From NCBI GenBank assembly GCA_015058205.1, contig SVCS01000007.1:1-45619 (forward strand): a stretch of DNA of 45,619 bases. The letters run 5' to 3'. Below the pieces are notes generated by a model. It was not told the DNA's origin, made no database searches, and saw only the letters and a list, made by a program, of their open reading frames with translations. Positions 1 to 45,619 of this stretch are shown here, piece after piece. This stretch comes from Clostridiales bacterium. GTDB taxonomy: Bacteria > Bacillota > Clostridia > Peptostreptococcales > Anaerovoracaceae. The position numbers and the translations under genes are program-made. Every line of letters begins with the position of its first letter. The first letter of the stretch is position 1.

Positions 1-31
1 TTTTAAACAGGGAGTGCCCGCAGGCACTCCC
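1..31 (-). terminator. Intrinsic terminator of the aconitase-family gene
   Basis: A perfect 9-bp stem (10-18 with 23-31, GGGAGTGCC/GGCACTCCC) with a four-base loop lies just after the stop codon at 48. Read on the minus strand it is followed by TGTTTAAAA, so the U-tract is short. The position fits termination of the hydratase transcript. Confidence 0.75.
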
Positions 32-47
32 TTCGTCTGTGTTTTGC

Positions 48-2372
48 TTAAACTCTATTGAAGTTGATGAGGCATCCCTTGAGGATGATTTCTCTCTCGT
101 CGTCCGTCAGCTCGCCCAGCTGCAGTTCAAACGGCTTGATCGTACAGTCGCCTTCTTTACAGCAGGAAGCTTCGCAGCATCCCTCTGCACCCTTGACCAC
201 ATAGGCCGGGATCGTCGTCAGCTTTTCTGCGATGGCTTCGCGCAGCTGCGGAATGAAGATGTAGTCACCGTTTGCGAACGGCAGGTCGCCTGACGGAATA
301 ATGAATGGAACCATGCCCCAGTTGATCAGATTGGAGCGGTATCTCTTCGTCGCATATTCGTTGGCGATGTTAGCCCATCCGCCGAGTACCTTCTGACAGG
401 AAGCCGCCTGTTCTCTGGCAGAACCATCGCCCGGCTTCACGGCAAAGATCGTGCTGCCTACGCCCATGTTGTCTGCGCTCAGTGTCGGACAAACTTCCTT
501 CACCTTCATCAGAACGCACAACAGTTCCGGCAGCGCTTTCACCGGATCCTCTCCTGCCTCGAGGGCCTTCTGTGCTTTTTGCACTTCCTTAGCACGGCCG
601 ACGTATGCAGGGTCTTTTCTCGACAATGCAAATTCCGCCAGGCCCAGTGGATTTGATCTGTAAGATGAAGTCTCACCGGACGGAATCAGTTCATCCGTCG
701 TCGTAACCGGATCGTGAATCTCGGATACGACCTTGAGGATCATGTTCTCAGGCAGCGCGCTCATCTCCGGCCAGTCCTTGATGTTCGGTCCCAGCTTGAT
801 CTCTGTTTCAGGCTCTGCGATGCCTTTGCTGTCGAATACTCTGTTCTTGTATATTTCAGCATCGAAGAAGTACTTCGGTGCCTTGATCTCGCAATCCATC
901 TCCGTTGCTGCAGTCAGGAAGCCCTTGTTGGCTGCTGTCGCCGCGATGGAACGTGCGTCCATGAGCGCGACGGATGAAATCTGACCGTTCTGCAGCTTGG
1001 AACCTTCTCTGTTCGGGAAGTTTCTCGTGGAGTGTCTGATCGAGAAAGCGTTGTTGGCCGGCGTATCTCCTGCACCAAAGCATGGACCGCAGAACGCTGT
1101 CTTCATGATGGCACCAGACTGGAGAATCGTTGCCGCTGCGCCGTTCTTGAGCAGTTCCATATAGACCGGTGTACTTGCCGGATAAACGCTGAGTGTGAAT
1201 TCATCCGCGCCGATGTACTTGCCCTTCAGGATGTCAGCTGCTGCACAGATGTTTTCGAATCCGCCGCCGGCGCATCCTGCGATGATACCCTGCTCCACAT
1301 AGAACTTACCGTCTCTGATCTTATCCTTGAGGCTGTACTCGACCTGTCCGTCCAGGCTGACCAGCGCACGCTTCTCCACGTCTGCCAGTACGTCCGCCAG
1401 ATTCTTCTGCACGTCTTCGATGGTGTATGTGTTGCTCGGGTGGAACGGCATGGCGATCATCGGTCTGATGGCCGACAGGTCAATCTCAACGCAGCCGTCA
1501 TAGTAAGCAACATCAGCAGGGGCCAGCTTCTTGTAATCGCCGGCTCTTCCGTGAATCGTGTACCACTCTTCTATATTTTCGTCTGTTACCCAGATGGATG
1601 ACAGGCAAGTTGTTTCTGTAGTCATTACGTCAACGCCGATTCTGAAGTCAGCACTCATGGAGGCAACGCCAGGTCCGACGAATTCCATGACCTTGTTGTT
1701 GACGTATCCGTTCTTGAATACTTCGCCGATGATGGCCAGAGCAACGTCCTGCGGGCCGACGCCGTTGACAGGAGCACCGGTCATGTGGATCGCGATCACG
1801 CCCGGCATGTTGATATCATAGGTCTGCTCCAGCAGCTGCTTGACCAGCTCCGGACCGCCTTCTCCCATCGCCATGGTTCCCAGCGCACCGTATCTCGTGT
1901 GTGAGTCGGAGCCGAGGATCATGCCGCCGGCTTCCGCCAGCATTTCACGGGCGTACTGGTGGATGACTGCCTGGTGCGGAGGTACATACACGCCGCCGTA
2001 CTTCTTCGCACAGCTCAGGCCAAACATGTGGTCGTCTTCATTGATCGTACCGCCTACCGCGCAAAGGCTGTTGTGGCAATTGGTCAGCACATACGGAATC
2101 GGAAACTTCTTGAGTCCGGATGCTCTCGCTGTCTGGATGATGCCGACGAACGTAATATCGTGGGACGTCATCTTGTCGAACTTGATCTGCAGCTTTTGCA
2201 TATTGCCGGAAGTGTTGTGCGCCTCCAGGATGTTGTAGGCCATTGTGCCCTTCGCCGCTTCCTCCTTGCTCGTGGTGATGCCCTTCTGTGCCAGCTTCGC
2301 CGCCGCATCCCCGTTGTCTTCTATAATCTCAGTACCGTTTACCAGATAAATACCGTTTTTATATAGTTTCAT
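48..2372 (-). CDS. Aconitase-family hydratase (YbhJ-like)
   Basis: A 774-residue aconitase-superfamily protein. The iron-sulfur ligands are visible as an AGC motif followed by GGGFEN and a CGPC motif ([12 protein letters not shown]); the region around [13 protein letters not shown] is the usual aconitase substrate loop. The C-terminal swivel domain includes [13 protein letters not shown]. Composition and length resemble the E. coli YbhJ hydratase group rather than AcnA/AcnB, so it may hydrate a substrate other than citrate. I start at the ATG at 2372 because AGGAG lies 8 bases upstream; a second ATG two codons earlier is too close to it. It ends in a Cys-rich stretch ([12 protein letters not shown]) not part of the core fold. 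It appears to be transcribed alone, with a terminator at 1-31 and a TATAAT at 2409-2414. Confidence 0.85.
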
Positions 2373-2408
2373 ATCCATGCCTCCTGATTCGAGAATACCG
2401 TATGGTTC

Positions 2409-2414
2409 ATTATA
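2409..2414 (-). promoter_or_regulatory. Candidate -10 box of the aconitase-family gene
   Basis: The minus strand reads TATAAT here, about 37 bases before the start codon. The best -35 (TTACCG, 18 bases upstream) is poor, which suggests an activator-dependent promoter. The direct repeat at 2469-2510 lies where such an activator could bind. Confidence 0.4.
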
Positions 2415-2468
2415 GCATTTATATCGGTGTTGCGGTAACCCTAATACGAAAGCAGTGCAATTAAATCC

Positions 2469-2510
2469 CATATGTACTGTGTGGGCATTCGCATATGTGC
2501 TGTATGGGCA
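2469..2510. repeat. Two 19-bp direct repeats upstream of the aconitase-family promoter
   Basis: CATATGTACTGTGTGGGCA (2469-2487) and CATATGTGCTGTATGGGCA (2492-2510) match at 17 of 19 positions with a 23-bp period. They lie 30-75 bp upstream of the putative -35 and just past the 3' end of the next gene. This is typical of a tandem activator or repressor site; the protein is unknown. Confidence 0.6.
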
Positions 2511-2533
2511 AGTACTTCGGTGCCGCCAGGCGG

Positions 2534-3421
2534 TCACATGTACGGCAGGATGCGTTTTGCGATAATGCGTTGAATTGTCTCTGAACGTTCCATATCTTTC
2601 TCAAAAGTCAGAATCAAATGATCATCATCGCAAATGCCGTTCTGCCGGTAAGCCGCGATTTTCTCCATGTTATGCTTCCTGTATTCTTCCAGATCGACTC
2701 TGCCCAGATGCTCCCAAATAATAGCGTTTCCTTCCGCAGTCCGTATCACAAAATCAGGGTAATAGGTTTTATACCTTCCCTGTATCAGCCAATCAACACC
2801 TTCCATCCAACTCAAATCCAAAGTGATTTCAGGTTCATACCTATATGGAATCCCCTTGACTTCCAGCGCATTGCCAATCGACTGTTCAGACTTTGACCGC
2901 ATCTTTATTCCCGAATAGGTTGCGTAAATCAGTTTCTCCGGGTTCTTGGTGTTTCTCCTGTACTCCGCCTTCGCCCAATTATATTGTTTTGACGTGCAGG
3001 TGATTCTCATGATGTCGAGGCCCGCCCGACCATATCTGTCCAACAGTTTCTCCGTTGGTGAGAAAGAGCCGCTTATCATTTGTGCGGTTTTCTTTCCGGT
3101 CTTCGTTCGAGACACACCCGCCAAAGAACCGATTCGCTTCATCAGATTCTCCTGCTCTTTGACCCTCAGTTGCAGGTACCGCTTACGCGCCAACTTGTAA
3201 ATCAGGTCTGTGTTATTGGAGATGCCTTTGCGATTTCTTTTGATAACCTGTTTATAATATGAATTTCCATTTTCCGTCTGTATGTATAGACATCCTTCCG
3301 GTAGCTTGATCAGTTCTGCTTTATATGCCTTGATTTTTTTCTTCTCTAGAATCATTAGAATCTCAAGAAGAGACTCGATTGAAAGGTTATCACCTTCACC
3401 GTTTACGACTTTCTTTTCCAT
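2534..3421 (-). CDS. Hypothetical protein with PD-(D/E)XK nuclease-like C-terminal domain
   Basis: A 295-residue protein. The N-terminal half is basic and partly helical ([20 protein letters not shown]) and ends in a variable linker. The second half has the order [20 protein letters not shown] and WEHLG, matching a recurrent PD-(D/E)XK-like restriction-fold arrangement: an early glutamate, a PDF aspartate, then a glutamate in a WEH motif. The canonical E-x-K lysine is not evident, so activity is uncertain. GGGG lies 10 bases before the ATG. It has its own promoter (3461-3489), and the TGTGCACA-like motif array lies directly upstream. The exact family is not recognised. Confidence 0.6.
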
Positions 3422-3460
3422 AATTTCAAAACCCCTTTTTCTGCACGTTATATTTTACAT

Positions 3461-3489
3461 ATATTACTATTTTTGTATTTTATCGTCAA
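3461..3489 (-). promoter_or_regulatory. Sigma-A-type promoter of the PD-(D/E)XK-like gene
   Basis: On the minus strand TTGACG (3484-3489) is followed after exactly 17 bases by TAATAT (3461-3466), about 40 bases before the start codon at 3421. Both boxes and the spacing are close to consensus. Confidence 0.65.
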
Positions 3490-3536
3490 TTACCTTCATT
3501 CGTTACTCAAAAGTCATTGCATTTCTATTGAGTCGC

Positions 3537-3786
3537 TGTGCATAGAACTGGTTTAAGATGCCAATATGCACAGTTTCATCTCTGTTTATTGTGTACACCT
3601 ACCTTTTTTTACATCAATGTGCACAATTATTCTTGCTTCTATTGTGCACACTAGCTTTTTCCTTTACATGTATGCACAGTAAAACACTCTTTAAACTGTG
3701 CTTTTCTCCTTGTAAAAAGCAATGTGTGCACAGTTAATCACCTTACCCTTGTGCCTTTTAGGTCAAAATAAACCACTTGTACACAA
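3537..3786. repeat. Periodic array of about ten TGTGCACA-like palindromic motifs
   Basis: The 450-bp gap 3422-3871 contains no convincing gene. Its middle holds a series of short near-palindromes built on TGTGCACA. They begin near 3537, 3567, 3591, 3618, 3643, 3673, 3696, 3725, 3750 and 3779, so the spacing is 23-30 bp. Examples are TATGCACAGT (3565-3574 and again 3671-3680), AATGTGCACAATT (3616-3628), ATTGTGCACAC (3641-3651), TGTGTGCACAGTT (3723-3735) and TTGTACACAA (3777-3786). The spacers are AT-rich and unrelated. It may be a tandem operator cluster, an iteron-like replication or partition site, or a decayed repeat. Confidence 0.6.
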
Positions 3787-3839
3787 CAAAAAGCCATGAA
3801 ATCATGGCCGAATCACTCCTGCCTTGTCTTCATGGCTTT
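3784..3839 (-). terminator. Intrinsic terminator of the amidohydrolase/macro-domain operon
   Basis: An 11-bp stem (AAAGCCATGAA at 3790-3800 with TTCATGGCTTT at 3829-3839) lies 33 bases after the stop at 3872. Read on the minus strand it is followed by TTTGTTGTG. An alternative inner hairpin GCCATGA/TCATGGC (3793-3807) competes with the outer stem. Confidence 0.65.
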
Positions 3840-3871
3840 ATTTCATATTCGCTTTGGTGTCTAGCGTTCCA

Positions 3872-5638
3872 TCACACGATGCTCTGGACTTTGCCTTTGA
3901 TGTAGACGCGTTCCGGAATCACCTCATGCAGGCGATACGGATCCACCTCGAAGAGGTTCTCGGTCAGAACGAGGAAGTCCGCGTCCTTACCGGTCTCGAT
4001 GGAGCCGAGGCGGTCATCGATGCCGAGCTGCTTGGCGCCGTTGATCGTATAGCCTTTGATGAGTTGCGAAAGTGTAAGGCGCTCGTCGACCGGTGGGTAG
4101 ATCGGCGCGGTGCGTCCATCGAGTGTGCCGTCCTCCAGCGGTTCTCCGAAGTCAGGATCCTGTCGGGTCATGCCCACTTCCATGCCCCAGAACGGGCTCC
4201 AATGTTCCAGATTGTGCAGTTCCACCTCGTCGGAACTGAAGGAAACAACTGCACCGGTATCGAAGATGGTCCTGCTCTGTAAGGTGCAAAGGCCACGCTC
4301 CGGGCCGAGCAATCTCTGCATATTCTCTGGTTCGGATCCGCAGTTGCCGCCGTTCCAGCTTGGGGTGAAGTTGGCAACGATGCCGAGTTCTTTGAATCGG
4401 TCGATGTCTTCCAGACAGATGACTTCGTCATGGGCGCAGGTGACCGTGATGCGGAACGGCTCGCCACCACCGGCGGCACCATCCGCAGCACCACCGGCGG
4501 CACCATCCGCAGCACCATCCGCGGCTGCCCCTTCTGCCTGCAGGCATTCCACGCAGTTCATGACTTTGCGCATGGCGGCTTCCCCAACGGTGTGGAGATG
4601 GAAGTCGATGCCTTCGTGGTTCAGGGCGCGCATAAATTCCAGCAGTTCCGATTCGGAAATCAGGGTGCCCCCGCTTGTCCCGGTGTCGGCGTACGGCTCG
4701 ACCATGCACGCCGTATGAATCCGCTGCGTTCCGTCGTACATCATCTTCATGGTCTCGAAACGAATATTATCCGTTTCGTACTTTGCCTTGCACCGCTTCA
4801 GCTCTTCGATTGCGGAAGGAACCATGTCCGGGTGCCAGAGCATGTGACACATGAACATGCGGACCGGAATCTTCCCTTCTTCATCCATTTCCCGGAAGGT
4901 CCGGAAAATCATATCTTCATCCGTCATGTTTCCTGCGTCAAAAATCGTCGTCACGCCGCGGGAAATCAGATAGCTCAACAGCTTCGTGATACCGAAACGC
5001 AATTCTTTTTTCGATGGTTTCTGTGCTGCCAGAATCGGCACCAAAGTCATCTCTGTGATGAATCCGGTCAGCCGGCCTTTATCATCCCGATCGTAGCGGC
5101 TCAGCCCCGGCGCAATATCCGGGGTATCTTCACGGATCTTAAAATACCGGAGCGCTGCGGAATTCAGAAATGCGCTGTGGCATTCATTTTCCATCAGAAC
5201 AACAGGCCGGAAGCGCACGATCTTATCCAAGTCATCCCTCGTCAGCGGATCATCTGCAAGCGCTTCGATCTGTCCGTAGAACATGGCATAGAACAACCGA
5301 AACGGGTGCTTCTTCACCATAGCCTTGAGCTTGTCGAGAATCTCGGCTTTTGACTTGCAGTCATACATCGGAAACTCGTCATCATCGTCGTCGCCGCCCA
5401 TGAATGCGCTCATGGCAATATGGGTGTGGGAGTCGATGATTCCCGGCATGACAAACTTGCCGCCTAGATCCAGCTCCGGAACAGCCGCGGCTTCTGCTGC
5501 CTTTGCATGTTCGGCCGCCCACTGTCTCACTTCTTCGTTGCTGCCGACGCAGGCGAACTTGCCATCCTCTATTGCAAAGGCTTCTGCCGTCGGCATTGCA
5601 TCATTCTGCGTATAGACTTTCGCATTTGTTACAATCAT
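3872..5638 (-). CDS. YtcJ-type metal-dependent amidohydrolase
   Basis: A 588-residue amidohydrolase of the group that contains N-substituted formamide deformylase and AepA. The motifs in order are HTH in MPGIIDSHTHIA, YDGTQRIHTACM, HLHTVGEAA, CAHDEV and SSDEV; these supply the histidines and aspartate of the metal site. It ends in the usual GKDADFLVL composite-domain segment. It cleaves an amide or related C-N bond; the substrate is unknown. It carries an extra Ala/Gly/Asp-rich loop encoded by a GC-rich tandem repeat (4465-4522) that its paralogues lack. It starts 3 bases after the stop of the macro-domain gene, so the two are translated together. Confidence 0.85.
   Translation of the reverse strand: MIVTNAKVYTQNDAMPTAEAFAIEDGKFACVGSNEEVRQWAAEHAKAAEAAAVPELDLGGKFVMPGIIDSHTHIAMSAFMGGDDDDDEFPMYDCKSKAEILDKLKAMVKKHPFRLFYAMFYGQIEALADDPLTRDDLDKIVRFRPVVLMENECHSAFLNSAALRYFKIREDTPDIAPGLSRYDRDDKGRLTGFITEMTLVPILAAQKPSKKELRFGITKLLSYLISRGVTTIFDAGNMTDEDMIFRTFREMDEEGKIPVRMFMCHMLWHPDMVPSAIEELKRCKAKYETDNIRFETMKMMYDGTQRIHTACMVEPYADTGTSGGTLISESELLEFMRALNHEGIDFHLHTVGEAAMRKVMNCVECLQAEGAAADGAADGAAGGAADGAAGGGEPFRITVTCAHDEVICLEDIDRFKELGIVANFTPSWNGGNCGSEPENMQRLLGPERGLCTLQSRTIFDTGAVVSFSSDEVELHNLEHWSPFWGMEVGMTRQDPDFGEPLEDGTLDGRTAPIYPPVDERLTLSQLIKGYTINGAKQLGIDDRLGSIETGKDADFLVLTENLFEVDPYRLHEVIPERVYIKGKVQSIV
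4465..4522. repeat. GC-rich tandem repeat inside the amidohydrolase gene
   Basis: A 24-bp unit (4465-4488, 4489-4512) followed by partial 12-bp units encodes a string of Ala, Gly and Asp residues. It keeps the reading frame and sits in a loop between the HLHTVGEAA and CAHDEV motifs. Such repeats expand and contract by slippage. Confidence 0.7.
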
Positions 5639-5641
5639 TTT

Positions 5642-6163
5642 TTACTTCTCCAGTTCCCTCGCATAGTACCCGCGTGTGCCTTCGTCCAGCAGATACCAGG
5701 CGACGTAATCCAATGCTCCCGGGTGTTCTTCGACAAAAGCACGCACGGTCCCGACTGCGATGACTGCAGCCAGATCCAACGGGAAATGGTACACGCCTGT
5801 TGAAACCGATGGGAAGGCAATTCTTCTCACACCATTTTCCACGGCGACTTCCAAAGACCTGCGGTAGCAGGATTCCAGCTTTTCCGGTTCTCCTTTTTTG
5901 CCGCCGCGCCAGATTGGTCCGACTGTGTGGATGACGTGTTTGCACGGAAGATTATAGGCGCCGGTGATTTTGGCATCACCTGTGTCGCAGCCGTGCAGTG
6001 TCCGGCACTCCTCCAGGAGTTCCCTGCCTGCCGCACGGTGAATGGCGCCGTCCACGCCTCCGCCTCCGAGCAGAGATGTGTTCGCGGCATTGACAATGGC
6101 GTCCACATCCGAAACCTTCGTCAGGTCTCCGATACACGCTTCGATTACAGTTGTACTTGCCAT
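5642..6163 (-). CDS. Macro-domain protein (O-acetyl-ADP-ribose deacetylase-like)
   Basis: A 173-residue single macro domain. The ADP-ribose-binding signatures are GDLT (12-15), NAAN (25-28), the [10 protein letters not shown] loop (33-42), HTVGP and PSVSTGVY. Members hydrolyse O-acetyl-ADP-ribose or remove mono-ADP-ribose from proteins. A Shine-Dalgarno-like AGGA precedes the ATG. It is the first gene of a two-gene unit with the amidohydrolase downstream, an unusual partner. The 120-bp region upstream is shared with the oppositely oriented small gene at 6284. Confidence 0.88.
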
Positions 6164-6283
6164 AATAGTCCTCGCTTTCCTATCCTGATACTGGTTTTTC
6201 TTCGCGTTTTTTACTAAAATATACGCAGACGTTTCTGCAAGAATGCTTCAATCGGAAGCCCTCCCACGGACAGGAGAGTCCCA

Positions 6284-6421
6284 ATGGATACACTTATCGT
6301 ACTAATCATTATTCTTGTGGCAGTGCTGTCGACGCCGCTGACTCTGAAAAAGCTGATCGATCAGGCCAACCGCCGTAAATCGGAGCAATCGGACGACGAT
6401 CATTCGCAGCCTTACAGGTAA
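6284..6421 (+). CDS. Small single-span membrane protein (45 aa)
   Basis: ATG at 6284 is preceded by AGGAGAG (6272-6278) at good spacing and opens a 45-codon frame ending TAA at 6419-6421. The product starts MDTL followed by a hydrophobic run of Ile, Leu and Val to about residue 15. It then continues with Leu/Lys residues and a charged tail (NRRKSEQSDDDH). This is an N-terminal transmembrane anchor with a short cytoplasmic tail. It is the only complete gene on the plus strand, divergent from the macro-domain gene, and its stop overlaps the 3' end of the convergent cupin gene. No family recognised. Confidence 0.6.
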   Translation: MDTLIVLIIILVAVLSTPLTLKKLIDQANRRKSEQSDDDHSQPYR

Positions 6422-6747
6422 TCTTCCCGCACCGGCGAGAAGGACACGACCAGTGTCCCTGCTTCCAGGCATTTGACACAATGAGGTTCGTCCGGTCCCA
6501 TGTAAGCCGTGTCGCCCTCGTGAAGTACGAAGGTCTCGCCGCCGGCGGTGAACTCGAATACGCCGCTTTTGACGTAAGGAATCTGCACCGGCGTGTGGGT
6601 GTGCACCTTCGACTGCGCTCCCTCTTCAAACACCAGCTCCTCGACCATCAGACTGTCGTCGTATGACAGAATTCGTTTCGTAATTCCGTTGTTCATGACC
6701 TCTGCCGTCGCATCTTCATGCCGCATGAAATGTTTCTTACCGCCCAT
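6412..6747 (-). CDS. Small cupin-domain protein
   Basis: A 111-residue single cupin barrel. The metal-binding pattern is visible as HTHTPVQ near residue 50, then GDTAYMGPDEPH. Stand-alone cupins of this size bind a divalent metal and act as isomerases, dioxygenases or sugar/sensor proteins; which applies here cannot be told. The ATG at 6747 follows the stop of the upstream gene by 6 bases, so translation is probably coupled. A TTG directly before it is an alternative start. Confidence 0.8.
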   Translation of the reverse strand: MGGKKHFMRHEDATAEVMNNGITKRILSYDDSLMVEELVFEEGAQSKVHTHTPVQIPYVKSGVFEFTAGGETFVLHEGDTAYMGPDEPHCVKCLEAGTLVVSFSPVREDYL

Positions 6748-6753
6748 CAACCT

Positions 6754-7047
6754 TTACCATCCCGTCTTTTCCGCAAAAACTGCAACAGCGTTTTCCCAAT
6801 TATTATGGTCGATCACCAGGTTGTCGATCACTTCGCTCGCCTCCGCGCACTCAGAATCGCACCCGCTGATCCGCAGAACCAAATCATACTTCTTTTCTTC
6901 TTGCTTCTTATACGAATACTCAAATGTGCAGGTTTCTGCAAAAGCATCCACCAGTGTCTGAAGCACTTTCCGGCGGTCGAATTTGCAGAAGCATCCTGCG
7001 CACATGCGCACAGCGATTTTATGTTTTGTTTGCTTTTTTCTTGCCAT
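6754..7047 (-). CDS. Cys-rich hypothetical protein (97 aa)
   Basis: A small basic-start protein (MARKKQTKHK) with two cysteine clusters, MCAGCFC near residue 15 and GCDSEC near residue 62, in an alpha/beta-like pattern. The arrangement suggests a metal-binding or redox thioredoxin-like fold, but no family is recognised. GGAAAGG lies 5 bases before the ATG. It is followed closely by the cupin gene. Confidence 0.6.
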   Translation of the reverse strand: MARKKQTKHKIAVRMCAGCFCKFDRRKVLQTLVDAFAETCTFEYSYKKQEEKKYDLVLRISGCDSECAEASEVIDNLVIDHNNWENAVAVFAEKTGW

Positions 7048-7090
7048 GATTACCTTTCCAGACTGGCGAACCGCCCCTTTGATTCTTGGT

Positions 7091-7606
7091 TTATCTATGC
7101 ACTTTCTCCCATTTCAGTTCGTCAGGCGCATAAGGTTCTTTCTCTTCCGCCGGCATGCCCAGTGCCATGATGCCAACCATTCTCCACGGCAATTGCACGC
7201 CCAAGATGTCCCGTACGTTCTGCTCGGCGTCTCCGTCGGCTTCGTCTTTTCTCATGCGCATCTGCACCCAGCAGCTGCCCACGCCCTGCTCGGCTGCCAT
7301 CAAATCCATGTACGCCAAAGCGATGGAACTGTCCTCGATCCAGGCGTCCGACAAGTCGCTGTCTGCAAAAACGGCAATGGCTGTATTGCACCTCGCCAGC
7401 AAAGCCGATCCGTGCTTTTTCGCCTTGGACAGTTTCTCTAAAACCTCCCGGTCTTTGACCACATAAAATTCCCACGGCCGCTTGCCTCTGCTGGTCGGTG
7501 CCAGCAGCGCTGCCTGCAGAATCTTGTTCAGTTTTTCTTCCGGAATTTCTTCGTCCGTATATTTGCGAATGCTCCTGCGCTTCGCCATTAATTCTATCAG
7601 ATCCAT
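7091..7606 (-). CDS. Nitroreductase-family FMN oxidoreductase
   Basis: A 171-residue protein beginning MDLIELMAKRRSIRKY, the classic nitroreductase N-terminus whose arginines bind the FMN phosphate. LLAPTSRGKRPWEF and a later EQGVGSCWVQ segment complete the fold. The products reduce nitroaromatics, quinones or enones with NAD(P)H. The ATG at 7606 has AAAGGA upstream; the frame is open further but without a good site. It has its own promoter at 7644-7672, directly after the terminator of the neighbouring unit. Confidence 0.85.
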   Translation of the reverse strand: MDLIELMAKRRSIRKYTDEEIPEEKLNKILQAALLAPTSRGKRPWEFYVVKDREVLEKLSKAKKHGSALLARCNTAIAVFADSDLSDAWIEDSSIALAYMDLMAAEQGVGSCWVQMRMRKDEADGDAEQNVRDILGVQLPWRMVGIMALGMPAEEKEPYAPDELKWEKVHR

Positions 7607-7643
7607 TGATGGTATCCTTTCTTTGCTTACTACCCCTATTCTA

Positions 7644-7672
7644 ATCATACCATACATAGAACAGCAGTCCAA
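7644..7672 (-). promoter_or_regulatory. Sigma-A-type promoter of the nitroreductase gene
   Basis: On the minus strand TTGGAC (7667-7672) and TATGAT (7644-7649) are separated by exactly 17 bases. The -10 is about 38 bases before the start codon. The -35 overlaps the U-tract of the upstream terminator. Confidence 0.65.
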
Positions 7673-7704
7673 AAAGGAAAAAGTCCCGGAGTCGCGTCTC
7701 CGGG
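7671..7704 (-). terminator. Strong intrinsic terminator after the Cys-rich mini-protein gene
   Basis: CCCGGAG (7685-7691) pairs with CTCCGGG (7698-7704) around a six-base loop. On the minus strand it is followed by ACTTTTTCCTTTTT. It lies 13 bases after the stop codon at 7718 and probably ends the transcript entering from the MazG side. Confidence 0.88.
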
Positions 7705-7717
7705 AGCAATTCTGTTA

Positions 7718-7924
7718 TTACTTTTTCTCCAGCACTAACCGTGCAAAATCTTCAAAGGTATAGCTGTCCCCTTCGTACTCTCCGGCCAGATGGAAGAAGC
7801 AGCTCGGGATCTCCCGATCCTTTAAGTTGTCGGCAATGCAGGGACCGCACCCCCGCTCATGATTGGTGGGATGCAGCGGGCAGGATAAATCCGTGCACGT
7901 ACAAAAAGGACTTAAATTTTTCAT
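7718..7924 (-). CDS. Cys-rich mini-protein (68 aa, DUF6485-like)
   Basis: A short protein with clustered cysteines: CTCTDLSC, then HPTNHERGCGPC, then SCFFH. The pattern implies a small metal-binding domain and resembles, from memory, the DUF6485 group; that assignment is tentative. AGGTG lies 6 bases before the ATG at 7924; an in-frame GTG three codons earlier overlaps this site and is less likely. It follows the MazG-like gene by about 40 bases and is closed by a terminator. Confidence 0.65.
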   Translation of the reverse strand: MKNLSPFCTCTDLSCPLHPTNHERGCGPCIADNLKDREIPSCFFHLAGEYEGDSYTFEDFARLVLEKK

Positions 7925-7966
7925 TCTTTTCACCTCATTTCGCCATCCACCGACAGCCGCGAAGCT

Positions 7967-8287
7967 TCACAACTTATCGTACTTCGCTGCGGTTCCTCTG
8001 GCTTTTTCGACCGGGTATTTGGCTTCGTTTTTATCCATCTTGGCGTTGATGATTTCATCGGCGTCCAAGTCCAGCTCGTCGAGCATGTTCTGGCAGTAGA
8101 CGATGACGTCGGCCAGTTCTTCCTTCACGTGTTCGATATCAAATTCTGTATCACTCCACTGGAAGCACTCCAGAAGCTCCCCTGCCTCGATGCTGATGGA
8201 CTTCGCCAGATTCGACGGCGTGTGGAACTGTTCCCAGTCCCGGTCTTCTGTGAACTTGCGGATGCGATTGATCGTCTCCTGTTTCAT
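7967..8287 (-). CDS. MazG-like nucleotide pyrophosphohydrolase
   Basis: An all-alpha NTP pyrophosphohydrolase of about 106 residues. The metal-binding acidic residues are in EAGELLECFQW and EELADVIVY, the EExxE/ExxD pattern of the MazG/RS21-C6 fold. It would cleave non-canonical NTPs to NMP and PPi. I chose the ATG giving MKQETINRIRKF, where homologues normally begin. The frame extends to 8344, where an ATG overlaps the stop of the permease gene, so a coupled longer form is possible. Confidence 0.8.
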   Translation of the reverse strand: MKQETINRIRKFTEDRDWEQFHTPSNLAKSISIEAGELLECFQWSDTEFDIEHVKEELADVIVYCQNMLDELDLDADEIINAKMDKNEAKYPVEKARGTAAKYDKL

Positions 8288-8337
8288 AACGCCCTTATAA
8301 TCCTCCCGTTGCTTCTGCATCTTGCTGTGCTTCTGCA

Positions 8338-10044
8338 TTACCATGTTTCTTCTGCGCTTCCGCTCATGGCTTCCTGTCTGTCTTCTTCGCTGAGAATGAC
8401 AGGCTGCGGAATGTACTTGTCGACCTTCTTACCTACCAGGAAGAGAATTCCGCCGATGATCGCCAGGACGATACCCATGACCAGAAGTACATTCAGCATA
8501 CCATAGAAATCACTCAGAAGGCCAGTTCCGTATTCTTCAAGATAGTATTCCGGTCCCCAGCTTCCTTCGATGAACCTCAGGAAGACGCGTCCGGCGAGAC
8601 AGACTGCCGCCATGATCTCAAGCAGAATCGCGATGCGGAAGGTATCTCCATACGCCAGCTTGGTCTTAGGGTTTCTCGGCCACTTGTCAGGGTTCTTCTT
8701 CCAAGGGCCGCCCCAGATCCATTTGCAGATCACATATAGCACGACGCCGGCCAAAATCAGGAATACACCATAAAGGAAGTAATCGGTTCCGTTCAGGAAG
8801 AACGCTGCAACTGAAACACAGCAAATGGACGCTGTACATAAAACGGTTCCAACCTTCCCTCCCGGGATCTTAAATGTCTCCGGTCTGCGAATCTCTTCCG
8901 GATACATTTTGCGGCTTTTGTATACCATGACTGTCAGGCAGAAGGCTGCTGCGAACTCCGGAATGACTTGAATCAGAACCAGTGTTGTGAATTCCATCTG
9001 CATCAGCAGGATGGTAACCAGGGCCATAGACAAAATACCGATGGATGGGACGCCGGTTCTCTTCGTCAGCCATGTGAAACACGGCGGAGCCAGATGATCG
9101 TCTGCAACAACGAAAACGCTGCGCGATCCACAGGTCATATTGGTGTTGAATATGGCCATATTACCAACAACAGCTGTGATGACGACCAACACGCCACACC
9201 ATCCGCCTACATTCTGTGTAAGAACGGTAGCATAGCCAACGCCATCTGAAGCGACCAGATCTGTGGTCCATGAATCCCAATGACCAACGGAGGCCACACC
9301 GGCTATGGTTGGCAGAACATAAGAAAGACCGATCAGCGGACACACGATAAGGATACTTTTCGGAATGACCATCTGGTTTTTGACCTCACCGGAAAGCTGA
9401 TTGATCATTGCCCATCCGCAGTACATCCAGACACCAATCGACAGAGCCTGTCCGATGGAGCTGGACACTCCTTCATCCTCATTAAAGATCGGTTCCATCG
9501 GATCGTAATTCCAGTTTCCGAATCCAACGACTGTGATAAAAGCAAACACAAGCAGTATGAAAACGGAGAAGATAATGCTGGCGATGCTGACTTCCTTGAG
9601 CCCCGCCAGATTCAGAACAGTAAACGCGATGACGATGATCAGTTTGACGATGAAAGCCTGAGCGTTGTTCCATTCAAAGAAGTAACCCATGTAGTTCGTT
9701 GCCAGAACGATGTACGTTCCACTGGCAGTGTAGTACGAAATTGCGTACCACACTCCTTCCTGGAAGGAGTAGAATTCCCCCAGCGTGTGTTTCGCCCAGA
9801 AGATGTCGCCGCCTTCCGCAGGCAATACCGATCCTACTTCTGCAACGCAAAAGCAGTCAGGGATTGCCCAGACGAAAACCATTCCGACCAGAGCGATAAT
9901 CGTCATGCCCGGTCCGCAGGTAGAGATCATTTCCTCAATACCAAAAGCTCCTGCAGCAACGGAACAATACATTAGTGCAACAACAGCGATAACGCCATAG
10001 TGTTTCTTGTTAACATTTGCCACACCTTTACGAATGTCTGCCAT
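8338..10044 (-). CDS. APC-superfamily amino acid/polyamine permease (copy 1)
   Basis: A 568-residue integral membrane protein with about 12 or more hydrophobic spans. It opens GVIAVVALMYCSVAAGAFGIEEM, the broken TM1 of the APC fold, and has AEGGDIFWAKHTLGEF after TM2. A C-terminal hydrophobic pair is followed by a short polar tail. It is clearly paralogous to the permease at 30234-31937 over its full length. GGAGGTG is placed correctly before the ATG at 10044. It follows the saccharopine-dehydrogenase-like gene by 72 bases. Substrate unknown; amino acids or amines are expected. Confidence 0.85.
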   Translation of the reverse strand: MADIRKGVANVNKKHYGVIAVVALMYCSVAAGAFGIEEMISTCGPGMTIIALVGMVFVWAIPDCFCVAEVGSVLPAEGGDIFWAKHTLGEFYSFQEGVWYAISYYTASGTYIVLATNYMGYFFEWNNAQAFIVKLIIVIAFTVLNLAGLKEVSIASIIFSVFILLVFAFITVVGFGNWNYDPMEPIFNEDEGVSSSIGQALSIGVWMYCGWAMINQLSGEVKNQMVIPKSILIVCPLIGLSYVLPTIAGVASVGHWDSWTTDLVASDGVGYATVLTQNVGGWCGVLVVITAVVGNMAIFNTNMTCGSRSVFVVADDHLAPPCFTWLTKRTGVPSIGILSMALVTILLMQMEFTTLVLIQVIPEFAAAFCLTVMVYKSRKMYPEEIRRPETFKIPGGKVGTVLCTASICCVSVAAFFLNGTDYFLYGVFLILAGVVLYVICKWIWGGPWKKNPDKWPRNPKTKLAYGDTFRIAILLEIMAAVCLAGRVFLRFIEGSWGPEYYLEEYGTGLLSDFYGMLNVLLVMGIVLAIIGGILFLVGKKVDKYIPQPVILSEEDRQEAMSGSAEETW

Positions 10045-10116
10045 AGCATTCACCTCCAAGTTTGAGTCATATAGACCTTTTGTTCACAGAATTCTTTAGC
10101 TCACATTATTTCCAGA

Positions 10117-11421
10117 TCAGTCACAGACCTCCTTTGGATCTTTGATCTTGGTATCAAGTGTAATCTTGAGTTCCGCTGCGTATTCAAAGAATTTATCGCA
10201 CTGTTCCTGGGTGAGCATGTCAGAAGAAATCAGGCCGCTCATGTCTCCGAAATCATCATTGATGAACAGCTTCGAGAAGAGGTATCCGCTCTGTCCGGTC
10301 AGATACATTTCGGCAGTGATTCCCGCCAGCTCAAAGGACTCAACAAATCCCGGCGCGCTCACATGCACTTCTACCAGTGTATCCTTACCGTCTTTCTTGC
10401 CGTAAGATTCTATCACCATGCAGCCGGAATCCAGCGCCAGTCCCTCATCGATGAATTCCTGTATGTCTTCTTTGAAGTGCGGTGCCGGCGGGATGTGGCT
10501 CATGATGTAATCAAATGGAACGATTTTCTGTCCGTTGTATTCCTCCTCTTCGTGGCTCAGAAGACCTGCCGGATAAAGCTGTGAAGCGAAATCCATGCCT
10601 GCTCCCGCATACTTGAAGTAAGCATTCTTCAGGCCTTTGAATTCCGTGGCCGCATTGAATGCATACTGGAAAGGCTCATCATGGCAGTGTTCTCTGAATA
10701 TAACCGGCTCATCCATGTAGTCATACTGTCTCTTCACAGGTCTGCTGAATGGAACCGTGTCCAGGATCTTCCCGTCTTCAAAGGCAACCGCCGGGTCCGA
10801 CATGTCGCTCATTGCTGTAATCGGAGACCACCAGAATGGCTGGAATCTCTTGGCATAGGCGCCTTCCCATACGAAATTGTAGATCGTATCGCATGTATCA
10901 AGATATCTCATTGAGTATTTTGTTGCAGCGCAGATCAGTCCAGGCGCGGAACCCGTCCCGAAGATAGCCAACTTGCCGATCTCCTTGAATTTAGGAGCGT
11001 AGATCTTGAACATTGCCATGTAGCTCTTCCACCATCTCTCTGTTTCCGGTGAAAAACCTTCCGGCACTTTGTACTGACTGCTGAACTCGCTTTCATCCCA
11101 CAGCTCATGGAGCTTGTCTGTTCCATTGTAGTCCTGATAGTTTGTTTTGACAGCCAGTGCTGCTTCCAGAACGTTCTGATTGAATGTCAGTGCCAGTGCG
11201 TTCAGTATGAGATCGACTCCCTCTGCTGCTGCAATGATGCTGTTGATATCTGTTGCATCAACACGGATTCCCTTCGCCTTGGTCAGTTCAGCGACTAATT
11301 CGTCTACTGCCTTTGCATCATAATCCGCTACGATGATTTCACTGACGCCCGGATCTTTATCAAGCCTCTTCGCCGCAGCGCTTCCCTGTGCTCCAACTCC
11401 TAAAACTAGTACTTTCTTCAT
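10117..11421 (-). CDS. Saccharopine dehydrogenase-like NAD(P) oxidoreductase
   Basis: A 434-residue protein starting MKKVLVLGVGAQGSAAAKRL, a Rossmann GxGxxG motif, with an acidic residue after strand 2 (VADYD). The segment DLILNALALTFNQNVLEAA matches the saccharopine dehydrogenase/lysine dehydrogenase/carboxynorspermidine synthase superfamily. Such enzymes oxidatively cleave or form secondary amines of amino acids. GAGGTG precedes the ATG. It lies between a GPH transporter and an APC permease in an apparent long operon, so it may process an imported amino acid conjugate; this is inference. Confidence 0.75.
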   Translation of the reverse strand: MKKVLVLGVGAQGSAAAKRLDKDPGVSEIIVADYDAKAVDELVAELTKAKGIRVDATDINSIIAAAEGVDLILNALALTFNQNVLEAALAVKTNYQDYNGTDKLHELWDESEFSSQYKVPEGFSPETERWWKSYMAMFKIYAPKFKEIGKLAIFGTGSAPGLICAATKYSMRYLDTCDTIYNFVWEGAYAKRFQPFWWSPITAMSDMSDPAVAFEDGKILDTVPFSRPVKRQYDYMDEPVIFREHCHDEPFQYAFNAATEFKGLKNAYFKYAGAGMDFASQLYPAGLLSHEEEEYNGQKIVPFDYIMSHIPPAPHFKEDIQEFIDEGLALDSGCMVIESYGKKDGKDTLVEVHVSAPGFVESFELAGITAEMYLTGQSGYLFSKLFINDDFGDMSGLISSDMLTQEQCDKFFEYAAELKITLDTKIKDPKEVCD

Positions 11422-11469
11422 GCTTTCACCTCAATATGTTTTTTTATTCAGTCAAGTTATGCTTTTGTA

Positions 11470-12912
11470 TTAAATTAAGTGGTCAAATTTTGACATATCT
11501 ATTTCTTTACCTTCGTCGCGGTCCGCAATCGCCTGTGTTACTTCATCGAAGTCTTTTCTTGTCAAGTTGTATCCCAGAAGGAAAATCATACTGATTGCGA
11601 TGAAGATTCCAGGAACGATCGTTCCAAAGGACCAGATGACCTTCTGAAGGAATGGCGTAACGGCTTCTCCTCCGGTATAACCGAAGAGCTGCAGTCCCCA
11701 GCCAAGGAACAGTGTTGCGATCGCTTCACCTGCTGTCTGTGCCAGATTCTGAAGCGCCAGCATTTCGCCCTCTTTCTGTTCGCCTGTTGCCAGATGGTAT
11801 ACGTCGCAGCAGTCATACATCAGAGAGTACAGTAGTGAATAGAACGCACAGGTTCCTAAGGCTACCGGCAGGCAGAAAATGACGAAAAGGACAAATGGTA
11901 CGACTGAGACCATGCCGAAAACAAACCAGATGACCAAACCGATCAGATATGCTGCCGTGAATAAGAACATAGCCTTCCTCTTGTCCCATTTATTGGCGAT
12001 ACCGAATACGAGAGGAATGCACGCCGTAGAAATGACTGTGTTCATTACCCAGAACAGGGACTGCTGAGCTTCGCCCAGTCCTAAACAGTTTACCATCATA
12101 TATACAATGGCTTTATCCATCATAAGATATCCGACAACGAACAACAGTGAAAATATAATGATTTTTCTGTACAGTTTCAGCTTCAAAAAGCTTCCATAGT
12201 CTTTGATCAGTTTTTTCACACTGAGTCTTTCTGCCTTGAGTGCTGCTTTTTCTTCCTCCGTAAGTGAAGGCGGCACTTCTTTTACTGTCTTTACAACGGT
12301 AAAGGCACCAAGGAGCATGATGATGGCCAGTGCGGTTGCCGCATAAAACCAGCTCCTGCCATAACTTATGCCTCTTGCCGAGAAGAGGCCTACCATTGCG
12401 ATGGTTCCGGAAGAACCAAGGAGCATAAGCGGTACTGCAATATAGGCAACCATACTTCTGATGCTGTTTCTTTCCTTATAATCCGATGTCATTTCTGCTC
12501 CCAGAGCAGTCCATACATTGAAATATGCAGCATAAAAAGTATAGAACAAAATCGCGAGTACTGAATAATATGCGACCTTCAGTCCCATGCTGCCGCCGAT
12601 TGGATTGAACAGCAGTGCTGTCGTAATCGCGAATGGAATGACGGACTTTATGAGAATCGGCATTCTTCTTCCTTTTGGATTCGTTGAATTATCCGATATA
12701 TAAGCTACAATCGGTCCGGTTATTGTCTGCACAATAATTGCAACGAAGGAAATGGTTCCTGCGATACCTGCCGGGACACCGGCAACATCGGTCAGGAAGA
12801 ACATGAAGTATGTTGCGAACAGAATGTAAGGTATCGTGTCACACGCCGTACCGCATCCGTATCCCAGCTTCGTTTTCATTGGGAGTTTTCTCTGGTTTAA
12901 TTTCTCTTCCAT
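11470..12912 (-). CDS. GPH-family (MelB-like) transporter, copy 1
   Basis: A 480-residue, about 12-span MFS protein of the glycoside-pentoside-hexuronide:cation family. Landmarks are KLGYGCGTACDTIPY, FFLTDVAGVPAG and SDNSTNPKGRR. The helix II aspartates of MelB (motif DAxxDP, Asp55/Asp59) are replaced by VQTITGP, so cation coupling may differ. It ends FDHLI as does its paralogue at 19676. AGGAG precedes the ATG. It lies between an amidohydrolase and the saccharopine-dehydrogenase-like gene, so it probably imports the substrate of these enzymes. Confidence 0.85.
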   Translation of the reverse strand: MEEKLNQRKLPMKTKLGYGCGTACDTIPYILFATYFMFFLTDVAGVPAGIAGTISFVAIIVQTITGPIVAYISDNSTNPKGRRMPILIKSVIPFAITTALLFNPIGGSMGLKVAYYSVLAILFYTFYAAYFNVWTALGAEMTSDYKERNSIRSMVAYIAVPLMLLGSSGTIAMVGLFSARGISYGRSWFYAATALAIIMLLGAFTVVKTVKEVPPSLTEEEKAALKAERLSVKKLIKDYGSFLKLKLYRKIIIFSLLFVVGYLMMDKAIVYMMVNCLGLGEAQQSLFWVMNTVISTACIPLVFGIANKWDKRKAMFLFTAAYLIGLVIWFVFGMVSVVPFVLFVIFCLPVALGTCAFYSLLYSLMYDCCDVYHLATGEQKEGEMLALQNLAQTAGEAIATLFLGWGLQLFGYTGGEAVTPFLQKVIWSFGTIVPGIFIAISMIFLLGYNLTRKDFDEVTQAIADRDEGKEIDMSKFDHLI

Positions 12913-12940
12913 AGCATATCTCCTTTCTGGTCAAATATAA

Positions 12941-14599
12941 TTACTTCATCTTCTTTCCGCCGAAATAGACCTCCAGCGGTTCGTTATAACTGAACCCTGC
13001 AGGCTCAGCTGCGAGCAGATCATTGTCGAATACCAGGAAGTCCGCATCCTTCCCTGCCTCAATGGAACCTTTGCTGTCTTCGACACCGAGCTGCTTCGCT
13101 CCGTTTATCGTATACCCCAGAATCATTTCTTCGATGCTCATCTTCTCGTCTGCAGGAGGGAATGACTGATCCATCCTGTATATTTCAGGAGCGTTGGTCT
13201 TCTCACAGAGCCAGCGTGTCATTCCGATCTCCATTCCGAGATACGGGTTCCATGTTGCAAAATCCTGATAAGCGACATTGTCACTGGACCAGGTGACAAG
13301 AGCGCCGCTGTCCCAGACGGATTTGCAGCGGTACATGGTCGTTGCGCGTTTTTCACCAAGCAGGGCGCTGAGCACTTCGCCTACATATCCCGTGTGCCAC
13401 CAAGGCGTGTAATTGGCGATCACACCGAGTTTCCCGAAACGGTCCAGATCATCGTCATGCTGTACCTCCAGATGAGCGCAGGTGACCTTAACACGGAAAT
13501 CATCACCAAGATCCTGTCTGGCCAGCTCCACCCCGTCCAGTATGATGCGGGATGCCCGTTCGCCGACAGTGTGAACGTGAAGGTCCAGTCCCGCCTCATT
13601 CAGTTCCTTGATGATCTCCGCAATTTCTTCCTTGTTGTAAGTTTCTGCTCCCAGTTCATCTGTGCCTTCATACGGTGTGAGCATAGAAGCCGTCCTGATC
13701 TTCATAGTGCCGTCCATATAAAGCTTTAATGTGTGGACCTTAAGGTGCTCCGTGTTGAATTCACGACTGAAACGCTTCGTCTCTTCTATCGCTTCCTTCA
13801 CTTCATTCCAGTTTGTGAGGAAATAGCTTCCGTCAACATAGACCGGCAGTCTTCCCTGCTTGTCCATTTCGCACATATACGAATAGAATCTCTCTTGCAG
13901 CCAGTTGTGCTCAGGGAACCCGGCATCAAATACTGCGCTGACGCCCATTTTCTGACAGTATTCGATCCAGCGCGAGATCGACGCATCGATCATCTCATCT
14001 GTCAGATTATCTCTCAGGTGATCGAAGAGGAACCGCCATGCAGCAGCTTCAAATGCATTACCGGTCAGCTTACCGTCCTTTCGCACATAATAGCTCAGCC
14101 CCGGCGCAGGGTCCGGCGTCTCGTATGTGATTCCGTGCTTATCAAGAACCTTAGAGTTCACCCAGGCGCTGTGACATTCTCCTTCCAAGATCACAAGCTC
14201 ACTGTCAGGACAGATCGCATCGAGTTCCTCTTTTACAAGATCTTCCCCATTCAGGGATGCCTTCTCCATATAGAATCTGTAGCGCTCCAGCCCGGGATTG
14301 TTCTTGATAAAGTCTGCCATAAACGCTAACGCCTTCTGTTTGCTGTCGCACAGAACAAACTCCCCGACATCTGTATAATCGAAGGCAGCGCCTATGGTCA
14401 CATGGACATGGCTGTCAATGATGCCCGGCATAATGAACTTACCACCGAGATCTGTAACTTCTCCTTCAAAATCAGAAAGGCCCGCCTCATCACCAACATA
14501 GACAAACATGCCATCTTTCACCGCCAGAGCTGTTGCCTGCGGATGGTCTATGTCCGAGGTGAATATTATAGCATTCTTAATGATCTGATCTGCTTTCAT
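12941..14599 (-). CDS. YtcJ-type amidohydrolase, paralogue 2
   Basis: 552 residues. The metal ligands are H64 and H66 in MPGIIDSHVHVT, with YMDGTMKIRTASM, HVHTVGERA, CAHLEVQ and SSDNVAY downstream. The C-terminus GKDADFLVFDNDLLAAEPAGFSYN is shared with the neighbouring copies. No signal peptide is present, so it acts in the cytoplasm. It is the last of four tandem amidohydrolases (19647 to 12941) and is followed after 28 bases by a GPH transporter. Confidence 0.87.
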   Translation of the reverse strand: MKADQIIKNAIIFTSDIDHPQATALAVKDGMFVYVGDEAGLSDFEGEVTDLGGKFIMPGIIDSHVHVTIGAAFDYTDVGEFVLCDSKQKALAFMADFIKNNPGLERYRFYMEKASLNGEDLVKEELDAICPDSELVILEGECHSAWVNSKVLDKHGITYETPDPAPGLSYYVRKDGKLTGNAFEAAAWRFLFDHLRDNLTDEMIDASISRWIEYCQKMGVSAVFDAGFPEHNWLQERFYSYMCEMDKQGRLPVYVDGSYFLTNWNEVKEAIEETKRFSREFNTEHLKVHTLKLYMDGTMKIRTASMLTPYEGTDELGAETYNKEEIAEIIKELNEAGLDLHVHTVGERASRIILDGVELARQDLGDDFRVKVTCAHLEVQHDDDLDRFGKLGVIANYTPWWHTGYVGEVLSALLGEKRATTMYRCKSVWDSGALVTWSSDNVAYQDFATWNPYLGMEIGMTRWLCEKTNAPEIYRMDQSFPPADEKMSIEEMILGYTINGAKQLGVEDSKGSIEAGKDADFLVFDNDLLAAEPAGFSYNEPLEVYFGGKKMK

Positions 14600-14620
14600 A
14601 GTGTTTCACTCTCCCTGTCT

Positions 14621-16279
14621 TTATTTCATTTTTTTGCCGCTGAAATATACTTCTGCAGGTATATTATAGCTGAATCCTTCCGCTTCTGCTGTAAGCAGGT
14701 CGTTTTCAAACACCAGGAAGTCGGCGTCTTTGCCGGCTTCGATGGAACCCTTTGAGGCTTCGATTCCGAGCTGCTTCGCTCCGTTGATCGTATATCCCAG
14801 GATCATCTCCTCGATGTTCATTTTCTCTTCGTCAGGAGGAAATGAATAATCGCCAATGTAGAACTCCGGAAGTCTGGTCTTTTCGGTGATCTGGCGCGTC
14901 ATCCCTATTTCCATACCCAGGCTAGGGTTCCAGCATGTGAAATCTTCGAATGTGATGTTATCGCTTGACCAGGTTACAAGGGCGCCGGTGTCCCAGACAG
15001 TTTTGCATCGGAACATATTCCTGGCCCGTTTCTCACCAAGCAGCGGAATCAACGATTCAAGAGGCTCTCCGCCATGCCACCATGGCGTATAATTCGCGAT
15101 GACACCAAGCTCTGCGAAACGCGGGAGATCTGCATCATCCTGAACCTCCAGATGGGCGCATGTGACCTTCACATGGTAGTCGTCACCCAGCTCTTTTCTG
15201 GCCAGTTCCACGGCATCAAGTACAACGCGGGATGCGTTATCGCCCACAGTGTGCAGGTGAAGATCGAGATCTTCCTCATTCAGTAATTTGATCAGCTCGG
15301 CAAGCTCTTCTTTCGTGAAAGCCGGGCTCCCTTTTGTCTGCGTCTCCGGGTATGGGTCAATCATAGCTCCGGTATGAATCTTCAGGGTACCATCCATAAA
15401 CGCCTTCATGGTATGCACCTTCAGGTGTTCCGTGTTAAACTCGCGCCGGAAGCGCTTCAGTTCCTTCATGCCTTCTTCCATCTGCCATGCAGCCGCGATC
15501 ACGAAGCATCCATCGACATATACCGGGAGTTTACCTTGTCTGTCCAGTTCGCGCAGACGTTCGTAGGCACGCTCATGGAACGCGTTTAATCCGGGGATAC
15601 CGCAGTCAAAAACGCAGTTGACGCCGGCCTCTACAGAATAATCGATCCAGCGCAGCAATTCCGCGTCGATCTGTTCATCGGTCAGGTCCATAGCGCCTTC
15701 CAGGATGATAGGCATTTCTGCTGTCCCTTCGATGATATTTCCGGTCACATGTCCGTCTTTTCGCACATAATAGCTCAAACCCGGAACAGGATCCGGCGTG
15801 TCATCTGTGATGCCGTGTTTCTCGAGGATGCGGGAGTTTACCCATATACTGTGTCCTTCCCCTTCGTGGATCTGCAGTTCACTGTCCGGGCAGATCGCGT
15901 CAAGGTCTTCTTTGGTGATCTCTTCCCCATTCAGGAATCTTTTTTCCAGAAGAAATTTGTAGCGTTCCACGCCGGGATTCTTCTTGATATAATCCGCCAT
16001 AAAGTCCAGCGCTTCCTGTTTGCCATTGCATTCAAAACGCTCGCCGATCTCCCCGTACTCGAATCCGATTGGGAAGGTTACATGGACATGGGTATCAATG
16101 ATACCCGGCATGATGAATTTCCCCTCGAGATCTGTGACATCTCCTTTATAATCCGAAAGGCCGGCCTCATCGCCTACATAGACGAACTTGCCGTCTTTGA
16201 CTGCCAGGGCCGTTGCCAGAGGCTTTTCTTTGTCTGCAGTGAATATTTTCGCATTTTTAATGATATGATCTGCTTTCAT
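14621..16279 (-). CDS. YtcJ-type amidohydrolase, paralogue 3
   Basis: 552 residues. Motifs HVHVTFP, MDGTLKIHTGAM, HLHTVGDNAS, CAHLEVQDD and SSDNITF are intact. It is closest by eye to the copy at 22667: both have EGEGHSIWVNS, RFEC/MFCS before GKQE, and VTGNIIEG. The other copies have GECHS and NAFE/NAYE at these sites. Two sub-lineages are therefore interleaved in the island. GGAGGG lies before the ATG, and 21 bases separate it from the next copy. Confidence 0.87.
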   Translation of the reverse strand: MKADHIIKNAKIFTADKEKPLATALAVKDGKFVYVGDEAGLSDYKGDVTDLEGKFIMPGIIDTHVHVTFPIGFEYGEIGERFECNGKQEALDFMADYIKKNPGVERYKFLLEKRFLNGEEITKEDLDAICPDSELQIHEGEGHSIWVNSRILEKHGITDDTPDPVPGLSYYVRKDGHVTGNIIEGTAEMPIILEGAMDLTDEQIDAELLRWIDYSVEAGVNCVFDCGIPGLNAFHERAYERLRELDRQGKLPVYVDGCFVIAAAWQMEEGMKELKRFRREFNTEHLKVHTMKAFMDGTLKIHTGAMIDPYPETQTKGSPAFTKEELAELIKLLNEEDLDLHLHTVGDNASRVVLDAVELARKELGDDYHVKVTCAHLEVQDDADLPRFAELGVIANYTPWWHGGEPLESLIPLLGEKRARNMFRCKTVWDTGALVTWSSDNITFEDFTCWNPSLGMEIGMTRQITEKTRLPEFYIGDYSFPPDEEKMNIEEMILGYTINGAKQLGIEASKGSIEAGKDADFLVFENDLLTAEAEGFSYNIPAEVYFSGKKMK

Positions 16280-16300
16280 ATGTCTTCACCCTCCGCATTA

Positions 16301-17980
16301 TCATTTCATTTTTTTGCCGCTGAAATATACTTCCGCAGGTACATTGTGGCTGAATCCTTCCGGCTCTGCTGTAAGCAGATCGTTATCGAATACCAGAAAA
16401 TCAGCGTCCTTTCCGGCTTCGATGGAGCCCTTCCGGTCTTCAATGCCAAGCTGCTTCGCTCCATTGATCGTATATCCCAGGATCATTTCTTCGATATTCA
16501 TTCTCTCGCTTAAAGGCGCAAGCGGATTTTCTGTCGTTTCACCCTCGATCCACTTGGTCTTCTCGGTGATCCAGCGGGTCATGCCGATTTCCATATTGCT
16601 GTAAGGATTCCATGATACAAACTCATCCCAGAATCCGACATCATCGCTTGACCATGTTACAAGGGCTCCGGTATCCCAGACAGTCTTACTGCGGTACATC
16701 TTCAGCGCGCGTTCTGATCCGATCACACTCGGCCAGAACTCGCAAGGTTCGCAGCCCAGACCCATGTTCCCGGCGTGCCATGCAGGTGTGTAATTGGCAA
16801 TGACGCCTAGCTGGGCGAAACGGGAAAGATCATCATCATCCTGAACCCACAGGTGGGTACATGTGACCCTCACACGGAAACGATCCCCCAGTTCCTTCCT
16901 GACCCGTTCCACGGCATCCAGCACAATACGGGCTGATCGCTCGCCAACAGTATGGGCATGAAAATCCAGGCCCGCCTCGTTGAGTTTAATCAGAAGATCT
17001 GCCGTTTCATCGACGCTGAGAGTCGTAGCTCCCACCGCGCCGGTGTCTTCATAAGGCGTGATCATGGCCGCCGTTTCAATTTTTAAGGTACCATCCATCA
17101 GGACCTTAAATGTATGAACCTTCAGGTGTTCTGTATCGAACTCACGGTTGAAACGCTTGGTCTCTTCCAGAGCTTCATCCACTTTCCTTGGATCTGTCAA
17201 CATATAACATCCGTCAACATAGACCGGCAGCTTCCCCTGCTTGTCCAGCTCGCGCATATACGTATAGATCATCTCATGGATATCGTTGTGTGACGGAAAG
17301 CCGGCGTCAAAAACAGCGCTCACACCGTGTTTTTCACAGAAATCGATCCAGTATGATACAGCTTTCCCTATCATCTCATCGGTCAGATTTTCCTTCAGTT
17401 TATCAAAAAGGAAAGGCCAGCTTGCGGACTCAAAGGCGTTTCCGGTGATATGACCATCTTTACGCACGTAGTAAGCGAGTTCCGGCACGGGATCCGGCGT
17501 GTCGTCGGTGATGCCGTGACGTTCCAGCATCTTGGAGTTTACCCAAACGCTGTGACATTCCCCCTCCAGAATCACGATCCCTCTGTCCGGGCAAATCGCA
17601 TCCAGGTCCTCTTTTGAGAGGTCTTCTCCGTTCAGGCACGCGCGATCTAACACGAATCGGTAAGGATCCTGTCCGGGGTTCTTGCTGATATGATCCGCCA
17701 TATAATCCAGCGCTTCTTTTTTATTGGCGCAAGGGATATACACGCCCAGGTCAACGTATTCAAATGCTACGCCCGTCGTAATATGCACATGACTGTCTAT
17801 GATGCCGGGCATGATGAACCTGCCGCCGAGATCTGTAACTTCTCCTTCATAATCCGAAAGTCCGGTCTCATCACCTACATAGGCAAATTTGCCATCTTTC
17901 ACAACGAGGGCAGATGCGATAGGATTGTTCTGGTCTGATGTGAATATCTTCGCATTTCTTATAATCTGGTCCGCTTTCAT
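16301..17980 (-). CDS. YtcJ-type amidohydrolase, paralogue 4
   Basis: 559 residues. Ligand motifs are HVHITTG, MDGTLKIETAAM, HAHTVGERS, CTHLWVQ (where the other copies have CAHLEVQ or ACHLESQ) and SSDDVGF. A short insertion (about GLGCEPCEF) follows the NYTPAWHAG segment. Its ATG overlaps the TGA of the upstream copy (ATGA), giving tight translational coupling. Differences around the CTHLW motif and the insertion suggest altered substrate choice. Confidence 0.87.
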   Translation of the reverse strand: MKADQIIRNAKIFTSDQNNPIASALVVKDGKFAYVGDETGLSDYEGEVTDLGGRFIMPGIIDSHVHITTGVAFEYVDLGVYIPCANKKEALDYMADHISKNPGQDPYRFVLDRACLNGEDLSKEDLDAICPDRGIVILEGECHSVWVNSKMLERHGITDDTPDPVPELAYYVRKDGHITGNAFESASWPFLFDKLKENLTDEMIGKAVSYWIDFCEKHGVSAVFDAGFPSHNDIHEMIYTYMRELDKQGKLPVYVDGCYMLTDPRKVDEALEETKRFNREFDTEHLKVHTFKVLMDGTLKIETAAMITPYEDTGAVGATTLSVDETADLLIKLNEAGLDFHAHTVGERSARIVLDAVERVRKELGDRFRVRVTCTHLWVQDDDDLSRFAQLGVIANYTPAWHAGNMGLGCEPCEFWPSVIGSERALKMYRSKTVWDTGALVTWSSDDVGFWDEFVSWNPYSNMEIGMTRWITEKTKWIEGETTENPLAPLSERMNIEEMILGYTINGAKQLGIEDRKGSIEAGKDADFLVFDNDLLTAEPEGFSHNVPAEVYFSGKKMK

Positions 17981-19647
17981 TTTATCTTCTTCCCCTCAAT
18001 ATACACATCTGTCGGCTTCTGGTAGCTGAACCCTTCGTGTTCCGCAGTCAGCAGATCTTCGTCAAATACGAGGAAGTCCGCATCCTTGCCGGCCTCGATG
18101 GATCCTTTAATGTCCTCGACGCCAAGCTGCTTCGCGCCGTTGATCGTGTATCCTAATATCATTTCTTCAATGCTCATCTTCTCGCTTTCCGGAGGATTTG
18201 GCGCGCTTGATTTATAGAAATCAGGAGACAGACTCTTCTCATTGTCCCAGCGCGTCATGCCGACTTCCATTCCAAGATACGGGTTCCACGTCCCGAAATC
18301 TTCATAATAGGCGACATCATCACTGGACCAGGTCACAAGAGCGCCGCTGTCCCAGACCGTCTTGCAGCGGTACATGTTCGCTGCGCGCTTTTCGCCAAGC
18401 AGGTCAGCCAGTTTGACATCGGCATCTGAATATCCGGTGTGCCATGCCGGCGTATAATTGGCGATTACGCCAAGCTTAGCAAAACGTTCCAGATCCGTGT
18501 CATACTGACTCTCTAGATGGCAGGCAGTGACTTTAATGCGGAAATCATCCCCCAGCTCATTTCTGGCAAGCTCAACGCCGTCCAGTAAGACGTGGGATGC
18601 CCGATCGCCGACAGTATGCACATGAAGATCCATTCCTGCCTCATTCAGTTTTTTAATAAGATCCGCTGTTTCCTCAGCATTGAACATGGTCATCCCTGCA
18701 ACATCAGTGCCCTCGTATGGCTCCATCATAGCTGCAGTATGAATCTTCATGGTGCCATCCATAAAGATCTTCAATGTGTGGACTTTCATATGCTCTGTGT
18801 TAAACTCACGATTCCATCGCTTCGTTTCTTCGATGGCTTCCGTCACTTTATGCCGGTCTGTGAGGAAATAGCTTCCGTCGACATATACCGGCAGCTTTCC
18901 CTGTCTGTCCATCTCGCGCAGATATCCATAGAAGCGCTCCTGGAACCCATTATGCTCAGGGAATCCTGCATCGAAAACAGCTGACTCACCATATTCCCTG
19001 CAGAAGTCGACCCAGCGCATGAGCGCCCCTTCCAGCTGCTCGTCGGTCAGGCTCTCCTGCAAGCCATCAAAAAGGAATGGCCAGGCGGTGGCTTCATATG
19101 CATTTCCGGTCACATGACCGTCATTGTCGCGCACATAATAGTGGAGTCCCGGCGCAGGATCCGGTGTGTCATCAGTGATTCCATGCTTTTCAAGGAGTCT
19201 GGAGTTCACCCAGACACTGTGGCATTCTCCCTCCAGAACCACAAGACCAGTGTCAGGACAGATTTCGTCAAGTTCCCATTTTGTCAGATCTTCATCACCC
19301 AGTGCAGCGCGCTCCATCATGAAGCGATAACGATCTAAACCAGGATTATCTTTTATGTAATTCGCCATAAATTCCAGGGCTTCCTGTTTACTTTCGGCCG
19401 GAACATATTCCCCCATATCTACAAACTCAAAACAAGCACCGACCGTCACATGACAATGGGTATCGAATATACCCGGCATGATGAACTTGCCTCCAAGATC
19501 TGTAACCTCTCCTTCATAATCAGAAAGACCTGCCTCATCACCGACATAGACGAACTTCCCGTCTTTGACCGCCAGAGCAGCTGCCAGGGGATTACCCTTG
19601 TCAGCTGTGAAGACTTTTGCATTCTTAATAATCTGATCTGCTTTCAT
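17977..19647 (-). CDS. YtcJ-type amidohydrolase, paralogue 5
   Basis: 556 residues. It has HCHVTVG in place of HVHVT, then MDGTMKIHTAAM, HVHTVGDRA, ACHLESQ and SSDDVAY. The metal histidines are all present. It lies directly after a GPH transporter (29 bases) with AAAGGAG at the start codon, and it overlaps the next amidohydrolase by 4 bases. It belongs to the sub-lineage with GECHSVWVNS and GNAYE. Confidence 0.87.
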   Translation of the reverse strand: MKADQIIKNAKVFTADKGNPLAAALAVKDGKFVYVGDEAGLSDYEGEVTDLGGKFIMPGIFDTHCHVTVGACFEFVDMGEYVPAESKQEALEFMANYIKDNPGLDRYRFMMERAALGDEDLTKWELDEICPDTGLVVLEGECHSVWVNSRLLEKHGITDDTPDPAPGLHYYVRDNDGHVTGNAYEATAWPFLFDGLQESLTDEQLEGALMRWVDFCREYGESAVFDAGFPEHNGFQERFYGYLREMDRQGKLPVYVDGSYFLTDRHKVTEAIEETKRWNREFNTEHMKVHTLKIFMDGTMKIHTAAMMEPYEGTDVAGMTMFNAEETADLIKKLNEAGMDLHVHTVGDRASHVLLDGVELARNELGDDFRIKVTACHLESQYDTDLERFAKLGVIANYTPAWHTGYSDADVKLADLLGEKRAANMYRCKTVWDSGALVTWSSDDVAYYEDFGTWNPYLGMEVGMTRWDNEKSLSPDFYKSSAPNPPESEKMSIEEMILGYTINGAKQLGVEDIKGSIEAGKDADFLVFDEDLLTAEHEGFSYQKPTDVYIEGKKIK

Positions 19648-19675
19648 GTAAGCTCTCCTTTTCTTCTCCCAGTCA

Positions 19676-21118
19676 CTAAATCAGATGTTCAAATCTTGAC
19701 ATGTCGATTTCTTTTCCTTCCTTACGGTCTTCGATAGCCTGTTTAACTGCTTCGAAGTCATCTCTGGTCAGATTGTAACGAATAAGGAAAATCATACTGA
19801 TTACAACCAGCACTGCAGGAACGATCGTTCCCAGTGACCAGATACCTTTGGCCACAAAATCAGTAACCGCAGCTGCCTCTGTATAACCGATGATCTGCAG
19901 TCCCCAGCCAAGGAACAGTGATGCAAAGGCTGCACCTAATGTCTGCGCCAGACCCTGCAGAGCCAGCATGCTGCCTTCTTTCTGTTCCCCTGTTACAAGC
20001 GTATATACATCTGTGCAGTCATAGAGCAGAGAGACCAGCAGACCATAGAATGCTGTTGTTCCCAGACATAGGACTCCGGCGAATATGTTGTAAGATACAA
20101 AGCCTACCGTTGTTATCATGCCAATAGCAAACCAGATAACGGAACCGACGACATATGATCCAACAAATACAACCATTGCTTTCTTCTTGTCCCATTTATT
20201 CGCTATACCGTATACAATAGGAATGGAAATCAGACTGAGTACGGTGTGGATCGTCCAGAACAGCGACTGACTCGCCTCATTGAGTCCCAGATAACTTGTC
20301 ATTGTATATACAACGCCATTGTTCATCATTATAAATGCGGTTGCAAAGATCAGGCTGAACAGAACGAGTCTTCTGAATATCTTGATTTTGAAAAAGCTGA
20401 CGTAATCAAGGATGAGATTTTTAATGTTGAACCTTTCCGCTCTGATTCTGGCTTTTTCTTCTTCCGTATAGACAGGTGGTCTTTCTTCCGAGCTTCTATG
20501 ACAGATCGCTGCGCCAAGAAACATCAGAATTGCCATTACCACTGCCGCGAAGAACCAGCTTCTGCCAGTGCTCACATCGTACCCGCTGAAGAAACCTACG
20601 ATTGCGATCACTCCGCCGGTTGAAATCAGCTCGAGTGGTATTGCAGCGTATGCAACAATGCTTCTCAGGCTGTTTCTTTCGATATAGTCATGGGTCATTT
20701 CTGCGCCCAGAGCGGTCCACACATTGAAATATACAGCGTAGCAAACAATGAAAATAACTGCAAATACTGTGTAGTACGCAATTTTCAGTCCCATGCTCCC
20801 GCCAATTGGATTGAACAGCAATGCTGTAGAAATCGCAAATATAACGGCGCACTTCATCATGATAGGTCTTCTTCTTCCCTTTGGGTTCAGAGATTTGTCA
20901 GACAGATACCCTGCTATCGGTCCTGCTATTACCTGACAAAGAATAGCAACAAAAGAGATGGTTCCGGCCACACCTGCAGGTATACCGGCAACATCAGTCA
21001 GGAAGAACATAAAGTACGTTCCAAACATAGCATACGGGATCGTATCGCATGCTGATCCGCATCCGTATCCTATCTTTTCTCTCATTGGAAGTTTCACATT
21101 GTTTAATGTCTGTTCCAT
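19676..21118 (-). CDS. GPH-family transporter, copy 2
   Basis: A 480-residue MelB-like transporter, strongly similar to copy 1 along its length (KIGYGCGSACDTIPY, FFLTDVAGIPAG, SLNPKGRRRP, ending FEHLI). Helix II again lacks the paired aspartates (LCQVIAGPIAGYLSD). The ATG at 21118 is chosen because AAAGGAGGAG lies at normal spacing; the upstream TTG would place the ribosome site inside the gene. Between another GPH gene and four amidohydrolases, it probably supplies their substrate. Confidence 0.85.
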   Translation of the reverse strand: MEQTLNNVKLPMREKIGYGCGSACDTIPYAMFGTYFMFFLTDVAGIPAGVAGTISFVAILCQVIAGPIAGYLSDKSLNPKGRRRPIMMKCAVIFAISTALLFNPIGGSMGLKIAYYTVFAVIFIVCYAVYFNVWTALGAEMTHDYIERNSLRSIVAYAAIPLELISTGGVIAIVGFFSGYDVSTGRSWFFAAVVMAILMFLGAAICHRSSEERPPVYTEEEKARIRAERFNIKNLILDYVSFFKIKIFRRLVLFSLIFATAFIMMNNGVVYTMTSYLGLNEASQSLFWTIHTVLSLISIPIVYGIANKWDKKKAMVVFVGSYVVGSVIWFAIGMITTVGFVSYNIFAGVLCLGTTAFYGLLVSLLYDCTDVYTLVTGEQKEGSMLALQGLAQTLGAAFASLFLGWGLQIIGYTEAAAVTDFVAKGIWSLGTIVPAVLVVISMIFLIRYNLTRDDFEAVKQAIEDRKEGKEIDMSRFEHLI

Positions 21119-21179
21119 GTCGACTCCTCCTTTCAAGTTTCAATTCTTAGATTAACTTTCTTTTCATTTGTTGTCTGTA

Positions 21180-22601
21180 TTAGATGATATCCTTAAATTC
21201 ATTCAAGTCTATTTCTTTGCCTTCGCGACGATTGTTAAGCGCCTCCTGCACATCCTGGAATCTCTTTGGATTGACCTTGTAAAGGCACAGTATCAGCAGC
21301 GACGCGATCATTGCTATGGCCGGTACGATTGTAACCAGTGTCAAAATGCCATGAATCACTTCAGGAGTGATGTTCGCAGTATCATACCCAATAAACGTAA
21401 GCAGCATGCCGAAGATCAGTCCGCCTACAGCGGAAGCAACAGTCTGCGCAAGTGAGGATATTGCCATGATGGATCCTTCTGTTCTTTCTCCTGTAGCGAG
21501 CTCATGAATATCGCAGCAATCATATATGAGCGAATACATGACACCGTAGAATACGGTCGTTGCAAACCCTGTGCAGACCGCGAATAAAAACGCCGACAGG
21601 AATCCGGTGATTCCGATGAAATAGAACACGAAGAACCCGACGATCGTGATTCCCTCGAAGACAAACATGGAGAACTTTTTATCGAATTTGTTTGCAAAGC
21701 CTACAATCAGCGGTGTCAGAACAAGGCTGATGGCCGCATTCAGTACAAAGAATATAGACATGATCCCTTCTGAAAGTCCTGCATTATATGTCAGGCAGTA
21801 AATAACGCCATTGGTCAATACGATGTATCCCAGAGTAAACACAAACTGCATAATCGTCAGACGTCTGTAGGCCTTTCCTTTCAGAATCTTGCAGTAATGT
21901 TTGATCATTTCGATTGGCTGGAATTTCTCGGCTACTTCTTTTGCTTCTACTTGCGCTGTATCGAAATACTCGTATCCTTTCGTGTTTCTCCAGCATAACA
22001 ATCCGCCAAACAGAACTACTAAAGCACAAAGGGTCGCTCCCAGGAACCAGCCAGTGCGCGGTGAGTCAGGAAACGCTCCAACCATCAGAATCGTTCCGGA
22101 GGAAGCGACAACCAATGCCGGATATGCGCTGATGCCGATGAACAGCCTTACATTATTACGTTCGGTATAATCATCCGTTAATTCTGCACCAAGTGCATCC
22201 CATGGTCCTTTCCAGCAGGCATAGCATGTCTGGAACAGCATTCCGATGATTATGTAATATACAAATGCTCCGTTTCCGGTGAAATGGAATGGCGCAAAGC
22301 TCATGATGATAATAAACGCGAAAGGAAAAATGACGCGGAACAGGTATGGCCTGCGGCGTCCTTTCGGGTTTTTGGAGTTATCCGAAATGTAACAAATGAT
22401 CGGGCCGGCAATAGCGCACCACAAAACCGATACAAATGAAATAATTCCTGCTCTGCTCGGTGCCATCCCGACAAAATCAGTGAGATAATAAATAAAATAT
22501 GAGAAGAATAACGTATATGGGATAGAATCGGCAACTGTACCAAGTCCGTATCCCAGTTTGACTTTAACAGGAAGTTTACCTAGTCGCACATTATTTTCCA
22601 T
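21180..22601 (-). CDS. GPH-family transporter, copy 3
   Basis: 473 residues, the most divergent of the three (KLGYGLGTVADSIPY, YYLTDFVGMAPSRAG, SKNPKGRRRP). Helix II reads WCAIAGPIICYISD, again without the MelB aspartates. About 12 spans with a central cytoplasmic loop. The start has AGGAGGAAACG before the ATG. A 65-bp AT-rich spacer separates it from the amidohydrolase upstream; no clear promoter or terminator was seen there. Confidence 0.83.
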   Translation of the reverse strand: MENNVRLGKLPVKVKLGYGLGTVADSIPYTLFFSYFIYYLTDFVGMAPSRAGIISFVSVLWCAIAGPIICYISDNSKNPKGRRRPYLFRVIFPFAFIIIMSFAPFHFTGNGAFVYYIIIGMLFQTCYACWKGPWDALGAELTDDYTERNNVRLFIGISAYPALVVASSGTILMVGAFPDSPRTGWFLGATLCALVVLFGGLLCWRNTKGYEYFDTAQVEAKEVAEKFQPIEMIKHYCKILKGKAYRRLTIMQFVFTLGYIVLTNGVIYCLTYNAGLSEGIMSIFFVLNAAISLVLTPLIVGFANKFDKKFSMFVFEGITIVGFFVFYFIGITGFLSAFLFAVCTGFATTVFYGVMYSLIYDCCDIHELATGERTEGSIMAISSLAQTVASAVGGLIFGMLLTFIGYDTANITPEVIHGILTLVTIVPAIAMIASLLILCLYKVNPKRFQDVQEALNNRREGKEIDLNEFKDII

Positions 22602-22666
22602 CGTTTCCTCCTATTCTATTCTTTCCTTTAACTCTTATGCCTCTATATCGTTTTAATAAATAATGA

Positions 22667-24325
22667 CTATCTTATCTTCTTACCGACGAAATAAACCTCC
22701 GCCGGTTTGTTGTAGCTGAGCCCTTCCGGCTCTGCTGTAAGCAGGTCGTTGTCGAATACCAGGAAGTCAGCGTCCTTGCCTGCTTCAATGGAGCCTTTTG
22801 ATTCCTCAATGCCCAACTGTATCGCTCCGTTGATGGTATATCCCAGAATCATTTCTTCAATGTTCATCCGTTCCTCTTCAGGAGGGAATACCGAATCTCT
22901 CCACATAAAGTCAGGAAGCATGGTCTTCTCGGTAGCTTTACGCGTCATGCCGATTTCCATACCAAGGAGCGGGTTCCAAGGAATAAAATCGTAGTAGACG
23001 ATATTGTCACTCGACCAGGTAACCAGAGCGCCTGTATCCCAGACTGTTTTGCAGCGGAATCCCTTCCTGGCGCGCTCTTTACCAAGCAGCTGTTCAATTG
23101 GCTCCAGCTCATCTCCGGCGTGCCACCAAGGTGTATAATTCGCAATGACGCCAAGTTTGGCAAAACGATCTAAATCTTCATCGCACTGAACTTCCAGATG
23201 CGCGCAGGTTACTCTGACATGGTATTTGTCTCCAAGTTCCTTTCTGGCCAGTTCTACACCGTCCAGTACCACGCGGGATGCCATTTCACCAACGGTGTGA
23301 AGATGAATGTCCAGATTTTCATCATTGAGCGCTACGAGAATCTCTGCCAGTTCCTCCGCAGTAACGGCGGTAGAGCCTGTTGTTCCGGTGTCCGCATAAG
23401 GGGTGACCATAGCCGCCGTATGGATCTTCTGGGTGCCGTCCATGAACAGCTTCAAAGTATGAACCTTCAGATGATCCGTATTGTACTCTCTGCGGAAACG
23501 CTTCAGTTCCTTCAAACCTTCTTCTGCCTCCCACTTTGCTGCAATGACATAGCAGCCGTCGACATAAACTGAAATCTTCCCCTGCAGGTCCAGCTCTTTC
23601 AGCCTTTTGTAAACCTTCTCATGGAACGCAGCATGCCCCGGAATTCCGGCATCAAATACAGCATTGATACCATATTCTTCACAGAAATTGTTCCATCCCA
23701 GAAGCATTACATCGATCTGCTCATCCGTCAGTTCCATGGACTCGTCGAGGATGATCGGCACTTCCGCCGAACCTTCGATAATATTTCCTGTTATATGCCC
23801 ATCTTTACGTTCATAGTAGCTGAGTCCCGGCACAGGATCCGGAGTATCATCTGTAATACCGTGCCGCTCAAGGATCTTTGAGTTGACCCAGATGCTGTGT
23901 CCTTCTCCTTCCTGGATCTGGAGTTCACAGTCCGGACAGACGGCGTCAAGATCTTCCTTGGTGATTTCATCTCCGTGGAGGTCTTTTTTCTCTATAACGA
24001 ATCTGTAGCGCTCCTTGCCCGGATTGCTTTTGATATAATCTGCCATGCTGTCCATGAGCTCCTGTTTGCCGCTGCAGAACATGCGCTCTCCCATTTCTGC
24101 GTACTCAAATCCAACAGGCATTGTTACGTGGACATGGCTGTCTATGATGCCCGGCATGATGAACTTCCCGCCAAGATCAGTGACTTCACCCTCATAATCC
24201 TTCAGTCCTGCTTCATCGCCGACATAGACGAATTTACCATCTTTCACGGCGATGGCAGACGCATGAAGATTCTCCTTGTCCGATGTGAAAATCTTTGCAT
24301 TCTTGATAATCTGATCAACCTTCAT
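22667..24325 (-). CDS. YtcJ-type amidohydrolase, paralogue 6
   Basis: 552 residues with HVHVTMP, MDGTQKIHTAAM, HLHTVGEMA, CAHLEVQ and SSDNIVY. Groups by eye with the copy at 14621. It follows the carboxylesterase by 15 bases with GGAGG before the ATG. The pair of an esterase and an amidohydrolase at the head of the operon suggests a substrate with both ester and amide bonds, or alternative conjugates. Confidence 0.87.
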   Translation of the reverse strand: MKVDQIIKNAKIFTSDKENLHASAIAVKDGKFVYVGDEAGLKDYEGEVTDLGGKFIMPGIIDSHVHVTMPVGFEYAEMGERMFCSGKQELMDSMADYIKSNPGKERYRFVIEKKDLHGDEITKEDLDAVCPDCELQIQEGEGHSIWVNSKILERHGITDDTPDPVPGLSYYERKDGHITGNIIEGSAEVPIILDESMELTDEQIDVMLLGWNNFCEEYGINAVFDAGIPGHAAFHEKVYKRLKELDLQGKISVYVDGCYVIAAKWEAEEGLKELKRFRREYNTDHLKVHTLKLFMDGTQKIHTAAMVTPYADTGTTGSTAVTAEELAEILVALNDENLDIHLHTVGEMASRVVLDGVELARKELGDKYHVRVTCAHLEVQCDEDLDRFAKLGVIANYTPWWHAGDELEPIEQLLGKERARKGFRCKTVWDTGALVTWSSDNIVYYDFIPWNPLLGMEIGMTRKATEKTMLPDFMWRDSVFPPEEERMNIEEMILGYTINGAIQLGIEESKGSIEAGKDADFLVFDNDLLTAEPEGLSYNKPAEVYFVGKKIR

Positions 24326-24340
24326 ATTTGTCCTCCTCCC

Positions 24341-25900
24341 TCAAAGCCAATAATATTTCGTCAGGAAATATGTCCTGTCCCAATCAACGATTTTTCTGTC
24401 TGCTTCCTTCTCCAGATGAATATCAAATTCGTCAAAGACCATAACCTGCTTGTTCTCAGGATCATAGAGCGGCCACTCCTTCGCCTTGCCGTCGGGCGAA
24501 ATATCTGCGCTGACAGACGGATTGCCGGTTTTTATGAACTGGACCCACATCTTGCGCATGGTCTTCGCAAAGGTTTCGTCATAGACCCTTCCTTCTTCTC
24601 CGTTCAGCTCCTGATGGTCGAATACCGCCACAAGCTCTTCTCCATGTCCCGGTTCTGCTGTAAAGAAGTACGTGTAGGCTCTGCCTCCTGCCATCGTCTG
24701 GTTTTCAGACAATCTGATGAGCGGTGCATTGAACCACATCTGTTCAAACAGACGGCAGGTTTCTTCACAGGGATCGCCTTTCACGTCCTGACAGAAGCTC
24801 ATGACCAGATCTCTCTCTTCTTCCGTGAGCTGTCCGAGTTTCTTCTTCATGAGATCTGATGACCAGCTGTTAAATACTTCTTCTCCCATGATGAGAGGAA
24901 AGTAATCAAATTCATTTTTCATGCAGCCCATAAGGAAAACGATATCCTTGGCTGCGCCCTTCGCATAGGCATCATATGGATCGAGAGGCAGATAGTTCCC
25001 GTCTCTTTCCGGTGACATACGAAGGGATATGGACCTGGATGCTTCCACCAGTGTCTCCGCATCGATCTTCTGCAGATCCGACAAACTATGGCAGCCTAGC
25101 TCCGCCATCAGTTCGTCGGTGCACTCTATAGCCTGCTCGCAAGACCTGGTGAAAACAGGGAATCCACTCTCAGGAAGGACCCGCTTAAAATACGTGTGAG
25201 AACCTTCGATCAGCGGAAGCAGTGTCACGCTTCCTGCGCCGGCGGATTCACCTCCGATGGTAACCTTGTCGGGGTCGCCGCCAAAGGCGGCAATGTTTTC
25301 ATGTACCCACTTCAGCGCCATCATCTGATCCATGAGGCCCAGATTCTGCGCGTCCGGATACTCTTCGCCGCCCGGAAGGTGCGATAAATGAAAAAATCCG
25401 AAAACGCCCAGTCGATACGCAATGGAAACGACTATGATCTCCGGATTTTCTTTCACGATATTATGGCATTCAAACAAAGGACTAGCTGTCCCTCCTGCTT
25501 CGAATGCACCGCCGTGGACCCAGACCAGCACAGGTTTCTTCTCTCCGGTGCTTTCGTCTGCCTTCCAGACATCGAGGTACAGGCAGTCTTCTCCCTGATA
25601 ATACAGCTCATCCTCTTCGCCGTAGAACTTGTTCTGGCATGCACTCTTCCCATTGTAGTAAGCCTCATACACACCATCATCTGCGGCAAACTCCACCGGC
25701 GCTTTCCAGCGCAGCTCACCAACCGGCTGCCTTCCGACAAATGGAATGCCCTTGTACGCAATGATGTTGTCTGTCTTCCTGCCTACGAAGGTCCCGTTGA
25801 CACAGCGGACCGCCAGAGACTGATCGTATTCTCCGTCTGTGATCTGCTTATTCTCTCCGTATCCATACAGTGCTTTCAGTTGTTCTGCCATCTCACTCAT
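24341..25900 (-). CDS. Type B carboxylesterase, copy 1
   Basis: A 519-residue alpha/beta hydrolase of the PnbA/cholinesterase family. The oxyanion hole is HGGAFEAGG; the nucleophile is S219 in GGESAGAGS. The acid is probably E330 (GCMKNEF) and the histidine H419 (GHGEELVAVF). There is no signal peptide, so it is intracellular and acts on imported esters. AAGGTG precedes the ATG. It is the first gene of the long unit running down to at least 8338, and the phased regulatory element at 25923-26035 lies 23 bases upstream. Confidence 0.88.
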   Translation of the reverse strand: MSEMAEQLKALYGYGENKQITDGEYDQSLAVRCVNGTFVGRKTDNIIAYKGIPFVGRQPVGELRWKAPVEFAADDGVYEAYYNGKSACQNKFYGEEDELYYQGEDCLYLDVWKADESTGEKKPVLVWVHGGAFEAGGTASPLFECHNIVKENPEIIVVSIAYRLGVFGFFHLSHLPGGEEYPDAQNLGLMDQMMALKWVHENIAAFGGDPDKVTIGGESAGAGSVTLLPLIEGSHTYFKRVLPESGFPVFTRSCEQAIECTDELMAELGCHSLSDLQKIDAETLVEASRSISLRMSPERDGNYLPLDPYDAYAKGAAKDIVFLMGCMKNEFDYFPLIMGEEVFNSWSSDLMKKKLGQLTEEERDLVMSFCQDVKGDPCEETCRLFEQMWFNAPLIRLSENQTMAGGRAYTYFFTAEPGHGEELVAVFDHQELNGEEGRVYDETFAKTMRKMWVQFIKTGNPSVSADISPDGKAKEWPLYDPENKQVMVFDEFDIHLEKEADRKIVDWDRTYFLTKYYWL

Positions 25901-25922
25901 AGCATCACCTTCCCAGATATTA

Positions 25923-26035
25923 TTTTAAAACAAAATAAAGCAATCAAACAGAACATTGATTGCTTTATTTGCGTTATTATTGCTTTAATGTGGGAAAATG
26001 TTGCTCTTGGATGCAGAAAATTGCTCTTGTTTGCT
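25923..26035 (-). promoter_or_regulatory. Regulatory element A: inverted repeat plus phased TTGCT motifs
   Basis: A 13-bp inverted repeat (25933-25945 AAATAAAGCAATC; 25958-25970 GATTGCTTTATTT) is followed by TTGCT motifs at 25960, 25980, 26001, 26021 and 26031, with ATGCA at 26011: offsets 0, 20, 41, 51, 61, 71. All are about whole helical turns apart. Element B at 39105-39217 has the same layout. It stands just before the esterase start codon, so it probably carries the promoter and operators of the 17-kb catabolic operon. The inverted repeat followed by TTTTGTTTT could alternatively act as a weak terminator for the upstream SDR gene. Confidence 0.75.
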
Positions 26036-26066
26036 CTTGTTTTCCCTTATTTTTCCTTGTCTTCTA

Positions 26067-26852
26067 TCAGTAGCTCAGATTGGTCTCCGGCAGGGTGCAG
26101 CCGCCGTCGATGACCACCGTCTGTCCGGTGATGAAGCTGGCCTCATCACTGGCCAGATAGCTGACCAGAAAACCGATGTCCTCCGGCTTTCCCAACCTTC
26201 CGATCGGCAGACTGGATGCCAGATCCTTCAGGAAAGCATCCGGGTTGTCCGGCCGCTCTTCCGCTGCTTCTCCTGCGACCATCGGTGTGTTGCAATAGCC
26301 CGGACAGATGATGTTCGAGGTAATGCCGTCTTCAATAAACTCCATGGCCAGGCATCTGCCGAATCCGATGAGGGCGGACTTGGTAATGGAATAAGACATG
26401 TCTCCGCCATCATCGACGAAACCGCCGGTCACAGAAGCAATGGTCACGATTCTTCCGTATTTGTTTCCGACCATATGCGGAATGACACTCTGGGATACAT
26501 TCCACGGTCCCTTGATGTTAATGTCGATATGGAAATCCAGATTGCTCATCTCCGTCTCGAGGAACGGCAGGTTCTTCATGACGCCTGCGTTGTTGACGAG
26601 AATGTCGATTCTTCCGAACTTCTCAATCACTTTCGCTACGGAATCGTCAATATTCGCCCTGTCCGTAATATCTGTTTTGAAGCCACAGACATCGTAGCCT
26701 TTGCCTGTGAGCTCCGCCACCGTTTCCTCTAAAATATCGCTCTTGTCAAAAATCGCAACACCGGCTCCCTGAGAGGCGAGCACCTCTGCGATGCCTTTGC
26801 CGTTTCCCATGGCTCCGCCGGTCACAATTGCAATTCTGTTCTTTACTGTCAT
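26067..26852 (-). CDS. Short-chain dehydrogenase/reductase
   Basis: A 261-residue classical SDR. The nucleotide loop is TGGAMGNGKG (the family usually has GxxGIG), with NNAG at 87-90, catalytic S140, Y154 and K158 (YSITK) and a PG motif after it. It oxidises or reduces an alcohol/carbonyl with NAD(P). The ATG at 26852 is preceded by AGGAAGAG; the frame is open upstream without a site. It is the last gene of the permease-GRE-activase unit, so it probably acts on the carbonyl product of the glycyl radical enzyme. Confidence 0.87.
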   Translation of the reverse strand: MTVKNRIAIVTGGAMGNGKGIAEVLASQGAGVAIFDKSDILEETVAELTGKGYDVCGFKTDITDRANIDDSVAKVIEKFGRIDILVNNAGVMKNLPFLETEMSNLDFHIDINIKGPWNVSQSVIPHMVGNKYGRIVTIASVTGGFVDDGGDMSYSITKSALIGFGRCLAMEFIEDGITSNIICPGYCNTPMVAGEAAEERPDNPDAFLKDLASSLPIGRLGKPEDIGFLVSYLASDEASFITGQTVVIDGGCTLPETNLSY

Positions 26853-26892
26853 AGTCTCTTCCTCTCTCGTATCACTCACTATGCCACCCGAA

Positions 26893-27837
26893 TCACATTT
26901 TCGCGCCGGAAATCTCCACGTCGATTCCCGCCTTGTCAAACAGATCTCTGATCTCCTCCATCCGCTCATGGGACGGCGCTTCGAAGGTGGTGTACTCTAT
27001 CCCTGCATTCCGCGCTTTGGAAACGCCCATCTCGTGGTATCCGAGCAGGGACACCTTCCTGACGGCGAGTTCCTTAACCAAAGCCAAGGCAGCCTGTATG
27101 GTCTCGTCATCGTCGTTCAGTCCCTTGATGAGAGGCATGCGTACCCAGATCTTGTCGTGGGTCCGCGGGTCCGCTGCCAGGGCGCGGATGTTCTCGATGA
27201 TCCGTTTGTTGCTGACGCCTGTCAGACGCTCATGGACAGCAGGATCCATGGCTTTCAGATCGTACAGTACATGGGTCACATTAGGTGCCAGGGCCAGGTC
27301 CATCAGATGCCGGGTCTCCCCAAGACCGCAGGTGTCGATGCACACACCGATTTCCTCTTGGCGGCAGGCCTCGACCAGCGCCTTTGCAAAGGCAGCATGG
27401 GCCAGGGGTTCTCCGCCGCTGATGGTCACACCGCCACCGGATTCCTGATAGAATTCCTTATCCTGCAGGACTGTCTCCATAACCTCTTCGACTGTCATCT
27501 CCTCCGCCACGTAGGTTATGGCTTTGGAATAACAGACCTTGCTGCACGCGCCGCAGGCATGGCACGCTGCGAAATCGATGGCGACGCCCTCCTCTGAAAC
27601 GGTGATGCCGCTCTCCGGGCAGACGTCCACGCATATGCCGCACCGGATGCACCGGGACGGGCTGATGATCATCTGGTTTTCCGGACGAATCATCTCCGGG
27701 TTGTGGCACCAGACGCAGCGCAGGGGACAGCCCTTCAGGAATACGGTAGACCGTATTCCCGGACCATCCTGGGTCGAAAACTTCTGTATATTACCAATGA
27801 AAGCTGTATTATTCAAGTCTGTATTGCCTTTGCTCAT
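26893..27837 (-). CDS. Glycyl radical enzyme activase (radical SAM)
   Basis: A 314-residue radical SAM protein. The S-adenosylmethionine cluster motif is C37-x3-C41-x2-C44 (GCPLRCVWC). Two ferredoxin-type clusters follow at C63/66/69/73 and C92/95/98/102, typical of activases for non-PFL glycyl radical enzymes. It installs the glycyl radical on the enzyme encoded immediately upstream. Its ATG overlaps the TGA of that gene (TGATG), so the two are translated together. Confidence 0.93.
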   Translation of the reverse strand: MSKGNTDLNNTAFIGNIQKFSTQDGPGIRSTVFLKGCPLRCVWCHNPEMIRPENQMIISPSRCIRCGICVDVCPESGITVSEEGVAIDFAACHACGACSKVCYSKAITYVAEEMTVEEVMETVLQDKEFYQESGGGVTISGGEPLAHAAFAKALVEACRQEEIGVCIDTCGLGETRHLMDLALAPNVTHVLYDLKAMDPAVHERLTGVSNKRIIENIRALAADPRTHDKIWVRMPLIKGLNDDDETIQAALALVKELAVRKVSLLGYHEMGVSKARNAGIEYTTFEAPSHERMEEIRDLFDKAGIDVEISGAKM

Positions 27838-30206
27838 CAGCAGCCTCCATGCGCTGTACGTTCAATGATGGAATCCTGCACGTGCCGATCGAGTTCTGTG
27901 AAGTACGCCAGATAGCCTGCTACACGCACGACGAGACCTCTGTATTCCTCCGGATTCTCCTGCGCAGCACGCAGTGTGGCGTCATCGACAACGTTGATCT
28001 GGATGTGCTGACCGCCTTCCTTAAAGAATGTCTTGACCACGCTCTCTATGGTATCGATACCCTTCTCGCCTTCGACACTCTTCGGGTCGAAACGAAGGTT
28101 GAACAATGCGCCTGCGTAGAAATTCTCAGGCTTCAGAGCTGCAACAGATTTGACTGTTGCGGTCGGTCCGTTGATATCGCGGCCCATCATCGGTGATGCA
28201 TTGTCGCCCAGAGATTCCCCGGCGTGTCTTCCGTCAGGTGTCGCGCCTGTCTCTTCACCATGCGGCACATTCTCAGACTGTGACATGAGCGTATAGTCGT
28301 AGTGGCCGCCGCGGGCATCCTTCCAGCTCTGCACAGTCTCTGCAACGTAGGTGCAGATGTCTTTGTTGATGGCATCTACATACGGATCGTCATTGCCGAA
28401 TTTAGGCGGCACATTGAGCAGATACTGACGAATTCTTTCGTTGTCTTTGTAGTCATTGTCCAGTACATCGATCAGTTCCTGCATGGTGATGATCTTATCC
28501 TTGAAAACGGCGTATTCGATGCCGACAATGGAGTCTGCCAGGTTCGCTTGTCCCGTTCCGAATATTCCGGCGCTGGAGTGCTTCGCGCCGCCCTCCTGCA
28601 CAGACATACCCTTATCGATGCAGCCGTCTACCGTCATGGAAGTATAGACTGCAGGAAGTCTTCTGGCTTGTTCCACCTGAACGATTCTCGATGCTTCCAC
28701 CATTCTCGTATGGATGTAGATGATCTGCTTCTTGCATGCTTCGATGATGTCTTCCTTGGATGTGAATTCACACGGATCGCCTGTATCGATTCCCAGTTTC
28801 ATGCCTGTTCTCGGATCCACGCCTCTGTGCAGAACTAACTCCAGACACTTGGCGTAGTTGACGTATCCTACATCCGGGAAGCAGTCCGCGCCGCCGCCGC
28901 CATACTGAGGCTGGGTGCATCCGACGACGTTCCAACCGAGGACTTCCTCATCAGAGCCGCCCTTGGAACGAACGATCTTCATACATACATCGTCGTTGAA
29001 GAGTCCCGGCTGGGCCATGCCTGCCTGGATCATCTCCGCTGCCTGATGGAACAGATCCTCCGGCGTCTTGTCGCTGACACGCATTGCCAGAACAGGCTGG
29101 GCCGTCTTCACATCTGCGCCTGCTGTCAGGCACATGTAGCTCAGCTTATTAGTAGCATCTTCGCCGTCCAATCCGAGGCCGCCCACCATGACGATGGCCC
29201 ACATCGGGAAGCCTGCAAAGGCCTGGGAACATTCTTTGTCTCTGACTTCGATGACTTCTCCGCACTTGAGGAAGAAGCACTCCAGGACTTCCTGGGCTTT
29301 GTCTTCGTCGAAGACACCTGCTTTCATGTCCATTTCCATGTATGGATAGAGGATCTGATCGAACCGTCCGAAGCTGCAGGCTGTCGCCGGTCCTTCTATG
29401 TGGTAAATGAGATGCACGAACCAGACGAACTGCAGGGCCTCATAAAATCCTCTCGGCGGATTCTCCGGTACGTTTCTGCAGTTGGAGGCGATCTCCAGCA
29501 GCTCAGCTTTTCTGCCCAGATCCGTTTCCTTCTCAGCCAGCTCCAGCGCTTTGTCAGCATACCTGTTGACAAAACGAATGACCGCTTCCATCACGATGAT
29601 GCCTGCTCTCCAGAAGTCCTGTTTTTCCTGGTTCTCAATTGTGTCGCCCTCGATTTCCGCGATCTTCTCTTCGCAGCGCTTGATATAGCCTCTGAATCCC
29701 TCGGACATCAGTTTCTTGTAATTCGGTACGACTTCGCCGGAGATGGTGTTGGTCTGTCCCATGTCGATGATGGAGTTTTCGTACATGGCCATGGTGTCTT
29801 CCGGAAGGATCTCATAGAGATGATCTTCGATGGCCCGTCCCTGCCAGAATTCTTCCAGACAGTCTAAGATGATCTTCTTATCCTCTTCTGTCACATCGAT
29901 TTCATCCAGCTTCCTCGTCGGGAACTCAGGAATCTCTTCCATGAGCCACTCTGTAGAGCTGTACTCCGGGAAGAGCAGCGCGCCGCGCAGTGTATAGGTA
30001 GGCACTCCGACGATCAGTTCCTCGTCGTGGATCGTGATGCTTAAGTGATCCAGAACGTATTCCAAAGTCTTAGCCCGGAACAGATAACGGGGTTCGCCTG
30101 CGAACTTCTTGTACGCCTCCGTGATGAGGAGCAGACGCTCCGGTGTAATATTCGGTCTTACTGAGAGAAATCTGTCTTTTAATCTCTGTACTCTTGGTGT
30201 AATCAT
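27837..30206 (-). CDS. Glycyl radical enzyme of unassigned substrate
   Basis: A 789-residue GRE. The radical site is G764 in RVAGYLAYF near the C-terminus, and the thiyl cysteine is C430 in VVGCTQPQ. The dehydratase, C-N lyase and isethionate lyase groups carry Cys-x-Glu here, with the glutamate as general base; this protein has Cys-Thr-Gln. The reaction therefore cannot be assigned to glycerol, propanediol, choline or hydroxyproline enzymes. AAAGGAG precedes the ATG. It lies after an APC permease and before activase and SDR, suggesting an imported amino acid or amine. No microcompartment shell genes are nearby. Confidence 0.9.
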   Translation of the reverse strand: MITPRVQRLKDRFLSVRPNITPERLLLITEAYKKFAGEPRYLFRAKTLEYVLDHLSITIHDEELIVGVPTYTLRGALLFPEYSSTEWLMEEIPEFPTRKLDEIDVTEEDKKIILDCLEEFWQGRAIEDHLYEILPEDTMAMYENSIIDMGQTNTISGEVVPNYKKLMSEGFRGYIKRCEEKIAEIEGDTIENQEKQDFWRAGIIVMEAVIRFVNRYADKALELAEKETDLGRKAELLEIASNCRNVPENPPRGFYEALQFVWFVHLIYHIEGPATACSFGRFDQILYPYMEMDMKAGVFDEDKAQEVLECFFLKCGEVIEVRDKECSQAFAGFPMWAIVMVGGLGLDGEDATNKLSYMCLTAGADVKTAQPVLAMRVSDKTPEDLFHQAAEMIQAGMAQPGLFNDDVCMKIVRSKGGSDEEVLGWNVVGCTQPQYGGGGADCFPDVGYVNYAKCLELVLHRGVDPRTGMKLGIDTGDPCEFTSKEDIIEACKKQIIYIHTRMVEASRIVQVEQARRLPAVYTSMTVDGCIDKGMSVQEGGAKHSSAGIFGTGQANLADSIVGIEYAVFKDKIITMQELIDVLDNDYKDNERIRQYLLNVPPKFGNDDPYVDAINKDICTYVAETVQSWKDARGGHYDYTLMSQSENVPHGEETGATPDGRHAGESLGDNASPMMGRDINGPTATVKSVAALKPENFYAGALFNLRFDPKSVEGEKGIDTIESVVKTFFKEGGQHIQINVVDDATLRAAQENPEEYRGLVVRVAGYLAYFTELDRHVQDSIIERTAHGGC

Positions 30207-30233
30207 ATTCTTTCTCCTTTAATGCCAAAATGC

Positions 30234-31937
30234 TTAAAATGCTTCGCCTGCGCTTCCGCTCATAGCCTCCAGTCTGTCTTCTTCACTGAGGATCACAGGC
30301 TGCGACATAAATTTATCTACTTTCTTTCCTACTATGAAGAGAATTATACCGATGATCGCAAGTACGATTCCCATGATCAGCAGGAGATCGAGCATGCCAT
30401 AAAAGTCACTCAGAAGTCCGCTGCCATACTCTTCGAGATAGTATTCAGGGCCCCAGCTTCCCTCGATAAGGTTCAGCAGGAATCTTCCCGATATACAAAC
30501 GGCCGCCATGATTTCAATCAGTATGCCGATTCTGTACAGATCACCGTAAGCGAGTTTCGTCTTAGGATTGCGCGGCCACTTGTCCGGATGCTCAACAGAA
30601 CATCCTCCGAACAGCGGCTTGCAGATCACATACAGGATGATTCCTCCGAGGATCAGGAATACTCCGTAGAGGAAGTAATCCGTTCCGTTCAGATAGAATG
30701 CGGCAACTGCAACGACTGAAATCGTAATCGTGCAGAGATAGGTTCCGAATTTTCCTCCAGGAATCTTATATGCTTCCGGCTTGCGTATTTCTTCCGGATA
30801 GAGCTTGCGGTCTTTGAATACCATGAAGGCCAGAAGAATAACCGTAGCGAAGCACGGGATAACCTGTACCAGAATCAGGGTCGTGAATTCCATCTGCATG
30901 AGAAGGACCGTTACCAATGACAGGGACAGGATTCCGATGGACGGAACGCCGCTCTTCTTAGTCAGCCATGTGAAGCACGGCGGAGCCAGATGGTCATCTG
31001 CCAGAACGAACAGACTTCTGGTACCGCACGCCATGTTGGTGTTAAAGATAGCCAGATTGCCTACGACGGCTGTAATGACGACCAGTACGCCGCACCATCC
31101 GCCTACGTTCTGTACGAGAACAGTCGCGTAACCAACGCTGTCACCCGAAAGATCTGTGGTCCACATATCCCAGTGTCCGACGGATGCGACACCTGCCATC
31201 GTAGGAAGCAGATAAGACATACCGATCAATGGACAGGCGATCAGGATGCTCCTCGGGATGACCATCGGATCCCGGACCTCACCGGAAACCTGATTGATCA
31301 TGGACCATCCGCAGTACAGCCATACGCTGATTGCCAGGGCCGATCCGATGGAACTTGTAATTCCCTCATCCGCATTGAAGATCGGTTCGACCGGATTGTA
31401 ATTCCAGTTGCCGAATCCAACGACCGTTATGAATGCAAAGACAAGCAGGATGAAGATGGAGAAGATGATGCTGAGTACGCTTACTTCTTTCAGACCCATC
31501 AGGTTTACAATCGTGAAGGCAATAACGATGATCAGCTTCACAATAAAGGCTTCTGCATTGTTCCACTCGAAGAAATATCCCAGGTAGTTCGTCGCCAGAA
31601 CGATATAGGTTCCGCTGCTCGCGTAGTACTGGATCGCATACCAGATACCTTCCTGGAAGGAGTAGAATTCTCCATAGGTGTGCTTGGCCCAGAAGATGTC
31701 GCCGCCTTCCGCAGGCAGAACCGAGCCTACCTCTGTAACACAGAAACACCACGGGATGGCCCAGATGAAAACCATTACAAATAAGGCAATCATCGTGAGA
31801 CCGGGACCGCATGTGGATACCATCTCTTCCACGCCGAATGCACCGGCTGCAATGGAACAGAACAGCAGACCGACGATCGAAATGACGCCGTAGTTCTTCT
31901 TTCCGACGTTCTTAACGCCTTTTCTTCTCTCCGCCAA
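30234..31937 (-). CDS. APC-superfamily permease (copy 2)
   Basis: A 567-residue permease, paralogous to the one at 8338-10044 from MAERRKGVKNV (versus MADIRKGVANV) to the tail (SEEDRLEAMSGSA). The TTG at 31937 is the likely start: GGAGG lies 8 bases upstream and the aligned paralogue begins there. A GTG three codons earlier would overlap the ribosome site. It heads the GRE unit, with the GRE gene 27 bases downstream. It probably imports the GRE substrate. Confidence 0.85.
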   Translation of the reverse strand: MAERRKGVKNVGKKNYGVISIVGLLFCSIAAGAFGVEEMVSTCGPGLTMIALFVMVFIWAIPWCFCVTEVGSVLPAEGGDIFWAKHTYGEFYSFQEGIWYAIQYYASSGTYIVLATNYLGYFFEWNNAEAFIVKLIIVIAFTIVNLMGLKEVSVLSIIFSIFILLVFAFITVVGFGNWNYNPVEPIFNADEGITSSIGSALAISVWLYCGWSMINQVSGEVRDPMVIPRSILIACPLIGMSYLLPTMAGVASVGHWDMWTTDLSGDSVGYATVLVQNVGGWCGVLVVITAVVGNLAIFNTNMACGTRSLFVLADDHLAPPCFTWLTKKSGVPSIGILSLSLVTVLLMQMEFTTLILVQVIPCFATVILLAFMVFKDRKLYPEEIRKPEAYKIPGGKFGTYLCTITISVVAVAAFYLNGTDYFLYGVFLILGGIILYVICKPLFGGCSVEHPDKWPRNPKTKLAYGDLYRIGILIEIMAAVCISGRFLLNLIEGSWGPEYYLEEYGSGLLSDFYGMLDLLLIMGIVLAIIGIILFIVGKKVDKFMSQPVILSEEDRLEAMSGSAGEAF

Positions 31938-31968
31938 CGAAACCACCTCCTGCGCAATATAAATAAAA

Positions 31969-32006
31969 ACAGATCTTTACTTTATTTTAATAAAGAGAAA
32001 ATCTGT
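31969..32006 (-). promoter_or_regulatory. AT-rich imperfect palindrome in the leader of the permease-GRE unit
   Basis: ACAGAT (31969-31974) pairs with ATCTGT (32001-32006), and an inner CTTTATT (31980-31986) pairs with AATAAAG (31989-31995). On the minus strand the palindrome is followed by TTTTATTTATATT, so it could be an intrinsic terminator of the AraC gene. It lies only 32 bp before the permease start, leaving almost no room for a promoter after it. It may be an attenuator or an operator. The 31938-32079 gap contains nothing else I can name. Confidence 0.45.
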
Positions 32007-32079
32007 ATTCTATAATTAGTTTGACATAAAATCTTATTATTATGATATCGGCGCCTACATCGGCTGCCGACATCAACCC

Positions 32080-33141
32080 CTAATTCTTGCCGTCCGAACC
32101 CAGCATGAATCGCAGTATTTCTTCATGACTGCGGTTGGTTTTTTCATAGGCGTCCAGAAGCTCTTTCAGCTTGTCCCTGTTTTCACCGGACTTTTCCCTG
32201 TTCTCACCGTATGAGAAGGAGAGGTTTTTGATCGAATTCTGAATGATCGGCATCGCCTCGGCGCTGTCCATCTCGAAGAGGATCTCCGCGGAATTGCCTT
32301 TGATTCTGTCGGCGTACATCCTCCTGTACTCCTCAGGATGACACCCGAACCATTTCTCGAAGAACTTCTCGTAGTAGGCCGTTGTCGAAAACCCTACCTG
32401 CCCGGCGATGCTGCTTATTTTTTCCGACCCGCTGAGCAGTATTTTTTCCGATTCCTCTACCCGCGCAAAGGCCAGAAGCTCTCTGAATCCCAAACCTGTT
32501 CCGGCCGTGATGAGTTTCGACATATAGCCTTCGCTGAAGTGTTCTTTTTCGGCCAGCTCCCGCAGCGTCAGTTTCTCGCTATGATGCTCATAGATATAAT
32601 CTATGATTCTCCCCAGCCGTTCTCCGATCTCAGGATAATCATATTTCTTGTGCATCACGATTCTTCCTTCAAAATAAAAGGACTTGAAGTTCTTATCACA
32701 GTAATTGAGCGCGTCTGTCATCATATTGATATTCATCAATTTATGACCGGGAGGCGCGGTGATGTGATTCAGGGCTATTTTCAGCAGCACATTTCGCAGC
32801 ACGATGATTTCTTTATTGCCCTTCTCTTTTCCCATGGTTCGGTACACGTTATTTGATAGTGTCGGGAACTGTCTGGTGAAATAATCCGCGTTGATCTGAA
32901 TCATCAAAACGACGTTGTCTTTGGAGCAGTCGTAGATTCCATGGACTTCACTGTCATTGATGACAAAGATATCCCCCTGCTGCATTCTGTAAATACTCGA
33001 TCCGCATTTCAGGGTAACGGATCCTCTGAGCACGTAAATAAATTCATGATCGTTGTGATAATGAAGGGGGTAATTCTCAATATTCACGATGCGGATGTTC
33101 ATCGGCATATCATCCAGATAGCCGGCTTTTTCCTCCAGCAT
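32080..33141 (-). CDS. AraC-family transcriptional regulator (copy 1)
   Basis: 353 residues. The N-terminal cupin sensor contains YPLHYHNDHEF and MQQGDIFVINDSEVHG. The C-terminal double helix-turn-helix runs from LTLRELAEKEHFSEGYMSKL to VGFSTTAYYEKFFEKWFGCHPEEYRR, followed by a long tail. It should bind a small effector in the cupin barrel and regulate nearby catabolic genes. AGGAG precedes the ATG. It follows esterase copy 2 by 41 bases and lies just before the permease-GRE unit, its likely target. Confidence 0.88.
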   Translation of the reverse strand: MLEEKAGYLDDMPMNIRIVNIENYPLHYHNDHEFIYVLRGSVTLKCGSSIYRMQQGDIFVINDSEVHGIYDCSKDNVVLMIQINADYFTRQFPTLSNNVYRTMGKEKGNKEIIVLRNVLLKIALNHITAPPGHKLMNINMMTDALNYCDKNFKSFYFEGRIVMHKKYDYPEIGERLGRIIDYIYEHHSEKLTLRELAEKEHFSEGYMSKLITAGTGLGFRELLAFARVEESEKILLSGSEKISSIAGQVGFSTTAYYEKFFEKWFGCHPEEYRRMYADRIKGNSAEILFEMDSAEAMPIIQNSIKNLSFSYGENREKSGENRDKLKELLDAYEKTNRSHEEILRFMLGSDGKN

Positions 33142-33182
33142 ATAGGAACTCCTGATGCGAATTGAATAACGCTATGAAACCA

Positions 33183-34799
33183 TCAAATGCAGTAATACTT
33201 GGTCAGGAAATAGGTTCTGTCCCAATCGAGAACTTTCCTGTCGGATTCCTTCTCCGGATGGATGTCGAACTCATCGTAGACCATCCATTTTCTGTTCTTC
33301 GGATCGTAGAGGGGCCACTCCTTGGCTTTTCCGTCCGGAGAGAGCTCAGCGCTAAGGGACGGATCGCCTGTCTTGGCAAACTGAACCCACATCTTACGCA
33401 AGGTCTTCGAGAAGGTTTCATCAAAGGCTCTTCCCGTTTCTCCGATGATCTCCGGATGCTTGAATACGGCGGCGAGCTCAACAGAATGTCCGCATCTCAT
33501 ATACGGCACAGAAGATTCCGGTGTGAAGTAATAGGAGTAGGTTTTGCCGCCGCCTTTGACCTGGTTCTCCGACAACCGGAAGAGCGGTGCGATGAATACG
33601 ATCTGATCGAAGAGAGCAGCGTAGAGGGCATGCTCCCCTTCGGAGAAATCGTAGCCTCCTTTGCTGTTATCTGCGCAGTAGCTCTCCACCAGTGCCTTTT
33701 CTTCTTCTGTCAGCTGCGCCATTTTCTTCTCCATGCGGTCCGCAGCCCACTCGTTGTAAAAGTCCAGCCCGAAGCCGGATATGAAAAAGCCCAGCTCATC
33801 CTTATCGCAGCCCTGGATGAAGTCGATATCCTTCGCTGCGCCGCGGGCATAGGCCTCATAAGGATCCACAGGAAGGTATTTTCCGTCCCGTTCCGGCCAC
33901 ACACGCAGTGAAAGCACTTCCGCTTCTTCCACAAAGGTCTCCACATCCAGTTTCTGAAGATCGGCAACGGTTTTGCAGCCGAGGATTTCCATCAGTTCAT
34001 CGGTGCAGGCGATGGCCTCATCCGGCGATCTGGTGAAGACCGGGGAGCCGCTCAGAGCGATGACCCGCTGAAAATATTCATGGGTTCCTTCGATCAGCGG
34101 AATGAGTGTGACGCTCGCCGCGCCGGCAGATTCGCCCATGATCGTTACATTGTCCGGATCGCCGCCGAAGGCAGCGATATTCTCGTGGATCCACTTCAGC
34201 GCCATCACCTGATCCATGAGCCCTAAGTTCTGGGCGTCCGGATAGTCCCCGCCATCCGGCAGATGCGAAAGGTGGAAGAAACCGAAAACACCCAGTCTGT
34301 ATGTGATGGAAACCATGATGACATCCGGATTCTCTTTGACGAAGTTATGGCACTCGCTGATCGGCTCAACAGTTCCACCCAGTTCGAATCCGCCGCCGTG
34401 GATCCAGACGATCACCGGCTTTTTCTCCGCCGCCGCGTCATCCGCCTTCCATATATCCAGATACAGGCAGTCCTCACTCTGATAGTACAGTGACGCATTC
34501 TCTGTTTCACTGACCACCTGGTGGGCGCTTTTGGCATTGTAATAGGCCTCGTATACGCCCTCATCCGGAATCACATCCACAGGGGCTTTCCAGCGCAGCT
34601 CTCCCACAGGCGGCTTGCCTGTGAAGGGGATGCCTTTGTACGCGATGATATTCTCCGTCTTCCTGCCGACAAAAGTGCCGTTGATGCATTTGACCGCCAG
34701 AGACTTATCGTACGCTCCGTCTGTTATCTTTTTGTTCTCGCCGTACTGAGCTCTGAGCATCTCCTGTATTTCGTTCAAATCTACCATGTATTCGCACAT
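33183..34799 (-). CDS. Type B carboxylesterase, copy 2
   Basis: 538 residues with HGGGFELGG, nucleophile serine in MGESAGAAS, the acid in GCDKDELGFF and the histidine in CGHSVELAAVF. No signal peptide. The ATG at 34799 has AAAGGA eight bases upstream; the open frame to 34889 has no comparable site. It lies between esterase copy 3 and an AraC gene. The C-terminal segment DRTYFLTKYY is common to all three esterases, supporting recent duplication. Confidence 0.86.
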   Translation of the reverse strand: MCEYMVDLNEIQEMLRAQYGENKKITDGAYDKSLAVKCINGTFVGRKTENIIAYKGIPFTGKPPVGELRWKAPVDVIPDEGVYEAYYNAKSAHQVVSETENASLYYQSEDCLYLDIWKADDAAAEKKPVIVWIHGGGFELGGTVEPISECHNFVKENPDVIMVSITYRLGVFGFFHLSHLPDGGDYPDAQNLGLMDQVMALKWIHENIAAFGGDPDNVTIMGESAGAASVTLIPLIEGTHEYFQRVIALSGSPVFTRSPDEAIACTDELMEILGCKTVADLQKLDVETFVEEAEVLSLRVWPERDGKYLPVDPYEAYARGAAKDIDFIQGCDKDELGFFISGFGLDFYNEWAADRMEKKMAQLTEEEKALVESYCADNSKGGYDFSEGEHALYAALFDQIVFIAPLFRLSENQVKGGGKTYSYYFTPESSVPYMRCGHSVELAAVFKHPEIIGETGRAFDETFSKTLRKMWVQFAKTGDPSLSAELSPDGKAKEWPLYDPKNRKWMVYDEFDIHPEKESDRKVLDWDRTYFLTKYYCI

Positions 34800-34846
34800 C
34801 GCTCCGATCCTTTCTCGCTCATTCAGACAATCATGCTGCTGCATCA

Positions 34847-36451
34847 TCAAATCATATAGTAATTGGTCAGGAAATAGGTTCTTTCCCAATCTACGATCTT
34901 TCTCTCAGATTCCTTCTCCGGATGAATGTTGAACTCATCGAGAATCATCACGTTCTTGTCTTCCAGGTCGTAGAGCGGCCACTCCTTGGCTTTGCCGTCA
35001 GGGGAAATCTCCGCGCTGAGGGAAGGATTTCCGGTCTTGGCGAACTGAACCCACATCTTTCGCATGGTCTTCGCGAAAGTCTCGTCAAACTCTCTTCCGG
35101 CAAGCTCGTTGTACTCCGGGAGCGCGAACACTGTCGCAAGCTCTGACGCATGTCCGCATCCCACGCCCGGATAAACTGACTCCGGTGTAAAAAGGTAGGT
35201 GTAGGACTTGCCGCCGCCTCTGGTCTGTTCCTCCGATAGTCTGATCTGCGGTGCGACGAACATATTCTGTTCGACCAGACGGCCGTCGTCTTCGAAACTC
35301 TCGACCAGCTTCTTCTCATCGTCCGTTAGCTTGGCGAGTATCCTTGCCTTGCGGTCTGCGCACCATGCCTTCCAATTCTCTTCTCCAAATGCAAAGGCAA
35401 AAACATCCATTTCATCCTTGTTGCAGCCCTGCAGAAACTCGATGTCCTTTGCTGCGCCCTTCCCATAGGCATCGAATGGATCCAGCGGCAGATACTTCCC
35501 GTCTCGCTCCGGTAATAAGCATATCTCTAACACTGTATAGAATCCCCACAACTGTCCTGCCGTTTCCGCAAGGTCTCTGGCGTCGACGTTCTGCAGGTCT
35601 GAGACAGTCTCGCAGCCGAGTGCGTCCATCAACTCATTCGTGCGCGCGATGGCCTCCTCCGTTGTTCTCATCTGGCTCGGAGCACCACTTTGTGCAATCA
35701 CGCGTTTGAAATACTGCTGAGCGCCTTCGATCAGCGGGAGCATGCTCACGCTTGCCCCACCGGCAGATTCGCCCCAGATCGTCACATTGTCCGGGTCGCC
35801 GCCGAAGGCTGCGATATTCTCGTGCACCCACTTTAGCGCCATCACCTGATCCATCAGTCCTACGTTCTGCGCGTCCGGATAGTCTTTGCCGTCCGGCAGG
35901 TGGGACAGATGGAAGAATCCGAGGACGCCGAGTCTGTATGCGATGCTGACGACGATCACATCCGGATTCTCCTGGATGAAATTATGACACTCATACAGTG
36001 GGTCAACCGTTCCGTCTAGCTCAAAGGCGCCGCCGTGGATCCATACCATGACCGGCTTTTTCTCTTCAGATGGGTCTTTCGCCTTCCATATGTTCAGGTA
36101 AAGACAATCCTCACCCTGCACATAAACGGAAGCAGGTTCTTCGGGATTCTCTACCTGGCAGGGGCTTTTTCCGTTGTAATAGGCCTCGTAGACACCGTCA
36201 TCCGGGACATAGTCCATCGGTGCTTTCCAGCGCAGATCTCCGACAGGCTGTCTGCCGACAAATGGAATGCCTTTGTAGGCGATGATGCCGTCTGTCTCCT
36301 TGCCGACGAAAGTACCGTTGATGCATTTGACCGCCAGGGACTTGTCATAATTGTCATCGGTGATCTGTTTGTTCTCACCGTACAGGGCTCTCATTGCCGC
36401 TTTCACTTCGTCCGGGTTCACACTCATCAGTTCACTCATTGCTTCGTCCAT
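34847..36451 (-). CDS. Type B carboxylesterase, copy 3
   Basis: 534 residues, with HGGAFELDG, WGESAGGAS, GCNKDEMDVF and CGHASELATVF as catalytic segments. Shorter acyl-pocket region than copy 2. AGGAG lies 8 bases before the ATG. It follows the AraC gene at 36466 by 14 bases, so regulator and esterase are co-transcribed. Intracellular hydrolysis of a carboxylic ester is expected; the substrate is unknown. Confidence 0.86.
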   Translation of the reverse strand: MDEAMSELMSVNPDEVKAAMRALYGENKQITDDNYDKSLAVKCINGTFVGKETDGIIAYKGIPFVGRQPVGDLRWKAPMDYVPDDGVYEAYYNGKSPCQVENPEEPASVYVQGEDCLYLNIWKAKDPSEEKKPVMVWIHGGAFELDGTVDPLYECHNFIQENPDVIVVSIAYRLGVLGFFHLSHLPDGKDYPDAQNVGLMDQVMALKWVHENIAAFGGDPDNVTIWGESAGGASVSMLPLIEGAQQYFKRVIAQSGAPSQMRTTEEAIARTNELMDALGCETVSDLQNVDARDLAETAGQLWGFYTVLEICLLPERDGKYLPLDPFDAYGKGAAKDIEFLQGCNKDEMDVFAFAFGEENWKAWCADRKARILAKLTDDEKKLVESFEDDGRLVEQNMFVAPQIRLSEEQTRGGGKSYTYLFTPESVYPGVGCGHASELATVFALPEYNELAGREFDETFAKTMRKMWVQFAKTGNPSLSAEISPDGKAKEWPLYDLEDKNVMILDEFNIHPEKESERKIVDWERTYFLTNYYMI

Positions 36452-36465
36452 TTCATATTCTCCTG

Positions 36466-37593
36466 TTATTGCTTTTTCCTGATCCGCAGGATCAGCTCAT
36501 CACAATTGCTGTCTAAATTGATGGTCTTATTCTTTCCATTCAGCTTCGCTATCCGGTTGCTGACGTTGTTGTTTCCGGTTTCTACAGAAAGAATCTCATA
36601 GTTTCCCTCCGGCAGATTGACCACGACACTGTATCCGCGTCCGGACTGGGCCATGCTGCCTTCTCCCGCTTTCAGGCTGAGATCTTCAAGGTCGACCTCT
36701 TCCTCTTCGAAATCTTTATATGCGACGCTCTCCTTCAGGTTACGGCGCCGGTACTCGGCAGGTGAGACACCATAATATCTCGGAAATGTTTCATTATATG
36801 ATCTGACAGAGGAGAATCCGTGTTTCGCGGCTACCTCCGCAATCGTCATCTCGCTTCCGAGCAGATCAATGACGGACTCTTCTGATCTGCAGTATGACAG
36901 GGCCTGCTTCAGTGTGTATCCGAAGGTGCGCTTCATATAATGAGACAGATAGTATTTGCTCACATACAGCTCTGCACTGATTGTATCCAGCCGTATGGTC
37001 TCATCGTGATGATAGAACAGATAATTGAAAACACTGGTCAGTCTCTCATGATCTTTATCGGATCCCTGCACTGTGGTAATGTCTTCCTTCGTGTTCAAAA
37101 ACGCTACGCTCATCACCTTCTGCACATCCGGAAAGATTTTTTTCATCTGCCGGAGCATCTTTTCTGTGGTCGCATCCGGCATGACGCTCATCATGATCCA
37201 TTCAAATACCTCTTTTTTCAGGCGGAGGTACTCCTTTGTGTCCGCAACTATATGCACATTTGACGAGAGTAAACCATCATTTTCATCGATGTATTCCTCG
37301 TCGATATGAATGGTAGTCACAACGGTATCCGGCATGATATTCTCAACTGAATGAATGCAGTATGGGTCGTGGGCGATGAACTGCCCTTCTTTCACTGTTT
37401 CCACCAGATTAAAGGCACTGACCAGTATTGCCCCCTTATGCACATACATGATCTCCACACCATCGTGAAAATGATGTGGGTGATATGTGTTTCTGGTCGT
37501 TTTGAAAGAGAGCCCTCTGAATTTCGTTTCTTCTTCGGCAGGTATGCTCGGTATATAGAGTGGGCTCGTATGATAATTTCGATAATCAATCAT
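36466..37593 (-). CDS. AraC-family transcriptional regulator (copy 2)
   Basis: 375 residues. The cupin sensor (HHFHDGVEIMYVHKG, IAHDPYCIHSVEN) is followed by AraC helix-turn-helix motifs (LDTISAELYVSKYYLSHYMKR; IAEVAAKHGFSSVRSYNETFPRYYG). A C-terminal beta-rich extension of about 80 residues follows, which is unusual. GGAGG lies 10 bases before the ATG. A TTGCTTTATT word overlaps its -10 box (37622-37634), so it may regulate itself and could be the protein that reads elements A and B. Confidence 0.87.
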   Translation of the reverse strand: MIDYRNYHTSPLYIPSIPAEEETKFRGLSFKTTRNTYHPHHFHDGVEIMYVHKGAILVSAFNLVETVKEGQFIAHDPYCIHSVENIMPDTVVTTIHIDEEYIDENDGLLSSNVHIVADTKEYLRLKKEVFEWIMMSVMPDATTEKMLRQMKKIFPDVQKVMSVAFLNTKEDITTVQGSDKDHERLTSVFNYLFYHHDETIRLDTISAELYVSKYYLSHYMKRTFGYTLKQALSYCRSEESVIDLLGSEMTIAEVAAKHGFSSVRSYNETFPRYYGVSPAEYRRRNLKESVAYKDFEEEEVDLEDLSLKAGEGSMAQSGRGYSVVVNLPEGNYEILSVETGNNNVSNRIAKLNGKNKTINLDSNCDELILRIRKKQ

Positions 37594-37621
37594 GCTTCAG
37601 CATCCTCCATGTTCCCTGTTG

Positions 37622-37634
37622 TTGCTTTATTATA
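37622..37634 (-). promoter_or_regulatory. Promoter of AraC copy 2 with overlapping TAAAGCAA operator word
   Basis: The minus strand reads TATAATAAAGCAA: a perfect -10 box (37629-37634) running directly into the AAAGCAA word of elements A and B. No good -35 is present. A protein binding there would control the gene for AraC copy 2. Confidence 0.55.
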
Positions 37635-37673
37635 CCATGCTGGGAGCGGTCTGCGCCTTCGTCCTTTACCGAA

Positions 37674-38984
37674 TTACAGAAGCATTCTTCCGTGATCCAC
37701 AACGAGTTCGCCGCCCATGTAGATATACTCAATGACCTCGTTATCCTTGAAGACACGGACATCTTCGGTTGGGTCTTTGCTTACGACCAGAAGGTCTGCC
37801 AGCTTGCCCTCTTCAATGGTTCCAATGGCGTTCTCCAGGCCCAGTATTTCAGAATTGATCTTTGTGGCAGAGCGAATGACCTGATCAGCAGGCATGCCGC
37901 AGTCCTGCATGCACTCCAGTTCCAGAACGCCGTACCAACCGTAAGGGGTCGATTTCTCAAAGCATGTGTCGGATCCCAAGCCGATCTTGATTCCGTTTTC
38001 ATATGCATGAAGGAAGGCAGCCTTGACTTCTTCCACTTCCTCGAGATCCGCAGCCTCATGGTCGACATTGCTGAGCAGATCCCTCTGGAAGAACTTCGGC
38101 AGGGTTTCATCCAGGAAATCTGTAAAATCAGATGATGTAATATCTTCGATCCATTTGACCAAAAGACGCATCGTCGGAACCAGATAAACGTTGTGTTCCT
38201 TCATCAGATCGCACAAGAACGGCGCATATCCGTCACAATGCTCGATCGAGTCAACGCCCGCTTCAATGCATACCTTTGACAGTTCCGGGTTCTCGCAGTG
38301 AGCCAGAACCTTCGTGCCTTCGATGAGTTTCGCTTCTTCGCATATGGCGCGGATTTCTTCTTCTGTGTAGTGGATGTCAGTATAGCGGTCGATATAGTTG
38401 TTTCCTCCGCCCGTTGCCCAGAACTTGATCTGATCCGCTCCGGAACGGAAGATCTTTCTCACGGTCTTCCTACATTCGTCTGCGCCGTCTGCACGGTAGG
38501 CAACCATATTGTTCTTTTCTTCGAAGTCGAGATCCTCGAACATGGTAACTTCCGCATGTCCGGCAGTCCGGGCGAGTCCTCTGCCGCAGGCGACGATACG
38601 AGGACCGACAACACCCGGCACATTGAAGGCTCTCTTCAGGTAGGTTCCGTTTTCAGAGATATCACGCACGCTGGTGAATCCGTATTTCAGCAGACGCAGG
38701 GCCTGACTGTAGCTGTGGGTCAATGCCGCTGAATACTCGACGATGCCCCAGTATTTCAAGTCCGTAATACCGGTAATATGCACGTGGGAATCGATGAGTC
38801 CCGGCATGACATATTTCCCCGGCAGACTGATCTTCTCTAAAGTATCATCCTTGAGTTCCGCTGAGGGGCATACTTTCTCAATACGCCCGTCGCTGATAAT
38901 GACCGCCTGATCAGGAACAGGTCTTCCTCCGTTACCATCGATGACGGCAACATCTGTTATGGCAAATCTCTTACTTGTCTTCAT
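37674..38984 (-). CDS. Amidohydrolase, imidazolonepropionase/prolidase-like
   Basis: A 436-residue amidohydrolase of a different subgroup from the YtcJ copies. Ligands: HVH in MPGLIDSHVHITG, the lysine in QIKFWATGGG (probably carboxylated), histidines in LAHCEN and SIEHCDG, and the aspartate in LGSDTCF. This binuclear pattern is that of Xaa-Pro/Xaa-Arg dipeptidases and imidazolonepropionase-like enzymes, so a dipeptide or N-acyl amino acid is a reasonable substrate. AAAGGA precedes the ATG. A leader of about 120 bases separates it from element B. Confidence 0.85.
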   Translation of the reverse strand: MKTSKRFAITDVAVIDGNGGRPVPDQAVIISDGRIEKVCPSAELKDDTLEKISLPGKYVMPGLIDSHVHITGITDLKYWGIVEYSAALTHSYSQALRLLKYGFTSVRDISENGTYLKRAFNVPGVVGPRIVACGRGLARTAGHAEVTMFEDLDFEEKNNMVAYRADGADECRKTVRKIFRSGADQIKFWATGGGNNYIDRYTDIHYTEEEIRAICEEAKLIEGTKVLAHCENPELSKVCIEAGVDSIEHCDGYAPFLCDLMKEHNVYLVPTMRLLVKWIEDITSSDFTDFLDETLPKFFQRDLLSNVDHEAADLEEVEEVKAAFLHAYENGIKIGLGSDTCFEKSTPYGWYGVLELECMQDCGMPADQVIRSATKINSEILGLENAIGTIEEGKLADLLVVSKDPTEDVRVFKDNEVIEYIYMGGELVVDHGRMLL

Positions 38985-39104
38985 GCTGCATCAGTCCTTT
39001 CTGCACAATGAGTGCGGTCGTTCTTCTGTACTGCTTGTGATATGTCTTTCTGCGACTTCGCAATAAATGCTGTCCTATTAGAATAGCGATTCTGTCTGTC
39101 GATA

Positions 39105-39217
39105 TTTTAAAACAAAATAAAGCAATCAAACAGAACGTGGATTGCTTTATTTACGTAAAAATTGCTTTAATGTAGTAAAAGGTTGCTATGAATTGCGGGA
39201 AGTTGCTTTTGCATGCT
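39105..39217 (-). promoter_or_regulatory. Regulatory element B: inverted repeat plus phased TTGCT motifs
   Basis: A near copy of element A. Over 83 bases (39105-39187 against 25923-26005) I count 74 matches with no gaps. The 13-bp inverted repeat is at 39115-39127 and 39140-39152. TGC-core motifs are at 39142, 39162, 39183, 39193, 39203 and 39213, giving offsets 0, 20, 41, 51, 61, 71. The remaining part of the gap 38985-39104 is the leader of the amidohydrolase gene and shows only a small TGCGA/TCGCA palindrome. Confidence 0.75.
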
Positions 39218-39225
39218 GCCGATTT

Positions 39226-39441
39226 TCAGTCTTCGCCCTTTTCTTCCTTCTCTTCCTTCACTTTTCTGAATAGCTGTCGAAAAAAATCCGGAGAGCTCTT
39301 GTAAGACTTGTCCTTCAGGGCATAGGTCTCCCCGCCGTTCTTCGGCTTGATCACCGTCTCCCCCTTATTGCGGCGCTCCCGCTCAAAGTCCTTCTGCAGG
39401 TCCGCCAGAGTTATGATTTTGTCGGTGTTGTTGTTGGTCAT
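39226..39441 (-). CDS. Small charged hypothetical protein (71 aa)
   Basis: A hydrophilic, Lys/Glu-rich protein with a C-terminal run of Glu and Lys, likely helical. AAGGA lies 9 bases before the ATG, which supports a real gene. No family recognised. It is an isolated gene between the endolysin remnant and element B. Confidence 0.5.
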   Translation of the reverse strand: MTNNNTDKIITLADLQKDFERERRNKGETVIKPKNGGETYALKDKSYKSSPDFFRQLFRKVKEEKEEKGED

Positions 39442-39542
39442 GGTTGTTGGTCCTTGTGTATGTATTATTTTACTTTGGGGCGTAAAGAAAAAGGTAGTCC
39501 TCGACTAACTACACTATAGGATCTCTCCTTCAGATTTAATAG

Positions 39543-39815
39543 TTACTTCATTACTTCATTTACTCTCTTCTGCACGGCATCATAATCATATCCTGCAGCA
39601 GTGAGCTTCTTTTTTCTCTCATCACCATTACCCCACTTACCCTGTATGACCTCCTTCGCAAGAGTCTCCGCAGACTTCTTTGATGGGGATGCCTTCTTCA
39701 CATCATATTTCGTCAGATCCCATTTCTTGATGATGCTACATTTTAATTCATTTTGAGTAGAGTTACTTTCTTCTAATCCGATTCTTTCTCGCGCATTTCG
39801 GACAACCATGTCCAT
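39543..39815 (-). pseudogene. Endolysin remnant carrying one CW_7 cell-wall-binding repeat
   Basis: The frame ends in a complete CW_7 (Cpl-7) repeat of about 40 residues: LAKEVIQGKWGNGDERKKKL followed by AAGYDYDAVQKRVNEVM. This motif occurs at the C-terminus of phage lysozymes and bacterial wall hydrolases. No catalytic domain precedes it. The first 18 codons overlap the 3' end of the zinc-ribbon gene in another frame, and there is no ribosome site. It is best read as the tail of a lost endolysin. Confidence 0.65.
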
Positions 39816-41184
39816 TTAGCAAACTTGCAGCAACAACCTTCCATTCGTAGCCGCAAAGTTTACATCGAGCATCAATTTTTGTCTTATTGTTTTGGTACTC
39901 CCCGCATATTTCTATTGTGTCATTAATCTTAAGTAATTCCGTTATGAATTGCTCTGTTGTCTTTGCCGCAAGTTTTCCTTTTCTGGTTTTCGCACCCCTT
40001 ACCGCAGAACAATGAGGACAACCCTTTCCTTGAGTCAAAGAATATGCCAATGGATTCCACCTGTGGCCACAATCAAGACATTCAACTTCGACTCGTTCAT
40101 TAATACGTTTGAACTCACCAACAAGCTTAATTCTCGGATTCAGTTCCTTCAGTTCTTCTTCAAACTCTTCTTGCGTCCTTGTTCTATTTTTTACGGCAAG
40201 TTTCTTTCCGCAAAGCGGGCATCCATTACCTTTCAGTAAAGTATATGGCCTTGCCTTCCATGCAGGATGGTCACATGTTTTATCATTCACCAAAATCGGA
40301 ACATTTGAACCTTTATACTCTTCCAAAACTTCAATGTTCGGACGTTTGGCACTTAATTCTTTTATAAACGACTCGTTCGCATTATAATGGCAAGCTTCAT
40401 ATGCTTTATTTGCCACCACACCCCAATCGAGCTTTAAAGTGTCATAACCCAATATTCCTAATATTTTGCTTACAAGGTTCTTTATTCTTTCATAACCATA
40501 TTCATTCAAAAAACCGCTATACACAAAGCAATCCTTATCAAACGGTGGTTCGCAATCTTCAGGATAAGTATCATATACAGTTATAAGCCTGATTCCTGCC
40601 TTTTCGCATTCCGCCCTCTTTTTCGAATCCGTATCATGCGCTTTCTTCTCATGATAAAGCCAAGAACCCGGCTCTAATGCAAGCTTGTATTCTGGGATAT
40701 ATATGTCTAATTCTTGCCCCATAGCCTCAGTATCTCTCGATAATACTTTTCCATCGCCGAGAATCTGTTTTAAAGAAATCAAAATGAATTGTTCCATAAA
40801 GCTTGTATGCGGCTTTACGCAATTCATGCATTGCGCACCATATAACAGCCTTGCCGGTTTTGCTTTCCATTCATTCCCACATATTCGGCACCTTACATCT
40901 ATGGGAGTATTCGCATTTTTGTATCCCCCCACAACCTCAATATACGGATTAAACTCCTTCATTTCCGCTATAAAAGAATCCGTAGTCTTGCGGATATTAT
41001 TAGCGCATTTAGGGCAACCATGCCCGTGTACAAGGGACCCCGGTGCAGTCTTCCACACATGCCCACATTTTGTGCATTCAAACTCAATCTTCGTGGAGCA
41101 GTTAATGTACCTACCTCTTGCTATTATAGTAGGATTCTTTTCCGCTAATTCAGTTATAAACTCTTCATGAGTTTTCCGACGCAT
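39763..41184 (-). CDS. Five-zinc-ribbon protein with central PD-(D/E)XK-like nuclease domain
   Basis: A 473-residue protein. Two treble-clef zinc ribbons (CTKCGHVW...CPKC; CRICGNEW...CMNC) are followed by a nuclease-like core (SFMEQFI, ELDIYIPEYKLALEPGS, KKRAECEKAGIRLI). Three more ribbons come after it, the first degenerate. Each ribbon is preceded by a repeat of the type FI.EL...NP.I...G.Y. The core resembles Vsr/DUF559-type endonucleases. Such proteins occur in phages and mobile elements, where they may cut or mark DNA. The ATG at 41184 has GAGG 7 bases upstream. Lower GC than the catabolic island. Confidence 0.65.
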   Translation of the reverse strand: MRRKTHEEFITELAEKNPTIIARGRYINCSTKIEFECTKCGHVWKTAPGSLVHGHGCPKCANNIRKTTDSFIAEMKEFNPYIEVVGGYKNANTPIDVRCRICGNEWKAKPARLLYGAQCMNCVKPHTSFMEQFILISLKQILGDGKVLSRDTEAMGQELDIYIPEYKLALEPGSWLYHEKKAHDTDSKKRAECEKAGIRLITVYDTYPEDCEPPFDKDCFVYSGFLNEYGYERIKNLVSKILGILGYDTLKLDWGVVANKAYEACHYNANESFIKELSAKRPNIEVLEEYKGSNVPILVNDKTCDHPAWKARPYTLLKGNGCPLCGKKLAVKNRTRTQEEFEEELKELNPRIKLVGEFKRINERVEVECLDCGHRWNPLAYSLTQGKGCPHCSAVRGAKTRKGKLAAKTTEQFITELLKINDTIEICGEYQNNKTKIDARCKLCGYEWKVVAASLLNGHGCPKCARKNRIRRK

Positions 41185-41195
41185 CAAACAACCTC

Positions 41196-41558
41196 TTATA
41201 TCAAATGATAATGCCTGAAAGCATCCATAATCGCCTCTTCCTTCTCAGGAGGACAGATCGGAATCTTTCCCTCCCCCGATCCCGGGTTGTAGTTCTTCCG
41301 TTTCTCAAGGCCTACTTTATCTTTTATCTGAGCGATATATAGAGTTGACACTTTGAAGCCATACTTATCGAGAATCCACTGTTTGATGTTCTTATAAGTC
41401 GGCTTCTCCGGAGGTACATATCTACCCTGATCAAGTTCGATACCATCCAAAGCGACCTTAATTGACACCACTTCATCATCTTGAGCAGATTCCCTAACGA
41501 GTAGTGCGCACGTCTCCACATGATTAGTACAGGGAAAAATACCATTTCTCTCTATTCT
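41196..41558 (-). pseudogene. Severed 3' end of an RlmD/RumA-type 23S rRNA methyltransferase gene
   Basis: From 41558, just after a TGA (41559-41561), the frame reads RIERNGIFPCTNHVETCALL. The PCTNHVET segment is the end of the uracil-C5 methyltransferase catalytic domain. It is followed by the clostridial RumA C-terminal extension (PTYKNIKQWILDKYG, SLYIAQ-like TLYIAQIKDK, CPPEKEEAI). The methyltransferase core, with its SAM site and catalytic cysteine, is absent. It cannot be an active enzyme and looks like a displaced gene end. Confidence 0.65.
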
Positions 41559-41631
41559 TCATTCTGATTCCATTGTTATCACCACTGCTATACCCCTTCT
41601 TTTTTGCCGTAATTAAAGACAAGAGCGTGGA

Positions 41632-41847
41632 TTACTCCGCACCTTTATCTCTGCTCCTCCTTAAACCCTCATCCCATTGCAGTTTGCAACTTTTGCATCG
41701 GAAGGTTCGGCTACTGCTAGTTCCGATGCAGACAAGACAAATAACAGCACGACATTCTTTCACTTCCTGGCGCAGCACAGGAATGGCCAGGATCATGCTG
41801 GATGACAGCATCCGCACTACTTCAACCTGCAAAAGGCATTCAGCCAC
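41632..41847 (-). pseudogene. Truncated second copy of the zinc-ribbon gene
   Basis: Positions 41668-41820 match 45270-45422 over 153 bases without gaps; I count about 20 mismatches. The first CxxC pair and the original start are missing; CLVC replaces CPAC, while CKSCKLQWDE is kept. The homology begins exactly at the stop codon of the methyltransferase gene. It is a remnant rather than a functional gene. Confidence 0.7.
41668..41820. repeat. 153-bp direct repeat, left copy
   Basis: The partner is 45270-45422, in the same orientation, about 87 percent identical by hand alignment and without indels. The two copies bracket the helicase-HNH-methyltransferase genes. Sequence outside the 153 bp shows no clear similarity. 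Confidence 0.75.
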
Positions 41848-42401
41848 CGAAACCCATCACGACCCAGGCTATCTTCAGACGTATCAATTTCTATGATTTC
41901 AAAACTGGCATTTCTAAGCTTACTTCTCAAGTCTTGCTCGGTGTAGTTTCGCATATATCTGCCCTTCTCATCATAACCAGTCTTGATTCCTTCTTTGACT
42001 GAAATAAACAGGATGCCATCGGGTTTCAAGTTGCACTGCAGGTTCTGGAAAAATGCATTTGCTTCATCTTCATGCAAATGCAACAACGATGCGCAACACC
42101 AAACACCATCAAAGGGTTCCTGTGCTTTCCATGTTGTCATATCACCAACAATTACTTCAATCCCTAACTTCTTCTTCGCCTCGTTAGCAAGTTCTTCAGA
42201 TGCATCCAAGCCAATTGCACGATAACCCATATCACAGAATGCTTTCACATCGCGTCCACTGCCGCAGCCAACGTCTATGATTCTCGCGTTCTCTGGCAAA
42301 AAAGATACAAATTTTCTCTGCAAATGATCAAAATCTGCACCGATGGTGTTTTTGTAATACTCGCCAGCATGCTTATTGTAGTAGTTTATAGTTTCATTCA
42401 C
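41817..42401 (-). CDS. Class I SAM-dependent methyltransferase
   Basis: A 194-residue methyltransferase with motif I IIDVGCGSGRD (41-51), an acidic end of strand 2 (GLDAS), and GVWCCASLLHLHEDE. Resembles small-molecule or tellurite-type methyltransferases rather than a DNA methylase; no DPPY/NPPY motif is seen. The GTG at 42401 overlaps the TGA of the HNH gene by 8 bases, so it is coupled to it. Its stop codon TAG is formed by the first bases of the truncated zinc-ribbon repeat, so the 3' end may be a fusion. Confidence 0.75.
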   Translation of the reverse strand: MNETINYYNKHAGEYYKNTIGADFDHLQRKFVSFLPENARIIDVGCGSGRDVKAFCDMGYRAIGLDASEELANEAKKKLGIEVIVGDMTTWKAQEPFDGVWCCASLLHLHEDEANAFFQNLQCNLKPDGILFISVKEGIKTGYDEKGRYMRNYTEQDLRSKLRNASFEIIEIDTSEDSLGRDGFRWLNAFCRLK

Positions 42402-43515
42402 TTCTATACACCCACTCGCGGAATCCCATGTTCTTCGCTGATTCATATATTGGGAGCAATATTTCTTCAAGTTGACCAGTAAAATGCTCTCTCGTCTGGC
42501 CTGACCTATAAAGCCGGAAACGTATCTCTTCACTGTTCAGATTCTCACGGGAACATTTTTCGAATAATTGCTTTGCTTTTGCATCCTGCTCAACCAGAAG
42601 ATAAGCATCATATTCTGTCTTTGCCAGGCGATCGAAATAAACCTTCCAGTCAGGAAGATTATTGCTTTTGCTGCTATTCACGCTTTTGATGGTTGGAATC
42701 AGATTCCACAATTCATCGCTCGCAATATAGGACCATGGCACAAAATGATCGATGGAGATTCCTTTGACAGCTAACAGATCACCTGTGTAAATATCAATCA
42801 CGGGTTGATGCTGAATCATATATTTCCAGTAGCCGTTTACGGCTGTCAGTTTCCGTTCCTGCGGAGGATTAATCTTATTTGAGATGCCGGGTACAGTCGG
42901 ATTACGTCTTTGAAGATACAGAATAAGATTGTAATCTGTCCATCCCATGATGATACCTAAGTTGCTGCGCAGATAATCCATCCAAACCGGTGTGATGATA
43001 ATCCGGCTGTTTAAGGGTCCGTCATACTCTATGGTATACATCATTCCCTTCTGGGCATTGATATAATCTGTGATAGCTGCCTGCTTATACCAAATCTTTG
43101 AATCCGGAGTCTGCATAAATGGCGCTTGAAGACGATACGGAACATTTAATGACAAGGTGCGCATAAATCCCTGCAACTGGCGATCCTCGCTAGATCTCAG
43201 GTAATCCAGCAACACATTCTCTTTTTCCGTCGGAAGAAAATCTTCTTTATCGGCGATGTAAAGCACTGTTTTTTCCAAAGTGTCAGCTGGTCCGAGATTC
43301 AGTTTATATTCACTGACCATGTACCAGGCATCAATGATCATCCGTTCAATCAGTTCACGAAATGGTATTTCATTTCTTCCGCGACTGACTTCATGCAGGA
43401 TGGCTTTGAACCAAAACAGTTTATAGCTCTCGCTTTTGTTGTCAAATAGCCTTGCGAGACTAGATGTATTTACTTTTTCGGATTGTGGAATTTGCATATT
43501 ATAAATATCACTCAA
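42394..43515 (-). CDS. HNH endonuclease-domain protein
   Basis: A 373-residue protein. The HNH core is IDHFVPWSYIASDELWNLIP followed by NSSKSNNLP; the Asp-His pair and the later Asn are present. The zinc cysteines often found before it are missing (IDIYTGDLL). The 250-residue N-terminal region is helical and unassigned; the 100-residue C-terminal part is also unassigned. The first codon is TTG at 43515, overlapping the helicase stop; an ATG at 43497 is an alternative. It probably nicks or cuts DNA in concert with the helicase. Confidence 0.75.
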   Translation of the reverse strand: MSDIYNMQIPQSEKVNTSSLARLFDNKSESYKLFWFKAILHEVSRGRNEIPFRELIERMIIDAWYMVSEYKLNLGPADTLEKTVLYIADKEDFLPTEKENVLLDYLRSSEDRQLQGFMRTLSLNVPYRLQAPFMQTPDSKIWYKQAAITDYINAQKGMMYTIEYDGPLNSRIIITPVWMDYLRSNLGIIMGWTDYNLILYLQRRNPTVPGISNKINPPQERKLTAVNGYWKYMIQHQPVIDIYTGDLLAVKGISIDHFVPWSYIASDELWNLIPTIKSVNSSKSNNLPDWKVYFDRLAKTEYDAYLLVEQDAKAKQLFEKCSRENLNSEEIRFRLYRSGQTREHFTGQLEEILLPIYESAKNMGFREWVYRSE

Positions 43516-45232
43516 CTATTTCAAAAAACTGGCTCATGTACTCACGTAAAGCATCATCGCAAACATAAATATATGTTCCTCTTATTCCTCGTGTGAGGAG
43601 GGTCAAATAAATATTACACAGATAATCCTTCAATGCTTCCGGATTGTCTGCAACTCCTGCTTTGCCAAGTCCGTCAAAGTAATTCGTTTTATCCGAAATA
43701 ATCTTCTGACTCTTTGAGTCATATTTCAAATCATTGCCGATAATGATTCCGGCATAGTTCAGGTCATACCCTTGAAGTGTGTGGATACAACCTATTTCCT
43801 CAGGAGCAGTCGGTGTTGTGATCCAATTGTCATAGACACGGTTCCAACGATATTGATGTCCCTGGATGTTGATTGTATATGCATCCGTGTTCTTCCTGTC
43901 CCAAGGCCATGCAAAACCTGCAGCCATCCTGCAAAGACCCATCTCGTCATTTTTCTTTTTAATGTCCTCAAACATCTGATGGCAATTTTTATACAGTTTC
44001 AGATCATAATTTTTGATTTCTCGAAATCCTTTTGCACAGCATGACAGAATATCACGCATATAGTTTATGTAATCACTTCCGCCAAGACAACGCCACTGAG
44101 TATCAAGGGCCATTTGTGCTTTTGGTTCTCTGTACTTGTCTTTGAGGATCCCCATGAATTCTTCTTCCCTCAAATCACATGGACGTACAGTTTGAAGCTC
44201 GTCCCTAAAGAGAATTTGATTTCTGCTGCAGAGCATAATCCAGTCGAGTTCTGTGCCCATTTTTTCATCCAGTCCCAGATACTTATTCCGGTTGATGATC
44301 GTCGGATGGTGAGAAACATTTCCTCTGTAGCGGCAACGCAAACGGTGCGCCTCGTCGACAATAAGCAGATCAAAAGGCTTCCCGGTCTTCTTAAAGTCAT
44401 CAACAACTTCCGCTGGAGTAAGCACCATTTTCTTGTCCAAAAGCCGCACATTCTTAAATACATCCCGCAGGGAGGATTGCAATGATTTCTGAGGTACAAC
44501 CAGGCCAATCTTTTTGATGTTTTTGATGTTATCAGACATGAAAACATCAAATACATCTGTCATTTCCGCCTCGTCGTTGAATTGGCTGCTGTCTAGCCAT
44601 TTTGGATCATTAATGTCGGCAAGATATTTCATTAGGAAAACAGCCACTATCGTCTTGCCTGTCCCCGCACCACCACGGACAATCATCGTCATCTCTTTAT
44701 TGTTATTCTCAGCAAGCAACCGAAGAATCCTGATAACCGCGTCCGTCTGTTCATCACCTAATGATTTGTATGGTGAATATTTGAATATTTCGGAGTTTTC
44801 TATTTCATCAAGCGTATTATTAACGACACCTAGTTTTTTAAGTTTGTTCCAGATTTTTCGAAATTCATCTCGATACTCATGTTTATTGAAATACTCGTGG
44901 TCATGAATTCCGCTGTTCCCGTTTTGCAAAATGTACTTTCCATCAGATGCCATATACTTGATCAGGAACGATTCCAAATCAAGGGCAACAGACTTGTTAA
45001 AGTTACCATCGCTGATAATTCGTATCTCTGTGAGCTTCTGTCTTTGCTCCACTTGAAGATGCTGATCAATTCTCCTGGATGCGTTAACTGTCTCACCGAC
45101 ATATGCCTCTTCGTCATTATTGATCACATAAACAATAGGCCAGTTCAAGCCGACGTTGTTTTTGTCGTGACGCAGCTGACTGACTTGTGATGATGTGGTT
45201 GTATTAAATTCGAATTTGTCGATGTGGAACAT
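43508..45232 (-). CDS. GIY-YIG nuclease fused to DUF2075 helicase/ATPase
   Basis: 574 residues. The N-terminal GIY-YIG-like domain has IVYVINNDEEAYVGET (33-48), an arginine pair at 53-54, a glutamate at E87 and an asparagine at about 104-106, so the catalytic set seems complete. The DUF2075 superfamily 1 helicase-like domain has Walker A GGAGTGKT (187-194), Walker B DEAH (293-296) and HTLQGYDLNYAGIIIG near the C-terminus. GAGG lies before the ATG, 1 base after the zinc-ribbon stop. The fusion is characteristic of phage-defence or DNA-processing loci. Confidence 0.85.
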   Translation of the reverse strand: MFHIDKFEFNTTTSSQVSQLRHDKNNVGLNWPIVYVINNDEEAYVGETVNASRRIDQHLQVEQRQKLTEIRIISDGNFNKSVALDLESFLIKYMASDGKYILQNGNSGIHDHEYFNKHEYRDEFRKIWNKLKKLGVVNNTLDEIENSEIFKYSPYKSLGDEQTDAVIRILRLLAENNNKEMTMIVRGGAGTGKTIVAVFLMKYLADINDPKWLDSSQFNDEAEMTDVFDVFMSDNIKNIKKIGLVVPQKSLQSSLRDVFKNVRLLDKKMVLTPAEVVDDFKKTGKPFDLLIVDEAHRLRCRYRGNVSHHPTIINRNKYLGLDEKMGTELDWIMLCSRNQILFRDELQTVRPCDLREEEFMGILKDKYREPKAQMALDTQWRCLGGSDYINYMRDILSCCAKGFREIKNYDLKLYKNCHQMFEDIKKKNDEMGLCRMAAGFAWPWDRKNTDAYTINIQGHQYRWNRVYDNWITTPTAPEEIGCIHTLQGYDLNYAGIIIGNDLKYDSKSQKIISDKTNYFDGLGKAGVADNPEALKDYLCNIYLTLLTRGIRGTYIYVCDDALREYMSQFFEIVE

Positions 45233-45233
45233 G

Positions 45234-45455
45234 TTAGCCTCGCGTTCTTCTTATATCCTCTTCCATATTCTCATCCCACTGCAGTTTGCAGCTTTTGCAT
45301 CGGAAGGTTCGGCTGCTGCCGGTTCCGATGCAGGCAGGGCAAATAACAGCTCGCCCTTCTTTTACTTCCTGCCGAAGCTCCGGAATGGCCAGAATCATGC
45401 TGGATGTCACCACCCGCACTACCTTATCAGAATCACATCTCGGACAAGTTTTCAT
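45234..45455 (-). CDS. Three-CxxC zinc-ribbon protein (73 aa)
   Basis: Three CxxC pairs (C4/C7, C39/C42, C53/C56) suggest two zinc sites. The central SSMILAIPELRQEVKEG is conserved between both copies in the window. AGGAG lies 7 bases before the ATG. It is the first gene of the helicase-HNH-methyltransferase unit and ends one base before the helicase start. It could be a DNA-binding regulator or accessory subunit; no family recognised. Confidence 0.7.
   Translation of the reverse strand: MKTCPRCDSDKVVRVVTSSMILAIPELRQEVKEGRAVICPACIGTGSSRTFRCKSCKLQWDENMEEDIRRTRG
45270..45422. repeat. 153-bp direct repeat, right copy
   Basis: This copy lies inside the intact zinc-ribbon gene and is the likely parent of 41668-41820. 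Confidence 0.75.
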
Positions 45456-45501
45456 GGGTTATCTCCTATGATGATCTATCGCACCAATTTGATGCTCTAA
45501 T

Positions 45502-45521
45502 ATTATACCATATGTTATAAT
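45502..45521. promoter_or_regulatory. Overlapping divergent -10 boxes
   Basis: ATTATACCATATGTTATAAT contains TATAAT on the plus strand (45516-45521) and TATAAT on the minus strand (45502-45507), facing away from each other. The first belongs to the gene at 45545, the second to the zinc-ribbon unit. The -35 regions are weak, so the two promoters probably compete. Confidence 0.5.
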
Positions 45522-45544
45522 CATTCCATCGGCAGGTGAATGTT

Positions 45545-45619
45545 ATGAGTAATTGGAGAAAAAAGATATACGAGGTTCTGAACCCGGGCATCAAAGAAGG
45601 CTCTCTGAGCCGTGCTTAT
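45545..45619 (+). CDS. Probable ion transporter, N-terminus only
   Basis: ATG at 45545, with AGGTGA five bases upstream, opens a frame through the window edge: MSNWRKKIYEVLNPG followed by IKEGSLSRAY. This start resembles six-helix voltage-gated ion channel proteins, which continue with the first transmembrane helix after SRAYD. Only 25 residues are visible, so the assignment is tentative. Confidence 0.45.
   Translation, partial: MSNWRKKIYEVLNPGIKEGSLSRAY

Follow-up and report, generated by a model that had tools for sequence, protein, structure and literature searches.

The AraC operator I1-I2 is a direct repeat with a period of about 21 bp. Four molecules of MelR are reportedly found at the E. 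coli melR promoter; MelR sites are arranged differently from an even direct phasing and work with CRP. An AraC-type domain places its two recognition helices in neighbouring major grooves, and the MtlR site reads AGTGC-N5-AGTAT-N7-AGTGC-N5-AGGAT, according to the available part of one paper (PMC4514859). The accessible sections of a second describe AraC-family direct-repeat motifs with a 21-bp period for rhamnose regulators of Bacillales, Bacteroides and Enterococcus (PMC3870299). Tandem-repeat AraC-type sites also lie upstream of mapped starts in Caldicellulosiruptor carbohydrate regulons, where the excerpted report predicts that the regulators are activators (PMC8579813).

Here we analysed a stretch of 45,619 nucleotides from a Clostridiales bacterium (the window), which contains two elements, A and B, with four direct AGCAA boxes each. 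Comparison of sequences makes it likely that both are AraC-dependent promoters with an extended operator, from which a regulator, AraC2, would activate its own and the neighbouring catabolic operons. The features around the two elements are:

25921..26035, minus strand: array A, with four AGCAA boxes and, after them, promoter-like TTTTGTTTTAAAATA; precedes the EST1-AH5-transporter run
25922..25927, minus strand: putative -10 hexamer TAAAAT of promoter A
25933..25970, unstranded: inverted repeat of A, AAATAAAGCAATCA / TGATTGCTTTATTT; a scan calls it terminator-like on both strands
24341..25900, minus strand: EST1, carboxylesterase, first gene after array A
39103..39217, minus strand: array B, layout as in A; head of the AH6-AraC2-EST3-EST2-AraC1 run
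39104..39109, minus strand: putative -10 hexamer TAAAAT of promoter B
39115..39152, unstranded: corresponding inverted repeat in B, placed from the ungapped alignment to A and not called by the scan
39226..39441, minus strand: small gene of 71 aa, ending just upstream of array B
37674..38984, minus strand: AH6, amidohydrolase, first gene after array B

EST1, EST2, AH6, AAperm, GRE, its activase, SDR and both AraC proteins were named from Pfam, and AH5 (weakly), MFS2 and g06 from NCBIfam. EST3, MFS1 and AH1-AH4 are labels given by sequence likeness to the named genes and by cross-matches.

The earlier note had paired A (25923-26035) with B (39105-39217). Recomputing returned the same coordinates, the 113-bp length and a gapless alignment with 93 of 113 positions identical (82%) and 74 of 83 in the core; the TGC cores likewise fell at offsets 0, 20, 41, 51, 61 and 71 in each element, as had been claimed. 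Because the surrounding genes taken as real lie on the minus strand (plus-strand frames across A run opposite), we read the array as direct AGCAA boxes on the minus strand, where A and B both have four boxes at 20, 21 and 20 bp. Element A carries an extra AGCAA 10 bp upstream of its first box. In every one of the seven aligned arrays the first unit has a GCA at +10; in the other units this motif is weaker or absent. None of 5000 dinucleotide shuffles of A, 5000 of B or 200 of the whole window produced four AGCAA in a chain with 20-21 bp steps. The 20-mer that contains one arm of the inverted repeat occurs twice in the window, both times as an exact match, where 0.01 occurrences are expected at up to 3 mismatches. 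No third array was detected in the same genome at E<=0.001 (1.85 Mb, 123 contigs, 94% complete).

BLAST searches of 49 genus genomes located arrays in G000 (two), G009 (two) and G033 (three). A sequence-only model of these seven, run on seven chosen genomes, added an eighth on contig C25 of G009 (E 2.5e-9), giving eight arrays in 3 of the 49 genomes. A signature pattern matched nine times in the 49 genomes, at the eight arrays and at one place in G025 that is not array-like; the reversed pattern, used as a control, had 0 matches there. Among 296 family genomes, a draw from which G009 was evidently absent, the model matched strongly in G000 and G033 only. One of 18 weak family matches was array A on the opposite strand, and the 16 with loci of their own (L058-L073) were read and taken for chance. 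Searching the genome and its relatives for the pattern, as the earlier note had proposed, produced six further arrays outside the own genome. The genes that follow the arrays are EST1 (G000 and G009), AH5 (G033), AH6 (all three genomes), an MFS2-like transporter (G033) and a small gene (C25 of G009). The C25 array has two AGCAA boxes and one AGTAA and is without the GTTCTGTTTG and TTTTAAAATA blocks, which are invariant in 7 of the 8 arrays.

A strict array pattern was also run across the genome contigs and gave at least 117 stretches, ranked by open frame. From these at least 117, we read 59 with a covering frame of <110 codons and the 16 with the least repeated spacers (10 of them with longer frames); most were simple or tandem repeats or lay inside long frames. 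The nearest look-alike among the matches listed is an intergenic stretch of Psychrobacillus lasiicapitis (L105, 4010-4075) with four AGCAA at array spacing, then TTATAATAAC, and without the rest of the core. It is possibly a look-alike or one of the Bacillaceae repeats. Contigs L132, L139, L142, L162 and L170 of Bacillus infantis carry 20-bp tandem arrays of TTAGCAACTTT-like units with no covering open frame.

The direct-repeat half-sites are about 21 bp apart, spaced 20, 21 and 20 bp, or 20, 21 and 21 bp in array D, which has a 1-bp insertion. In the four divergent arrays (A, B, C and D), the three upstream AGCAA boxes are invariant in 14 of their 15 columns, compared with 16 of 47 columns for the spacers (p 6e-5); the arrays share ancestry and their columns are not independent, so p-values serve as guides only. 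The C25 array is identical to A at 22 of 23 motif positions (three boxes plus the inverted arm) and at 37 of 68 others, that is, 1/23 motif and 31/68 non-motif positions differ (p 1.4e-4, again only a guide, as aligning the two on their boxes itself produces some of the contrast). That way of aligning does not account for the gapless register of the three boxes with the inverted arm and the -10-like hexamer; the spacings in C25 are 21 and 20 bp, and its AGTAA box sits at the expected place. The earlier note had taken the phase kept beyond the core as a mark of selection on motif position. Inside the window this phase amounts to no more than ungapped homology, and it is the spacing kept in related genomes that argues for selection. 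The note's array of motifs at six offsets, longer than the usual two half-sites, is corrected downwards. Since an AraC-type domain contacts two successive major grooves, the motifs that fall in between at 10-bp steps are best taken as second boxes, and the array itself as about four half-sites and not as six separate sites.

On the minus strand, the element consists of the AGCAA boxes followed by GTTCTGTTTGATTGCTTTATTTTGTTTTAAAATA. The AT-rich end TTTTAAAATA, common to seven of the eight arrays, closes the array before the next gene. Conservation in the seven-array alignment ends after TAAAATA, ahead of downstream genes that differ, which favours the reading of the arrays as putative promoter elements that the earlier note had put forward. 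Within about 25 bp after array A come GGAAGG, which resembles a ribosome-binding site, and the EST1 start. With TAAAAT taken as the -10 hexamer and set as -12 to -7, the boxes would start at about -110, -90, -69 and -49 in A, B and C, at -111, -91, -70 and -49 in D, and at -90, -69 and -49 in C25 (where the hexamer at the -10 place is TAGACT), a class II AraC geometry. No good -35 hexamer common to all arrays was found. A consensus promoter scan called a different promoter in A (TTGATT-17-AATAAT) and no minus-strand promoter in B.

Could the phase come from shared ancestry, the elements being recent duplicates such as copies of a mobile repeat? The gapless likeness of A and B would fit, as would the 71-aa gene upstream of B: its homologues precede the B array of G009 and array D of G033, so that array and neighbour may be copied together (in G005, no array follows the homologue). 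However, all eight copies precede genes of similar kinds, the seven aligned ones stay conserved only up to the -10-like hexamer, C25 has kept its motif columns while its spacers diverged, and D has taken its 1-bp insertion. We therefore regard recent duplication as improbable, and a mobile repeat or insertion-sequence end was judged unlikely because the copies are promoter-positioned. The boxes are also coding-strand direct repeats downstream of a co-directional gene, so a read-through RNA would contain AGCAA repeats, which might be spaced sites for an RNA-binding protein. We give this very little credence, as the spacing tracks the helical repeat of DNA (20-21 bp, with second boxes near 10 bp) and conservation ends at the -10-like hexamer. 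An Rfam scan of the window likewise had 0 matches at the gathering score, although RNA-protein sites need not form an Rfam family.

The chances are about even that the inverted repeat is an intrinsic terminator of the upstream gene with the AGCAA operator sites beside it, an arrangement compatible with AraC2-dependent promoters. Hairpins predicted in the RNA, at -18.3 kcal/mol in A, -14.1 in B, -15.8 in C and -10.5 in D, with z from -5.9 to -1.6 and T-rich tails, point to a terminator, as do the calls on both strands in A. So does the 3' arm of D, where the GC core is gone (TTGTT) and G-U pairing is kept; this is easier to reconcile with pairing than with a protein half-site. The same core persists in the direct boxes of arrays A to D, and its loss from the arm leans towards a hairpin. 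On the other hand, only 3 of the 15 pairs in the A stem are G-C, the repeat in B escaped the scan, the D hairpin is the weak one (z -1.6), and covariation is not significant (48 of 500 shuffles score at least as high). A terminator would also leave the phased boxes and the GTTCTGTTTG/TTTTAAAATA blocks unexplained. In A, the 5' arm on the minus strand contains the promoter-proximal box, and the repeat may be either a terminator-like hairpin or an inverted half-site.

Two AraC-family genes, labelled AraC1 and AraC2 in this analysis, belong to the run headed by array B:

36466..37593, minus strand: AraC2, AraC-family regulator (HTH_18, E 1e-15), second gene after array B; candidate array binder
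32080..33141, minus strand: AraC1, AraC-family regulator with a cupin-type sensor domain, last gene of the B-headed run
32008..32044, minus strand: AraC1-type two-half-site motif (CATAATAATAAGATTTTATGTCAAACTAATTATAGAA), upstream of the AAperm-GRE run; putatively the site of AraC1

The earlier note had proposed both proteins as binders. AraC-type control of the arrays is supported, and AraC2 is the likelier binder, with the operons assigned to AraC1 carrying another motif. AraC2 is present at >=65% identity in 4 of the 49 genomes, namely G000, G009 (two copies), G033 and G013, and the first three have arrays. An araC2 gene lies on the contig of each of the eight arrays, and in all three array genomes araC2 sits inside a run headed by an array, which favours AraC2; in G033, a 475-bp gap with an amidohydrolase fragment separates AH6 from araC2. 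The second AraC2 of G009 (65%) shares contig C25 with an array, and no separate AraC1 match was retained in that 14-kb stretch, which again favours AraC2. AraC1 orthologues occur at >=74% in five of the 49 genomes and at about 59% in two more. In all seven, AraC1 adjoins its own type of motif, with two half-sites 21 bp apart and a CTAATTATAGAA-like end, and four of the seven (G005, G013, G028 and G029) have no detected array, a further reason to prefer AraC2. Copies of this motif lie at L046 5830 and 3715, L047 16404, L049 17803, L050 4161, L051 about 2720-2760, L053 9688 and 14011, and L054 11436 and 15732; several are followed by a palindrome around TTATTAAAATAA and a T run.

That AraC1 and not AraC2 binds the arrays is rather unlikely for these reasons. 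Its orthologues are, however, present at >=80% in all three array genomes, the AraC1-type sites of G028 and G029 likewise start with GCAA, and the G009 AraC1, being on another contig, could act there in trans. Counts alone do not separate the two proteins (co-occurrence with arrays, 2.2e-4 for AraC2 vs 5.4e-4 for AraC1). Against AraC2 stands G013, which has the protein (69%, recognition helices alike by eye) and no detected array. G013 has no AH6 match, its EST3 match runs to the contig end and its AraC2 follows an activase gene, so an array may have been lost or left unassembled. AH6 itself (E<=1e-40) was matched in the three array genomes and in 0 of the other four among seven genomes searched. 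Searches of 296 family genomes (E<=1e-60) and 393 order genomes (E<=1e-50) found AraC2 in G000 and G033 only; the known carriers G009 and G013 were evidently outside both draws, so that these draws miss cases.

AraC2 continues for about 90 residues after its DNA-binding domain (window 36466-36741). A Pfam scan of the C-terminal 91 residues found nothing, and a single-sequence structure prediction of AraC2 was unusable (mean pLDDT 36.8). Separately, a scan for 5-mer chains at the AraC loci L008-L044 gave a chain at L022 that was absent from the other 12 upstream regions read, and it was rejected. At 11 of 13 loci (L017, L018, L019, L021, L022, L023, L025, L026, L028, L031 and L036), TGTGGATAA or TTATCCACA, which we take to be DnaA-box-like, precedes a conserved AraC-like gene of about 515 codons at a distance of up to about 250 bp. 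This stretch is possibly a replication origin.

Gene order and gaps place AH6-AraC2-EST3-EST2-AraC1 under array B, EST1-AH5-transporters-amidohydrolases under array A, and AAperm-GRE-activase-SDR under the AraC1-type site. In G033, AraC1 closes the run headed by array D, and array C is followed by AH6, then the gap with the amidohydrolase fragment, then AraC2. Also in G033 (L047 8811-9022; L004), nothing of EST1 is left downstream of array A but a short piece that looks by eye like its 3' end, which puts the array next to AH5. This anatomy suggests self-activation of AraC2 and a cascade from AraC2 to AraC1. With TAAAAT as the putative -10 and half-sites starting at about -49, -69, -90 and -110, AraC2 would occupy the four boxes as two dimers in tandem, of which the proximal one would contact RNA polymerase (class II activation). 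It would switch on the B run, its own gene included (positive autoregulation), together with the EST1-AH5-transporter-amidohydrolase run of array A. AraC1 made from the B run would then act on the AAperm-GRE run via its own two-half-site operator, and the inverted repeat, overlapping the promoter, may also terminate read-through from the upstream gene. More tentatively, the four-box array may be a track for two AraC2 dimers, or a longer chain, on one DNA face. It could then work as a cooperative, sharp and self-reinforcing switch, with a terminator-like hairpin insulating the promoter and the second AraC protein downstream in the cascade; we consider this possible but less likely than not. As for the GRE (window 27837-30206), its active-site loop reads C-T-Q-P-Q, compared with C-V-E-P-Q and C-I-E-P-Q in two solved relatives, and the loop Gln is kept in all seven orthologues read (window, L045, L047, L049, L051, L053 and L054).

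The locus compactly brings together a probable AraC-family operator that has double the usual half-sites, in a phase kept across related genomes, and, beside another AraC protein of the cluster, a contrasting operator with two. Such a pair would let the effect of the extra half-sites on cooperativity, threshold and range be tested directly. The locus also outlines regulation in two steps for a cluster that encodes esterases, amidohydrolases and a glycyl radical enzyme. A four-box direct array of this kind was not found in the open-licence literature, of which a part was sampled. MelR at melR/melAB resembles the arrays in having more than two AraC-family sites at one catabolic promoter region; in the arrays, all four boxes are direct and evenly phased. 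The direct-repeat operators of the family (AraC I1-I2, the rhamnose regulators and MtlR) share with the arrays half-sites about two turns apart. For MtlR, the available part of the source also gives each half-site two boxes 10 bp apart and a site that ends near the -35 region, a layout that the arrays may share. The arrays differ from these three in having four half-sites instead of two and a terminator-like inverted repeat across the putative core promoter. The Caldicellulosiruptor sites, in the accessible portion of their description (PMC8579813), are likewise AraC-type tandem repeats that precede mapped promoters of a catabolic regulon in a Gram-positive bacterium, but consist of two elements with a linker, whereas the arrays here have four boxes. 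The element is best filed as a longer version of a known type of AraC-family operator.
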